Origin: a virus | Length of the DNA: 45,320 nucleotides | IMG/VR virus record: IMGVR_UViG_3300009180_002798 | Coordinates: 1 to 45,320 of that record | Reading direction: 5' to 3' (one strand) | Shown: piece after piece, positions 1-45,320 of the stretch | Layout: every line of letters begins with the position of its first letter | Position numbering within the stretch: position 1 is the first letter of the stretch | The notes under the pieces: model-generated | What the model saw: only the letters and a program-made list of their open reading frames with translations | What the model was told of the DNA's origin: nothing | Databases searched by the model: none | Program-made: the position numbers and the translations under genes

Positions 1-150
1 CGAATAGTTTGTGATGAAACAAACAATACTGCTGCTACTATTGCAGATAATAAATTAGTAATTGATGTTTATATTAATCCGTACAACACAGCAGAAACAT
101 TAGTCATTACAATTATCAACACAAATACCTCTGAAGCATTCACAGGTTAA
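1..150 (+). CDS. gp18: Tail sheath protein gp18, C-terminal end (5' partial)
   Basis: The window opens inside a reading frame (frame 1) that ends with TAA at 148-150. The 49 visible residues begin RIVCDETNN and continue with alternating hydrophobic strands, ending EAFTG. The 'VCDETNN' segment followed by 'DVYINP' is typical of the C-terminal domain of T4 gp18, the contractile tail sheath subunit that polymerises around the gp19 tube. The gene immediately downstream is gp19, matching the 18-19-20 order of T4. The N-terminal part lies outside the window, so length and start cannot be judged. Confidence 0.85.
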   Translation, partial: RIVCDETNNTAATIADNKLVIDVYINPYNTAETLVITIINTNTSEAFTG

Positions 151-160
151 GGAAAAATAA

Positions 161-823
161 ATGCCTAGCCATTCAATAACAGATTTTATCAACGGGTTTG
201 GTGGTGGACACCGAATTAATAGATTTAAAGTAACAGGCAGTATTCCAACTATTAATGGTGATGGGCTGCGTGTTGGAAGCACTACTTTTAATTCGCCTTC
301 TTTAAACACTGATATTACTGATTTTCATGTTAGAGCTGCTTCTCTACCGACATCACAATTAGGTGTTATTCCTATAAATTTTAGAGGAAGAACCGTAAAT
401 TATCCAGGAGATAGAATATATCAACCTTGGAATATAGTGATAATTGATGACAATAAAATATCAGATAAATCAAAAGATAAAATATCATTATATCGAGCAT
501 TTCATGAATGGCACGAAAGAATAAACAGCCACGCAAACAACATTTCAACATATGAAGCTGCTAATAATACAGATCCAAGCCAACATTTTGCTGGTGGATC
601 AAATGTATTAGGAAAAACAACTCCAGCGTGGACTATAGAGCAACTAGATACTAATGGAGCCAACACAATAAGAAAGTTTGAATTGTGGAATTGTTGGCCG
701 GTTGCTGTTGGTCCTGTTGAGTTGGATATGAGTCAAGATAATGTGTTATCAACATTTGCTGTAACTATGGTGTTCAGCCACTTAAAATTTGATTTTACTA
801 CTAGAAGTACGACATTTATTTAA
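161..823 (+). CDS. gp19: Tail tube protein gp19
   Basis: Encodes 220 residues, the subunit of the inner tail tube through which DNA passes. The N-terminus (ITDFINGFGGGHRINRFKVTG) and the segment LPTSQLGVIPINFRGRTVNYPGDRIYQPW fit the gp19 family: a beta-rich fold with the 'R.V.YPGDR.Y.PW' signature. The C-terminal part (FELWNCWPVAVGPVELDMSQDN, then a strand ending FSHLKF) is also typical. T4 gp19 is about 163 residues, so this one is long. The extra sequence appears to lie between the YRAFHEWHERIN helix and the C-terminal strands, around residues 125-165. The ATG at 161 follows an AAGGA ribosome site just after the gp18 stop. It lies between gp18 and gp20 as in T4. Confidence 0.92.
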   Translation: MPSHSITDFINGFGGGHRINRFKVTGSIPTINGDGLRVGSTTFNSPSLNTDITDFHVRAASLPTSQLGVIPINFRGRTVNYPGDRIYQPWNIVIIDDNKISDKSKDKISLYRAFHEWHERINSHANNISTYEAANNTDPSQHFAGGSNVLGKTTPAWTIEQLDTNGANTIRKFELWNCWPVAVGPVELDMSQDNVLSTFAVTMVFSHLKFDFTTRSTTFI

Positions 824-836
824 TAGGTGAATTTAT

Positions 837-2411
837 ATGGAATTAGAACTATTTGGTTTTAGTATAGGCAAAAAGAAACAACAAGAAACTGTCGAGAATC
901 GTGATGTAATCACTCCCGATTCTTATGATGGTTCTTATGTGCTAGAAACCGGTGGTGTTTTTGGTACATACGTTGATTTCTCTGGTGCAATTCGTGATGA
1001 AAATCAGATGGTTCAACACTATCGTTCAATGGCTCTTTATCCAGAAGTGGATGCTGCTATTGAAGATATTGTGAACGAAGCTGTAGTTTTAGATCAAGAC
1101 AGAAAACCAGTAAAATTAAATTTAGATCACGTAAATCTATCAGACACCATCAAAACAAAGATGTACTCTGAGTTTAATCATATACTAAAACTATTAGACT
1201 TTTCAAATCGAGCTGGCGACATTTTTCGTCGGTGGTATATTGACTCCAAGATTTTTTATTATAAGAAAGTAGATAAAAACGATCTACGAAAAGGTATTCT
1301 TGAACTGATTCCTATTGATCCAGTAAAGATTAAAAAGATCAGAAAGATTGAAAAGGATAAAGGATATTACGGAGGAATTGGGCCATTTTCTCCAGTCAAG
1401 AGTATTCAAGAGTATTACGTTTACACCGACACAGATAAAGATGCAGCATTTCCAACATCAGGTACTGGTTGGAAGATAGCACCAGATACGGTTGCTTACG
1501 CTCACTCTGGTATTATTGATTCAGCAACCAAGCGCGTTGTTGGTTACCTACAAAAAGCTGTTCGTCCTTTAAATCTGCTAAGACAAATTGAAGACGCTGT
1601 TGCCATCTACCGAATTTCTCGTGCACCAGAACGTCGTATTTTCTATGTGGACGTTGGTAATCTACCAAAGCAAAAAGCTGAACAGTATCTACGTGAATTG
1701 ATGAATCGATACCGTAACAAGATTCAATACGATCCTGCTACCGGTCAAATTCGTGATGAGCGTAACCATATGAGCATGCTTGAAGATTTTTGGATGCCTC
1801 GCCGTGAAGGTGGGCGTGGCACAGAAATCAGCACTCTAGACGGTGGCCAAAACCTTGGTCAGATGGAAGACGTTCTGTACCTGCAACAAAAACTGTTCAG
1901 AGCATTAGGCGTTCCACTTTCCAGAATGATGGGCGAAAGTGGTTTCAACATGGGTCGATCTGCTGAAATCACCCGAGATGAAGTCAGATTTAATAAATTT
2001 ATTGATCGTCTACGCCACCGTTTCTGCACCATATTCTTAGACATTCTAAAAACTCAAGTGATCCTTAAGGGAATTATGAGTGAGGAAGACTGGAACAGAA
2101 TCAATCAAGACATTACTTTCAAATTCAATAACGATTCTTACTTTACTGAATTAAAAAATAATGATATCTTGAGAGAACGATTAGACATTATTGCTGCAGT
2201 AACTCCTTACATTGGTAGATTCTTCTCTGGTGAATACATCAGAAAGAATTTCTTAAAGCAGTCTGAAGAAGAAATTTTAGAAATTGATGCTCAAATAAAC
2301 AGAGAAATGCAAAAACAATTAGAAGCCCAAGAGATGCAGGCGTATCAACAAATGATGTCTGGTGAATCGCCAGAAGAAGAACAAGCTCCAGAAGAGGAAG
2401 CACCACAATGA
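837..2411 (+). CDS. gp20: Portal vertex protein gp20
   Basis: Encodes 524 residues, about the length of T4 gp20. The portal forms the dodecameric DNA-entry ring at one capsid vertex, nucleates head assembly and docks the terminase and neck. Recognisable segments include YPEVDAAIEDIVNEAVV near the N-terminus, RISRAPERRIFYVDVGNLPK in the middle, and LEDFWMPRREGGRGTEISTLDGG followed by LGVPLSRM, all typical of T4-like portals. The C-terminus is a glutamine/glutamate-rich tail (EMQAYQQMM then acidic). The ATG at 837 follows AGGTGA. The stop overlaps the start of the next gene (ATGA), suggesting translational coupling to the prohead core genes. Confidence 0.97.
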   Translation: MELELFGFSIGKKKQQETVENRDVITPDSYDGSYVLETGGVFGTYVDFSGAIRDENQMVQHYRSMALYPEVDAAIEDIVNEAVVLDQDRKPVKLNLDHVNLSDTIKTKMYSEFNHILKLLDFSNRAGDIFRRWYIDSKIFYYKKVDKNDLRKGILELIPIDPVKIKKIRKIEKDKGYYGGIGPFSPVKSIQEYYVYTDTDKDAAFPTSGTGWKIAPDTVAYAHSGIIDSATKRVVGYLQKAVRPLNLLRQIEDAVAIYRISRAPERRIFYVDVGNLPKQKAEQYLRELMNRYRNKIQYDPATGQIRDERNHMSMLEDFWMPRREGGRGTEISTLDGGQNLGQMEDVLYLQQKLFRALGVPLSRMMGESGFNMGRSAEITRDEVRFNKFIDRLRHRFCTIFLDILKTQVILKGIMSEEDWNRINQDITFKFNNDSYFTELKNNDILRERLDIIAAVTPYIGRFFSGEYIRKNFLKQSEEEILEIDAQINREMQKQLEAQEMQAYQQMMSGESPEEEQAPEEEAPQ

Positions 2412-2812
2412 GCATCCCAGAAAAGTTGGTAACCATGATTCTTAGAGGCCATGCAGACAAATTTAAAGCAATTCTGCAAGAAGAATTACAACATCGAGCT
2501 TCTGTTATCATGGAAGAAATTTATCGTATTGAAACCGGTAAATTATTAGAGAGTGCGGAACAGGTAGCACCACCAGCTGTCGTTTCCACACTAAAACCAA
2601 CTCCAGTTTTTGTAAAATTCTTACCAGAAAGTGCTTATAAACTAAGAGACGGAAATATTGGTATTCTAAGCCCAGTGGAACGAGAAATGGTAGGTAAACT
2701 ACACGAAAGTCTAAATAATGATAACAAAGAACGAATGGTAAAATTACTCTCAGAATCTCAAGAATCCTTCAACAGAATCTTGAAATTAGCAAAAGCTCAA
2801 AATAAAAAGTAA
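2408..2812 (+). CDS. Unknown protein between portal and prohead core genes
   Basis: Encodes 134 residues of unrecognised function. The N-terminal half ([22 protein letters not shown], then [13 protein letters not shown]) is predicted helical and resembles in style the short N-terminal helix of prohead-core proteins such as T4 gp67. The middle holds [35 protein letters not shown], and the C-terminus is another basic helix. In T4 the slot between genes 20 and 21 is occupied by the core proteins gp67 and gp68, so a minor prohead-core role is likely from position alone. The start codon overlaps the gp20 stop (ATGA), with no separate ribosome site needed. Confidence 0.8.
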
Positions 2813-2820
2813 GGAAAATT

Positions 2821-3222
2821 ATGGAAAACAGTCAAAACCTACAATCATTCATAAATTTAGTTGTTAATGAGAATCTGGCACAAGCCAAAGAAGTTCTCAA
2901 TAACCAATTAAATCAAAAACTCGCTGATGCTTTAGAAAGAAAGTTTGAAGAATTTGCTCCCAGCATTTTTGAAGCATTAGATCCTGTCGGCAAAGAAGAC
3001 GAAGACGTTAACAACGACGGCAAAGTTGACAGCACTGACAAGTACCTAAAGAACCGTCGTGACGCTATCGGTAAGGCTATTGAAGGAGAAGACGATGATG
3101 AAGCCGAGGACGAGGAGCAATCTGAGGAAGAAGAAGAAGGTGGGTCCGAAAAAGAAGAAGACGAGGAAGCAGATCAGGACTCAGAAGAAGTTGACGAAGA
3201 TTCAGAAGAAAAGAAAGACTGA
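2821..3222 (+). CDS. Acidic prohead core protein, gp67-like
   Basis: Encodes 133 residues with a helical N-terminal half ([17 protein letters not shown] to about residue 50) and a very acidic C-terminal third made almost entirely of Glu, Asp and Ser. This architecture, a short helical head with an acidic tail between portal and protease genes, matches T4 gp67, a prohead core protein processed by gp21. An I-F-E/A sequence at residues 49-52 fits the T4 protease rule (I/L)-X-E. Residues about 62-77 ([12 protein letters not shown]) have the spacing of an EF-hand or dockerin calcium loop. The ATG at 2821 follows AAGGAAA. Assignment to gp67 rests on composition and position, not on close sequence identity. 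Confidence 0.75.
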
Positions 3223-3227
3223 AATCA

Positions 3228-3875
3228 ATGAAACTAATAACCGAGACAGTTGAACAAGTAGAGTTTTTAACCGAAGCAGCTGCTGACGGTGGCAAAAATT
3301 ATTTCATTGAAGGTACTTTCATGCAAGCTGATACCCTCAATCGAAACAAAAGAATGTACCCAAAGCACATTCTGTTAAATGAAGTTAATCGTTACACCAA
3401 AGAGTTTGTAAATAATAGCCGTGCTTTTGGTGAATTAAACCATCCAGCAGGCCCTACAGTAAATCTGGATCGAGTTGCTATCATTATTAAAGAGTTTAAA
3501 TGTGATGGTTCAGACGTTTACGGTAAAGCTAAAGTAATGAGTACTCCCATGGGTGAGATTGTTAAAAATCTTATCAATGAAGGTGCTCGTCTTGGAGTTT
3601 CAACTCGTGGTATGGGTTCATTAAAAGCCAAAAACGGATACAACGAAGTTCAACCTGACTTCATGCTTTCCGCTGTAGACATTGTTGCAGATCCTTCAGC
3701 TCCTAATGCGTTTGTAAACGGCATCATGGAAGGCAAAGAATGGATCTGGGATAACGGCATGTTAGTTGAACGTCAAATTAAAGAATACCACCGAGAACTT
3801 TCCAGAGCGTCTGCTAGACAACTAGAGTCTAAAGGTATCAGATTGTTTGAAGACTTCCTAAACAAATTAAAATAA
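3228..3875 (+). CDS. gp21: Prohead maturation protease gp21
   Basis: Encodes 215 residues, close to T4 gp21 (about 212). This S77-family serine protease sits in the prohead core and cleaves the scaffold, core proteins and major capsid protein after (I/L)-X-E before DNA packaging. The probable catalytic His is H72 in GELNHPAGP and the Ser is S125 in LGVSTRGMGS. VDIVADPSAPNAFVNGIMEG follows, which is also highly characteristic. The N-terminus itself contains L-T-E/A at residues 14-17, a likely self-cleavage site. The ATG lies 5 nt past the stop of the acidic core gene. The gene sits between core and scaffold genes as in T4. Confidence 0.95.
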   Translation: MKLITETVEQVEFLTEAAADGGKNYFIEGTFMQADTLNRNKRMYPKHILLNEVNRYTKEFVNNSRAFGELNHPAGPTVNLDRVAIIIKEFKCDGSDVYGKAKVMSTPMGEIVKNLINEGARLGVSTRGMGSLKAKNGYNEVQPDFMLSAVDIVADPSAPNAFVNGIMEGKEWIWDNGMLVERQIKEYHRELSRASARQLESKGIRLFEDFLNKLK

Positions 3876-3880
3876 CCAAA

Positions 3881-4441
3881 ATGAATCAGTATAATTTAAA
3901 ATTTAAACCAGGAACTCTTAAGAGTTTATTAGAACAAGCCAGCGGAGCCGGTGGTGGTGCCGGTAGTGGCGGTGGCATGGGAGCCGGTGGTGGAATCAAT
4001 CAAACACATACTGGTGGTATCACTCTTCCAGATCCCCTTGGCAATACCGCATGGGATAAAGTTAAAAATGTAGCTGGACAACTTGGATATGTTAGTAAAG
4101 CGGCAACTGCATCTGCTTTAATGGGCACTCCTCCAAAAGAAGTAACAGCAGCAACAACAGGTAGATTAGGTGGTCTAGGATTTTCTAACCAAGGTATTGA
4201 AGATCGTATGAAATACTATAAAGCTGCTATTGGTGGAATAAATCCACTACAAACCGCAGCTAATGCAGCAGGCATGCTTGCTGGAACTATTGGAAACTTA
4301 CCAGGTGGTTCGGTATTAGCTCAACCTTTTGTTGCAGGTGCTAATTTAGCCCAACAGTGGGCCAATGCAACCACAGAAGAACCAGCTAAACTAATGACTG
4401 CTGCTTTGTATGATCCTCGTTCATTGGGAAGAATGAAATAA
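3881..4441 (+). CDS. Glycine-rich unknown protein, candidate processed internal head protein
   Basis: Encodes 186 residues with no recognised family. The first 18 residues are short and basic, ending S-L-L-E before QASGAGGGAG. That matches the (I/L)-X-E rule of the gp21 protease and resembles the N-terminal capsid-targeting peptides of T4 internal proteins. A glycine-rich linker (residues about 20-38) follows, then an Ala/Gly-rich body with hydrophobic stretches (GMLAGTIGNLPGGSVLAQPFVAGANLAQQWA) and the C-terminus ALYDPRSLGRMK. It lies between protease and scaffold genes, where a head component is expected. The internal-protein idea is inference; a minor capsid or membrane-active protein is also possible. 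Confidence 0.75.
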   Translation: MNQYNLKFKPGTLKSLLEQASGAGGGAGSGGGMGAGGGINQTHTGGITLPDPLGNTAWDKVKNVAGQLGYVSKAATASALMGTPPKEVTAATTGRLGGLGFSNQGIEDRMKYYKAAIGGINPLQTAANAAGMLAGTIGNLPGGSVLAQPFVAGANLAQQWANATTEEPAKLMTAALYDPRSLGRMK

Positions 4442-4462
4442 AAACGTTAAAACTTAGTAAAT

Positions 4463-4470
4463 TATAAATA
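4463..4470 (+). promoter_or_regulatory. T4-type late promoter (TATAAATA) for gp22
   Basis: A perfect TATAAATA box lies 23 nt before the gp22 ATG. With the T4 geometry (box at -13 to -6) transcription would start near 4476. That gives an 18 nt leader containing AGGAAA. Recognition would be by host core polymerase with the gp55 sigma-like protein encoded at 10271-10867. Confidence 0.85.
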
Positions 4471-4493
4471 AACAAGTATTAGGAAAAAATAAA

Positions 4494-5495
4494 ATGAAAA
4501 AGACACAACAACAACGACCTGTAGTTCACGACACAACCGGTAAAGGCACTTTTGACACCACTGGAAAGGGTGCTTTCCTTGGTACACTAGACACCAGTTC
4601 TATGGAAGGACTCGCTCAACGTAATCAAATGAGCCTTCGTCCAGGTGGTTCACAATTTGCAGGTGATGCCAGCAAACTAAAGCATGAAACGAAAGACAAG
4701 GCTAACGCCCAGGCCACCACTTCTGGTGTAGACGTACCAGACACTGAACATGCTGGTCAAGATATTATTCCAGATAATGTTCAAGAGCATCTAAACGCTC
4801 TATTCGGTGGAGAGAATCTATCCGAAGAGTTCATGAACAAGGCAACCGTAGTATTTGAAGCCGTCATCAACGAGAGAACAACCGCTATCCGCGAGCAAGT
4901 TCTTCGTGAGAGTGCTGCTATCATTGAAGAAGAAGTCAGCAAGACTGTAAACGAACTAGCTACCCGTCTAGACGAGTACCTAAGCTACGTGGTGGAAGAA
5001 TGGGTCAAGGAGAACAAGCTTGCTGTAGAGTCCGGTATTCGTACCGAGATCGCTGAAAGCTTTATCGGTGGCCTAAAGAGTCTGTTTGAAACCCACTACA
5101 TCGAAGTTCCAGAAAAGAAGCATGACATTCTAGAAGATCTGTTCAACGAAAACAGCCAACTAGAAGACGCACTAAACGAGCAAATCAAGGCTAATGTAGA
5201 TCTCAACAAAGAGATTGCTGCTGGTCGTGCTCGCGCCATCTTCCTAGAAACTGTTGCTGATCTATCTCAAGTAGACGCTGAGAGACTTGCTTCTCTAGCT
5301 GAAAGCGTAGAATTCAACAGCCCAGAAGATTTCCAAAACAAGCTCACTATTCTCAAGGAAAATTATCTTAAGGCCGCACCCGTAGCTGCCCAAGAAATGG
5401 AAACACTTACAGAACAAAGCAACGTTGCAGTAGCATCTGAAGGCCCAATGTCTGTATATGTGAATGCACTGTCACGTCAAGCCAAAACTTACTAA
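4494..5495 (+). CDS. gp22: Prohead core scaffold protein gp22
   Basis: Encodes 333 residues (T4 gp22 is about 269). This is the major internal scaffold around which gp23 assembles; it is degraded by gp21 during maturation. Residues about 120-250 are a long charged helical region (INERTTAIREQVLRESAAIIEEEV, then LDEYLSYVVEEWVKENKLAVESG and GLKSLFETHYIEVPE) diagnostic of the family. Candidate protease sites of type LTE are visible near the C-terminus. The N-terminal 90 residues are an extension containing a short internal duplication (DTTGKGTF / DTTGKGAF). It is preceded by a perfect late promoter and a good ribosome site, and its codons are more C-ending than those of the unknown genes, consistent with high expression. 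Confidence 0.93.
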   Translation: MKKTQQQRPVVHDTTGKGTFDTTGKGAFLGTLDTSSMEGLAQRNQMSLRPGGSQFAGDASKLKHETKDKANAQATTSGVDVPDTEHAGQDIIPDNVQEHLNALFGGENLSEEFMNKATVVFEAVINERTTAIREQVLRESAAIIEEEVSKTVNELATRLDEYLSYVVEEWVKENKLAVESGIRTEIAESFIGGLKSLFETHYIEVPEKKHDILEDLFNENSQLEDALNEQIKANVDLNKEIAAGRARAIFLETVADLSQVDAERLASLAESVEFNSPEDFQNKLTILKENYLKAAPVAAQEMETLTEQSNVAVASEGPMSVYVNALSRQAKTY

Positions 5496-5497
5496 AA

Positions 5498-5505
5498 TAT
5501 AAATA
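5498..5505 (+). promoter_or_regulatory. T4-type late promoter (TATAAATA) for gp23
   Basis: A perfect TATAAATA begins 3 nt after the gp22 stop. The expected start is near 5511, about 20 nt before the gp23 ATG, leaving room for the strong AAGGAGA ribosome site at 5516-5522. The major capsid gene therefore has its own late promoter with a conventional leader. Confidence 0.88.
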
Positions 5506-5530
5506 ACTTTAAATCAAGGAGAAACTTAAA

Positions 5531-6967
5531 ATGTCAATGGACTTTAACAACACAACCCCCTACGATACACTCGTAGAAAAATGGAACCCTCTACTAAATC
5601 ACGAGGCTATTCCAGAGATTCAAGATTCGTACAAGAAGAAGGTCACTGCCCAACTACTAGAAAACCAAGAGAAGGCTCTTCGTGAACAATACCTCACCGA
5701 AGCTCCTGTCAACTTTATGAACGGTAACCCAGCTACCGGTCAAGTAGGCGTCGCTTCAGGCGGTATCGCAGGTTACGACCCAATTCTAATCAGCCTAGTT
5801 CGTCGTAGCATGCCAAACCTCATGGCTTACGATCTAGCTGGCGTTCAACCAATGAGTGCACCAACCGGCCTAATCTTCGCCATGCGTTCACGCTACACCA
5901 AGCAAGGTCCTCTAGGTACCCCAGGTGGTGGTGCTAACGGCGTAGGTGCTGAAGCTCTCTTCCAAGAAGCTTGGGCTCAATTCGGTGGTTCAGGTAACAC
6001 CTCTGCTGGTGCTTCAACTGCTGCTGCAGGCGGTATTGATCCAGTCGGCACAACCGGTGGTGATGCCAGATCAATTCGCGGCACAACCTTCGACATGAAC
6101 GCTTTCCGTGGTCTACTAACTTCATCAAGTGAAGCTTTAGGCGAAGGCGGAACTGCTAAGACTTTCAATGAAATGGCATTCACCATTGAACGTCTAGCTG
6201 TAGAAGCCAAGACTCGTGCTCTAAAGGCTGAGTACACCACTGAGCTAGCACAAGATCTCAAGGCTGTTCACGGTCTTGACGCTGAGAGCGAACTTGCTAA
6301 CATTCTTAGCACCGAAATTCTCAACGAAATCAACCGCGAGCTAATCTACACTCTATACCGTACTGCCAAGACTGGTGCTACCCAAAAGGACATCACCACT
6401 GCTGGTACCTACGATCTGAACACCGACTCTGACGGTCGTTGGAGTGCAGAACGCTTCCGTGGTCTCATGTTCCAAATCGAGCGCGAAGCCAACACCATCG
6501 CCAAGGAAACTCGCCGTGGCAAGGGTAACTTCGTAGTTTGCTCAAGCGACGTAGCTTCGGCTCTCGCCATGGGTGGCTTCCTAAACCTCACCCCAGCTCT
6601 ACAAACCCAACTAGAAGTTGACGACACCGGCAACACCTTTGCTGGTGTCCTAAACGGCAAGTTCAAGGTCTATATTGATCCATACGCTCAATTAGGCTCA
6701 GACTTCGCTCTAGTAGGCTATCGTGGCGCAAGCCCATACGACGCTGGCGTATTCTACTGCCCATACGTTCCGCTACAAATGGTAAGAGCTGTTGATACCG
6801 CTACTTTCCAACCCAAGATTGGCTTCAAGACTCGTTACGGCATGGTTGCTAACCCATTCGCTGACGTTACCGACATTAATACTCTCGGCAACGCAACAAT
6901 TGGTAACCAATACTACCGTATCTTCAAGGTAAGCAATCTCCACGGTAACACTGGTTTCGGTCTCTGA
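5531..6967 (+). CDS. gp23: Major capsid protein gp23
   Basis: Encodes 478 residues with an HK97-type fold, the hexamer-forming shell protein. The N-terminal propeptide ends in Y-L-T-E before APVNFMNG. E57/A58 fits the gp21 cleavage rule, parallel to E65/A66 of T4 gp23. Signature segments include DPILISLVRRSMPNLMAYDL, GVQPMSAPTGLIFAMRSRY, AVEAKTRALKAEYTTELAQDL, the VCSSDVASAL segment, and GYRGASPYDAGVFYCPYVPL near the C-terminus. Codon use is the most biased of the window (many AAC, TAC, AAG, CTA, CTC), as expected for the most abundant virion protein. It has its own late promoter upstream and a strong terminator downstream. Confidence 0.98.
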   Translation: MSMDFNNTTPYDTLVEKWNPLLNHEAIPEIQDSYKKKVTAQLLENQEKALREQYLTEAPVNFMNGNPATGQVGVASGGIAGYDPILISLVRRSMPNLMAYDLAGVQPMSAPTGLIFAMRSRYTKQGPLGTPGGGANGVGAEALFQEAWAQFGGSGNTSAGASTAAAGGIDPVGTTGGDARSIRGTTFDMNAFRGLLTSSSEALGEGGTAKTFNEMAFTIERLAVEAKTRALKAEYTTELAQDLKAVHGLDAESELANILSTEILNEINRELIYTLYRTAKTGATQKDITTAGTYDLNTDSDGRWSAERFRGLMFQIEREANTIAKETRRGKGNFVVCSSDVASALAMGGFLNLTPALQTQLEVDDTGNTFAGVLNGKFKVYIDPYAQLGSDFALVGYRGASPYDAGVFYCPYVPLQMVRAVDTATFQPKIGFKTRYGMVANPFADVTDINTLGNATIGNQYYRIFKVSNLHGNTGFGL

Positions 6968-6993
6968 TCTAAACCTTAACTAAAACTAACGCT

Positions 6994-7024
6994 AAGGGCT
7001 CCCCCTAAAAAGGGAGCCCTTTTC
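6994..7024 (+). terminator. Intrinsic terminator after gp23
   Basis: A perfect 10 bp stem pairs 6994-7003 (AAGGGCTCCC) with 7012-7021 (GGGAGCCCTT). The 8 nt loop lies at 7004-7011 and a T-rich run leads out of the hairpin. It lies 27 nt after the gp23 stop and would end the high-level capsid transcript before the tail-tube-like gene. Confidence 0.92.
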
Positions 7025-7029
7025 GTTTA

Positions 7030-7037
7030 CATAAATA
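7030..7037 (+). promoter_or_regulatory. Probable late promoter, variant CATAAATA
   Basis: CATAAATA differs from the T4 late consensus only in its first base. It sits between the gp23 terminator and the next virion gene, where a new late promoter is needed. By T4 geometry the start would be at about 7043, the first base of the ATG of the downstream gene. No ribosome site is visible. The same variant with nearly the same spacing recurs at 43890. Confidence 0.6.
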
Positions 7038-7042
7038 TTAAT

Positions 7043-7567
7043 ATGACATCAGCATGTAATGACGCCAGTAATCCATTACTAATAAATTATTTTCAATTTG
7101 TAATGGATCGAGTTCCCAACTTGGTTTACTTTTGCCAAAGTGCAAATCTACCAGGTATTGGATTTGGTGTTGTGGATCAGCCAACAACTTTAGGCCATCC
7201 AGTTAAAGTTCCAACCGGAGCTTTTCGTTTTGAGGATTTAGAATTAACTTTTCGTGTAGACGAAAATTTAAACAATTGGATAGAACTTCAAAATTGGATT
7301 GCTACTGCTGGTAACTATTATGATGATTCTAATACTTTGCCGTATTATTCTGATACACCCGGTCAATTGATCAAAACAACAGACGCAACTCTGTTAATTA
7401 CAAACAGTTCGTATCAACCTAAAATTAAAGTACACTTTAAACACGTATTTCCACAATACGTAAGTGGAATTAATTTTGTGGTAAACGCTCCAGTTTCTAC
7501 CGAAGCAATTGCCACAGTTAAGTTTGCACACACAGGATATACTATAGAACGACTTGAAACTCCGTAA
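7043..7567 (+). CDS. Tail-tube-like virion protein (gp19-family-like)
   Basis: Encodes 174 residues. The run FQFVMDRVPNLVYFCQSANLPGI, then TFRVDENLNNWIELQNWI, and a C-terminal half of beta strands (DATLLITNSSYQPKIKVHFKHVFP) is a pattern I associate with tail-tube and tube-associated baseplate proteins of marine T4-like phages. In cyanophages the slot between gp23 and uvsY often holds a tail gene. It is probably a second tube-fold protein (a gp54-like baseplate-to-tube adaptor, or similar) rather than the main tube subunit encoded at 161-823. It has no ribosome site; the CATAAATA box ends 5 nt before its ATG. Virion role is fairly secure, exact identity is not. Confidence 0.8.
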   Translation: MTSACNDASNPLLINYFQFVMDRVPNLVYFCQSANLPGIGFGVVDQPTTLGHPVKVPTGAFRFEDLELTFRVDENLNNWIELQNWIATAGNYYDDSNTLPYYSDTPGQLIKTTDATLLITNSSYQPKIKVHFKHVFPQYVSGINFVVNAPVSTEAIATVKFAHTGYTIERLETP

Positions 7568-7581
7568 TTTTGGTGTATAAT
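7554..7581 (+). promoter_or_regulatory. Sigma70-like promoter for uvsY
   Basis: TTGAAA at 7554-7559 and a perfect TATAAT at 7576-7581 are separated by 16 nt. A start 7 nt after the hexamer falls on 7588, the A of the uvsY ATG, so the transcript would be leaderless. There is no good Shine-Dalgarno sequence. The promoter overlaps the end of the preceding virion gene and marks the switch from late genes to host-polymerase-read replication genes. Confidence 0.7.
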
Positions 7582-7587
7582 AATATT

Positions 7588-8022
7588 ATGAACCTAGATG
7601 AATTAAAAATAATGATTAAAAAGGATCTGGATATTGATCAAACTGCTCTTGATGTAGAGTCTTCCAGAACTCCTCAACTTCACAACAAATATTTGGTAAT
7701 GTTTATGGATGAAAAGTTAAAGCTAAAACGAATGAACAATGAGCTGTCTGTTCTTCGTAGAAATAAATGGCTTTACTATACTGGTCGAATGAGTCAAGAA
7801 GAGTTGACTCAGTTTGGTTGGGAGCCGTTTGAATTAAATATTTTAAAGACTGAAGCCGATGATATGATTGAATCGGATGCAGACTACATCAAGGCTTCTG
7901 AAAAGGTTAACTTTCAGGAAGAAAAAGTTAATTATCTGGAGAGTGTAATTAAAATTGTACAAAATCGTCAATGGCAAATCAGAGCCATGATTGACTGGTT
8001 GAAGTTTACCCAAGGAGTTTGA
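7588..8022 (+). CDS. uvsY: Recombination mediator UvsY
   Basis: Encodes 144 residues (T4 UvsY is 137). UvsY loads the UvsX recombinase onto ssDNA coated with gp32, for strand invasion and recombination-dependent replication. The sequence is helical and charged throughout. It begins MNLDELKIMIKKDLDID, as UvsY begins with a short L-x-E-L-x-x-x-x-K-K-D motif, and has LRRNKWLYYTGRMSQEEL, matching the Y-Y-S/T-G-R segment of T4. I choose the ATG at 7588 over an upstream TTG at 7570, because the promoter geometry and family length fit it. It is directly followed by uvsW, as in related phages. Confidence 0.88.
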   Translation: MNLDELKIMIKKDLDIDQTALDVESSRTPQLHNKYLVMFMDEKLKLKRMNNELSVLRRNKWLYYTGRMSQEELTQFGWEPFELNILKTEADDMIESDADYIKASEKVNFQEEKVNYLESVIKIVQNRQWQIRAMIDWLKFTQGV

Positions 8023-9552
8023 TTGGCAGATATACGTATCACACAACCTGATGCTGTCGATTTAAAGGTCGAGTGTGATCGTTCTTTAGCCAGAGAACTA
8101 AACGGTTATTTTACGTTTACTGTTCCAAATTTTCAATACACCCCAGCTTTTAAAAAGCGTCTTTGGGATGGAAAAATTCGTCTTTTTAATCTGTACACCC
8201 AGACTATTTACGCAGGTCTCACAGACCTTGTAATTAAGTTTGCCAAAGATCGTGGGTATACTTGGGAGCATGTTCCGGTTCCATACGATACCCCGAAGCC
8301 AGAAGAAGTCAAGCAATTCATTCAAAGTTTGCCACTCAGTGCAGGCGGTAAACCCATCCAACCTTACGATTACCAGGTAGAGGCCGTCCAACACGCTCTG
8401 AATCGATCCAGAGCCCTCCTAGTGTCTCCTACAGGCTCTGGTAAGTCCATGATGATCTACCTACTGTGCCGTTGGATGTTAGATAAGAACCCAACAGGAA
8501 AGCTACTCATAATTGTTCCAACCACCAGTCTGGTTGCTCAGATGTTGGCAGATTTTCGGGATTATTCTAAACAAGACTCGTGGAAGGCAGATCGAAACAT
8601 CCATACAGTAATGTCTGGAAAAGATAAAACTTCCACCAAACGAATAATTATTTCTACTTGGCAAAGTATTTACAATCAGCCGTTCACCTACTTTGACGAT
8701 TTTATGGGAGTGTTTGGGGACGAGTGCCATTTATTCAAAGCCAAATCTCTTGCGTCCATCATGAGCAAAGCTAAAAAAACCAAATACCGTATAGGTACAA
8801 CCGGTACTTTGGACGGCACACAAACCCACAAACTGGTTATTGAAGGATTGTTTGGACCAACATACCACACAACCACAACCAAAAAATTAATTGATCAAGA
8901 CTTACTTTCACAAATTAATATTGATTGCTTACAACTTCAGTACTCTCCAGAAGACATTCAAACAACAAAAAAGATGACTTACGTGGACGAGATTCGTTGG
9001 GTTGTAAGTAATTCCAGACGCAATCAATTTATTAAAAACCTGTGTAGTAAGCTGACAGGCAATACTTTAGTTCTTTTTAACTTTGTGGAACTGCAAGGAA
9101 AGCCATTACACGAAATACTACAAAAAGATTCCACAAAACCGGTTTACTTTATTCACGGTCAAACTGAAGTAGACGAACGCGAACAAATTCGTAAAGCGGT
9201 AGATAAAGGATCAGATTCGATATTGTTAGCTTCTTACGGAACTTGTAGTACTGGTATCAATATTAAAAATATTCACAACGTAGTTTTTGCTTCTCCATCT
9301 AAATCTATAATTCGTGTTTTACAGTCTATTGGTCGTGGATTGCGAAGAAGTGATACTAAACAACAAATGAAATTATTTGATATTGCAGACGATCTGCGTT
9401 ACAAGAGCTACACTAATCACGGAATGAACCATCTTGGTGCCAGACTAAAAATATATACTAATGAGAGATTTCCGTACAAGTTAATTTCTATTCAGTTACC
9501 AAAGGAGTCCAATGAGAAAAACATACAAGATACTCAAAATGAAATCGGGTGA
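8023..9552 (+). CDS. uvsW: Recombination helicase UvsW
   Basis: Encodes 509 residues (T4 UvsW about 503). It is a superfamily 2 DNA helicase that remodels R-loops, branched DNA and stalled forks and helps switch replication to the recombination-dependent mode. The Walker A motif SPTGSGKS spans residues about 135-142, motif II is D233-E-C-H236, motif III is GTTGTLDG, and the C-terminal motif VI is QSIGRGLRR. The N-terminal 100 residues form the small DNA-binding domain (FKKRLWDGKIRLFN). The start is a TTG directly after the uvsY stop, with CAAGGAG correctly spaced. The 3' end overlaps the next gene by 41 nt. Confidence 0.96.
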   Translation: MADIRITQPDAVDLKVECDRSLARELNGYFTFTVPNFQYTPAFKKRLWDGKIRLFNLYTQTIYAGLTDLVIKFAKDRGYTWEHVPVPYDTPKPEEVKQFIQSLPLSAGGKPIQPYDYQVEAVQHALNRSRALLVSPTGSGKSMMIYLLCRWMLDKNPTGKLLIIVPTTSLVAQMLADFRDYSKQDSWKADRNIHTVMSGKDKTSTKRIIISTWQSIYNQPFTYFDDFMGVFGDECHLFKAKSLASIMSKAKKTKYRIGTTGTLDGTQTHKLVIEGLFGPTYHTTTTKKLIDQDLLSQINIDCLQLQYSPEDIQTTKKMTYVDEIRWVVSNSRRNQFIKNLCSKLTGNTLVLFNFVELQGKPLHEILQKDSTKPVYFIHGQTEVDEREQIRKAVDKGSDSILLASYGTCSTGINIKNIHNVVFASPSKSIIRVLQSIGRGLRRSDTKQQMKLFDIADDLRYKSYTNHGMNHLGARLKIYTNERFPYKLISIQLPKESNEKNIQDTQNEIG

Positions 9553-10219
9553 AGAAATTATTGCAGACGTTCGTAAAACTAAAGACGGCCAACTTCGTCT
9601 TCACCGACCCATGGTTTTTAAGAGTATGGTTTCTTCTGATTTATTCGGAGGCATGCGAGAAATCTTTATGTTAAAAAATTGGTTGATTCTTTCATCTGAA
9701 GTAAAAACACTCATTTCACCAGATACGGTAAATGCAATTTTAGAACCAACAAAAGAAGCAAGTAATTTATACGATGCAGAAAAGATTAAAGAAGATTTTC
9801 GTTTTAATGGTGTGAAAGCAAAACGGAAAGAACCACTTTTACCTCCTCCAAATTTACCTGAAATAAAGGATCAATCTGATAGCTTTTTAGACAATCTTCA
9901 GAAGAAATTAGAGGATATGATGACTAATTTAAACGATCCTGTTGAAAATGAATCTAGCTTAAAAGATCTTGCAAAACCTCGTTTTGATGATAAAATGATA
10001 TTCATGAACATGGTCTTTTCTCCCGAAGTTATCGTTGAACTTCTTCGCTCAGGAATACTTGATCGAAAAGATTTTGGTGAAATGATTAATGAAATAACCG
10101 ATGAAAATGGTGAGGGCATGAACCCTAACAAATTCACCGGTGACAAGAAGGAAAATAAAAATTTGGGTAATGAGTGGACGGATTGGAATGCTGATCCGTC
10201 TTCTGAGGACTACAAGTAA
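9512..10219 (+). CDS. Unknown protein with possible LSm-like N-terminal domain
   Basis: Encodes 235 residues. The first 60 residues (YKILKMKSGEEIIADVRKTKDGQLRLHRPM) have the strand pattern of small Sm/LSm-like beta-barrels found in phage proteins near uvsW. The resemblance is weak and offered as a suggestion only. The middle and C-terminus are charged and partly low-complexity (PPPNLPEIKDQSDSFLDNLQKKLEDMM), including DKMIFMNMVFSPEVIVELLRSGIL. The C-terminal 40 residues look disordered. The ATG at 9512 lies inside the end of uvsW in another frame, preceded by AAAGGAG, so the overlap is real. No function can be assigned. Confidence 0.85.
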   Translation: MRKTYKILKMKSGEEIIADVRKTKDGQLRLHRPMVFKSMVSSDLFGGMREIFMLKNWLILSSEVKTLISPDTVNAILEPTKEASNLYDAEKIKEDFRFNGVKAKRKEPLLPPPNLPEIKDQSDSFLDNLQKKLEDMMTNLNDPVENESSLKDLAKPRFDDKMIFMNMVFSPEVIVELLRSGILDRKDFGEMINEITDENGEGMNPNKFTGDKKENKNLGNEWTDWNADPSSEDYK

Positions 10220-10270
10220 CTAATATTCCTTTTTTACTCAGACAATATATTATATCAGGAAATTTATAGC

Positions 10271-10867
10271 ATGTCAAGTGGAAAACCTAAAAAAGATAAA
10301 TTAAAAATAAAAACAGATAAAACAATAGAAAAGAAATTAGAAAAACAATTAAATAACGATCATTACGTAGACAATAAACAATTTCTACTAGAAATGATTA
10401 AGTGGAAAAAAGAAATAAGAGAAGCTGAAGACAGTGGAGACGATAAGCCCCCGGTTTCCGAATATATCGGAAGTTGCTTCTTAAAGATCGCAGAACGATT
10501 ATGTTCAAAATCCAATTTTATGAATTATCCGTATAAGGATGAAATGATTGGAGATGGAATTGAAAATTGTTTAATGTACGCACACAATTTTAATCCACGC
10601 AAATCCAAAAATCCATTTTCTTATTTTACTCAAATAATCTATTATGCGTTTCTCCGTCGAATAGAAAGAGAAAAAAAGCAAGCTTATATAAAATTTAGAT
10701 TGACAGAAGAGATGAATGATGGTACACTTCACAAGTGGTTTAAAGAAAATTACTTTGATAAATCTAATGAACGTGAAGCATTAACAGAACATTTTAATAT
10801 TTCTGAACGAGATATTGAAAAGTATGAACCAAAGAAACGCAAGAAGCGTAGTAAAAATAAATCATGA
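10271..10867 (+). CDS. gp55: Late-transcription sigma factor gp55
   Basis: Encodes 198 residues (T4 gp55 is 185). gp55 is a minimal sigma-family protein. With the coactivator gp33 and the gp45 clamp it directs host core polymerase to TATAAATA promoters. The diagnostic part runs from MIKWKKEIREAEDSG through CFLKIAERLCSKSNFMNYPYKDEMIGDG. It then reaches AHNFNPRKSKNPFSYFTQIIYYAFLRRIEREKKQ, the degenerate sigma region 2. Both termini are very lysine-rich. The ATG has CAGGAAA upstream. The stop overlaps the gp47 start (ATGA). Its presence agrees with the TATAAATA boxes before gp22, gp23, 27455 and 41507. Confidence 0.95.
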   Translation: MSSGKPKKDKLKIKTDKTIEKKLEKQLNNDHYVDNKQFLLEMIKWKKEIREAEDSGDDKPPVSEYIGSCFLKIAERLCSKSNFMNYPYKDEMIGDGIENCLMYAHNFNPRKSKNPFSYFTQIIYYAFLRRIEREKKQAYIKFRLTEEMNDGTLHKWFKENYFDKSNEREALTEHFNISERDIEKYEPKKRKKRSKNKS

Positions 10868-11901
10868 AAATTGCAGTTATTGGTGATACGCACTTTGGGG
10901 CCAGAGGTGATTCTCCCCTATTCTTAAATCATTTTTTAAAGTTCTTTGAAGAACAGTTTTTTCCTTATCTCAAGGAACATGGTATCACTAAAGTACTTCA
11001 TCTTGGTGATCTGTTTGATCGTAGAAAGTTTATTAATTTTAATACACTACATCACACTAAAAAGCGATTTGTGCAGTGGTTTGAAACTAATGGGGTAGAA
11101 CTGCACTGTATTCTTGGTAATCATGATGTGTTTTATAAAAACACAAATCGTTTAAATTCACCCAAAGAAGTGCTGGGAGAATGCCATACATCGTTCCATC
11201 TTTACGAAGAACCAACAGAAGTATGTTTTAATGGTGCAACCATACTAATGGTTCCTTGGTTGAATGAAGAAAACAAAGAACAGTTTTTAAAAACAATCAA
11301 GGACAGTAAAGCAACCATTTTGGCAGGCCACTTAGAACTCAGTGGTTATGAAGTTATGCCCGGAATAAAATTTAATGAAGGCATGAGTGACAAGTTTTTA
11401 GAAAAATTTGATATGGTGCTGTCTGGGCATTTTCACAGCAAGAGTTCTAAAGGTAATGTTCATTATCTTGGTACTCAATATCAGATGACTAGTATCGATA
11501 CTAATGAGGTAAAGGGATTTCACGTTTTAGACACAGAAACCCGAGAATTGCAGTTCATTCAAAATCCTATGAAGATGTTTCATAATGTGGAGTGGAGAAA
11601 CGGAACGCTGATTGAAGGATTTGATCCTGCACGATACAAGGGAACTTACGTCAAGGTTTTGGTGTACGAAAAGAAAAGCGAAACCAAGTTTGATCAGTTC
11701 TTGGACAGTCTTTACGCAGCAGAACCTGCCAGTGTTAGTATCATTGAAGATCTGAGTGATCGTGTTCGTGAAGAAGGTGAAGTGGATATTTCTGAAGACA
11801 CACTAAGCTTAATCAATAAAGAGATTGACGGTATGGAAGCAGAAAACAAAGAAGAACTGAAGAATATTGTTCGTGAACTTTATATGGAGAGTCTAGATTG
11901 A
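10864..11901 (+). CDS. gp47: Recombination endonuclease subunit gp47 (Mre11/SbcD family)
   Basis: Encodes 345 residues (T4 gp47 is 339). It is the metallophosphoesterase nuclease subunit of the gp46/gp47 complex, which resects DNA ends for recombination and degrades host DNA. The five metal-binding blocks are visible in order: GDTHFGARGD, HLGDLFDRR, CILGNHDVFY, ILAGHLELSG and LSGHFHSKS. The C-terminus is acidic and helical, suited to contacting the gp46 coiled coil. It sits between gp55 and gp46 with overlapping stop/start codons on both sides, as in cyanophages. Confidence 0.97.
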   Translation: MKIAVIGDTHFGARGDSPLFLNHFLKFFEEQFFPYLKEHGITKVLHLGDLFDRRKFINFNTLHHTKKRFVQWFETNGVELHCILGNHDVFYKNTNRLNSPKEVLGECHTSFHLYEEPTEVCFNGATILMVPWLNEENKEQFLKTIKDSKATILAGHLELSGYEVMPGIKFNEGMSDKFLEKFDMVLSGHFHSKSSKGNVHYLGTQYQMTSIDTNEVKGFHVLDTETRELQFIQNPMKMFHNVEWRNGTLIEGFDPARYKGTYVKVLVYEKKSETKFDQFLDSLYAAEPASVSIIEDLSDRVREEGEVDISEDTLSLINKEIDGMEAENKEELKNIVRELYMESLD

Positions 11902-13622
11902 TTAATTTTAAGACTGTTCGTTTTAAGAATTTTGGTTCTTTCGGTAACACATTTACTGAAATAGAACTAGGCAAGAACGCAACCACTTTGGTGTGTGGTT
12001 CAAACGGCAACGGCAAATCGTTTGCATTTCTTGATTCTATTTCTTTTGCGTTGTTCGGAAAGCCATTCCGAAACATGAATATTCCACAACTAGTCAATAG
12101 CATCAATAAAAAGAATTGTGTTGTTGAACTGGAATTCACTGTTGGAAAGACAGAATATAAGATTGTTCGTGGTCTTGCTCCAAAGATGTTTAAGATATTT
12201 AAAGATGGTGAGCTTTTAAATGAAGACGCTAAAAGTAAAGATTATCAAAACATCTTAGAAGAACAGATTATAAGTATGAACCACAAAACGTTTTCTCAGG
12301 TTGTGGTTCTTGGTTCGTCTTCATTCATTCCATTCATGCAGTTAACTCCTGCTGATCGCCGTCAAGTCATTGAAAATATTTTGGATATCGGTATCTTCTC
12401 TGAAATGAATGGCGTACTAAAAACCAAAATTGGTACTGCCAAAGGAGTAATGCAGGCTATTGAGTCTGAACTAGTGCTTGTAAACGAAAAGGTGTCTGCC
12501 ACCAAAGAGATCTTAGAATCTTACCAAAAGAACACCTCAGATCGTGTTGCAGACCGCAAGCGCACTTTGGAAGAAAATACAGAAACTATAAAGAGTATTT
12601 CAAAAGAAATTAAACAACTTCAAAGCGCAATGAAGATCCTGGAAACTGAATTAGAACCAGGAGACCAAATAAATGCCGAACTCAAGAAACAACAGATCGT
12701 GTTGTTTAAACTGGAAAGTACTCTTGAAGGCGTACAAGAAGACATCAAGTTCTTTGAAAAGAGTCAAAGTTGCCCAACATGTAAACAGACCATTAGCAAA
12801 GAACATAAAGAACATGTGATTGCTGAGAAGACAGAAAAAGCCGAAGAACATAAGAATAGTCTGAGCCGAATAAAAGAAGCAATCAATATGTCCAAAAATA
12901 ATCTGAACAAGATGATAAGTGTTCAGAATAAATTAAACGATCTAATCATTAAATCGTCTTCAAAAGAACAAACTGTAGAGTCTTTGATTAAATTAAATCA
13001 AAGGCTAGATGAAGAGATGTTAGCTGTTGTGGAAACTGCTGATACTCAATCCAAGATTCAAGAAAATCAAGATAAACTGTCCGAACTTTTAACCAAACAA
13101 AGCGAATTACTAAAAAAGAAACAGAAAGCTCTTGACACACTTCGTTCTTATGATAAACTGGTATTTCTGTTCAAGGACAGTGGTATTAAAGCAAAAATTG
13201 TAAAATACTATATTCCGTTAATTAATAAGTACGTGAACAAGTATTTGAACAGCATGGACTTCTACGCAAACTTCCATCTAGACGAGGAGTTTAATGAAGT
13301 CATTAAGAGTCGCCATCGTGATGAGTTCTGTTACGAGTCGTTTAGTGAAGGCGAGAAGATGAGGATCGATCTGGCACTGCTTCTGACATGGCGAGAGATC
13401 GCAAAGTTGAAGAACAGTGTCAATACTAATCTGCTTATTCTGGATGAAGTATTTGATTCCAGTTTGGACAGTGGTGGAGTGGATGAGCTGATGAAACTTC
13501 TATCTAGTTTTGGGTCCAAAGCAAACGTTTATGTGATCAGCCATAAAACGGATCAACTGCTAGATAGATTTAATAATGTTTTTCAATTCGATAAGAAAAA
13601 GAACTTTAGTCGTATTGTATGA
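11898..13622 (+). CDS. gp46: Recombination endonuclease subunit gp46 (Rad50/SbcC family)
   Basis: Encodes 574 residues (T4 gp46 is 560). It is the ABC-type ATPase partner of gp47. The Walker A motif GSNGNGKS is at residues 34-41, followed by FGKPFRNMNIPQLVNS. The central region is coiled coil, interrupted by a zinc hook C292-P-T-C295. The C-terminal lobe carries the signature SFSEGEKMRIDLALL and the Walker B strand LLILDEVFDSSLDSGG, then VYVISHK. The start is a TTG overlapping the gp47 stop, preceded by GGAGA. Starting there gives MINFKTVRFKNFGSFG, which aligns with the family N-terminus. Confidence 0.97.
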   Translation: MINFKTVRFKNFGSFGNTFTEIELGKNATTLVCGSNGNGKSFAFLDSISFALFGKPFRNMNIPQLVNSINKKNCVVELEFTVGKTEYKIVRGLAPKMFKIFKDGELLNEDAKSKDYQNILEEQIISMNHKTFSQVVVLGSSSFIPFMQLTPADRRQVIENILDIGIFSEMNGVLKTKIGTAKGVMQAIESELVLVNEKVSATKEILESYQKNTSDRVADRKRTLEENTETIKSISKEIKQLQSAMKILETELEPGDQINAELKKQQIVLFKLESTLEGVQEDIKFFEKSQSCPTCKQTISKEHKEHVIAEKTEKAEEHKNSLSRIKEAINMSKNNLNKMISVQNKLNDLIIKSSSKEQTVESLIKLNQRLDEEMLAVVETADTQSKIQENQDKLSELLTKQSELLKKKQKALDTLRSYDKLVFLFKDSGIKAKIVKYYIPLINKYVNKYLNSMDFYANFHLDEEFNEVIKSRHRDEFCYESFSEGEKMRIDLALLLTWREIAKLKNSVNTNLLILDEVFDSSLDSGGVDELMKLLSSFGSKANVYVISHKTDQLLDRFNNVFQFDKKKNFSRIV

Positions 13623-13810
13623 GAAAAGAAGATAAACGAAAAATACCGTATCAAGGGTCTCCACATAAATTTAGAGTCCCTGATGCTTATCTTAAAAATC
13701 CCAAGTTATGGGAAGCCAGAATAAAAAAAGAAGAAAACAAAAAGAAAAAAGAAGAAACAGAATTTTTTGAGTGGTACAAAAAAGAACTTAAAAAATATGG
13801 ATACAGATGA
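13619..13810 (+). CDS. Small lysine-rich unknown protein
   Basis: Encodes 63 residues of unrecognised function. It is strongly basic: 'RKIPYQGSPHKFRVPDAYLKNPKLWEARIKKEE' followed by an uninterrupted charged helix with KKKK and ending KKYGYR. Both ends overlap neighbours by 4 nt (ATGA), so it is embedded in the gp46-to-clamp operon and is likely translated by coupling. The overlap on both sides and the consistent reading direction are the main evidence that it is a gene. A nucleic-acid-binding accessory role would suit its charge, but that is a guess. Confidence 0.7.
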   Translation: MRKEDKRKIPYQGSPHKFRVPDAYLKNPKLWEARIKKEENKKKKEETEFFEWYKKELKKYGYR

Positions 13811-14538
13811 AAAAGAAAAAGAAGAAAACTCGTCGTATTGGTCGTGGTGATTCTGTTGATTCTTTAATTATGGGTGACGAACCCACATGGAAGGATGCAG
13901 ATAAACTGACTCCGGAAGAACACGATTCCCGAGTGTTGAAAGCTCTTAACTGGTATAGTTATTCGTGCGAAAATAATCTATGCAAGCCTTGGACTATCGA
14001 TTGGATGATGAAAAACGAATACTCCAAGAAGGATATCAAGTACGCAATGGCATGCGATATTAATGCTTTAGAGTTTATTCAGGTTGGTAGCCGATGCCGC
14101 ATTATGACTCTGGGAGCCAAGTTAGATCCTCGAACGATTGAAATGGTACGTTCTAAAGTTAAAGACATCATTATGTTGGGTCAGACTAGACCACACGTAG
14201 ACAACACCGATAAAGAAAAGGTTAATGTCCAAGAACGTATTCAAAACAAGACTAAAGAATACATGTCTGTTTTGGAAAGTCGAATTGATGAGCTGTTTGA
14301 ACTTGCTGAATCCGACGAACTTAAGAATGTGGATCATGCTGACTGGCTGGTTCTACAAGGCATCAAGCATGTGCATTTTAAGAAACTGGCAAAGAATCTA
14401 GATCCGTATATCAAGGAACTCAAGCAGGCATATAAGGGAGATCCGGATTTAAAGGAAGCGTTTTCATTCCTTGGTAAGCGTAAAATTAAAACAATCATAA
14501 CTACTTTAGAGGAATTCAAGGATATTTTAAATGACTAG
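13807..14538 (+). CDS. Conserved-looking unknown protein between gp46 and the clamp genes
   Basis: Encodes 243 residues. A very basic N-terminus (MKKKKKKTRRIGRGD) precedes DEPTWKDADKLTPEEHDSRVLKALNWYSYSC. The latter resembles an unnamed protein I recall from this position in cyanophages, with its 'PTWKD.DKL' start and 'WM...GYSK.DIK' segment (here WMMKNEYSKKDIKYAM). The rest is helical and charged, ending KRKIKTIITTLEEFKDIL. No catalytic motif is apparent. The start overlaps the previous stop and the stop overlaps the next start by 8 nt, placing it firmly in the replication operon. The function is unknown; the basic N-terminus suggests DNA or RNA contact. Confidence 0.8.
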   Translation: MKKKKKKTRRIGRGDSVDSLIMGDEPTWKDADKLTPEEHDSRVLKALNWYSYSCENNLCKPWTIDWMMKNEYSKKDIKYAMACDINALEFIQVGSRCRIMTLGAKLDPRTIEMVRSKVKDIIMLGQTRPHVDNTDKEKVNVQERIQNKTKEYMSVLESRIDELFELAESDELKNVDHADWLVLQGIKHVHFKKLAKNLDPYIKELKQAYKGDPDLKEAFSFLGKRKIKTIITTLEEFKDILND

Positions 14539-14851
14539 TTTTAAAAGTATATTTAAAGTAACAGACGGTTCTGGTAATTGTATTCAATACGCTGAAGGCG
14601 ATATTGTTTATAAAAATGGAGAAGCATACATTGCCAGTCGTACACCAGATCTCTGCAAATCACCAGAACATAAAAATTCTGGCTGGGAACCACTAACGGG
14701 AGAACGATCTGGAACTACTGTAACTTTTTATAATTCAGAGATTCCTCCAACACGAGTTGTTCAGGGAGATGAATGGTTTAATCCAGATACCGGAATATTG
14801 TACAAATATATTGTTGATGCAACTAGCGAACAATGGGTACAAATCTTTTGA
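14531..14851 (+). CDS. Small virion-like protein with fibre-type C-terminal motif
   Basis: Encodes 106 residues. The first 60 (YAEGDIVYKNGEAYIASRTP then SGWEPLTG) have the layout of small carbohydrate-binding beta modules of the CBM5/12 kind. The last 35 (EIPPTRVVQGDEWFNPDTG, LYKYI, EQWVQIF) match the terminal segment of the collagen-like fibre at 41507-43888 ([29 protein letters not shown]). A fibre or tail accessory role is therefore likely although it lies among replication genes. It overlaps the previous gene by 8 nt and its 3' end overlaps the promoter used by the RNase H gene. No ribosome site is obvious, so coupling is likely. Confidence 0.78.
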   Translation: MTSFKSIFKVTDGSGNCIQYAEGDIVYKNGEAYIASRTPDLCKSPEHKNSGWEPLTGERSGTTVTFYNSEIPPTRVVQGDEWFNPDTGILYKYIVDATSEQWVQIF

Positions 14852-14875
14852 CTTTTGTGTAATCCGTGTTATACT
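14848..14875 (+). promoter_or_regulatory. Sigma70-like promoter for the RNase H gene
   Basis: TTGACT at 14848-14853 and TATACT at 14870-14875 are 16 nt apart. A start 7 nt after the -10 hexamer falls on 14882, the A of the ATG. This is exactly the geometry of the uvsY promoter at 7554, and the six bases before the ATG are nearly identical (CATATT here, AATATT there). There is no ribosome site. Confidence 0.72.
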
Positions 14876-14881
14876 CATATT

Positions 14882-15718
14882 ATGTTACTTATTGACAACA
14901 ATCAAATTATCTTAGCCAATATTTTTCAGGCTTCTAAAGATGGCGAACCTCTTAACGAGGATTATATTCGTCATACCGTATTAAACACTTATCGCAAGTA
15001 TCGAACCGATTTTCGTAAGTACGGAGAACTGGTTATTTGCAGTGACGGTACTGACTATTGGCGACGCAAGTACTTTCCGTACTATAAGCAAAATCGCCGT
15101 AAGCAACAGGAAGCCAAGAAGGACGAATGGAAGGCTGCTTTTGCCGTGCTGGACAAGATTCGTAATGAAGTAGCAGAAGTGTTTCCGTATCCCAGTATTC
15201 GTCTACAGGGAGCAGAAGCAGACGATATTATTTACGTGCTAACCAAGACGTACTGCCAATCTGAAAATATCCTTATCATTTCTAATGATAAAGACTTTCA
15301 GCAACTACAAATTTTTCCAAACGTACAGCAGTACAGTCCAACCACCAAGAAATTTTTAAAGTGTGAAGATCCTCGTGGGGTTCTTTTTGAACATATTATT
15401 GGAGGTGATTCAAGTGATGGTGTGCCTAATATGCTTAGTGACGATGATACTTTTGTTACGGACGGTAAGCGACAGGTCCGAATGACTCAAAAGAGGATCG
15501 ATCAACTAAAGAAAGATTCTGAAAATTCTTCATTTTTTGAGGATCCTAAATACATCCGGAACAGTACTCTTATTGACATGAATAATATTCCACAAGATCT
15601 TCAAGACAAGATTCTAGAAACGTATCAATCACAACAAGGAAAGGGCAGAGAAAAGCTGCTCCAATATTTTATGGACCATAAACTTAAGACTCTTATGCCA
15701 CATCTAGAGGAATTTTGA
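14882..15718 (+). CDS. rnh: RNase H / FEN-1-type 5' nuclease (T4 Rnh family)
   Basis: Encodes 278 residues (T4 RNase H is 305). It removes RNA primers and flaps from lagging-strand fragments. The nuclease acids are visible in order: LLIDNN at the N-terminus, ICSDGTDYWRRKYFPYYKQNRR (active site plus arch), QGAEADDIIYVL, ISNDKDFQQL and IGGDSSDGVPN, where the helix-three-turn-helix begins. FPNVQQYSPTTKKF is also close to T4 Rnh. I use the ATG at 14882 rather than an upstream TTG, because the reading starts MLLIDNN as the family does. Its own promoter lies directly upstream. The last base of its stop is the first base of the next start. Confidence 0.93.
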   Translation: MLLIDNNQIILANIFQASKDGEPLNEDYIRHTVLNTYRKYRTDFRKYGELVICSDGTDYWRRKYFPYYKQNRRKQQEAKKDEWKAAFAVLDKIRNEVAEVFPYPSIRLQGAEADDIIYVLTKTYCQSENILIISNDKDFQQLQIFPNVQQYSPTTKKFLKCEDPRGVLFEHIIGGDSSDGVPNMLSDDDTFVTDGKRQVRMTQKRIDQLKKDSENSSFFEDPKYIRNSTLIDMNNIPQDLQDKILETYQSQQGKGREKLLQYFMDHKLKTLMPHLEEF

Positions 15719-15897
15719 TGTATACTCCTGAACCCGAATCCGAATACGAGCGTTGGAAGCGTGAACAAAAAGAACGAAAGCAAAAGCGAAAGAAGCGTCC
15801 ACGCAAGCCAAATCAACAACAATGGCTGAACGACTTAAAGCACGGTCACTCATCCGATGATGGTGATTTTGAAAATTTTGAACGATTTGAACAATAA
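15718..15897 (+). CDS. Small basic unknown protein
   Basis: Encodes 59 residues. The first half is strongly basic (YERWKREQKERKQKRKKRPRKPN) and the last 20 residues acidic (SSDDGDFENFERFEQ). The ATG at 15718 shares its A with the stop of rnh, and a TAGAGGAA ribosome site lies upstream. It stands directly before the clamp gene. The charge layout suggests a disordered nucleic-acid-binding peptide, but no family is recognised. Supporting evidence is the tight junctions on both sides and the ribosome site. Confidence 0.65.
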   Translation: MYTPEPESEYERWKREQKERKQKRKKRPRKPNQQQWLNDLKHGHSSDDGDFENFERFEQ

Positions 15898-15912
15898 AAG
15901 GAACTCTATATT

Positions 15913-16599
15913 ATGACTAAAGCGACAACAACAATTTCTAAGGACACACTGAATATTCTTAAGAATTTCAGTGGTATTAATTCCAATCTCTACGTAAAGC
16001 CCGGATCAAAGATCACAACTATGTCTCCCACCAAGAATATCATGGCGGAAGTTGAGGTCGAGGAATCTTTTGATACCGAGTTTGGTATTTGGGATCTCAA
16101 TAAGCTGCTTGGCGTGGTTTCACTGTTTCAAGATCCAGAGTTTATTTTTGATGACAAGTACATGACTATTACTGGAGCAAGTGGTTCCAAGGTTAAGTAT
16201 TTTTATTCAGATCCCAAGCTGCTGTCTTATCCAACCAAGAGCATCAAGAAGATTGATGCCGTGGTTGAGTTTGACCTGACCAGTGATGATTTCCGCGAAC
16301 TGTCTCGTGCAGGTGCAGTTCTACAAAATCCAGATCTGTGCTTCGTATCTGATGACGATGCTGTGCTTGCAGTAGTTAAGGATCTCAAGGATCCAACCTG
16401 CAACGTATTCTCTATTCGTGTTGGAGACAACAAGGATCAAGCAGACTTCTCGTTCAACTTCAAGTTAGAGAACATGAAGATGTTTGATGGCGATTATCAT
16501 GTGGCCCTGTCCAAGAATGTGATTGGTCAGTTTACTCACGCTAGTCGTTCTCTGACTTACTGGGTTGCTATGGACGCAACCAGCACTTATAAGGAATAA
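15913..16599 (+). CDS. gp45: Sliding clamp gp45
   Basis: Encodes 228 residues, exactly the T4 gp45 length. The trimeric ring tethers the polymerase to DNA and, in T4, activates late transcription by sliding to gp55/gp33. Segments LKNFSGINSNLYVKPGSKITTMSP at the N-terminus, FDTEFGIWDLNKLLGVVSLF, and the C-terminal YHVALSKNVIGQFTHASRSLTYWVAMD are characteristic. The ATG follows AAAAGGAACT. The loader subunit gp44 follows one base after the stop. The acid-rich inner strands and the short C-terminus (ATSTYKE) fit the family. Confidence 0.96.
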   Translation: MTKATTTISKDTLNILKNFSGINSNLYVKPGSKITTMSPTKNIMAEVEVEESFDTEFGIWDLNKLLGVVSLFQDPEFIFDDKYMTITGASGSKVKYFYSDPKLLSYPTKSIKKIDAVVEFDLTSDDFRELSRAGAVLQNPDLCFVSDDDAVLAVVKDLKDPTCNVFSIRVGDNKDQADFSFNFKLENMKMFDGDYHVALSKNVIGQFTHASRSLTYWVAMDATSTYKE

Positions 16600-16600
16600 A

Positions 16601-17560
16601 ATGCTAACATCAAACAATTCAGTTGGTCTGCTGGTAGAAAAGTATCGTCCAGCAATCATTGATGATTGTGTTCTGCCCAAGAGCCTCAAGGATACTTTTA
16701 ACAGTATTGTTGAATCCGGGGAGTGTCCTAATCTACTGCTAGCAGGCAAGCCGGGTATGGGTAAGACCACGGTTGCTCGTGCTCTTTGTACTCAACTGGG
16801 AGCAGACTATATTCTGATCAACTGTTCGGAAGACGGTAATATTGATACTCTGCGAACCAAGATCCGACAGTTTGCCAGCACGGTTTCTTTATCAGAGGAT
16901 GCCAAGCAAAAGATTGTAATCCTAGACGAGTTTGATTACTCTAATGCTCAAAGTATCCAGCCAGCCCTTCGTGGAGCCATTGAGGAGTTTGCCAAGACTT
17001 GTCGCTTTATTCTGACTTGTAATTACAAGAATCGGATTATTGAACCAATCCATTCTCGTTGTACGGTTATTGATTTTAACTTTCCAACCAAGGAACGCCC
17101 AGAACTAGCCAAACAATTCCTAGAACGCTGCCAAGGCATTCTGGAAGAAGAAGGTATCGACTATGATAACAAGGTGTTGTCCAAGGTTGTGGTTAAGTAT
17201 TTTCCGGATTTTAGGCGAACCCTAAATGAACTTCAGCGATACTCTGCTGCCGGTACTATTGATATTGGAATTTTAAGTACTGCTGGTGAACTGAACGTTA
17301 AGGAACTCATGGGGTTCTTGAAGACCAAGAACTTTACAGAGATCCGTAAGTGGATAGCCAACAACCTAGACAACAGCCCCCAAGACATCTTTAGGAAGGT
17401 CTACGATGGCTTATACGAGTTCCTAGAGCCTGCTAGCATCCCTCAAGCGGTGGTTATCATTGGTGAATACCAGTACAAGACAGCGTTTGTGGCGGATCAA
17501 GAGATCAATCTGTGTGCATTCATGGTGGAACTAATGATGAATTGTGGATTTAAAGAATGA
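16601..17560 (+). CDS. gp44: Clamp loader large subunit gp44
   Basis: Encodes 319 residues, exactly the T4 gp44 length. It is an AAA+ ATPase which, as a tetramer with one gp62, opens and loads the gp45 ring. The N-terminus reads LLVEKYRPAIIDDCVLP. The Walker A motif is GKPGMGKT, Walker B is IVILDEFDYSN, sensor 1 is FILTCNYKNRI, and the arginine finger is in IHSRCTVIDF. The ATG at 16601 follows AAGGA. An upstream in-frame TTG inside gp45 is less likely. The stop overlaps the gp62 start (ATGA), giving stoichiometric coupling. Confidence 0.96.
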   Translation: MLTSNNSVGLLVEKYRPAIIDDCVLPKSLKDTFNSIVESGECPNLLLAGKPGMGKTTVARALCTQLGADYILINCSEDGNIDTLRTKIRQFASTVSLSEDAKQKIVILDEFDYSNAQSIQPALRGAIEEFAKTCRFILTCNYKNRIIEPIHSRCTVIDFNFPTKERPELAKQFLERCQGILEEEGIDYDNKVLSKVVVKYFPDFRRTLNELQRYSAAGTIDIGILSTAGELNVKELMGFLKTKNFTEIRKWIANNLDNSPQDIFRKVYDGLYEFLEPASIPQAVVIIGEYQYKTAFVADQEINLCAFMVELMMNCGFKE

Positions 17561-17952
17561 AGCCGTTTGACTTCTTAAATTCCATAAATCAAACCAAGGT
17601 TTCTTTGATGGATGAAGATCCTGGTTGCGAACGAGAATATATTCCATTTCTTGCCAACCGAGGTCTTTCTTACTTTTCAGACACTATCTTTTTAGCCAAT
17701 GAGATGAATCGTTTGTCTGGCTTGGATAAAAAGATGCAGTTTGACTTTTTGCGTATATCGGTTCGACCACGTAAGAGATTCAGCAAGTGGATCAAGGACG
17801 AGTCTAATGACCGTATAGACGCTTTAAAGACCCTATACGGATACTCTCACACCAAGGCCAAACAGGTAGTAGACCTGATCAAACAAGAAGATTGGGATGA
17901 AATTTTTTCCATTTTAGACCAAGGCGGCACAAATACTAAAAATCCTAAATAA
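17557..17952 (+). CDS. gp62: Clamp loader small subunit gp62
   Basis: Encodes 131 residues; T4 gp62 is longer (187), but the short form is usual in exo-T-even relatives. It completes the clamp loader with gp44. Typical segments are MKPFDFLNSINQTK at the start, FLANRGLSYFSDTIFLANEMNRL (the 'N.GLS...D....NEMN' pattern), and FDFLRISVRPRKRFSKWIK. A helical C-terminal part follows (LKTLYGYSHTKAKQVVDLI). It sits between gp44 and regA as in T4. Its stop overlaps the left arm of a small inverted repeat before regA. Confidence 0.93.
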   Translation: MKPFDFLNSINQTKVSLMDEDPGCEREYIPFLANRGLSYFSDTIFLANEMNRLSGLDKKMQFDFLRISVRPRKRFSKWIKDESNDRIDALKTLYGYSHTKAKQVVDLIKQEDWDEIFSILDQGGTNTKNPK

Positions 17953-17987
17953 TTCCGTATTACTGAATTTTTTAATGAAAGCGGAAT
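17952..17987 (+). promoter_or_regulatory. Inverted repeat in the regA leader
   Basis: ATTCCG at 17952-17957 pairs with CGGAAT at 17982-17987, with a 24 nt AT-rich loop. The right arm contains the only ribosome-site-like sequence (GCGGA, 17981-17985) before the regA ATG at 17991. RegA is a known translational autorepressor, so an accessible or blocked start site here could matter. The stem is only 6 bp, so the call is tentative. Confidence 0.35.
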
Positions 17988-17990
17988 ATA

Positions 17991-18395
17991 ATGGAACCCG
18001 AAGATATTTTTGATGGCCTTGGAGTTGAAATCAAACTAAAATCTAAAGACGATTTTCTCAAGGTAAAAGAGACTCTTACCCGAATGGGTGTGTCGTCTAA
18101 GAAAGAAAAAAAGTTGTATCAAAGTTGTCATATCCTCCACAAACGTGGTAGATACGCTATCATGCATTTTAAAGAAATGCTTGATCTAGACGGTTTAGAA
18201 ACAGATATAGACGATACAGATCTTGGCCGTCGTAACATGATTGTAAAGCTTCTGGTGGAATGGGGACTAGTAGAAGCTGTGGATCCAGACGAGTACAAAG
18301 AACCAATTATTTCTTTGGCTCAACTAAAAATTATTCCTCATAAAGAAAAGAAAGAATGGCAACTGGTGCCTAAATACCATATAGGAAACTCTTAA
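17991..18395 (+). CDS. regA: Translational repressor RegA
   Basis: Encodes 134 residues (T4 RegA is 122). It binds the start regions of early mRNAs, including clamp and loader genes and its own. Identity is clear from DFLKVKETLTRMG, LYQSCHILHKRGRYAIMHFKEML and the C-terminal KKEWQLVPKYHIGN, all close to T4. The ATG at 17991 adds about 9 residues (MEPEDIFDGLG) to the T4-like start. That is plausible because no better internal start fits. It follows gp62 as in T4 and ends the core replication block; the next gene begins the sugar cluster only 2 nt later. Confidence 0.96.
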   Translation: MEPEDIFDGLGVEIKLKSKDDFLKVKETLTRMGVSSKKEKKLYQSCHILHKRGRYAIMHFKEMLDLDGLETDIDDTDLGRRNMIVKLLVEWGLVEAVDPDEYKEPIISLAQLKIIPHKEKKEWQLVPKYHIGNS

Positions 18396-18397
18396 TT

Positions 18398-19039
18398 ATG
18401 CAAACTGAAGTGATTTCTTTTTTTAGTGATATAGACGGCAAAACTTATTACAGTGATCATGCTAAAAGATTAGCTTTTCAATTAAGCAGTTTAAATATTC
18501 CTTTTGATATTAGAGACAAGCCGTCTCAAGGAACATATCAAAAGAATTGTTTAAGTAAACCTTCATTCATTTATAGAATGTTAGTAGAAAAACAAAAACC
18601 TGTTGTTTGGTTAGACATCGATTCTGATGTTAGAAAAGGATTAGACGTATTTGATCATTTTGCTAATAATAGCACAGATCTTGTAGTATCTTGTTCTGCT
18701 AATAAGTTACATGCGGCAAAAGCTTCACCAATCTATCTTGCATTCAATTCTAAAGTATTAGAATTTTTACAACATTGGATGCAGATATCAAATCAGATGG
18801 CAAATACTGGTAAATGGTTTGACCACGAAACGCTTATTGGTCTTTTGCATACTTTTTATCAAAAAGAAGGATTTTACATGAAATTTATAGGACCAGAATA
18901 TTGTGCTTGGCCTGGTCAAGAAAATGAAAATTCATTTATTGTAATGGGATTGGCTGATGTGGATTCCAAGAAACAAGCACTAAAAGATCTTGGAATGAAC
19001 GAGGAATTAATAGCATGGCAATGCCCCGGCACAAGATAA
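18398..19039 (+). CDS. Putative nucleotide-diphospho-sugar transferase
   Basis: Encodes 213 residues. The central PVVWLDIDSDVRKGLDVFDHF holds a DxD motif in the 'V.WLD.D' setting used by GT-A fold sugar transferases to bind the metal and nucleotide. SPIYLAFNSKVLEFLQHWM and KWFDHETLIGLLHTFY follow, which also fit that fold (acceptor side and D-E/H-Q helix). The family is not certain. It is the first gene of the sugar cluster, has an AGGAAACT ribosome site, and overlaps the next gene by 25 nt in a different frame. No signal peptide is seen; it would act in the cytoplasm. Confidence 0.75.
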   Translation: MQTEVISFFSDIDGKTYYSDHAKRLAFQLSSLNIPFDIRDKPSQGTYQKNCLSKPSFIYRMLVEKQKPVVWLDIDSDVRKGLDVFDHFANNSTDLVVSCSANKLHAAKASPIYLAFNSKVLEFLQHWMQISNQMANTGKWFDHETLIGLLHTFYQKEGFYMKFIGPEYCAWPGQENENSFIVMGLADVDSKKQALKDLGMNEELIAWQCPGTR

Positions 19040-19893
19040 GAGGTATTGGTGCTCCTTTTGATATAAATTATTCTTCTTGTTCAAATTTAAAACCAGCAAA
19101 TTTTGATTGGTCTCTAGAACCCGGAGATTACGAAGTTCATATCGATCGGGGGTTGTTAATGCAACCAGATATTAATACTTCTAAAATAAAACGATTTGGA
19201 TGGGTATGTGAATCTCGATTTATCATTCCAAACGTTTATGATTTTTTAATTAATAATTATAAATTATTATTTGATGATTATTATAATAAAATATTTACAT
19301 GTGATCAAACTCTTTTGAATTTAAATTCAAATTTTGTGTATTGTCCGAATGGAAGTAATTATCCGTGGATTAAAAAACAAGATTGGAACATGTATCCTAA
19401 ATCAAAATTATGTTCTATGTTTTGTTCGCCTAAAAAAATGACAGAAGGACATGTGTATAGACACCAAATAGCAAGACTTGCTTTAGATTTGGGATTTGAT
19501 GTTTTTGGCGGTGCTCACGGAACACCAAGAACAGTAATAGATCCACACAATCCATGGAACACAAAAATAGATGGTTTAAAGGATTATATGTTTAGTATAG
19601 TAATAGAGAATGGCCAATACGATTCTTATTGGACAGAAAAACTAACAGACTGTTTTGCTGTTGGTACTATTCCAATTTATTTGGGCACAAAAAATATACC
19701 AAACACTTTTAACAAAGAAGGAATTATATTCCTAGAACTCGAAAGAGAATTTAAAATTTTAAATACACTAACACGAGAATTGTATCTAAATAAAATACAA
19801 GCAGCTAATGATAATTTAGCAGCATTACAAAAAATGAAGCTGGCTGATGATTTTTTATATGAGAGTTTAATTAATGAAATTACAAAAAATTAA
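19015..19893 (+). CDS. Fucosyltransferase-like glycosyltransferase (GT10-like)
   Basis: Encodes 292 residues. The C-terminal half carries the core of alpha-1,3-fucosyltransferases: KIDGLKDYMFSIVIENGQYDSYWTEKL, then TDCFAVGTIPIYLG. In GT10 the matching 'F.la.EN....dY.TEKl.....aG.vPvv.G' binds the GDP-sugar. SMFCSPKKMTEGHVYRHQIARLA and VFGGAHG earlier also fit. The N-terminal 100 residues form the acceptor-side domain. The donor sugar cannot be read from sequence. An ATG at 19015 with CGAGGAA is used; ATG 19021 is possible. It is embedded between two other transferase genes with overlaps on both sides. Confidence 0.85.
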   Translation: MAMPRHKIRGIGAPFDINYSSCSNLKPANFDWSLEPGDYEVHIDRGLLMQPDINTSKIKRFGWVCESRFIIPNVYDFLINNYKLLFDDYYNKIFTCDQTLLNLNSNFVYCPNGSNYPWIKKQDWNMYPKSKLCSMFCSPKKMTEGHVYRHQIARLALDLGFDVFGGAHGTPRTVIDPHNPWNTKIDGLKDYMFSIVIENGQYDSYWTEKLTDCFAVGTIPIYLGTKNIPNTFNKEGIIFLELEREFKILNTLTRELYLNKIQAANDNLAALQKMKLADDFLYESLINEITKN

Positions 19894-20662
19894 AACAAAA
19901 GTAATCAGTAGGATTACTTCTGACAGAAGAAAAACAGTAGAAGAATATTTAAAAACAAAAAATATAGATTTTTCTTTTTTTGATGCAGCAGATAGGGATT
20001 CTATAAAAAGAGAAGATAAGACTTTTTATTTTAAAGATTTTAAATTTCCTTTAAATCTTGATGTTTCCAGTAGCGATTCCTTCAGAGGAAGGGGTTGGTT
20101 TAAAATAGGAGAAATAGGTTGTTTAATAAGTCATTATTGCCTTTGGAAACAACTCTCAACAGACGATGCAGACGCTTATCTTATTCTGGAGGATGATGGT
20201 AAACCTTTATTTGATGGAAACACTTTAAAATATTTTATTGAAAACCAACCATTAGATGGTATAGATTTAATATTTTGCCAAAGAAATTCTCCAAATTTTG
20301 TTAATGGAAAAAGAATATTTTCTCATTTAACTAATAAAATAGAAATAGTAGCAACACAACAATCCTCATTCTGGGAAATTGCAGAAGGAACTACTGGTTA
20401 TATTTTAACTAAATCTGGTGCTGAAAAATTATTAAAACCAATAAACGATTTGGGATTTATGCTTCCAGCAGATAATTATATTTTAAGGTGTGTGCAAAAA
20501 CCACCAATAGGTCAAGCAGTATTTGGTGGAATGAACGCGTTTTTAACAACAAATTATTTACAGGTGGAATTAAATAACGAAATAGCACACACCAGCGAAA
20601 TTCACGATAAAGGCGATAATGAATCTTTTGTTATGATTGATGGTGTTAAATTTAATATGTGA
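19874..20662 (+). CDS. GT25-like glycosyltransferase
   Basis: Encodes 262 residues. KTKVISRITSDRRKTVEEYL near the start, GEIGCLISHYCLWKQL and AYLILEDDGKPLF are the hallmark blocks of GT25. That family includes lipooligosaccharide galactosyltransferases and collagen hydroxylysine galactosyltransferases. ILTKSGAEKLLKPI then closes the fold. The EDD is the metal/nucleotide site. Because this phage also encodes collagen-like fibres, a virion-protein acceptor is conceivable, but a lipopolysaccharide acceptor is equally so. It overlaps the previous gene by 20 nt. Confidence 0.88.
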   Translation: MKLQKIKTKVISRITSDRRKTVEEYLKTKNIDFSFFDAADRDSIKREDKTFYFKDFKFPLNLDVSSSDSFRGRGWFKIGEIGCLISHYCLWKQLSTDDADAYLILEDDGKPLFDGNTLKYFIENQPLDGIDLIFCQRNSPNFVNGKRIFSHLTNKIEIVATQQSSFWEIAEGTTGYILTKSGAEKLLKPINDLGFMLPADNYILRCVQKPPIGQAVFGGMNAFLTTNYLQVELNNEIAHTSEIHDKGDNESFVMIDGVKFNM

Positions 20663-20671
20663 GGATATTTT

Positions 20672-21364
20672 ATGTGGACTTTTGGTATTTGTTTTTATAA
20701 TGATGAGTTTATAGATGGAATAATAAAATCTATAAAAAATCAAAATAATTTAAAAAAAGAAAAATTTGAAATTATACTTGTTGGTCCTTATTCTGACAAT
20801 GTTAAGTCTTTATTGACAAACGATATCGATATTAATTATTATATTTTTGATGAGAGCATCAGACCTGGTTGGATAACAGCTAAAAAGAATTTTATAATAC
20901 AAAATTCTAAATTTGATAATGTATGTTTTTTGCATGATTATATTGGTTTATGCGAAGGCTGGTATGATGGTTACGAGCAGTTTGGTTACGACTGGGATGT
21001 TTGTATGAATCCAGTTAGAATGAAAAATGGTCTTAGACACAGAGACTGGTTTACACAGCATCGACCACTTAAATTTTTAGATTACAGTGATAATTCTAAA
21101 ACAAATCAAATGTACATTAATGGCGCGTATTGGTGTGCAAAAAAGAATTTCATGTCACAAAATCCTTTAAATAATAATTTAATATGGGGCATGGGAGAAG
21201 ATGTGGAGTGGGGTATGAGATGTCAATCAAAATGGAAATATAAATTAAATCCGTATTCAGTTGTTCGTTATTTAAAAGATAAACCATTATCAGATTGGAA
21301 TCCTCATCCAGATATTGATCCGAATAAGAGCGCAGAATACGAAAATAAAAAAATACAACAATAA
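20672..21364 (+). CDS. GT2-like glycosyltransferase
   Basis: Encodes 230 residues. The start WTFGICFYNDEFIDGIIKSIKNQNN and the strand EIILVGPYSDN resemble the donor half of GT2 enzymes. CFLHDYIGLCEGWYDGYEQFG supplies the metal-site region, with HDY in place of the usual DxD. NGAYWCAKKNFMSQNPLNNNLIWGMGEDVEWGMRC matches the acceptor side, where 'W...ED.E...R' is common. It has a GTGAGGA ribosome site 9 nt after the previous stop. Substrate unknown. Confidence 0.8.
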   Translation: MWTFGICFYNDEFIDGIIKSIKNQNNLKKEKFEIILVGPYSDNVKSLLTNDIDINYYIFDESIRPGWITAKKNFIIQNSKFDNVCFLHDYIGLCEGWYDGYEQFGYDWDVCMNPVRMKNGLRHRDWFTQHRPLKFLDYSDNSKTNQMYINGAYWCAKKNFMSQNPLNNNLIWGMGEDVEWGMRCQSKWKYKLNPYSVVRYLKDKPLSDWNPHPDIDPNKSAEYENKKIQQ

Positions 21365-21367
21365 TAA

Positions 21368-22051
21368 ATGAAAATTTCTATAGCCATACCAGCATATGAA
21401 TGCCACGGATTAGGGTGGTTGTTTATTTCTGAATTACTAAACAGCATAAAAAAACAAGACTATTCTAATTATGAAGTTGTTATTAGTGATCAAAGTATTG
21501 ACGATAAAACTAAAAAGCTAGTTGGCGTGTACGCTGAAATGATGAATATTGTGTATTTGGACTCAAAACACCTTGATAGAAAAATAGGTCCAAATATAAA
21601 CAATGCAATCAAACACTGCACTGGTGATTTAATAAAAACAATGTGCGCTGATGATTTTTTTATAGACGACAGTGCTTTAACAAAAATTGTAAAAGCATTT
21701 TATGTAAATGAAGATAAACAATGGTTACTTAGTGGATGTGGACATGCAAAATCTATCCATATGCTTTATGACAGACTAATACCATATTATCAGGATAAAA
21801 TTCACCACGGAGCTAACACTATTAGTTCTCCGAGTGTTTTAACTATGAGAAATAAAGAGTATTTTGATGAAAATCTTGCTTTACTGATTGATTGCGAAAT
21901 GTATAAACGTTTATATATTAAACATGGTACCCCAATAATAATCCAAGATCCTTTAATTGCTAATCGTGTGCATGATAATCAAATGCAAAACAAAGACAGT
22001 GGATTATTAGAATCAGAAAAACAATATTGTATTAATCTTTACGGCGAATAA
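21368..22051 (+). CDS. GT2 glycosyltransferase
   Basis: Encodes 227 residues with the classical GT2 start KISIAIPAYECHGLG, YEVVISDQSIDDKT, then IGPNINNAIKHCTGDLIKTMCADDFFID. The 'N.AI....GDLI....ADD' block is the nucleotide-sugar and metal site. The C-terminal part (LIDCEMYKRLYIKHGTPIIIQDPLIANRVH) is the acceptor domain and ends with the R-x-H typical of the family. There is no clear ribosome site, although it starts 3 nt after the previous stop. It shares one base with the next gene. Confidence 0.88.
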   Translation: MKISIAIPAYECHGLGWLFISELLNSIKKQDYSNYEVVISDQSIDDKTKKLVGVYAEMMNIVYLDSKHLDRKIGPNINNAIKHCTGDLIKTMCADDFFIDDSALTKIVKAFYVNEDKQWLLSGCGHAKSIHMLYDRLIPYYQDKIHHGANTISSPSVLTMRNKEYFDENLALLIDCEMYKRLYIKHGTPIIIQDPLIANRVHDNQMQNKDSGLLESEKQYCINLYGE

Positions 22052-22809
22052 TGATGAAAACTTTAATTGCAATATTGAGTTATAATAATCCAGAATTAAC
22101 TGATCGTTTGGTTGAAAATCTTAAATTGCGTATAAACATCCCTTACGATTTAATGGTTTACGATAACGGTTCTTCTCCAGATAAAATTTCAAAGTATACA
22201 ACTAATCGGGGCCAAAAGAACTGCAGAATGACTAGAGGGTTCAATGAAATCATAAAGCTCGCAAAAGAATCGGGTCAAGATTACAATTATTTTTGGTTCT
22301 TCACAAATGATTGTTATTTTGTGTCTGATACTGATCCACTAGAAAACATGCTACAAAGAATGAGCAAATATCCAAACATAGGAATATTACATCCTTCCAT
22401 GGATCAAAATGTTAGGGTGTCCTATGATATCAAAAATAAAAAACAATCTGGAGTAAAGATTGTAGTGGAATACGATTTTGTTTGCCCAATGTTTTCTAAA
22501 CGCTGTTTAGAAGCTGTGGGTGGTGCATTCAATCACAATTTATTTTTGGGTTGGGGAATAGATCAAGAGACCTCGTATCTGGCAAGAAAAAATGAAATGC
22601 AAGTAGGGATAAATCACGATTTAATAGTGATGCATAATACTTCGTCTACATATGATAATGGCTTTGATTGTAAATTCAAAGACAGAAAACAGTATTACAG
22701 TTCTGCTTTTAGAGAAATGTATTCGGTATTAAATAATCAGTATGGAATAAATTGGAACGAACTGTTTAAAAAAACATTTACAGATCATGTAGGAGAATGG
22801 TATGAGTAA
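22051..22809 (+). CDS. GT2-like glycosyltransferase, paralogue A
   Basis: Encodes 252 residues. The start TLIAILSYNNPELTDRLVENL, then YDLMVYDNGSS and ISKYTTN, recurs in the proteins at 22802 and 25828, so the three are paralogues. The metal-site region is YFWFFTNDCYFV, and the acceptor side has FNHNLFLGWGIDQETSYLARKN, the 'GWG.D.E...' pattern of GT2. The C-terminus ends NQYGINWNELF, also shared by the three. Either ATG 22051 or 22054 may be used. It overlaps the next gene by 8 nt. Substrate unknown. Confidence 0.82.
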   Translation: MMKTLIAILSYNNPELTDRLVENLKLRINIPYDLMVYDNGSSPDKISKYTTNRGQKNCRMTRGFNEIIKLAKESGQDYNYFWFFTNDCYFVSDTDPLENMLQRMSKYPNIGILHPSMDQNVRVSYDIKNKKQSGVKIVVEYDFVCPMFSKRCLEAVGGAFNHNLFLGWGIDQETSYLARKNEMQVGINHDLIVMHNTSSTYDNGFDCKFKDRKQYYSSAFREMYSVLNNQYGINWNELFKKTFTDHVGEWYE

Positions 22810-23620
22810 AGTGTGTGTATTGGTTGTTAGTCATAATTATCCAGAATTAACCGATGCTCTTTGCGAAGGAATAGTAAAGAGAACCAAGGGGGTAGATTAT
22901 GATCTTCACGTGATAGAAACCGGTTCTTCTATTGGTAATTTTTCAAAGTATATTACCTTATGGGTTTCTGATGGTTGTAGAATGACCCGGGGGTTCAATC
23001 TATTAAAATCGTATGCAGACTCAGTATTAAAATACAAGACCGGAAAAAAATACGATGCGTATATGCTTTTTGTGAATGATGCCAAGTTTATTGATGATTC
23101 TGATATTATTAGTACCTTATATCATGATATGAAAGCTTTGCCGGATTGCGGCCAAATTGCACCGTATCAATCCAACATATATCCACCGCACACTAGATTA
23201 GGTAAGGTAACCGATGGGGGAGTTCGTAAAGAAAGTTTCTGTGAAATCATATGCCCAATGATTTCCGCAAAAGCATGGGATGCGTGTGGAGAAGATTTTT
23301 TAGACAATAGATTTTTCTATGGTTGGGGTTTGGATTATGATATGCCATACCAGCTTCACAATAATGGATTTAAAACGTATATCTCAGACAAAGTTGGTAT
23401 TTTTCACGATCCGTTTACTTCATATAAAAATAAAGAAAAAACAAAACAAATAATGGATGGAAATCAATTTATTCAACTAGCCAGAAAGAATATGCATGAA
23501 GGATTTCAACAAAAGTATGGTTTAGATTGGATGCAAATTCTTATGGAGGGTGTTCCCGCTGATGTTTCTAAAGAAGCACTTTATCTTTGGCTGTCAATGA
23601 ATGATGGATATAGGGGATGA
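22802..23620 (+). CDS. GT2-like glycosyltransferase, paralogue B
   Basis: Encodes 272 residues, a paralogue of its upstream neighbour. Shared features are SHNYPELTDALCEGI, YDLHVIETGSS, FSKYIT, and especially CRMTRGFN, present in both. It has AYMLFVNDAKFIDD for the metal site and DNRFFYGWGLDYDMPYQLHNNG for the acceptor domain. The end QQKYGLDWMQILMEG matches the shared C-terminal motif, followed by about 25 extra residues. An AGGAG ribosome site lies inside the end of the previous gene. The pair probably arose by tandem duplication and adds related residues. Confidence 0.82.
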   Translation: MSKVCVLVVSHNYPELTDALCEGIVKRTKGVDYDLHVIETGSSIGNFSKYITLWVSDGCRMTRGFNLLKSYADSVLKYKTGKKYDAYMLFVNDAKFIDDSDIISTLYHDMKALPDCGQIAPYQSNIYPPHTRLGKVTDGGVRKESFCEIICPMISAKAWDACGEDFLDNRFFYGWGLDYDMPYQLHNNGFKTYISDKVGIFHDPFTSYKNKEKTKQIMDGNQFIQLARKNMHEGFQQKYGLDWMQILMEGVPADVSKEALYLWLSMNDGYRG

Positions 23621-24222
23621 GTATGATAGAAGCCGTATTATTTGATTTAGATGGAGTATTGGTAGACGCTTGCGATTGGCATTACGAAGCCCTTAATAAG
23701 GCATTACAGGCTTTAGGACACGCTTGTATAAGTAGAGATGCCCATCTTGCTTCTTTCAATGGATTGCCTACTCATGTCAAGCTAGAAATGTTAGGAATAA
23801 TCGGAGAAGAAGCCAAAAAAATTAATAGACTAAAACAAGATTTTACATTAGAAACAATAAGATCTAATGCTAAAATTATGGAAGAAAAAGTAAAACTTCA
23901 CGAGTTTTTAAAACAGCAAAATATAAAAATAGCATGTGTTACAAATTCAATAAGAGAAACTGCAGAGGAAATGCTTAGAGCCACCGGGCAATTACAGTAT
24001 ATGGATATTGTAATAACAAACGAAGACGTATCAAAAAACAAGCCACACCCCGAATGTTATAATCGCGCAATTCAGTTATTGGATACAAATCCATTAAACG
24101 TTTTATGTGTGGAAGATTCGGAAAAAGGAATACAAGCAGCAGTGGCATCTGTTGCAAAACATCTTTTAGTTGTGAAAAATACTAGTGAAGTTAATATAGA
24201 TACAATAACAAAATCTTTTTAG
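23617..24222 (+). CDS. HAD-superfamily phosphatase / phosphomutase-like
   Basis: Encodes 201 residues with all HAD motifs. Motif I is LFDLDGVLVD near the start (first D the nucleophile), motif II is CVTNS, the lysine is in KNKPHPECYN, and motif IV is CVEDSEKGIQAA. The helical cap between motifs I and II is the beta-phosphoglucomutase type. Such enzymes act on sugar phosphates, fitting a sugar-nucleotide pathway; a general phosphatase is the alternative. Two starts are possible (ATG 23617, overlapping the previous stop, or 23623). It is flanked by transferase and methyltransferase genes. Confidence 0.9.
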   Translation: MSMIEAVLFDLDGVLVDACDWHYEALNKALQALGHACISRDAHLASFNGLPTHVKLEMLGIIGEEAKKINRLKQDFTLETIRSNAKIMEEKVKLHEFLKQQNIKIACVTNSIRETAEEMLRATGQLQYMDIVITNEDVSKNKPHPECYNRAIQLLDTNPLNVLCVEDSEKGIQAAVASVAKHLLVVKNTSEVNIDTITKSF

Positions 24223-24234
24223 GATGATTAAATT

Positions 24235-24798
24235 ATGCAAAATTTAGACAAGTATATCAGTCATTTAAATTTTAAGAGTGAAATAGGACAAGACCGAGCA
24301 GTTCTTGATTTTCTTGGTGTAAAATATAACGGAACATTTGTTGATATTGGTTGTGCAATGCCAATGAGTATCAGCAATACTTTTGTTTTTGAAGCAACTT
24401 TTAATTGGAGAGGAATTGGTATTGATATTCAAGACATGAGAGATAATGGTGGTGAAACTTGGAGATCACACAGACCACAAACAAAACATATGGTAACAGA
24501 TGCTTTGGCTTTAGATTATGAAAAGGTATTTCAAGAAAACAACATGCCAGAAACAATCGATTATCTGTCTTTAGATCTTGAACCACCTGATATTACTATG
24601 AAGTGCCTTGCAAAGCTACCACTGAACAAATATAAATTTAATATTATAACCTTTGAAGTAGATGAGTACCGAGAAGGCGGATTAGAAAGAGCTAGAATTA
24701 GCAGAGAATATTTAAGTAAGTTTGGTTATAATTTAATGGGCTGCATCAATCGCCAAGATGACGTATACGTACACAGCAGTTATAAGAGGCCAGAATGA
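24235..24798 (+). CDS. FkbM-type SAM methyltransferase
   Basis: Encodes 187 residues. KSEIGQDRAVLDFLGVKYNGTFVDIGCAMP, then SNTFVFEATFNWRGIGIDIQ, is the FkbM family pattern (G-Q-D, F-V-D-I-G SAM loop, E-x-x-x-W-x-G-I-G-I-D). YLSLDLEPPDI and FEVDEYREG follow as the later motifs. FkbM enzymes commonly O-methylate sugars of surface glycans, which fits the cluster; protein or lipid targets cannot be excluded. The ATG follows AGGATGA. The stop overlaps the nucleotidyltransferase start. Confidence 0.88.
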   Translation: MQNLDKYISHLNFKSEIGQDRAVLDFLGVKYNGTFVDIGCAMPMSISNTFVFEATFNWRGIGIDIQDMRDNGGETWRSHRPQTKHMVTDALALDYEKVFQENNMPETIDYLSLDLEPPDITMKCLAKLPLNKYKFNIITFEVDEYREGGLERARISREYLSKFGYNLMGCINRQDDVYVHSSYKRPE

Positions 24799-25508
24799 AA
24801 ATATTAATTCCAATGGCAGGAGAAGGTAGTCGATTTGCCAAAGAAGGGTACACTTTTCCAAAACCTTTGATTGATGTTGATGGCAAACCAATGATTCAAG
24901 TGGTTGTTGAAAATCTTGATTTTGATGCCACTTACATTTTCTTAGTTCGCAAAGAACATCTACAAAAGTATAGCGGTTTAAAAACCACATTAGATAGAAT
25001 TACTAATGGTAAGTTTAAGATAGTAGAAGTTGACGGCCTGACCGAAGGAGCAGCTTGTACTGCTTTGCTTGCCAAAGAACTTATAAACGACGATGAAGAA
25101 TTGCTGATTGCTAATTCCGATCAGGTTCTTGAGTATTCTGCAGAAAACTTTAAACTACTAAAATCTTTAACTGCTGCAGACGGAATTGTGTTTACTTTTA
25201 ATGCGGTCCATCCTAAATGGTCATTTGTTCGAGTCAATTCTCGTGGTATAATCACAGAACTACAAGAAAAGAATCCTATTTCAAATATAGCAACTTGTGG
25301 TATTTACTGGTATCGAAAAGGTTCAGAGTTTGTTAAATACGCAGAACAAATGATCAGCAAAAACATCAGAGTCAATAATGAGTTTTATGTAGCTCCGGTA
25401 TATAATGAATACGTAGCAGACGGAAAAATGTTGATTCCATTCTACGTAGATAAGATGCACGGTATTGGTACTCCAGAAGATCTTAACGCTTACTTGAAAC
25501 AAAAATGA
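24795..25508 (+). CDS. Sugar-phosphate nucleotidyltransferase
   Basis: Encodes 237 residues. ILIPMAGEGSRFAKEGYTFPKPLIDVDGKPMI is the nucleotide-binding signature (G-x-G-x-R, PKP) of enzymes that make NDP-sugars from sugar 1-phosphates. LLIANSDQVLEYS is the metal-binding region, and the C-terminus ends MHGIGTPEDLNAYL, also typical. It would supply the activated sugar for the dehydratase at 28815 and the transferases around it. Whether the nucleotide is dTDP, CDP or GDP cannot be told from sequence. It overlaps genes on both sides by 4 nt. Confidence 0.92.
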   Translation: MKILIPMAGEGSRFAKEGYTFPKPLIDVDGKPMIQVVVENLDFDATYIFLVRKEHLQKYSGLKTTLDRITNGKFKIVEVDGLTEGAACTALLAKELINDDEELLIANSDQVLEYSAENFKLLKSLTAADGIVFTFNAVHPKWSFVRVNSRGIITELQEKNPISNIATCGIYWYRKGSEFVKYAEQMISKNIRVNNEFYVAPVYNEYVADGKMLIPFYVDKMHGIGTPEDLNAYLKQK

Positions 25509-25816
25509 ACTTAGAAGAATTTACAAAGGGATGGCTGGTTGGAGACTTTGAACCTGCACTATTCAAAACCAAAGACATTGAAGTTGGTATTAAATATTAT
25601 AAAGCAGGAGACAAAGAAGAAAAGCACTATCATAAAGTGGCAACAGAATATAGTATAATTTTATACGGAACTGTTAGTATGCTTAACCAAACTTTTAAAC
25701 AAGGTCAAATAGTCACAGTACTTCCAGACGTAGAAAACAAATTTGAATGCTTGGAAGACGCGTGTATTGTTGTAATTAAAACTCCCTCCGTAATCGGAGA
25801 TAAATATATCACATAA
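25505..25816 (+). CDS. Small cupin protein, possible sugar isomerase or epimerase
   Basis: Encodes 103 residues, a single cupin barrel. KYYKAGDKEEKHYHKVATEYSIILYGTVSM is cupin motif 1 (H-x-H ... E ... G), and VTVLPDVENKFECLEDACIVVIKTPS is motif 2 with the His largely missing. Cupins next to nucleotidyltransferase and dehydratase genes often isomerise NDP-sugars. This one is short compared with RmlC-type 3,5-epimerases, so the exact role is open. It overlaps the nucleotidyltransferase by 4 nt and is likely co-translated with it. Confidence 0.82.
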   Translation: MNLEEFTKGWLVGDFEPALFKTKDIEVGIKYYKAGDKEEKHYHKVATEYSIILYGTVSMLNQTFKQGQIVTVLPDVENKFECLEDACIVVIKTPSVIGDKYIT

Positions 25817-25827
25817 GGATCTACATC

Positions 25828-26586
25828 ATGACACCAAAAGTTGGTATTGCGCTTTTAAACTATAATCTGCCAGAAGAAACTGATTACGTATATGAGAGTC
25901 TTGTTAAAAATTTAAACAGGACAAATTATGAAATTTGTGTAGTTGATAACGCTTCAGATAAAGCTGCACCATCAAAATATACTACAATAAAGTCTTTGGT
26001 AAACACACGAACGATGGGTGCTATTTTACTGGGTGCTCATTATTTTAATAGAAAACCAGATGTTAAATACGTATTTTATTTTCATAATGACATGACATTT
26101 AAAGATGGACCAGATATCCTTTACGATATGGTTCAATTTATGGAAGCTAATGAACAAGTAGCTGTAGTCCATCCTGCCTTAAATCAAGAAGCAACTAAAA
26201 TTTGGATTGGTGATCGCTTTACTGTATACGATCCAACAAGTAATAACGCGTTTAGACGAGTAATGCCAAATAAACACGGCGTTATTAATATGGATGACAC
26301 ATCTCCAATTCTTGTCAGAAAGTCCGATTGGAATCTTGTTGGTGGTCAGGATCCCAGATTAACCCGTTGTTACGGTTCTGGTAAAGATTTTTACACTAGT
26401 CTACATCGAGCAGGAAAAGAAATTTATATGTACGATGGTGTCGTTATTAATCATCACGGTCAATACACTTATCAAAAACAAGTGGGTGATGAATCGTATA
26501 ATAATTTAGACCGAGAAGCGTATAAGGAAATGGAAACAGTAATGTCAGAAAAGTATGGCCCGAATTGGAATTTTGAATTTAAATGA
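25828..26586 (+). CDS. GT2-like glycosyltransferase, paralogue C
   Basis: Encodes 252 residues and is the third paralogue of the proteins at 22051 and 22802. It shares NYNLPEETDYVYESLVKNL, YEICVVDNAS, SKYTTIKSL and the C-terminal EKYGPNWNFEF. Its metal site is VFYFHNDMTF, and the acceptor side has DDTSPILVRKSDWNLVGGQDPRLTRCYGSGKDFYTSLHRAG. It differs most in the middle third, so it probably acts on a different sugar. The ATG follows AAGGAT after a short gap from the cupin. Confidence 0.85.
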   Translation: MTPKVGIALLNYNLPEETDYVYESLVKNLNRTNYEICVVDNASDKAAPSKYTTIKSLVNTRTMGAILLGAHYFNRKPDVKYVFYFHNDMTFKDGPDILYDMVQFMEANEQVAVVHPALNQEATKIWIGDRFTVYDPTSNNAFRRVMPNKHGVINMDDTSPILVRKSDWNLVGGQDPRLTRCYGSGKDFYTSLHRAGKEIYMYDGVVINHHGQYTYQKQVGDESYNNLDREAYKEMETVMSEKYGPNWNFEFK

Positions 26587-27374
26587 ACGATCTAATAATA
26601 GCAATACCTGTTGGTGTATCATCTCCCGGAACTCCGGTTGTTGGTTATTTAAAGGAATGTTTACAATCACTAAAAAATCAAAAAACTTCCTACAAATATA
26701 AAGTTGTTATTGCTTCTGATAATAATGTATCTAAAGAATCTATGGATTGTATGTTGGAATCTGGATTTGATATGCAATTATACGAGCCATATTACTTTAT
26801 GCGAAGAGGTTGTATTTGGAAAAAAATTTACGATCAGTGGTCAAATTTTGAAACCAAGTATGTTGCTTTTTGTCATTACGATGATATGTGGAGTGAAAAT
26901 AAAATTCAAAGTCAATTAGACCTAATGGAACAAAATTCATTAGAACTGTCTTGGAGTAGAGTACAAGCAATTAACGATAAAAGCCAAATTGTTTCTGGTG
27001 ATCTAGCTAGATATCAAAATTTAAATAAAGATTCATTAAAAAATGGTGGAAGTTATGCGTTTTCGCATTCTAGTATAATTAAAAAACAATCACTTTTTAA
27101 TACAGGAATTTTATCTAAAATAGAAAAAGCAGCAGCAATATACGAGGGCCTGCAATTTGTGTATTCACATAAACTAAAAGGAACAAAAGACAACAATTGT
27201 ACTTTTTATCACAGAGTACACGGTGACAGTGTTTCTAACCAGTTTCACACAGAAACCGAATTCATGAAAGAACAAAGAATCATTGCCGATTATTCTGTTC
27301 AACAAGTAATGAAAGATGCAGATGAAGTTTATATTGATGAAATTAAAAACGAGATTGAAAAATACTTAACTTAG
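26583..27374 (+). CDS. GT2-like glycosyltransferase
   Basis: Encodes 263 residues. LIIAIPVGVSSPGTPVVGYLKECLQSLKNQ is an extended GT2 start and YKVVIASDNNVSKES the second strand. YVAFCHYDDMWSENKI holds the DD of the metal site. YAFSHSSIIKKQSLFNTGILSKIEKAAAIYEGL and the end CTFYHRVHGDSVS (R-x-H) complete the pattern. An AT-rich gap follows that contains the late promoter at 27405, so this gene may end the upstream transcription unit. No terminator hairpin is seen. Confidence 0.82.
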   Translation: MNDLIIAIPVGVSSPGTPVVGYLKECLQSLKNQKTSYKYKVVIASDNNVSKESMDCMLESGFDMQLYEPYYFMRRGCIWKKIYDQWSNFETKYVAFCHYDDMWSENKIQSQLDLMEQNSLELSWSRVQAINDKSQIVSGDLARYQNLNKDSLKNGGSYAFSHSSIIKKQSLFNTGILSKIEKAAAIYEGLQFVYSHKLKGTKDNNCTFYHRVHGDSVSNQFHTETEFMKEQRIIADYSVQQVMKDADEVYIDEIKNEIEKYLT

Positions 27375-27404
27375 TATTTTTATTTAAAAAAATAATTAAC
27401 AGCA

Positions 27405-27412
27405 TATAAATA
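27405..27412 (+). promoter_or_regulatory. T4-type late promoter (TATAAATA) inside the sugar cluster
   Basis: A perfect TATAAATA lies in the 80 nt gap before the gene at 27455. The predicted start is near 27418, giving a 37 nt leader with a TAAGGA ribosome site. It would put the second part of the sugar cluster, and possibly the fibre genes beyond, under late control. Confidence 0.8.
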
Positions 27413-27454
27413 TATGTAATCAGCTATTGATTGAACTTATTAAGGATTTATATA

Positions 27455-28387
27455 ATGAAAAAAATTGGTATTTATTGTTTAGCTTCTAGACGACCTGATT
27501 TTTATGTGGCTCACGCCAAGCAACTTGCAAACTGCAGTAATAAAGATTTTCATTTTTATCTGCTTGCCAATAATTACACTCAAGAACAAATTCAAGAAAT
27601 ACAAGACACGTTAAAGGATAACGTTTCATTGTTTAAAGCTGGCCCTCCAATAATTTCAAATTATATGGATAAAATTATGTTTGGTATTTCACAAAAGCAC
27701 GAATATGCCATAAAGCATGACGAAGATTGTTTTATGCTTTCTGAGTCTTGGGACAGACTATTCGCACTAGCAGATCAAATGGATGAAAATGATTTATGTG
27801 CAACCGGTGTCATTTCAAACGGAATTCCAACATGTGATTTATTTTTAGAACACCATACTCCAGAAATTAAAGACGAGCTATTTAATGATTTTTGTAATAT
27901 AAAGTTAGCTGGAAAAGGAGATGGTGCAGACTATTCTTCTTTAGATGAAAACTATGCAAAATGGGATCCACAACATTTCTTTAATAAGGTGAAGAATTTC
28001 AATCATCATTATAAAGGCATTCATCCAGTAAGAGTCAGCTTAGATGCTGTAAAGAAGATAAACAAATATATTGTTGATAATTTTAAACAAGTGATGACAC
28101 CAAAAAATACTGGTATTATAAAGGATAATACAAAGTATCCGTATTTTTGTAATGGTGTAAAACTAATACGATCAAGTGAGTGGAAAACTATAGTAGAAGA
28201 TAAAACTCTCTATGTTGACGGTTTCGATGAAGTTCCATTGAATAAGTATAGAGATAAAACCAAAAAGAATTTAGTAATTGATACTGGAATACCAATTATC
28301 CATACAATGTATAATTGGACTCCAGACTGGAATTACGAATTTGCTTTAATTAAAGAAATTTGTAAAAAAGCAGACGAACTATTATGA
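27455..28387 (+). CDS. Putative glycosyltransferase, unassigned family
   Basis: Encodes 310 residues. KKIGIYCLASRRPDFYVAHAKQLANCSNKDFHFYLLANNY resembles the first nucleotide-binding half of GT-A enzymes, and YAIKHDEDCFMLSESWDRLF has an acidic D-E-D in the position of DxD. The rest is charged and globular, with HTMYNWTPDWNYEFALIKEIC at the end. The family is not recognised, so the call rests on the pattern and the neighbours. I use the ATG at 27455 (ribosome site TAAGGA), not the upstream TTG at 27431, which has none. It is the first gene behind the late promoter at 27405. Confidence 0.7.
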   Translation: MKKIGIYCLASRRPDFYVAHAKQLANCSNKDFHFYLLANNYTQEQIQEIQDTLKDNVSLFKAGPPIISNYMDKIMFGISQKHEYAIKHDEDCFMLSESWDRLFALADQMDENDLCATGVISNGIPTCDLFLEHHTPEIKDELFNDFCNIKLAGKGDGADYSSLDENYAKWDPQHFFNKVKNFNHHYKGIHPVRVSLDAVKKINKYIVDNFKQVMTPKNTGIIKDNTKYPYFCNGVKLIRSSEWKTIVEDKTLYVDGFDEVPLNKYRDKTKKNLVIDTGIPIIHTMYNWTPDWNYEFALIKEICKKADELL

Positions 28388-28797
28388 AAATAATTTCACA
28401 TAGAGGAAATTTAGAGGGAATAACTCCTGATGAAAATCGCCCAGACTATGTGAATAACACACTTCAAACTGGTTTTGATGTAGAAGTAGATGTTTGGTTA
28501 ATTAACAATGAATTGTTTTTGGGTCATGATGAGCCACAATATAAAATTAATAATAAGTTTTTACTTAATGATAAATTGTGGTGCCATGCAAAAAACAAAG
28601 ACGCATTTCAATATATGTTAAATAACAGTATTCATTGCTTTTGGCACGAACAAGATAAATTTACTCTTACTAGTAAAGGAATTCCTTGGTGCTATCCGGG
28701 CAATTACATGAAAAATGGTATAACAGTAGAATTAGTAAAAACTAAAATACCAACAGTTATGGGGATCTGTACAGACTATCCAAAAAATTGGATTTAA
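28384..28797 (+). CDS. Short GDPD-like phosphodiesterase domain protein
   Basis: Encodes 137 residues. KIISHRGNLEG (catalytic H-R-G), GFDVEVDVWLINNELFLGHDEPQYKI (the E-x-D metal ligands and the second His in L-G-H-D) are the hallmarks of glycerophosphodiester phosphodiesterase TIM barrels. Full enzymes have about 240 or more residues, so half of the barrel is missing or compressed. WCHAKNKDAFQYMLNN and CFWHEQDKFTLTSKG continue the strand/helix pattern. It may release a phosphodiester substituent, or be a binding relic. It overlaps the previous stop (ATGA). Confidence 0.78.
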   Translation: MKIISHRGNLEGITPDENRPDYVNNTLQTGFDVEVDVWLINNELFLGHDEPQYKINNKFLLNDKLWCHAKNKDAFQYMLNNSIHCFWHEQDKFTLTSKGIPWCYPGNYMKNGITVELVKTKIPTVMGICTDYPKNWI

Positions 28798-28814
28798 TTA
28801 TAAAGGTATAAACT

Positions 28815-29834
28815 ATGAAGAGAGTATTGATAACAGGCGGTGCTGGTTTTATTGGTCATCATGTAGTAGATCATTTTTTACAAAAAACTGATTGTGAAAT
28901 AGTAGTTTTAGATCGTTTAGATTTTTCTGGTAATTTAAATCGTTTAGATGAAGTACTGGAAACTCAACCTCACAACAAAAAGAGAGTAAAGGTTGTATTC
29001 CACGATTTAAAGGCAGAAATCAATCCATTAGTTTCTACCTTTATAGGTAAATGTGACACCATTCTACATCTTGCTGCTGCATCACATGTAGACAGATCAA
29101 TTACACATCCACTAGAATTCATTCATGATAATATCATTGGTACAGCAAATTTATTAGAATATGCAAGAAAGAGTGAAGGACTAGAAAGATTTTTATATTT
29201 TAGTACCGATGAAATCTTTGGAGCAGCACCTAATGGCGTGGATTATAAAGAACGAGATCGTTATAATTCTACAAATCCATATTCAGCATCAAAGGCAGCA
29301 GGCGAAGAACTATGTGTAGCTTACGAGAATACTTATAAGATGCCTATGATTGTTACACATACTATGAATGTATTTGGCGAAAGACAAACACCAGAAAAAT
29401 TTATTCCATTATGCATACGAAAAGTATTTAATAATGAAAAGGTGACTATTCACTCGGATCCAACAAAGACACAGGCTGGTAGCAGATTCTACATTCACGC
29501 AAATGATGTTGCTGTTGCTCTATTATTCTTGTTAACTAATAATTTCAAGACAGAATCCGATTTTGGTGGTGCTAAATGTGCAAAATTTAATATTGTCGGA
29601 AAAGAAGAAATAGACAATTTAACTTTAGCAAAAATGATTGCAGCAGCACAAAATAAAGAATTGAATTATGAGATGGTAGATTTTCACAGCACACGTCCCG
29701 GACATGATATGCGATACGCATTATCTGGGGAACTAATGAAGTCTTTAGGATTTGAGCCAAAGATTTCGTTGTCAGATAGAATTAAACAAGTTTCTGACTG
29801 GTACATCAAAAATCCAAAATGGTTGCAATTATGA
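28815..29834 (+). CDS. NAD-dependent NDP-sugar 4,6-dehydratase-like (RmlB family)
   Basis: Encodes 339 residues, an extended SDR. RVLITGGAGFIGHHVVDHFL is the NAD-binding G-x-x-G-x-x-G; LHLAAASHVDRSITHPLEFI and the STDEIFG segment are typical of dTDP-glucose 4,6-dehydratases. The catalytic Y-x-x-x-K is in NPYSASKAAGEEL. RPGHDMRYALSGELMKSLGFEP near the end matches the RmlB-type C-terminal domain ('RPGHD.RY'). It would convert an NDP-hexose to the 4-keto-6-deoxy sugar that the C-methyltransferase downstream could use. The ATG has AAGG upstream. Confidence 0.94.
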   Translation: MKRVLITGGAGFIGHHVVDHFLQKTDCEIVVLDRLDFSGNLNRLDEVLETQPHNKKRVKVVFHDLKAEINPLVSTFIGKCDTILHLAAASHVDRSITHPLEFIHDNIIGTANLLEYARKSEGLERFLYFSTDEIFGAAPNGVDYKERDRYNSTNPYSASKAAGEELCVAYENTYKMPMIVTHTMNVFGERQTPEKFIPLCIRKVFNNEKVTIHSDPTKTQAGSRFYIHANDVAVALLFLLTNNFKTESDFGGAKCAKFNIVGKEEIDNLTLAKMIAAAQNKELNYEMVDFHSTRPGHDMRYALSGELMKSLGFEPKISLSDRIKQVSDWYIKNPKWLQL

Positions 29835-31060
29835 ATATCGATAAATGTAAACAAATAGACAGCTGTATTGCGTGTGGTAGTTCTAATATTTTAGAAGTTT
29901 TAGATTTAAAAACTCAACCATTAGCAAATTCTTTTAAAAATAGTAAATCAGAACAACAAGAAGAATACCCATTAAAATTAAATAAATGTCAAGATTGTCA
30001 CCATTTGCAGTTAAGTCATATGGTACATCCAGATGAATTATTTAAAAATTATTTGTATGTTTCTGGTACATCAAAAACACAGTTAAATTACTTTGAGTGG
30101 TTTGCAAAAATGGTTAGTGATAAGATTGCAAATAAACAAGGTAATATTTTAGATATTGGATGTAATGATGGTTCTCAATTAAATTATTTTAAATCTTTAG
30201 GATTTAAAACTTATGGAATAGATCCAGCAGAAAATTTACACAAAATAAGTTCTCAAAACCATAATGTTATTTGTGATTATTTTAATACAACAAATACTCA
30301 TGATGGGGTAGAATACGATGCTATCATTTGCCAAAACGCATTTGCTCATAATTTTAATCAGTTAGAGTTTCTTAAAAAGTGTAAAACCATATTAAACGAT
30401 AATGGTTTAATATTAATAACAATATCACAAGCAGATATGGTAAAGAATAATGAATTTGATACAATTTATCATGAGCATTATTCTTATTATAATGTAAATT
30501 CTATGAAAACTATATGTGAACGAGCTGGGCTTCACTTAACGGATGTAATACAACACCCGATTCATGGTAACAGTTATATTTTTGTTATATCAAAAAATGG
30601 ATCCGAACAAAGCTTGTTTAAAATTAATAAACTAATAGAAGACGAAAAGAATATTGGATTATATGATGCGAAAAAGTATACAGAATACAGTAAAAATGCA
30701 AACAGCATAGCAATTCAATTTAAAGAAAAATTACAAGAATTAAAACAAGAAGGATATATTCTTATTGGTTATGGTTCACCAGCTAAAGGTAATACCATGT
30801 TAAATTTTTCTAAAGGAATATTAGATTTTATTATTGACGACAATCCATTAAAACAAAATTTATTTACTCCTGGTAGTTCAATACAAATTCACTCAATAGA
30901 CCATTTAGATACCGTTAAAGATAATAACAAAATTTGTTTTGTTCCTCTTGCTTGGAATTTCTTCGATGAAATTAAAAATAAAATTAGTAACAAAAGACCA
31001 AAAAAAACAGACTTATATTTAAAATACTTCCCCAAAGTAAATGTAATAAAAAGTATTTGA
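29831..31060 (+). CDS. NDP-sugar C-methyltransferase (three-domain family)
   Basis: Encodes 409 residues from the ATG at 29831; an in-frame ATG at 29819 would add four. A zinc-binding N-terminal domain (C-I-A-C ... C-Q-D-C-H) precedes the SAM domain NILDIGCNDGSQLNYFKSLGF. The C-terminal domain has YILIGYGSPAKGNTMLNF and DFIIDDNPLKQNLFTPGS. These three parts define the sugar 3-C-methyltransferases acting on 4-keto deoxysugars (TylC3/NovU type). It directly follows the dehydratase gene, with an ATGA overlap, so the two probably work in sequence. Product sugar unknown. Confidence 0.92.
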   Translation: MNIDKCKQIDSCIACGSSNILEVLDLKTQPLANSFKNSKSEQQEEYPLKLNKCQDCHHLQLSHMVHPDELFKNYLYVSGTSKTQLNYFEWFAKMVSDKIANKQGNILDIGCNDGSQLNYFKSLGFKTYGIDPAENLHKISSQNHNVICDYFNTTNTHDGVEYDAIICQNAFAHNFNQLEFLKKCKTILNDNGLILITISQADMVKNNEFDTIYHEHYSYYNVNSMKTICERAGLHLTDVIQHPIHGNSYIFVISKNGSEQSLFKINKLIEDEKNIGLYDAKKYTEYSKNANSIAIQFKEKLQELKQEGYILIGYGSPAKGNTMLNFSKGILDFIIDDNPLKQNLFTPGSSIQIHSIDHLDTVKDNNKICFVPLAWNFFDEIKNKISNKRPKKTDLYLKYFPKVNVIKSI

Positions 31061-31090
31061 AGTTTATATATACCTGTGGAGATTTAAATA

Positions 31091-32335
31091 ATGCCTAAAT
31101 TATGTCTGTCAATGATCGTAAAGAATGAAACTCACATTATTAAAGAGTGTTTTGATACCGTCTATAAGAATATAGATTATTGGGTGATTGTGGATACAGG
31201 TTCCACAGACGGCACTCAAGAATTAATCAAACAGTACTTTGCAGAAAAAGGCATTCCAGGCGAACTACATGAACGCCCATGGGTCAGTTTCGGTCATAAT
31301 CGTTCAGAAGCTCTGGCTCTTTGTGATGGTAAAGCTGATTGGGCTTGGATGATTGACGCAGACGATTATGTTGATGGTGCTTTATCATTTCCAACACAAA
31401 TAGTAGAAGAAGTTGATGGATTTGCGCTAAAGTTCCGAAGACAAGACTTTGCTTGGTGGAGAACTCAAATCTTCCGTACAGGAAGAGGATGGAAATACTT
31501 TGGTGTACTTCACGAATACCCTTCACTAGAAGGCAAACAACCAAACATCGCAAAACTGGAAGGCAATTACGCAATAGTTGCTCGCACCATGGGTGCCCGT
31601 AATCTTAATATTACTCCGGTAGAGAAGTACAAGAAAGATGCAGAGCTGTTAGAAAAGGCTCTAATAGACGAACCAACCAATGTTCGTTACCAGTTTTATC
31701 TTGCTCAAAGTTATTTTGACTCACAACAATGGGATAAAGCAGAAGCTGCTTACATCAAACGAGTTGAAATGGGTGGTTGGGAAGAAGAACAGTTCTACGC
31801 TGCTTATCGTATAGGTATGTGCCGAGGACTGCAGGAAAAGCCTTGGATAGAAATTCAACAAGCTTTCTTGGAAGCATGGGAGCTTAGACCAACTCGTGCA
31901 GAACCTCTACACCAGATTGCCAGAGTTTACAGACTTATGGGTCATCCTCGTTTAGGATTTCTTTACGCTAAAATGGCAGCAGATATTCCCTATCCAGCAG
32001 ACGATATTTTATTCGTATCTGAGGACGTGTATCAATGGGGTATTTTGGATGAAATTGGGTCAACCGCATTCTACGCCGGTAAGCCTCATATGGGATACGC
32101 AGCCTGTAAGAAATTACTAGTGGAAAATCGACTACCTGCTGATCATGTAGATCGTGTTCAAGGTAACTTGAGTCAATACTTGAAGTTCTTTGAAGACACC
32201 AAGCAAATGGAAGTTATTCATCAAATGAATAATCAAGCCCAAAAACAAAGTGAAAAACGGGATCATAAGCCTGCCATTTTTCCTGCCCAGCTACCAAAAA
32301 AGAAGTTTAAAGACAGAAAAGTAGCAAGCAGATAA
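31091..32335 (+). CDS. GT2 glycosyltransferase with helical repeat C-terminus
   Basis: Encodes 414 residues. LCLSMIVKNETHIIKECFDTV, YWVIVDTGSTDGTQELI and WAWMIDADDYVDG are the GT2 donor motifs (D-T-G-S-T-D, D-A-D-D). From about residue 185 the chain turns into TPR-like helices (VRYQFYLAQSYFDSQQWDKAEAAYIKRVEM and similar pairs), then a basic end. This fusion is common among enzymes modifying proteins or surface glycans. Its codon use is closer to the core genes than to the AT-rich cluster before it. GTGGAG serves as ribosome site. A TATATATA nearby is a weak promoter candidate at best. Confidence 0.92.
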   Translation: MPKLCLSMIVKNETHIIKECFDTVYKNIDYWVIVDTGSTDGTQELIKQYFAEKGIPGELHERPWVSFGHNRSEALALCDGKADWAWMIDADDYVDGALSFPTQIVEEVDGFALKFRRQDFAWWRTQIFRTGRGWKYFGVLHEYPSLEGKQPNIAKLEGNYAIVARTMGARNLNITPVEKYKKDAELLEKALIDEPTNVRYQFYLAQSYFDSQQWDKAEAAYIKRVEMGGWEEEQFYAAYRIGMCRGLQEKPWIEIQQAFLEAWELRPTRAEPLHQIARVYRLMGHPRLGFLYAKMAADIPYPADDILFVSEDVYQWGILDEIGSTAFYAGKPHMGYAACKKLLVENRLPADHVDRVQGNLSQYLKFFEDTKQMEVIHQMNNQAQKQSEKRDHKPAIFPAQLPKKKFKDRKVASR

Positions 32336-32349
32336 ATGATACATATTGT

Positions 32350-32757
32350 ATGGCAGCACAATACGATCTTGATGTAAATAAAAATTGTAATTTAAATACT
32401 TGGATACAGTATCTTTCTGATACTGATGTGGGTGTAGATCTTTCTAGTTATCGAGCAGAACTCAAAATAGAAAGATATAAAACTGCCACTTATCCATTAG
32501 TTTTTGCCAGTACAAATGGCGTAACTTACGGTTACACCGGTGCTAGTTCTCCTGGTACTGGAGCTCAATACGGAGGCATTCAATTAAATGTTAATTACAC
32601 AGGTGCATCTTTAAACGGTGGTATACTAATAGAATTAGATAAAGACACCACTAATTCATTGCCTGTTGGAAAATTATTTTACGATTTAAAACTTCTAGTT
32701 GGTTTAACTTACTCTGAAAAACTACTAGAAGGCAGACTTCAAGTAAATCCTGAATAA
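32350..32757 (+). CDS. Small beta-sandwich virion protein of the tail/fibre region
   Basis: Encodes 135 residues of alternating strands. YDLDVNKNCNLNTWIQYLSDTDVGVDLSSYRAELKIER, then LIELDKDTTNSLPVGKLFYDLKLL and LLEGRLQVNPE, follow a pattern frequent in small proteins at the head of phage fibre gene clusters. The pattern is an N-terminal 'YDL...G....W', S-Y-A-E/R-x-x-I-R, and a final 'LLEG...V.PE'. It probably connects fibres to the baseplate or contributes a coat domain. The ATG at 32350 has no ribosome site; GATAAATG 11 nt before it is a poor late-promoter match. Confidence 0.75.
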   Translation: MAAQYDLDVNKNCNLNTWIQYLSDTDVGVDLSSYRAELKIERYKTATYPLVFASTNGVTYGYTGASSPGTGAQYGGIQLNVNYTGASLNGGILIELDKDTTNSLPVGKLFYDLKLLVGLTYSEKLLEGRLQVNPE

Positions 32758-32766
32758 GGAAACACT

Positions 32767-33006
32767 ATGAAGCTAAAAATTAAACAGACTGAAAAAGATA
32801 TTAAAGTTTTACTAAAACAATTTTTAGTAAATGATGTGTACTTTATGTACATTAAAAATGTAAATAAAAATTTAATACTATCTACTCAAATAAATCCTCC
32901 ATCACAACAAGGAGAACAATATTATTTTGGGCCACCAGACGTACCTCCAATCGACTTAAATAGACCAGTAGACATTGAAACCGATATTATACCAAATCCT
33001 ATTTAA
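32767..33006 (+). CDS. Small unknown protein before the giant adhesin gene
   Basis: Encodes 79 residues of unrecognised function. The first half is basic with hydrophobic strands (LKIKQTEKDIKVLLKQFLVNDVYFMYIKN), the second is proline-rich (INPPSQQGEQYYFGPPDVPPIDLN) and ends acidic. The first five residues, MKLKI, recur at the start of the next, very large protein. A good AAGGAAA ribosome site precedes the ATG. It could be a small attachment or chaperone protein for the adhesin; only position supports this. Confidence 0.6.
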   Translation: MKLKIKQTEKDIKVLLKQFLVNDVYFMYIKNVNKNLILSTQINPPSQQGEQYYFGPPDVPPIDLNRPVDIETDIIPNPI

Positions 33007-33012
33007 TTTAAA

Positions 33013-36000
33013 ATGAAATTAAAAATATTACAACAATATTATCAAACAACACCAGGAAATAAAGTATTTGATTCTGGTAATTTGATTTCATTTAAAATTA
33101 AAAAAAAAATAAAGTATAAAATATTATTATTTTCTGGAAATTTAATTAATACTTTAGGACCAGCTTATATTCCAAATGGAATATCAGCAAGTTATGGTAG
33201 TTTTGAAGACAAAATAGGTATTCAGTGGAATAATATACCAACAGTAACTGGTTATAAAGTTTTTAAAAATGACACCACATTGTTGGGAACAGTTTTTACT
33301 AATAGTATTTTTGATACTGTTTCTTCCCCTGGTATCTTATTTAAATATAATGTCACTTCTTTTATTACACAAAATGGATTTACTTTAGACAGTAATTTTA
33401 GTAATCCCGCTTATGGTTGGAGAGGATTGACAGCTCCAAACAATCTCACGACATCTGGTAGTAGTTTTCTTGATCGTGTTATCTTGAGTTGGACTGGTGT
33501 AACCGGAGCAACCGCTTATAAATTGTATCGATACGATACTTTAGTTGCTCCTCAAACCCTTTCGTTATTGACAACAACAACCAATAACAGTTATACAGAT
33601 TTTGCTGTGTTAGCTGGAAGAACATACATTTATGGTGTAAAATCTTCTTGTGGATTAGGAGACAGTCCTTTTGGATTGACTGCTATGGCTGTATTGTCTA
33701 GAGGAGTTATAGCTGCTCCTTCTGGTGTTTCAGCATCAGACGGCGTATATACTGATCGAGTAGATATAACATGGAATAGTGTTGCTGGTGTGAGTGGTTA
33801 TAAAGTTTATAGAGATCTTCCTACACTACAAAATATAGCAACTACTACCAGTCAACAATTTAATGATTACGCAGCAACACCAGGGATTATTTACACTTAT
33901 TATGTCACAGCTTACGATTTGTTGCGTGGAGAAAGTGTTCCCAGTTTATCGGATACTGGTTCTGTTGGTTTTATTCCAGTAGTGTCTGCAGTTACACCAT
34001 CATACGGAATAATTAGTGGTGGAACTACTTTAACAATATCAGGAAATTATTTATCAAATACACAATCGGTTACTATTGGTGGTATTACTGCCACAATAAT
34101 TGCAAACACAATAAACGGAATAACTTTGGTAACTCCTGTTGGTTTAACAGTTGGTCTTAATCCAATCACAGTAACAACCATACCTGGTTTCACTACGGCT
34201 TCCGATCTTTTTGCGTATTCTTACGGTGAGGTTCTACCAGATTCACTTTACCAAAGCATGAAGACGTTTGCGGATACACACGTTAGTGATCTGTACACAA
34301 TAACTGCACCTAAAAAACGAACTACTGGAGTATTAAATTATACATACGCCGATATTACATCAACTGGAGTATTTCGTCCAAAATCAACAGGCAGATTAAC
34401 TCCATGGACAGGAAATATTTCTTATTCTGGTGCTGGTATCGGTTCGGTGATTGCAGGATTGACTGCTATAGCTGGTGCCTGTGCAACCACAACATATAAT
34501 TTATACAATAATTTTACTAATATAAATTATTCATACGGATTATTGAGCAGTAATAACACTATTGTTGAATCAAGACTGTTTGGTTTTACTTCTGGTATAA
34601 CTGGTGGTAAAAATTTAATAAAACGACCGTATTCGTTTAATGATATACAATTGTATGGTATAAGCACTATAAATCCACTATACGGCAATTACGTTCCATC
34701 TAGTACATACAATAGTACTACATCTTATAATCTTGTAAGAAATAAACTGCTTGCAGTTTTAGAAGAAATTGATGCCACACAAGTATATCCAGTTCAAACG
34801 TATCTAAAAACTCTAGCAGTTGCTTGGAAATACCAACGACAAATTTTACAAAATAATGGAGGCATTGTTTCTGGTATCAAATCTTCCATCAATTTAGACG
34901 CATTAAACACAGAAATTTTAAACAATTTAAAAATACTTTTAGCAGAATATAGATCACACTACCCATTGGCAAGAAGTGGTAATGGTTTATCTATTTCAAA
35001 CGGCGGAAATTCTTCAAATGAACTTTGGAGATTAGCAGCAAACGAGAATTATCCAATGGGCTTGTGTGGTCCTGGTGTTCGTCAAACACCGTTTCCACTA
35101 GGTGCTACTTTAGATTACATTAAAGCACAGGGAGTCACTTTAAATACTTGGTCACCACAGGGATGGTCTGCAGATACTGGCATGTATTTGTATGACGGCT
35201 GGGCACTTGAAGGTCTTCTTAATATTATGCATAATATGTTGGGAGCAACTTCTAGTGTTGATCCTGTGGTTTCGCCAACAACACTATTAACAGATGCTAG
35301 TTGGGGACCAATATTGAATGATGTTAGAAACTTGTTTGTTAAAGAAATTTTTGATGGTGTGAAACACACAGAAGAAGGAAGACCTTGGTATTGCACCAGA
35401 AAGTATTGGCCAGACGGTACCCCTAAAGACGCTTACGTTTATCCTGATGGAGTTGCAGGAAGTACATGGGGAGAACCTGGTACTAGCAGAACTGGGACTA
35501 AATGGTGGTATAATACGTATAAAGTTGGTGGTGGTTATTTTTATCCTGATCCTGACAATAAAGGTTATATTACTTCTAATCAAAATATAACACCTGCTGC
35601 AAACAGAATGTTAGCAGCAATGTACGTTTATCCGTACGCAATAAACGACACACAACGACAAGGATTGCTTGCAGCTTATAACATGTGGGCAGAAACGTGG
35701 GCATCGTGTTTAGAACGCATGTTATATGGTTGTACAAGCGCAGATCAAACCGGATCTTGGCCTGAAGGATGGGGTTACGCAGCTCAATCCATGCCTGACT
35801 TTATTAAAGTTTTAGACGCCACTAAACGCGCCGGAGACCGACGTTTATGGGATACCGGAAACACACCAGATTATTTTAACACAAGTGTGCCCGGTATTTC
35901 GTATGGTGCATGGGTTAATAACGCGTGGAAGTGGATTATTAGCCGCATAATGCCAAACAATTTGATAATTAATTTTGGTTCTTGTAATACTGCAGGATGG

Positions 36001-39000
36001 GAAACCACACGAAATGGATATCAATTTTACCCTTACGGAGTATTATTACAAGCTGCACTAGTAAGTGAAAGTCCTACTCCTGGAACCACTGGATCTGCAA
36101 TTTCTGAATTATACAATTGGTTTATTAATGCAGCACAAGATTCAGAAATAGACGCTCGTTATTATTACGAGATGAAAAAATATAATGATCGTGGTCAGAT
36201 AAACGATAAGGTACTTCTACCTTGGGGTTATTTTGCCGGAGAGAATACGTTTGTTTGGAAGTCTGAACATGTTATACCACGATTTCATTCTAATTTTTTA
36301 ATTGGTACACTCGCTGGATGGAACTCAGACACAACTCCACAAACAAACAATAATTTTGATAAACCGTTGATATTTGGTATTTGGGGTAAAGGTGTTAATG
36401 GTCGAGACGAAAAAACAAATTCAGATAGTGGTCATATTTCTGCGTATCTGGGTGATGCTGTATTATTATTAGAAGCGGGTGAACCCAGAGCATTAATTCA
36501 AGGTTCTGGCTCAAATACGGCCACACAAGAATATTTCTTAACAGATACAATCAGAGCAAAAGGTCACAATAAAATGCAGCTAGGTGAGAGGAAAGATTAT
36601 AAGATACCTCAAACTTGTCCGTGGTCTGGTGTAACATTTACCAGCACTGGTGGTTACGCATTTATTGATCTGCTCCCAACTTATAATACTAGAGGATTAA
36701 CTGCTCGACAATACGGATGGGCAGAAAGCGTACCAGGTTGGGTTGGTCCAAGTGATAGTTATCTGTACGGATGGGGAGGTCCACCAAATTCTACAGCAAG
36801 AGGTGGTGATACTGGATGTTATTTGTCTCACGGAACTGATTTAGTACCAACATATATTGCACCAGAAGGACTCACTTATCAGTTTGAGCCGTATCAATAT
36901 CAGATAGGAAAATGCACACGAGGTATTACTTGGTCGTATTCTGAAGGATCTGCAACCATTCAAATTGAAGACGTTGTTGGTATCAGTGCGTACAATCCAA
37001 TTTATCCTGGTGCTTCATGGTCTGCAACAGGTCCGTACGCAACAGGACCGGCCAGCAGAGTATATTACCGATTCCATGTTGGTTACACTGGAGCCAGTGC
37101 TGCAAACACGTTCCCATTACCAAAAGAAGGAACAGACACTGGCCTTACTTTATATCCAATATCTGGATCAAACAATAAAACTTGGAATGTTGCTTGGTCA
37201 CAACCAATTCCATATAATAAAAACAGTGTTGGTGTAACTTATAGTGGTGTTGATGTATTAATGACATTGACCGGCAATCAACCAATTCGACTACAACGCG
37301 AATTAACAGTAAATAATTCGTTTAAATACGCTTATACGGCTGTTCCTGGGGTAGGAGCAATACCACCAAGTCGCCATTACGCAATTAATGTGATGTTAGG
37401 AACATCAGGTGGTTCTTACTATGATGAAAACAATTTAAAATTAAACACAACATTAAGCGCAATTGCAGTAGCTATAACACCTGCAGTATATGTTGCGTAT
37501 TGGGAACCTTGGATTGGAAGTACATCATTGTCTCATATAACACCTATAGTGTGGGTAAACGGTATTACTCAAAACAAAAATGAAGCATTCTCTGTGAATG
37601 ATTCTCTGTTTCCAAAAACAACAATTACTGGGTTTACGGCTGTTGCAGACGAGTTTAAGAATATTGCACCAGGTAAACGTGTACTTGGAACTTATCGTTA
37701 CCACTTCAAACATGCTTTCTTGGGTTCTACTTTTGATACAGCTGGTCTGGGATTAACTTACAGTCCTTGGTTTGATGATGCAATAACTAAAGTACAAGCA
37801 GAGTGGAATCCGTGGATAGACGGACTGGTAAGTAATGGAGTAACGTTTGATTATTGGGCACTTGGTATAGAAGATGCTGTTACTTCATTCTCTAATTGGG
37901 GTATACCTGGTCTAAAAAATAGTATTAAAACAACAGAAGCAGAAGTACTAAGAGCAATCACATCAGATGCCAGATTTACTCAATCTAAACACGGAATTAC
38001 AGCATTAAGTACCCAATTACAAGGTGTGAATTTAGATGCAGTATTACAGGGAGCCAATAGTGGAAATACTGCATATTTAGCTTGGAATAATGCTTTGAAT
38101 TCTCTTGGAGTTGCTGGTTTGAATCAAGCATTATGGAATTATACAAAGACAAAAATACCAGGTCTACGAGGCGGTAATGGCGATTCTGTAATTAATCCAA
38201 ATAATCCTGGACCAGATTCAAACGGACATCCACAACCGCTTAGTGCCATATTTGGAACAGCAGCTTCTCCTTATCTGTACGGAGAATTGAGTGGAATATT
38301 AACGTCTTGGTCAATATCAGATTCAGATCCAACCCGATTGGTATTAGGAAATGGTGGACAACAATTACCGTCATCTGCTTGGACTGCATTTGTTGTTGAC
38401 CAACAAGAAACTAGAAGTTGTAAACGCAGTTCTCCGTCCACACCACTACAACCTTGGATAGGCAGTTTTGGTTATGCAGCTTCTAAATATAATTTAGATC
38501 GCAGATATTATTATGAGAATATAACACACACATTCTTATTGGGAGCTGAAATATTTTATCTGTGGAATGGTGGTGATACTTCTCTTACTCCAGCAGAACG
38601 CACAGCACACGGAATTACTTTAAATTCTCATATTGCAAGCTTGAATACTCTATTAGGCGGAAAAGTTCCTCAAAGTAGTAGTTCATCAACAGCAGCAATC
38701 TCATACAGAGATCTTTACGTTACTACAGGAGCTAAACTACACGACTTCAAATATATTTGGAGAACCACATTTAATAATGAAATTATTCAAGCTATAAATA
38801 ATACAACAGGAATAACTTATGCGCTAGGAGGATTGACTTGTGGCATTTGGGATACTTCTACCACAGATATTCCTCCATCATATACTGTTATAACAGAAAT
38901 ACCGGTAATACAAAATTATGCGAGTTATAATTTAACAAATACCACAACTCTTGCATCAACTACTGGGTGTACTACCAGATTTAATGTTCCGACCTACGTG

Positions 39001-39123
39001 TTCCCGTCTTGGGATTACGATATAAAATTAATTCCTGGAATTTCTTTTGGCAAAATAACAATTAACGATTTTAAATATTTACAAGGAATAACTAATCCAA
39101 ACAGTGGAATATCTCCATGTTAA
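33013..39123 (+). CDS. Giant multidomain tail adhesin with lyase-like region
   Basis: Encodes 2036 residues. Three FN3-like repeats lie at about 50-323 (FEDKIGIQWNNIP..GYKVFK, FLDRVILSWTGVT..YKLYRYD, YTDRVDITWNSVA..YKVYRD). An IPT/TIG domain follows at about 324-405 (VTPSYGIISGGTTLTISG). Residues about 410-1130 are largely helical, with GSWPEGWGYAAQSMPDFIKVL. A strand-rich part then begins with DSGHISAYLGDAVLLLEAGEPRALIQ. This order, an alpha/alpha toroid then a beta-sandwich, recalls the heparinase II/III and alginate-lyase fold. Residues about 1490-1890 (VAYWEPWIG, FDYWALGIED, LLGAEIFYLWNGGD) resemble a TIM-barrel glycosidase. It probably binds and cuts host polysaccharide; enzymatic activity is inferred only. 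Confidence 0.85.
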   Translation: MKLKILQQYYQTTPGNKVFDSGNLISFKIKKKIKYKILLFSGNLINTLGPAYIPNGISASYGSFEDKIGIQWNNIPTVTGYKVFKNDTTLLGTVFTNSIFDTVSSPGILFKYNVTSFITQNGFTLDSNFSNPAYGWRGLTAPNNLTTSGSSFLDRVILSWTGVTGATAYKLYRYDTLVAPQTLSLLTTTTNNSYTDFAVLAGRTYIYGVKSSCGLGDSPFGLTAMAVLSRGVIAAPSGVSASDGVYTDRVDITWNSVAGVSGYKVYRDLPTLQNIATTTSQQFNDYAATPGIIYTYYVTAYDLLRGESVPSLSDTGSVGFIPVVSAVTPSYGIISGGTTLTISGNYLSNTQSVTIGGITATIIANTINGITLVTPVGLTVGLNPITVTTIPGFTTASDLFAYSYGEVLPDSLYQSMKTFADTHVSDLYTITAPKKRTTGVLNYTYADITSTGVFRPKSTGRLTPWTGNISYSGAGIGSVIAGLTAIAGACATTTYNLYNNFTNINYSYGLLSSNNTIVESRLFGFTSGITGGKNLIKRPYSFNDIQLYGISTINPLYGNYVPSSTYNSTTSYNLVRNKLLAVLEEIDATQVYPVQTYLKTLAVAWKYQRQILQNNGGIVSGIKSSINLDALNTEILNNLKILLAEYRSHYPLARSGNGLSISNGGNSSNELWRLAANENYPMGLCGPGVRQTPFPLGATLDYIKAQGVTLNTWSPQGWSADTGMYLYDGWALEGLLNIMHNMLGATSSVDPVVSPTTLLTDASWGPILNDVRNLFVKEIFDGVKHTEEGRPWYCTRKYWPDGTPKDAYVYPDGVAGSTWGEPGTSRTGTKWWYNTYKVGGGYFYPDPDNKGYITSNQNITPAANRMLAAMYVYPYAINDTQRQGLLAAYNMWAETWASCLERMLYGCTSADQTGSWPEGWGYAAQSMPDFIKVLDATKRAGDRRLWDTGNTPDYFNTSVPGISYGAWVNNAWKWIISRIMPNNLIINFGSCNTAGWETTRNGYQFYPYGVLLQAALVSESPTPGTTGSAISELYNWFINAAQDSEIDARYYYEMKKYNDRGQINDKVLLPWGYFAGENTFVWKSEHVIPRFHSNFLIGTLAGWNSDTTPQTNNNFDKPLIFGIWGKGVNGRDEKTNSDSGHISAYLGDAVLLLEAGEPRALIQGSGSNTATQEYFLTDTIRAKGHNKMQLGERKDYKIPQTCPWSGVTFTSTGGYAFIDLLPTYNTRGLTARQYGWAESVPGWVGPSDSYLYGWGGPPNSTARGGDTGCYLSHGTDLVPTYIAPEGLTYQFEPYQYQIGKCTRGITWSYSEGSATIQIEDVVGISAYNPIYPGASWSATGPYATGPASRVYYRFHVGYTGASAANTFPLPKEGTDTGLTLYPISGSNNKTWNVAWSQPIPYNKNSVGVTYSGVDVLMTLTGNQPIRLQRELTVNNSFKYAYTAVPGVGAIPPSRHYAINVMLGTSGGSYYDENNLKLNTTLSAIAVAITPAVYVAYWEPWIGSTSLSHITPIVWVNGITQNKNEAFSVNDSLFPKTTITGFTAVADEFKNIAPGKRVLGTYRYHFKHAFLGSTFDTAGLGLTYSPWFDDAITKVQAEWNPWIDGLVSNGVTFDYWALGIEDAVTSFSNWGIPGLKNSIKTTEAEVLRAITSDARFTQSKHGITALSTQLQGVNLDAVLQGANSGNTAYLAWNNALNSLGVAGLNQALWNYTKTKIPGLRGGNGDSVINPNNPGPDSNGHPQPLSAIFGTAASPYLYGELSGILTSWSISDSDPTRLVLGNGGQQLPSSAWTAFVVDQQETRSCKRSSPSTPLQPWIGSFGYAASKYNLDRRYYYENITHTFLLGAEIFYLWNGGDTSLTPAERTAHGITLNSHIASLNTLLGGKVPQSSSSSTAAISYRDLYVTTGAKLHDFKYIWRTTFNNEIIQAINNTTGITYALGGLTCGIWDTSTTDIPPSYTVITEIPVIQNYASYNLTNTTTLASTTGCTTRFNVPTYVFPSWDYDIKLIPGISFGKITINDFKYLQGITNPNSGISPC

Positions 39124-39151
39124 ATACACACACAATAAGGATATATAATAT

Positions 39152-41440
39152 ATGCTACCAATAACAGGATTAACAGGAACAGATACGTTTGAAACTTGGT
39201 TTGGTAAAACCAATGAAATTATTAGCAGTTTAAACAGTTCTACCATACTCTCTGTTAAAGATGCCGGAGCAGTAGGAGACGGCGTAACCGACGATACTGC
39301 CAGTATAAAAACTGCATTAAGTAGCGGAAAAAAAGTAATATACTTTCCTAGTGGAACATATAAAGTTACTCAGGGATTAACTCTTCCTGCTTTTGTTTCT
39401 ATATTTGGTGATGGACCAGACGCAACTATTATTGATGGTTCTAGTTGCACTGCTAATGGGCTCGGTTCATATGAAACACATATACGTACTGCAGAAGGAA
39501 CATGGTCGTCTCTGCCTGCCTTGGCGTCTCCAGGAATTACTAAAGGTGACCAAAATATTACATTCGTATCTGCTCACGGTTTAACATTTAATGATGAAAT
39601 TTGTGTGTATAATCCTACAAATTATTCTTGGTCTAAATTTACTTCATACCACAGAGCCGGAGAAGTTCAATTTATTGCTTGGACTCCTTCAACCACAATA
39701 GTTCGTTTACAAGGATCCGCATACGCAAATTATAAATCCACAGATGTTTCTTTATATAAACTTTCAGCTTATACATCATGTTTTATAAAAAATTTCACAT
39801 TAAAGTGTGCTAAACTAGGACCTGTTACTTCTGGACGAGGTGTTCGCGTAAATCAAGGATTAAATTGTATACTAGAAAATGTTAAAGTTGTAAACGTTCC
39901 GTATGCCGGTATTGAAATAAACCAGTCTCATAACGTTTTAGTAAATAATTGTACCGTTCAAGAAGACGCCTCAGACGATTTTGGCGGCGATTACGGATTA
40001 GTAGTTATGAATTCTTCTTCTGTTCTGGTTAATGGTGGATACTATTCTGCGTCCAGACACGCAGTTACTATTGGTGGTGGTAGTGGAGTAGGAGCAGTTC
40101 CAAACAGAAATGTAAAAATTATTGGAACTAGTTGCCATACTTCGGGCGTTACTTTAGATGCTGCTAGTGCTGGGGCATTAGACGTTCATTCAAATGCCGA
40201 ACACATCTTGTTTAGAAATTGTACAATAAATGGAGGAATAGCAGGATTAGGTGGAGACAATGTAACTGTAGAAGGTTGTCATATTGTTGGAAGAGGCGCA
40301 GGTGACTCTTTAATTTACGGTGCCGGATGCAAAGGAACCAATTTTGCAATACACAATAACCACTTGATATCCACTAGAAAAGGCCGATTAAATCGTGGAG
40401 CTTTTATAGATATTGGTGCGCAAAATGACGCTATATCAGATAAAACTTCTGAAGGCGGTATAATATCAATTAAAAATAACACACTTGATTGGCAATACTC
40501 TCCTACTAGTTCTGGTCGTAGAGAAGCAGGAGAAACTGCATCAGATGGTTATTCTTCTTATGGAAACTGGCTATCTATAGTAAATACTGGTACTACAGGA
40601 TATACTGGAGGAGATATTATAATCGATATCCAAGGAAATACTGTTAAAGCACCAAATAATTACCATCAAGGTGGTGCGTATATTCAAGTAACAGGAAACA
40701 CTTTAGATGCTCAATTTAATGTGGTTAATTTTTCTAATAATACTTGTGTGAACGTTGGTGGTGCTGAATTAGACAGTTCATGGGTTTCTGCTAATCATGT
40801 AGTTTTTCAGGGAAATAATATTATAAATTCCGGTAATGTTGGATTGAAAGCATCAGGCGTAAAAAAATCTATAGTATGTAAATCTAATAGTATTAATGGA
40901 ACCCGAAATTCTCCAGCAATTTATTTACGAGGACGGTCTGCCTCTTGGTTGGGATGGAATGGTTTCTGTGAATTTATAGAAGTTTCGGAGAATACAGTTA
41001 ATAATGGAGTATTAACAAAAGATTATACTTTTAATACTGGAACACTAACAGATTATAGTGTGTTTTATTTTGATAACGGTATTTTCCGAGACAATATTAT
41101 GGGATCAGATAATAGAACTTTTATACTTGATGCCAATCGCGGATTTGTTTTAAACGAAACAGTAACGGGAAATAGCTCTAATGCTGTTGCAACTATTAAA
41201 GCATTCCAAGGCATTACTCAATTTGGTATAGGTGTAACAAACAATAGTGGTTCTTTTACTTTAAATGAAACGATTACAGGAAATATTTCTGGTAAAACTG
41301 CCAGTCTTACAGGAATTGCTTCCACTCATAGTTTTGGATCATATCTATTTACTGGAAACAATTTATGGAGTGGTAAAAACGCATGGTGGAGTGGTTTTAC
41401 CTTAACACTTTCCGGCATAACTACTAATAATATTTTATAA
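39152..41440 (+). CDS. Right-handed beta-helix tailspike, pectate-lyase fold
   Basis: Encodes 762 residues. Residues about 33-90 (ILSVKDAGAVGDGVTDDTASIKTAL, KVIYFPSGTYKVTQGLTL, VSIFGDGPDATIIDG) are the start of the pectate-lyase-superfamily beta-helix, as in many phage depolymerases and tailspikes. Repeating coils follow (NCILENVKVVNVPYAGIEINQSHNVLVNNCTVQED, then HNVLF/VVFQGNN-type turns) to about residue 640. A short repeat GFVLNETVTGNSS / SFTLNETITGNISG lies near the C-terminus. It would be a trimeric spike that binds and perhaps cleaves a surface polysaccharide. The ATG follows AAGG at 11 nt. Confidence 0.93.
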   Translation: MLPITGLTGTDTFETWFGKTNEIISSLNSSTILSVKDAGAVGDGVTDDTASIKTALSSGKKVIYFPSGTYKVTQGLTLPAFVSIFGDGPDATIIDGSSCTANGLGSYETHIRTAEGTWSSLPALASPGITKGDQNITFVSAHGLTFNDEICVYNPTNYSWSKFTSYHRAGEVQFIAWTPSTTIVRLQGSAYANYKSTDVSLYKLSAYTSCFIKNFTLKCAKLGPVTSGRGVRVNQGLNCILENVKVVNVPYAGIEINQSHNVLVNNCTVQEDASDDFGGDYGLVVMNSSSVLVNGGYYSASRHAVTIGGGSGVGAVPNRNVKIIGTSCHTSGVTLDAASAGALDVHSNAEHILFRNCTINGGIAGLGGDNVTVEGCHIVGRGAGDSLIYGAGCKGTNFAIHNNHLISTRKGRLNRGAFIDIGAQNDAISDKTSEGGIISIKNNTLDWQYSPTSSGRREAGETASDGYSSYGNWLSIVNTGTTGYTGGDIIIDIQGNTVKAPNNYHQGGAYIQVTGNTLDAQFNVVNFSNNTCVNVGGAELDSSWVSANHVVFQGNNIINSGNVGLKASGVKKSIVCKSNSINGTRNSPAIYLRGRSASWLGWNGFCEFIEVSENTVNNGVLTKDYTFNTGTLTDYSVFYFDNGIFRDNIMGSDNRTFILDANRGFVLNETVTGNSSNAVATIKAFQGITQFGIGVTNNSGSFTLNETITGNISGKTASLTGIASTHSFGSYLFTGNNLWSGKNAWWSGFTLTLSGITTNNIL

Positions 41441-41482
41441 AATTAAAATAAAAACTAGATCTTAAACGCATAATTACTGTGA

Positions 41483-43888
<2,406 letters not shown>

Positions 43889-43889
43889 A

Positions 43890-43897
43890 CATAAATA
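43890..43897 (+). promoter_or_regulatory. Probable late promoter, variant CATAAATA
   Basis: CATAAATA starts 2 nt after the stop of the collagen-RCC1 fibre and ends 6 nt before the next ATG. The predicted start is about 43903, giving a leaderless or nearly leaderless transcript. It is the same variant box as at 7030, and no ribosome site is present. Confidence 0.55.
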
Positions 43898-43903
43898 TAA
43901 CAT

Positions 43904-45320
43904 ATGGCAATTAATTTTCCTGATAATCCTACTTCCGGTCAAACGTATACTTATAACGGTATATCGTGGTCGTGGAACGGTTCCGCATGGACAAAGGCAA
44001 TAGGAAATTACGTAAACTTTTTGAATGGTCTTACTGGTGGTGTTACCTTGGCACAAGGCTCAAACATCACTCTGACACCAAGTGGTAAAACAATTACTAT
44101 TGCTGCTTCTGGCGGTATAGGAGCCACTGGTGCAACAGGAGCAACTGGTCCTCAAGGAGCAACAGGTGTTCAAGGTGTAACAGGTGTTCAAGGTGTAACA
44201 GGAGCAACAGGAGCAGGTGGTGCTTTAGGTTATTGGGGTAGTTTTTGGTCAACGCAAGACCAATCAGCAGCAAGCACAACAGGTGCTTATCCAATTACTT
44301 ACAACAATACAGACCCAAATTCTAATGGTGTAAGCATTGTTTCTAATTCACAAATTACATTTAGTTATCCGGGTGTATACAACATTCAGTTTTCTGCACA
44401 GGCAGATAGAGTTTCTGGATCTGGCACAGATACTATTGATATATGGTTCCGTAAAAATGGAACAGATATTTCAGACAGTAATACCATAATAACTGTTTCT
44501 GGTGGTGCATTAGCAGCCAAAACTGTTGCTGCTTGGAACTACATGCTTCAAGTTAATGCTAATGATTATGTTCAATTAATGTGGCGGTCATCTGATACTC
44601 GTTTAGAACTTATTGCAGATCCATCAGGCAGTAGTCCAACTAGACCGGCAATTCCATCAGTAATTCTTACAGCACAACAGGTCATGTATACGCAACTCGG
44701 GCCAACGGGTGCTACAGGACCGATGCCGTCAAATTATGTTTCTTCCGTGAACGGCGCAACAGGAGCTCTCAGCCTGTTGGCGTCTACCGGAGTAAGTATT
44801 GCGGCAGGTGGTAATGGAATTACATTCACTAATACTGGTGTACAAAGTTGGAACGGTTCAACTGGTGCTGTTACCTTTAACTCATACGTGTCCAGTTTTA
44901 ATGGTTTAACAGGAGCAGTTACAGGAGTAACAACCAGTGTAGCAAATACATTTACTGCTCAACAAAACTTTACTGCTGGTCTTAGTGCTGCGGGTGGCAT
45001 AACACTCAACGGATCGCTAACAGGAGTAACGGCTACCTTTACCCGTTTACTGTCAGCAAATGCCGGTATCTCTTCAGCAGGCGGAACATTCTCGTCTCTG
45101 ACCCGTTTCACCGCAGGAATTACTGCATCCACTCTGTATGTGTCAGGTGGTGCAACATTCGCAAATGCATTATTTGTAAATGGGGGAATATATCCACAAA
45201 TACTAGGTACTAGTCTTAATTTGAATGTTGATGCTAGTACAATAACCACTATTGGTGATGTAAGTAATCTCGGTAGCGAAACATATGTTCAAGTTGATGA
45301 CTCTACTGGAACAATCACAC
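43904..45320 (+). CDS. Collagen/C1q-like tail fibre protein (3' partial)
   Basis: Open to the window end, 472 codons visible. The start INFPDNPTSGQTYTYNGISWSWNGSAWTKA is a common fibre N-terminal motif. Beaded repeats of the type V-x-S-x-N-G-x-T-G-A-V (FLNGLTGGVTL, SSVNGATGALSL, SWNGSTGAVTF, SSFNGLTGAV) surround a short collagen-like run (GATGATGPQGATGVQG). At about 105-265 lies a jelly-roll domain (ITFSYPGVYNIQFSAQADR, DIWFRKNGTDIS, VQLMWRSSDTRLEL) with the layout of C1q/TNF-like domains. After GATGPM come low-complexity TAGITAS-like repeats. It is probably a trimeric receptor-binding fibre. It has no ribosome site and is preceded by the CATAAATA box. Confidence 0.88.
   Translation, partial: MAINFPDNPTSGQTYTYNGISWSWNGSAWTKAIGNYVNFLNGLTGGVTLAQGSNITLTPSGKTITIAASGGIGATGATGATGPQGATGVQGVTGVQGVTGATGAGGALGYWGSFWSTQDQSAASTTGAYPITYNNTDPNSNGVSIVSNSQITFSYPGVYNIQFSAQADRVSGSGTDTIDIWFRKNGTDISDSNTIITVSGGALAAKTVAAWNYMLQVNANDYVQLMWRSSDTRLELIADPSGSSPTRPAIPSVILTAQQVMYTQLGPTGATGPMPSNYVSSVNGATGALSLLASTGVSIAAGGNGITFTNTGVQSWNGSTGAVTFNSYVSSFNGLTGAVTGVTTSVANTFTAQQNFTAGLSAAGGITLNGSLTGVTATFTRLLSANAGISSAGGTFSSLTRFTAGITASTLYVSGGATFANALFVNGGIYPQILGTSLNLNVDASTITTIGDVSNLGSETYVQVDDSTGTIT
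44165..44200 (+). repeat. Perfect 18 bp tandem duplication in the fibre gene
   Basis: The 18 bp unit at 44165-44182 is repeated exactly at 44183-44200 and encodes G-V-Q-G-V-T twice within the collagen-like run. It is in frame and would let the triple-helix length vary by slippage. Confidence 0.9.

Follow-up and report, generated by a model that had tools for sequence, protein, structure and literature searches.

A modular adhesin with exchangeable modules in a T4-like virus contig and a candidate glycan-active cassette of no detectable family

The DNA analyzed here (the window), a virus record of 45,320 bases, encodes T4-like tail tube, portal, and major capsid proteins, as identified with PHROGs. 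The major capsid protein is up to 58% identical to those of cyanophages (gp23 similarity). The psbA marker gives no support for a cyanobacterial host because psbA is absent from the related contigs. Downstream of glycosyltransferase and nucleotide-sugar genes, a single ORF on the plus strand (33013..39123) encodes a modular adhesin of 2036 aa, which confirms the large adhesin proposed in the first-pass annotation. Its homologue in the related contig L001 has 2041 aa and is 88% identical overall. This giant adhesin is probably used by the T4-like phage for attachment to bacteria. Two further genes follow on the same strand. The first (39152..41440) encodes the adjoining beta-helix spike that had also been claimed, with matches to PF22442 (E 1.5e-22) and to the tail protein family PHROG 13768 (E 6.4e-52). 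The second (41507..43888) encodes a tail-fibre protein with collagen repeats and an RCC1-like region, according to Pfam and PHROG searches.

In T4-like phages from aquatic habitats, tail fibres and glycosyltransferases are encoded in a hypervariable host-recognition cluster (PMC7029224), and the adhesin locus fits this pattern. The likeness to the pelagimyophage and cyanomyophage clusters lies in the T4-like aquatic phage background and in glycosyltransferases located beside variable tail-fibre or adhesin genes (PMC7029224). The window differs from them in that whole modules are swapped inside one adhesin of 2000-3000 aa with conserved ends, and in that neither large module of its adhesin matches a known family.

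The adhesin begins with about 45 aa carrying an MKLKI...KIKYKI motif (33013..33147), which is common to other proteins of the locus in related phages. An MK[LI]KI start followed by a K-rich YKI stretch opens otherwise dissimilar adhesin-locus proteins, including those starting at 9803 and 7412 in contig L012 and at 6777 in L001; this recurrent motif is possibly a docking or assembly tag. About three FN3-like repeats follow (33160..33972). They fall below the Pfam cut-off in the window, but the homologous N-terminus in contig L005 matches PF00041 (E 2.7e-15), so the FN3 modules named in the first-pass annotation are recognizable through a relative. The IPT/TIG domain was placed correctly (residues 322-402, 33976..34218; PF01833, E 3.5e-9). 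Next come a middle module (residues 405-1490, 34225..37482) and a C-terminal module (residues 1490-1925, 37480..38787), both without a known family, and a conserved C-terminal tail (38788..39120). Within the middle module, a helix-rich part (residues ~560-1060, 34690..36192) precedes a strand-rich part (residues ~1070-1489, 36220..37479); both assignments come from a periodicity test and a very low-confidence AlphaFold2 model.

Homologue searches with the middle module returned very little. In scans of viral contigs the sole relative was L001 (92% identical), and a tblastn search of 50,697 phage and 72,556 plasmid records gave nothing better than E 3. The scan of genome contigs found no relative. 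Genomes in four phyla were also searched and yielded only two Chloroflexota matches (E ~0.001-0.002; the phylum was that of a Caldilineaceae genome), one lying in a 69-residue frame and the other interrupted by stops, and both were taken as chance. Candidate catalytic residues can thus be compared with one homologue at 92% identity. With this single relative the alignment held only two sequences, and AlphaFold2 therefore reached a pLDDT of 26 for the middle module; for the C-terminal module (residues 1490-1925) the pLDDT was 32, too poor to interpret.

Heparinase II/III-type lyases (PL12, PL15, PL17, PL21, PL33, PL35, PL39; PF07940) have a helical part followed by a strand-rich part, and the first-pass annotation had likened the middle module to these enzymes. 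The order of helical and strand-rich parts is weakly suggested by our data, and membership by sequence did not hold up. Searches with the whole ORF and with in-frame pieces gave no relevant match for residues 405-1490 in Pfam, NCBIfam, PHROGs, or PDB sequences (only TIG matched), hmmscan of in-frame segments to E 10 found no Pfam lyase, and a PF07940 profile search of the window found no qualifying match. Reference proteins were collected from genomes of one phylum (that of a Rhizobium genome) and comprised 30 heparinase II/III-family and three PL8 proteins. Custom profiles were built for a toroid block (Asn and catalytic Tyr motif) and a beta block (HxHxD). On the toroid-block profile the window scored 0.27 (z ~1.3) and was matched or beaten by 36 of 300 shuffles, while ten true members, each left out in turn, reached z 11-27. 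On the beta-block profile the window fell under the shuffle mean (z -0.9), and left-out members reached z 7-34. Alignment of the middle module by hhalign to a seven-sequence lyase-like heparinase subset was no better than alignment of the reversed sequence. PL8 hyaluronate, chondroitin, and xanthan lyases (PF02278) are alike in their large helical and beta layout, but hhalign against the three PL8 proteins gave a probability of 0.1% with the reversed query as good, and Pfam gave no PF02278 match. Polysaccharide-lyase family membership of residues 405-1490 is therefore not supported by these profile and alignment comparisons. Lyase families of similar structure frequently have sequence identities that are low or absent (PMC12088678), and the negative results are therefore no disproof of a lyase. 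Present evidence does not justify naming the middle module a polysaccharide lyase.

The layout of the middle module was examined through hydrophobic periodicity. Among 15-residue windows, helix-type periodicity dominates in 56% of those before residue 1060 and in 34% of those after it. A contrast equally extreme was seen in 1 of 300 shuffles and in 2.7% of circular shifts, with the boundary at residue 1060 taken from the end of the helices in the very low-confidence AlphaFold2 model. This switch near residue 1060 is weak but independent support for a helical-then-strand layout.

Both motifs quoted in the first-pass annotation are present where they had been placed. The GSWPEGWGYAAQ motif (residues 914-925, 35752..35787) retains W.EGWGYAAQ in L001, and it contains Tyr922 (35776-35778), a candidate catalytic tyrosine. 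Asn864 (35602..35604), 58 residues N-terminal of Tyr922, is a candidate neutraliser, and His1086 (36268..36270), 164 residues past it, is a candidate base/acid; spacing is the basis for both. The residue numbers listed for toroid lyases imply spacings of ~53-63 and 130-166 (PMC12088678, PMC11848413), and the Asn-58-Tyr-164-His arrangement falls inside both bands. The search for a Tyr/His/Asn set thus produced a lyase-like spacing, but at a fixed position these bands are satisfied in 18% of shuffles. Of the shuffled sequences, 0.7% contain W.EG..Y and 6% contain a loose version of the lyase tyrosine motif; both patterns were written after inspection of the sequence, which makes these frequencies weak evidence. 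A forced low-confidence hhalign path pointed to Tyr1003 as another option for the catalytic tyrosine, but this residue was not preferred. The DSGHISAYLGDAVLLLEAGEPRAL segment (residues 1138-1161, 36424..36495) loosely resembles the heparinase II/III strand after HxHxD and is without the His residues of that region. Several of the collected bacterial PF07940 lyase-like members carry HxHxD where the beta domain begins, and a pattern search found this motif absent from residues 405-1490.

A true toroid lyase like those of PL12, PL15, PL17, PL33, PL35, or PL39 would act by beta-elimination on a uronic-acid capsule or exopolysaccharide, with Asn864 neutralising the uronate carboxylate and Tyr922 and His1086 serving as acid/base. 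The W.EG..Y motif with the downstream strand motif, the order seen by periodicity, and the Asn-Tyr-His spacing speak for it. Against these stand block-profile scores like those of shuffles when left-out members reach z 7-34, the missing HxHxD, the chance frequency of the spacing, and the lack of a Pfam lyase match, and we consider this reading unlikely. In comparison with heparinase II/III-type lyases, the middle module has a compatible Asn-Tyr-His spacing and a counterpart of the GSxxEGxxY-like motif in the helical part. It differs in having no detectable profile similarity and no HxHxD, in its size (~1086 aa, compared with open frames of 529-1099 aa in the collected bacterial proteins), and in being embedded in an adhesin.

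Comparison with related contigs demonstrated module exchange in the adhesin, which is variable between close relatives while its flanks are conserved. In contig L001 the adhesin is conserved (87% DNA identity over 31078-39119), but the spike genes downstream are different. Contigs L010 and L005 share 93% DNA identity with the window from 38748 through 43758, a stretch that takes in the final ~125 adhesin residues and the genes downstream. Their similarity to the window is lost upstream of 38748 and returns only before 32892. In place of residues 405-1490, the L010/L005 protein carries a beta-helix and RCC1 repeats along with FN3 repeats. In L012 the C-terminal module is joined to another partner within a protein of 1041 aa. 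The different partners in L010/L005 and L012 indicate that the middle and C-terminal modules are separable, exchangeable cassettes. An alternative is that the lyase resemblance arose by chance in a structural virion protein without relation to glycans. Every sequence test for a lyase was at noise level, as would be expected in that case; the genomic context and the module exchange instead point to host recognition (PMC7029224), and we regard a purely structural protein as improbable.

Other features of the locus also vary. The L010/L005 adhesin frame is broken in an A-run just before KKIKYKILL (L010 ~2640-2660), either by a sequencing error or by a real frameshift. The beta-helix spike (39152-41440) is also exchanged: it is near-identical in L005/L010 and L006, and L001 carries two other PF12708 proteins in its place. 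At the corresponding locus, L012 encodes two more large orphan proteins (7412-9787 and 9803-12928) that match nothing in Pfam or among PDB sequences; inspection by eye marks both as possible beta/alpha-barrels.

Rates of change between the window and L001 differ along the adhesin. The dN/dS ratio of the middle module is 0.09-0.21, whereas residues 1490-1925 have a dS of 0.07 and a dN of 0.065 (ratio ~1.0). Synonymous and nonsynonymous changes number 184:125 in the middle module and 19:63 in residues 1490-1925 (Fisher p 5e-9). The middle cassette is under purifying selection, and amino-acid change is faster in the C-terminal module. This marks residues 1490-1925 as a putative faster-changing specificity module. 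Amino-acid changes in 37480-38787 are grouped in short stretches, and the ratio of ~1.0 could alternatively reflect gene conversion over short patches. Synonymous divergence is ~0.5 over the larger part of codons 1-1275 and mostly <0.1 in codons 676-825 and 1276-1950; this patchiness suggests recent recombination between related phages.

The middle module could also be a non-enzymatic binding or spacer module, with the adjoining spike as the enzyme of the locus. FN3 and TIG surroundings are typical of adhesion, the spike has a clear pectate-lyase-like beta-helix, and no catalytic signature was confirmed in the module. A plain binding module would not usually be as long as ~1086 aa or have one half that is mostly helical, and purifying selection on the middle module is strong. 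We view a non-enzymatic module as possible but doubtful, while noting that a pure binding or stalk role would fit the same data.

Many toroid carbohydrate-active enzymes are hydrolases. The middle module could also be a glycoside hydrolase with a toroid fold, or a carbohydrate-active enzyme of some other non-lyase kind, in either case using acidic residues, for which the same helical and strand layout would be expected. Beta-helices account for 85.8% of recognised phage depolymerases in one survey (PMC11326577), which agrees with the statement in the first-pass annotation that most phage depolymerases are of this type. In that DepoScope survey, 984 phage proteins had a polysaccharide-degrading fold, and these included 11 toroids and 10 TIM-barrels (PMC11326577), so a toroid module would be unusual, as the annotation had held, but not unprecedented. 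These frequencies, ~1% each of depolymerase candidates, are compatible with a toroid hydrolase (PMC11326577); no hydrolase family was matched, and we give this reading little weight. The surveyed toroid and TIM-barrel depolymerases were found via known domain models, and the middle module matches none.

In our favored reading, with a probability of about 0.55, residues 405-1490 form an exchangeable cassette that cleaves or binds glycans and that a T4-like phage carries in an adhesin for host recognition. The shared N-terminus and the FN3/TIG stalk would present the cassette, whose first half is rich in helices and second half in strands, and which belongs to no family detectable by sequence. 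The second large module (1490-1925) would follow it, and the conserved tail would end the adhesin. The cassette would most likely contact a host surface glycan and either cleave or bind it. The module layout, the module exchange, and the selection pattern are shown by the data, whereas the position of the adhesin in the virion, its glycan target, and catalysis are inferred. For its fold, a carbohydrate-active enzyme composed of an (alpha/alpha) toroid and a beta-sandwich is the single most plausible candidate for the cassette. A bolder version, in which residues 405-1490 represent a new toroid lyase or hydrolase family traded as a cassette in an adhesin with a second, fast-evolving glycan-active module, is tentative and clearly less probable than the favored reading.

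Exchange of host-recognition modules offers an experimental opportunity, as a swap of the middle module between near-identical flanks would be a direct route to testing host-range change. If the enzymatic interpretation is true, enzyme searches that rely on known families overlook such modules. A non-beta-helix enzyme cassette traded inside an adhesin would then widen the set of folds to seek in phages of this type.
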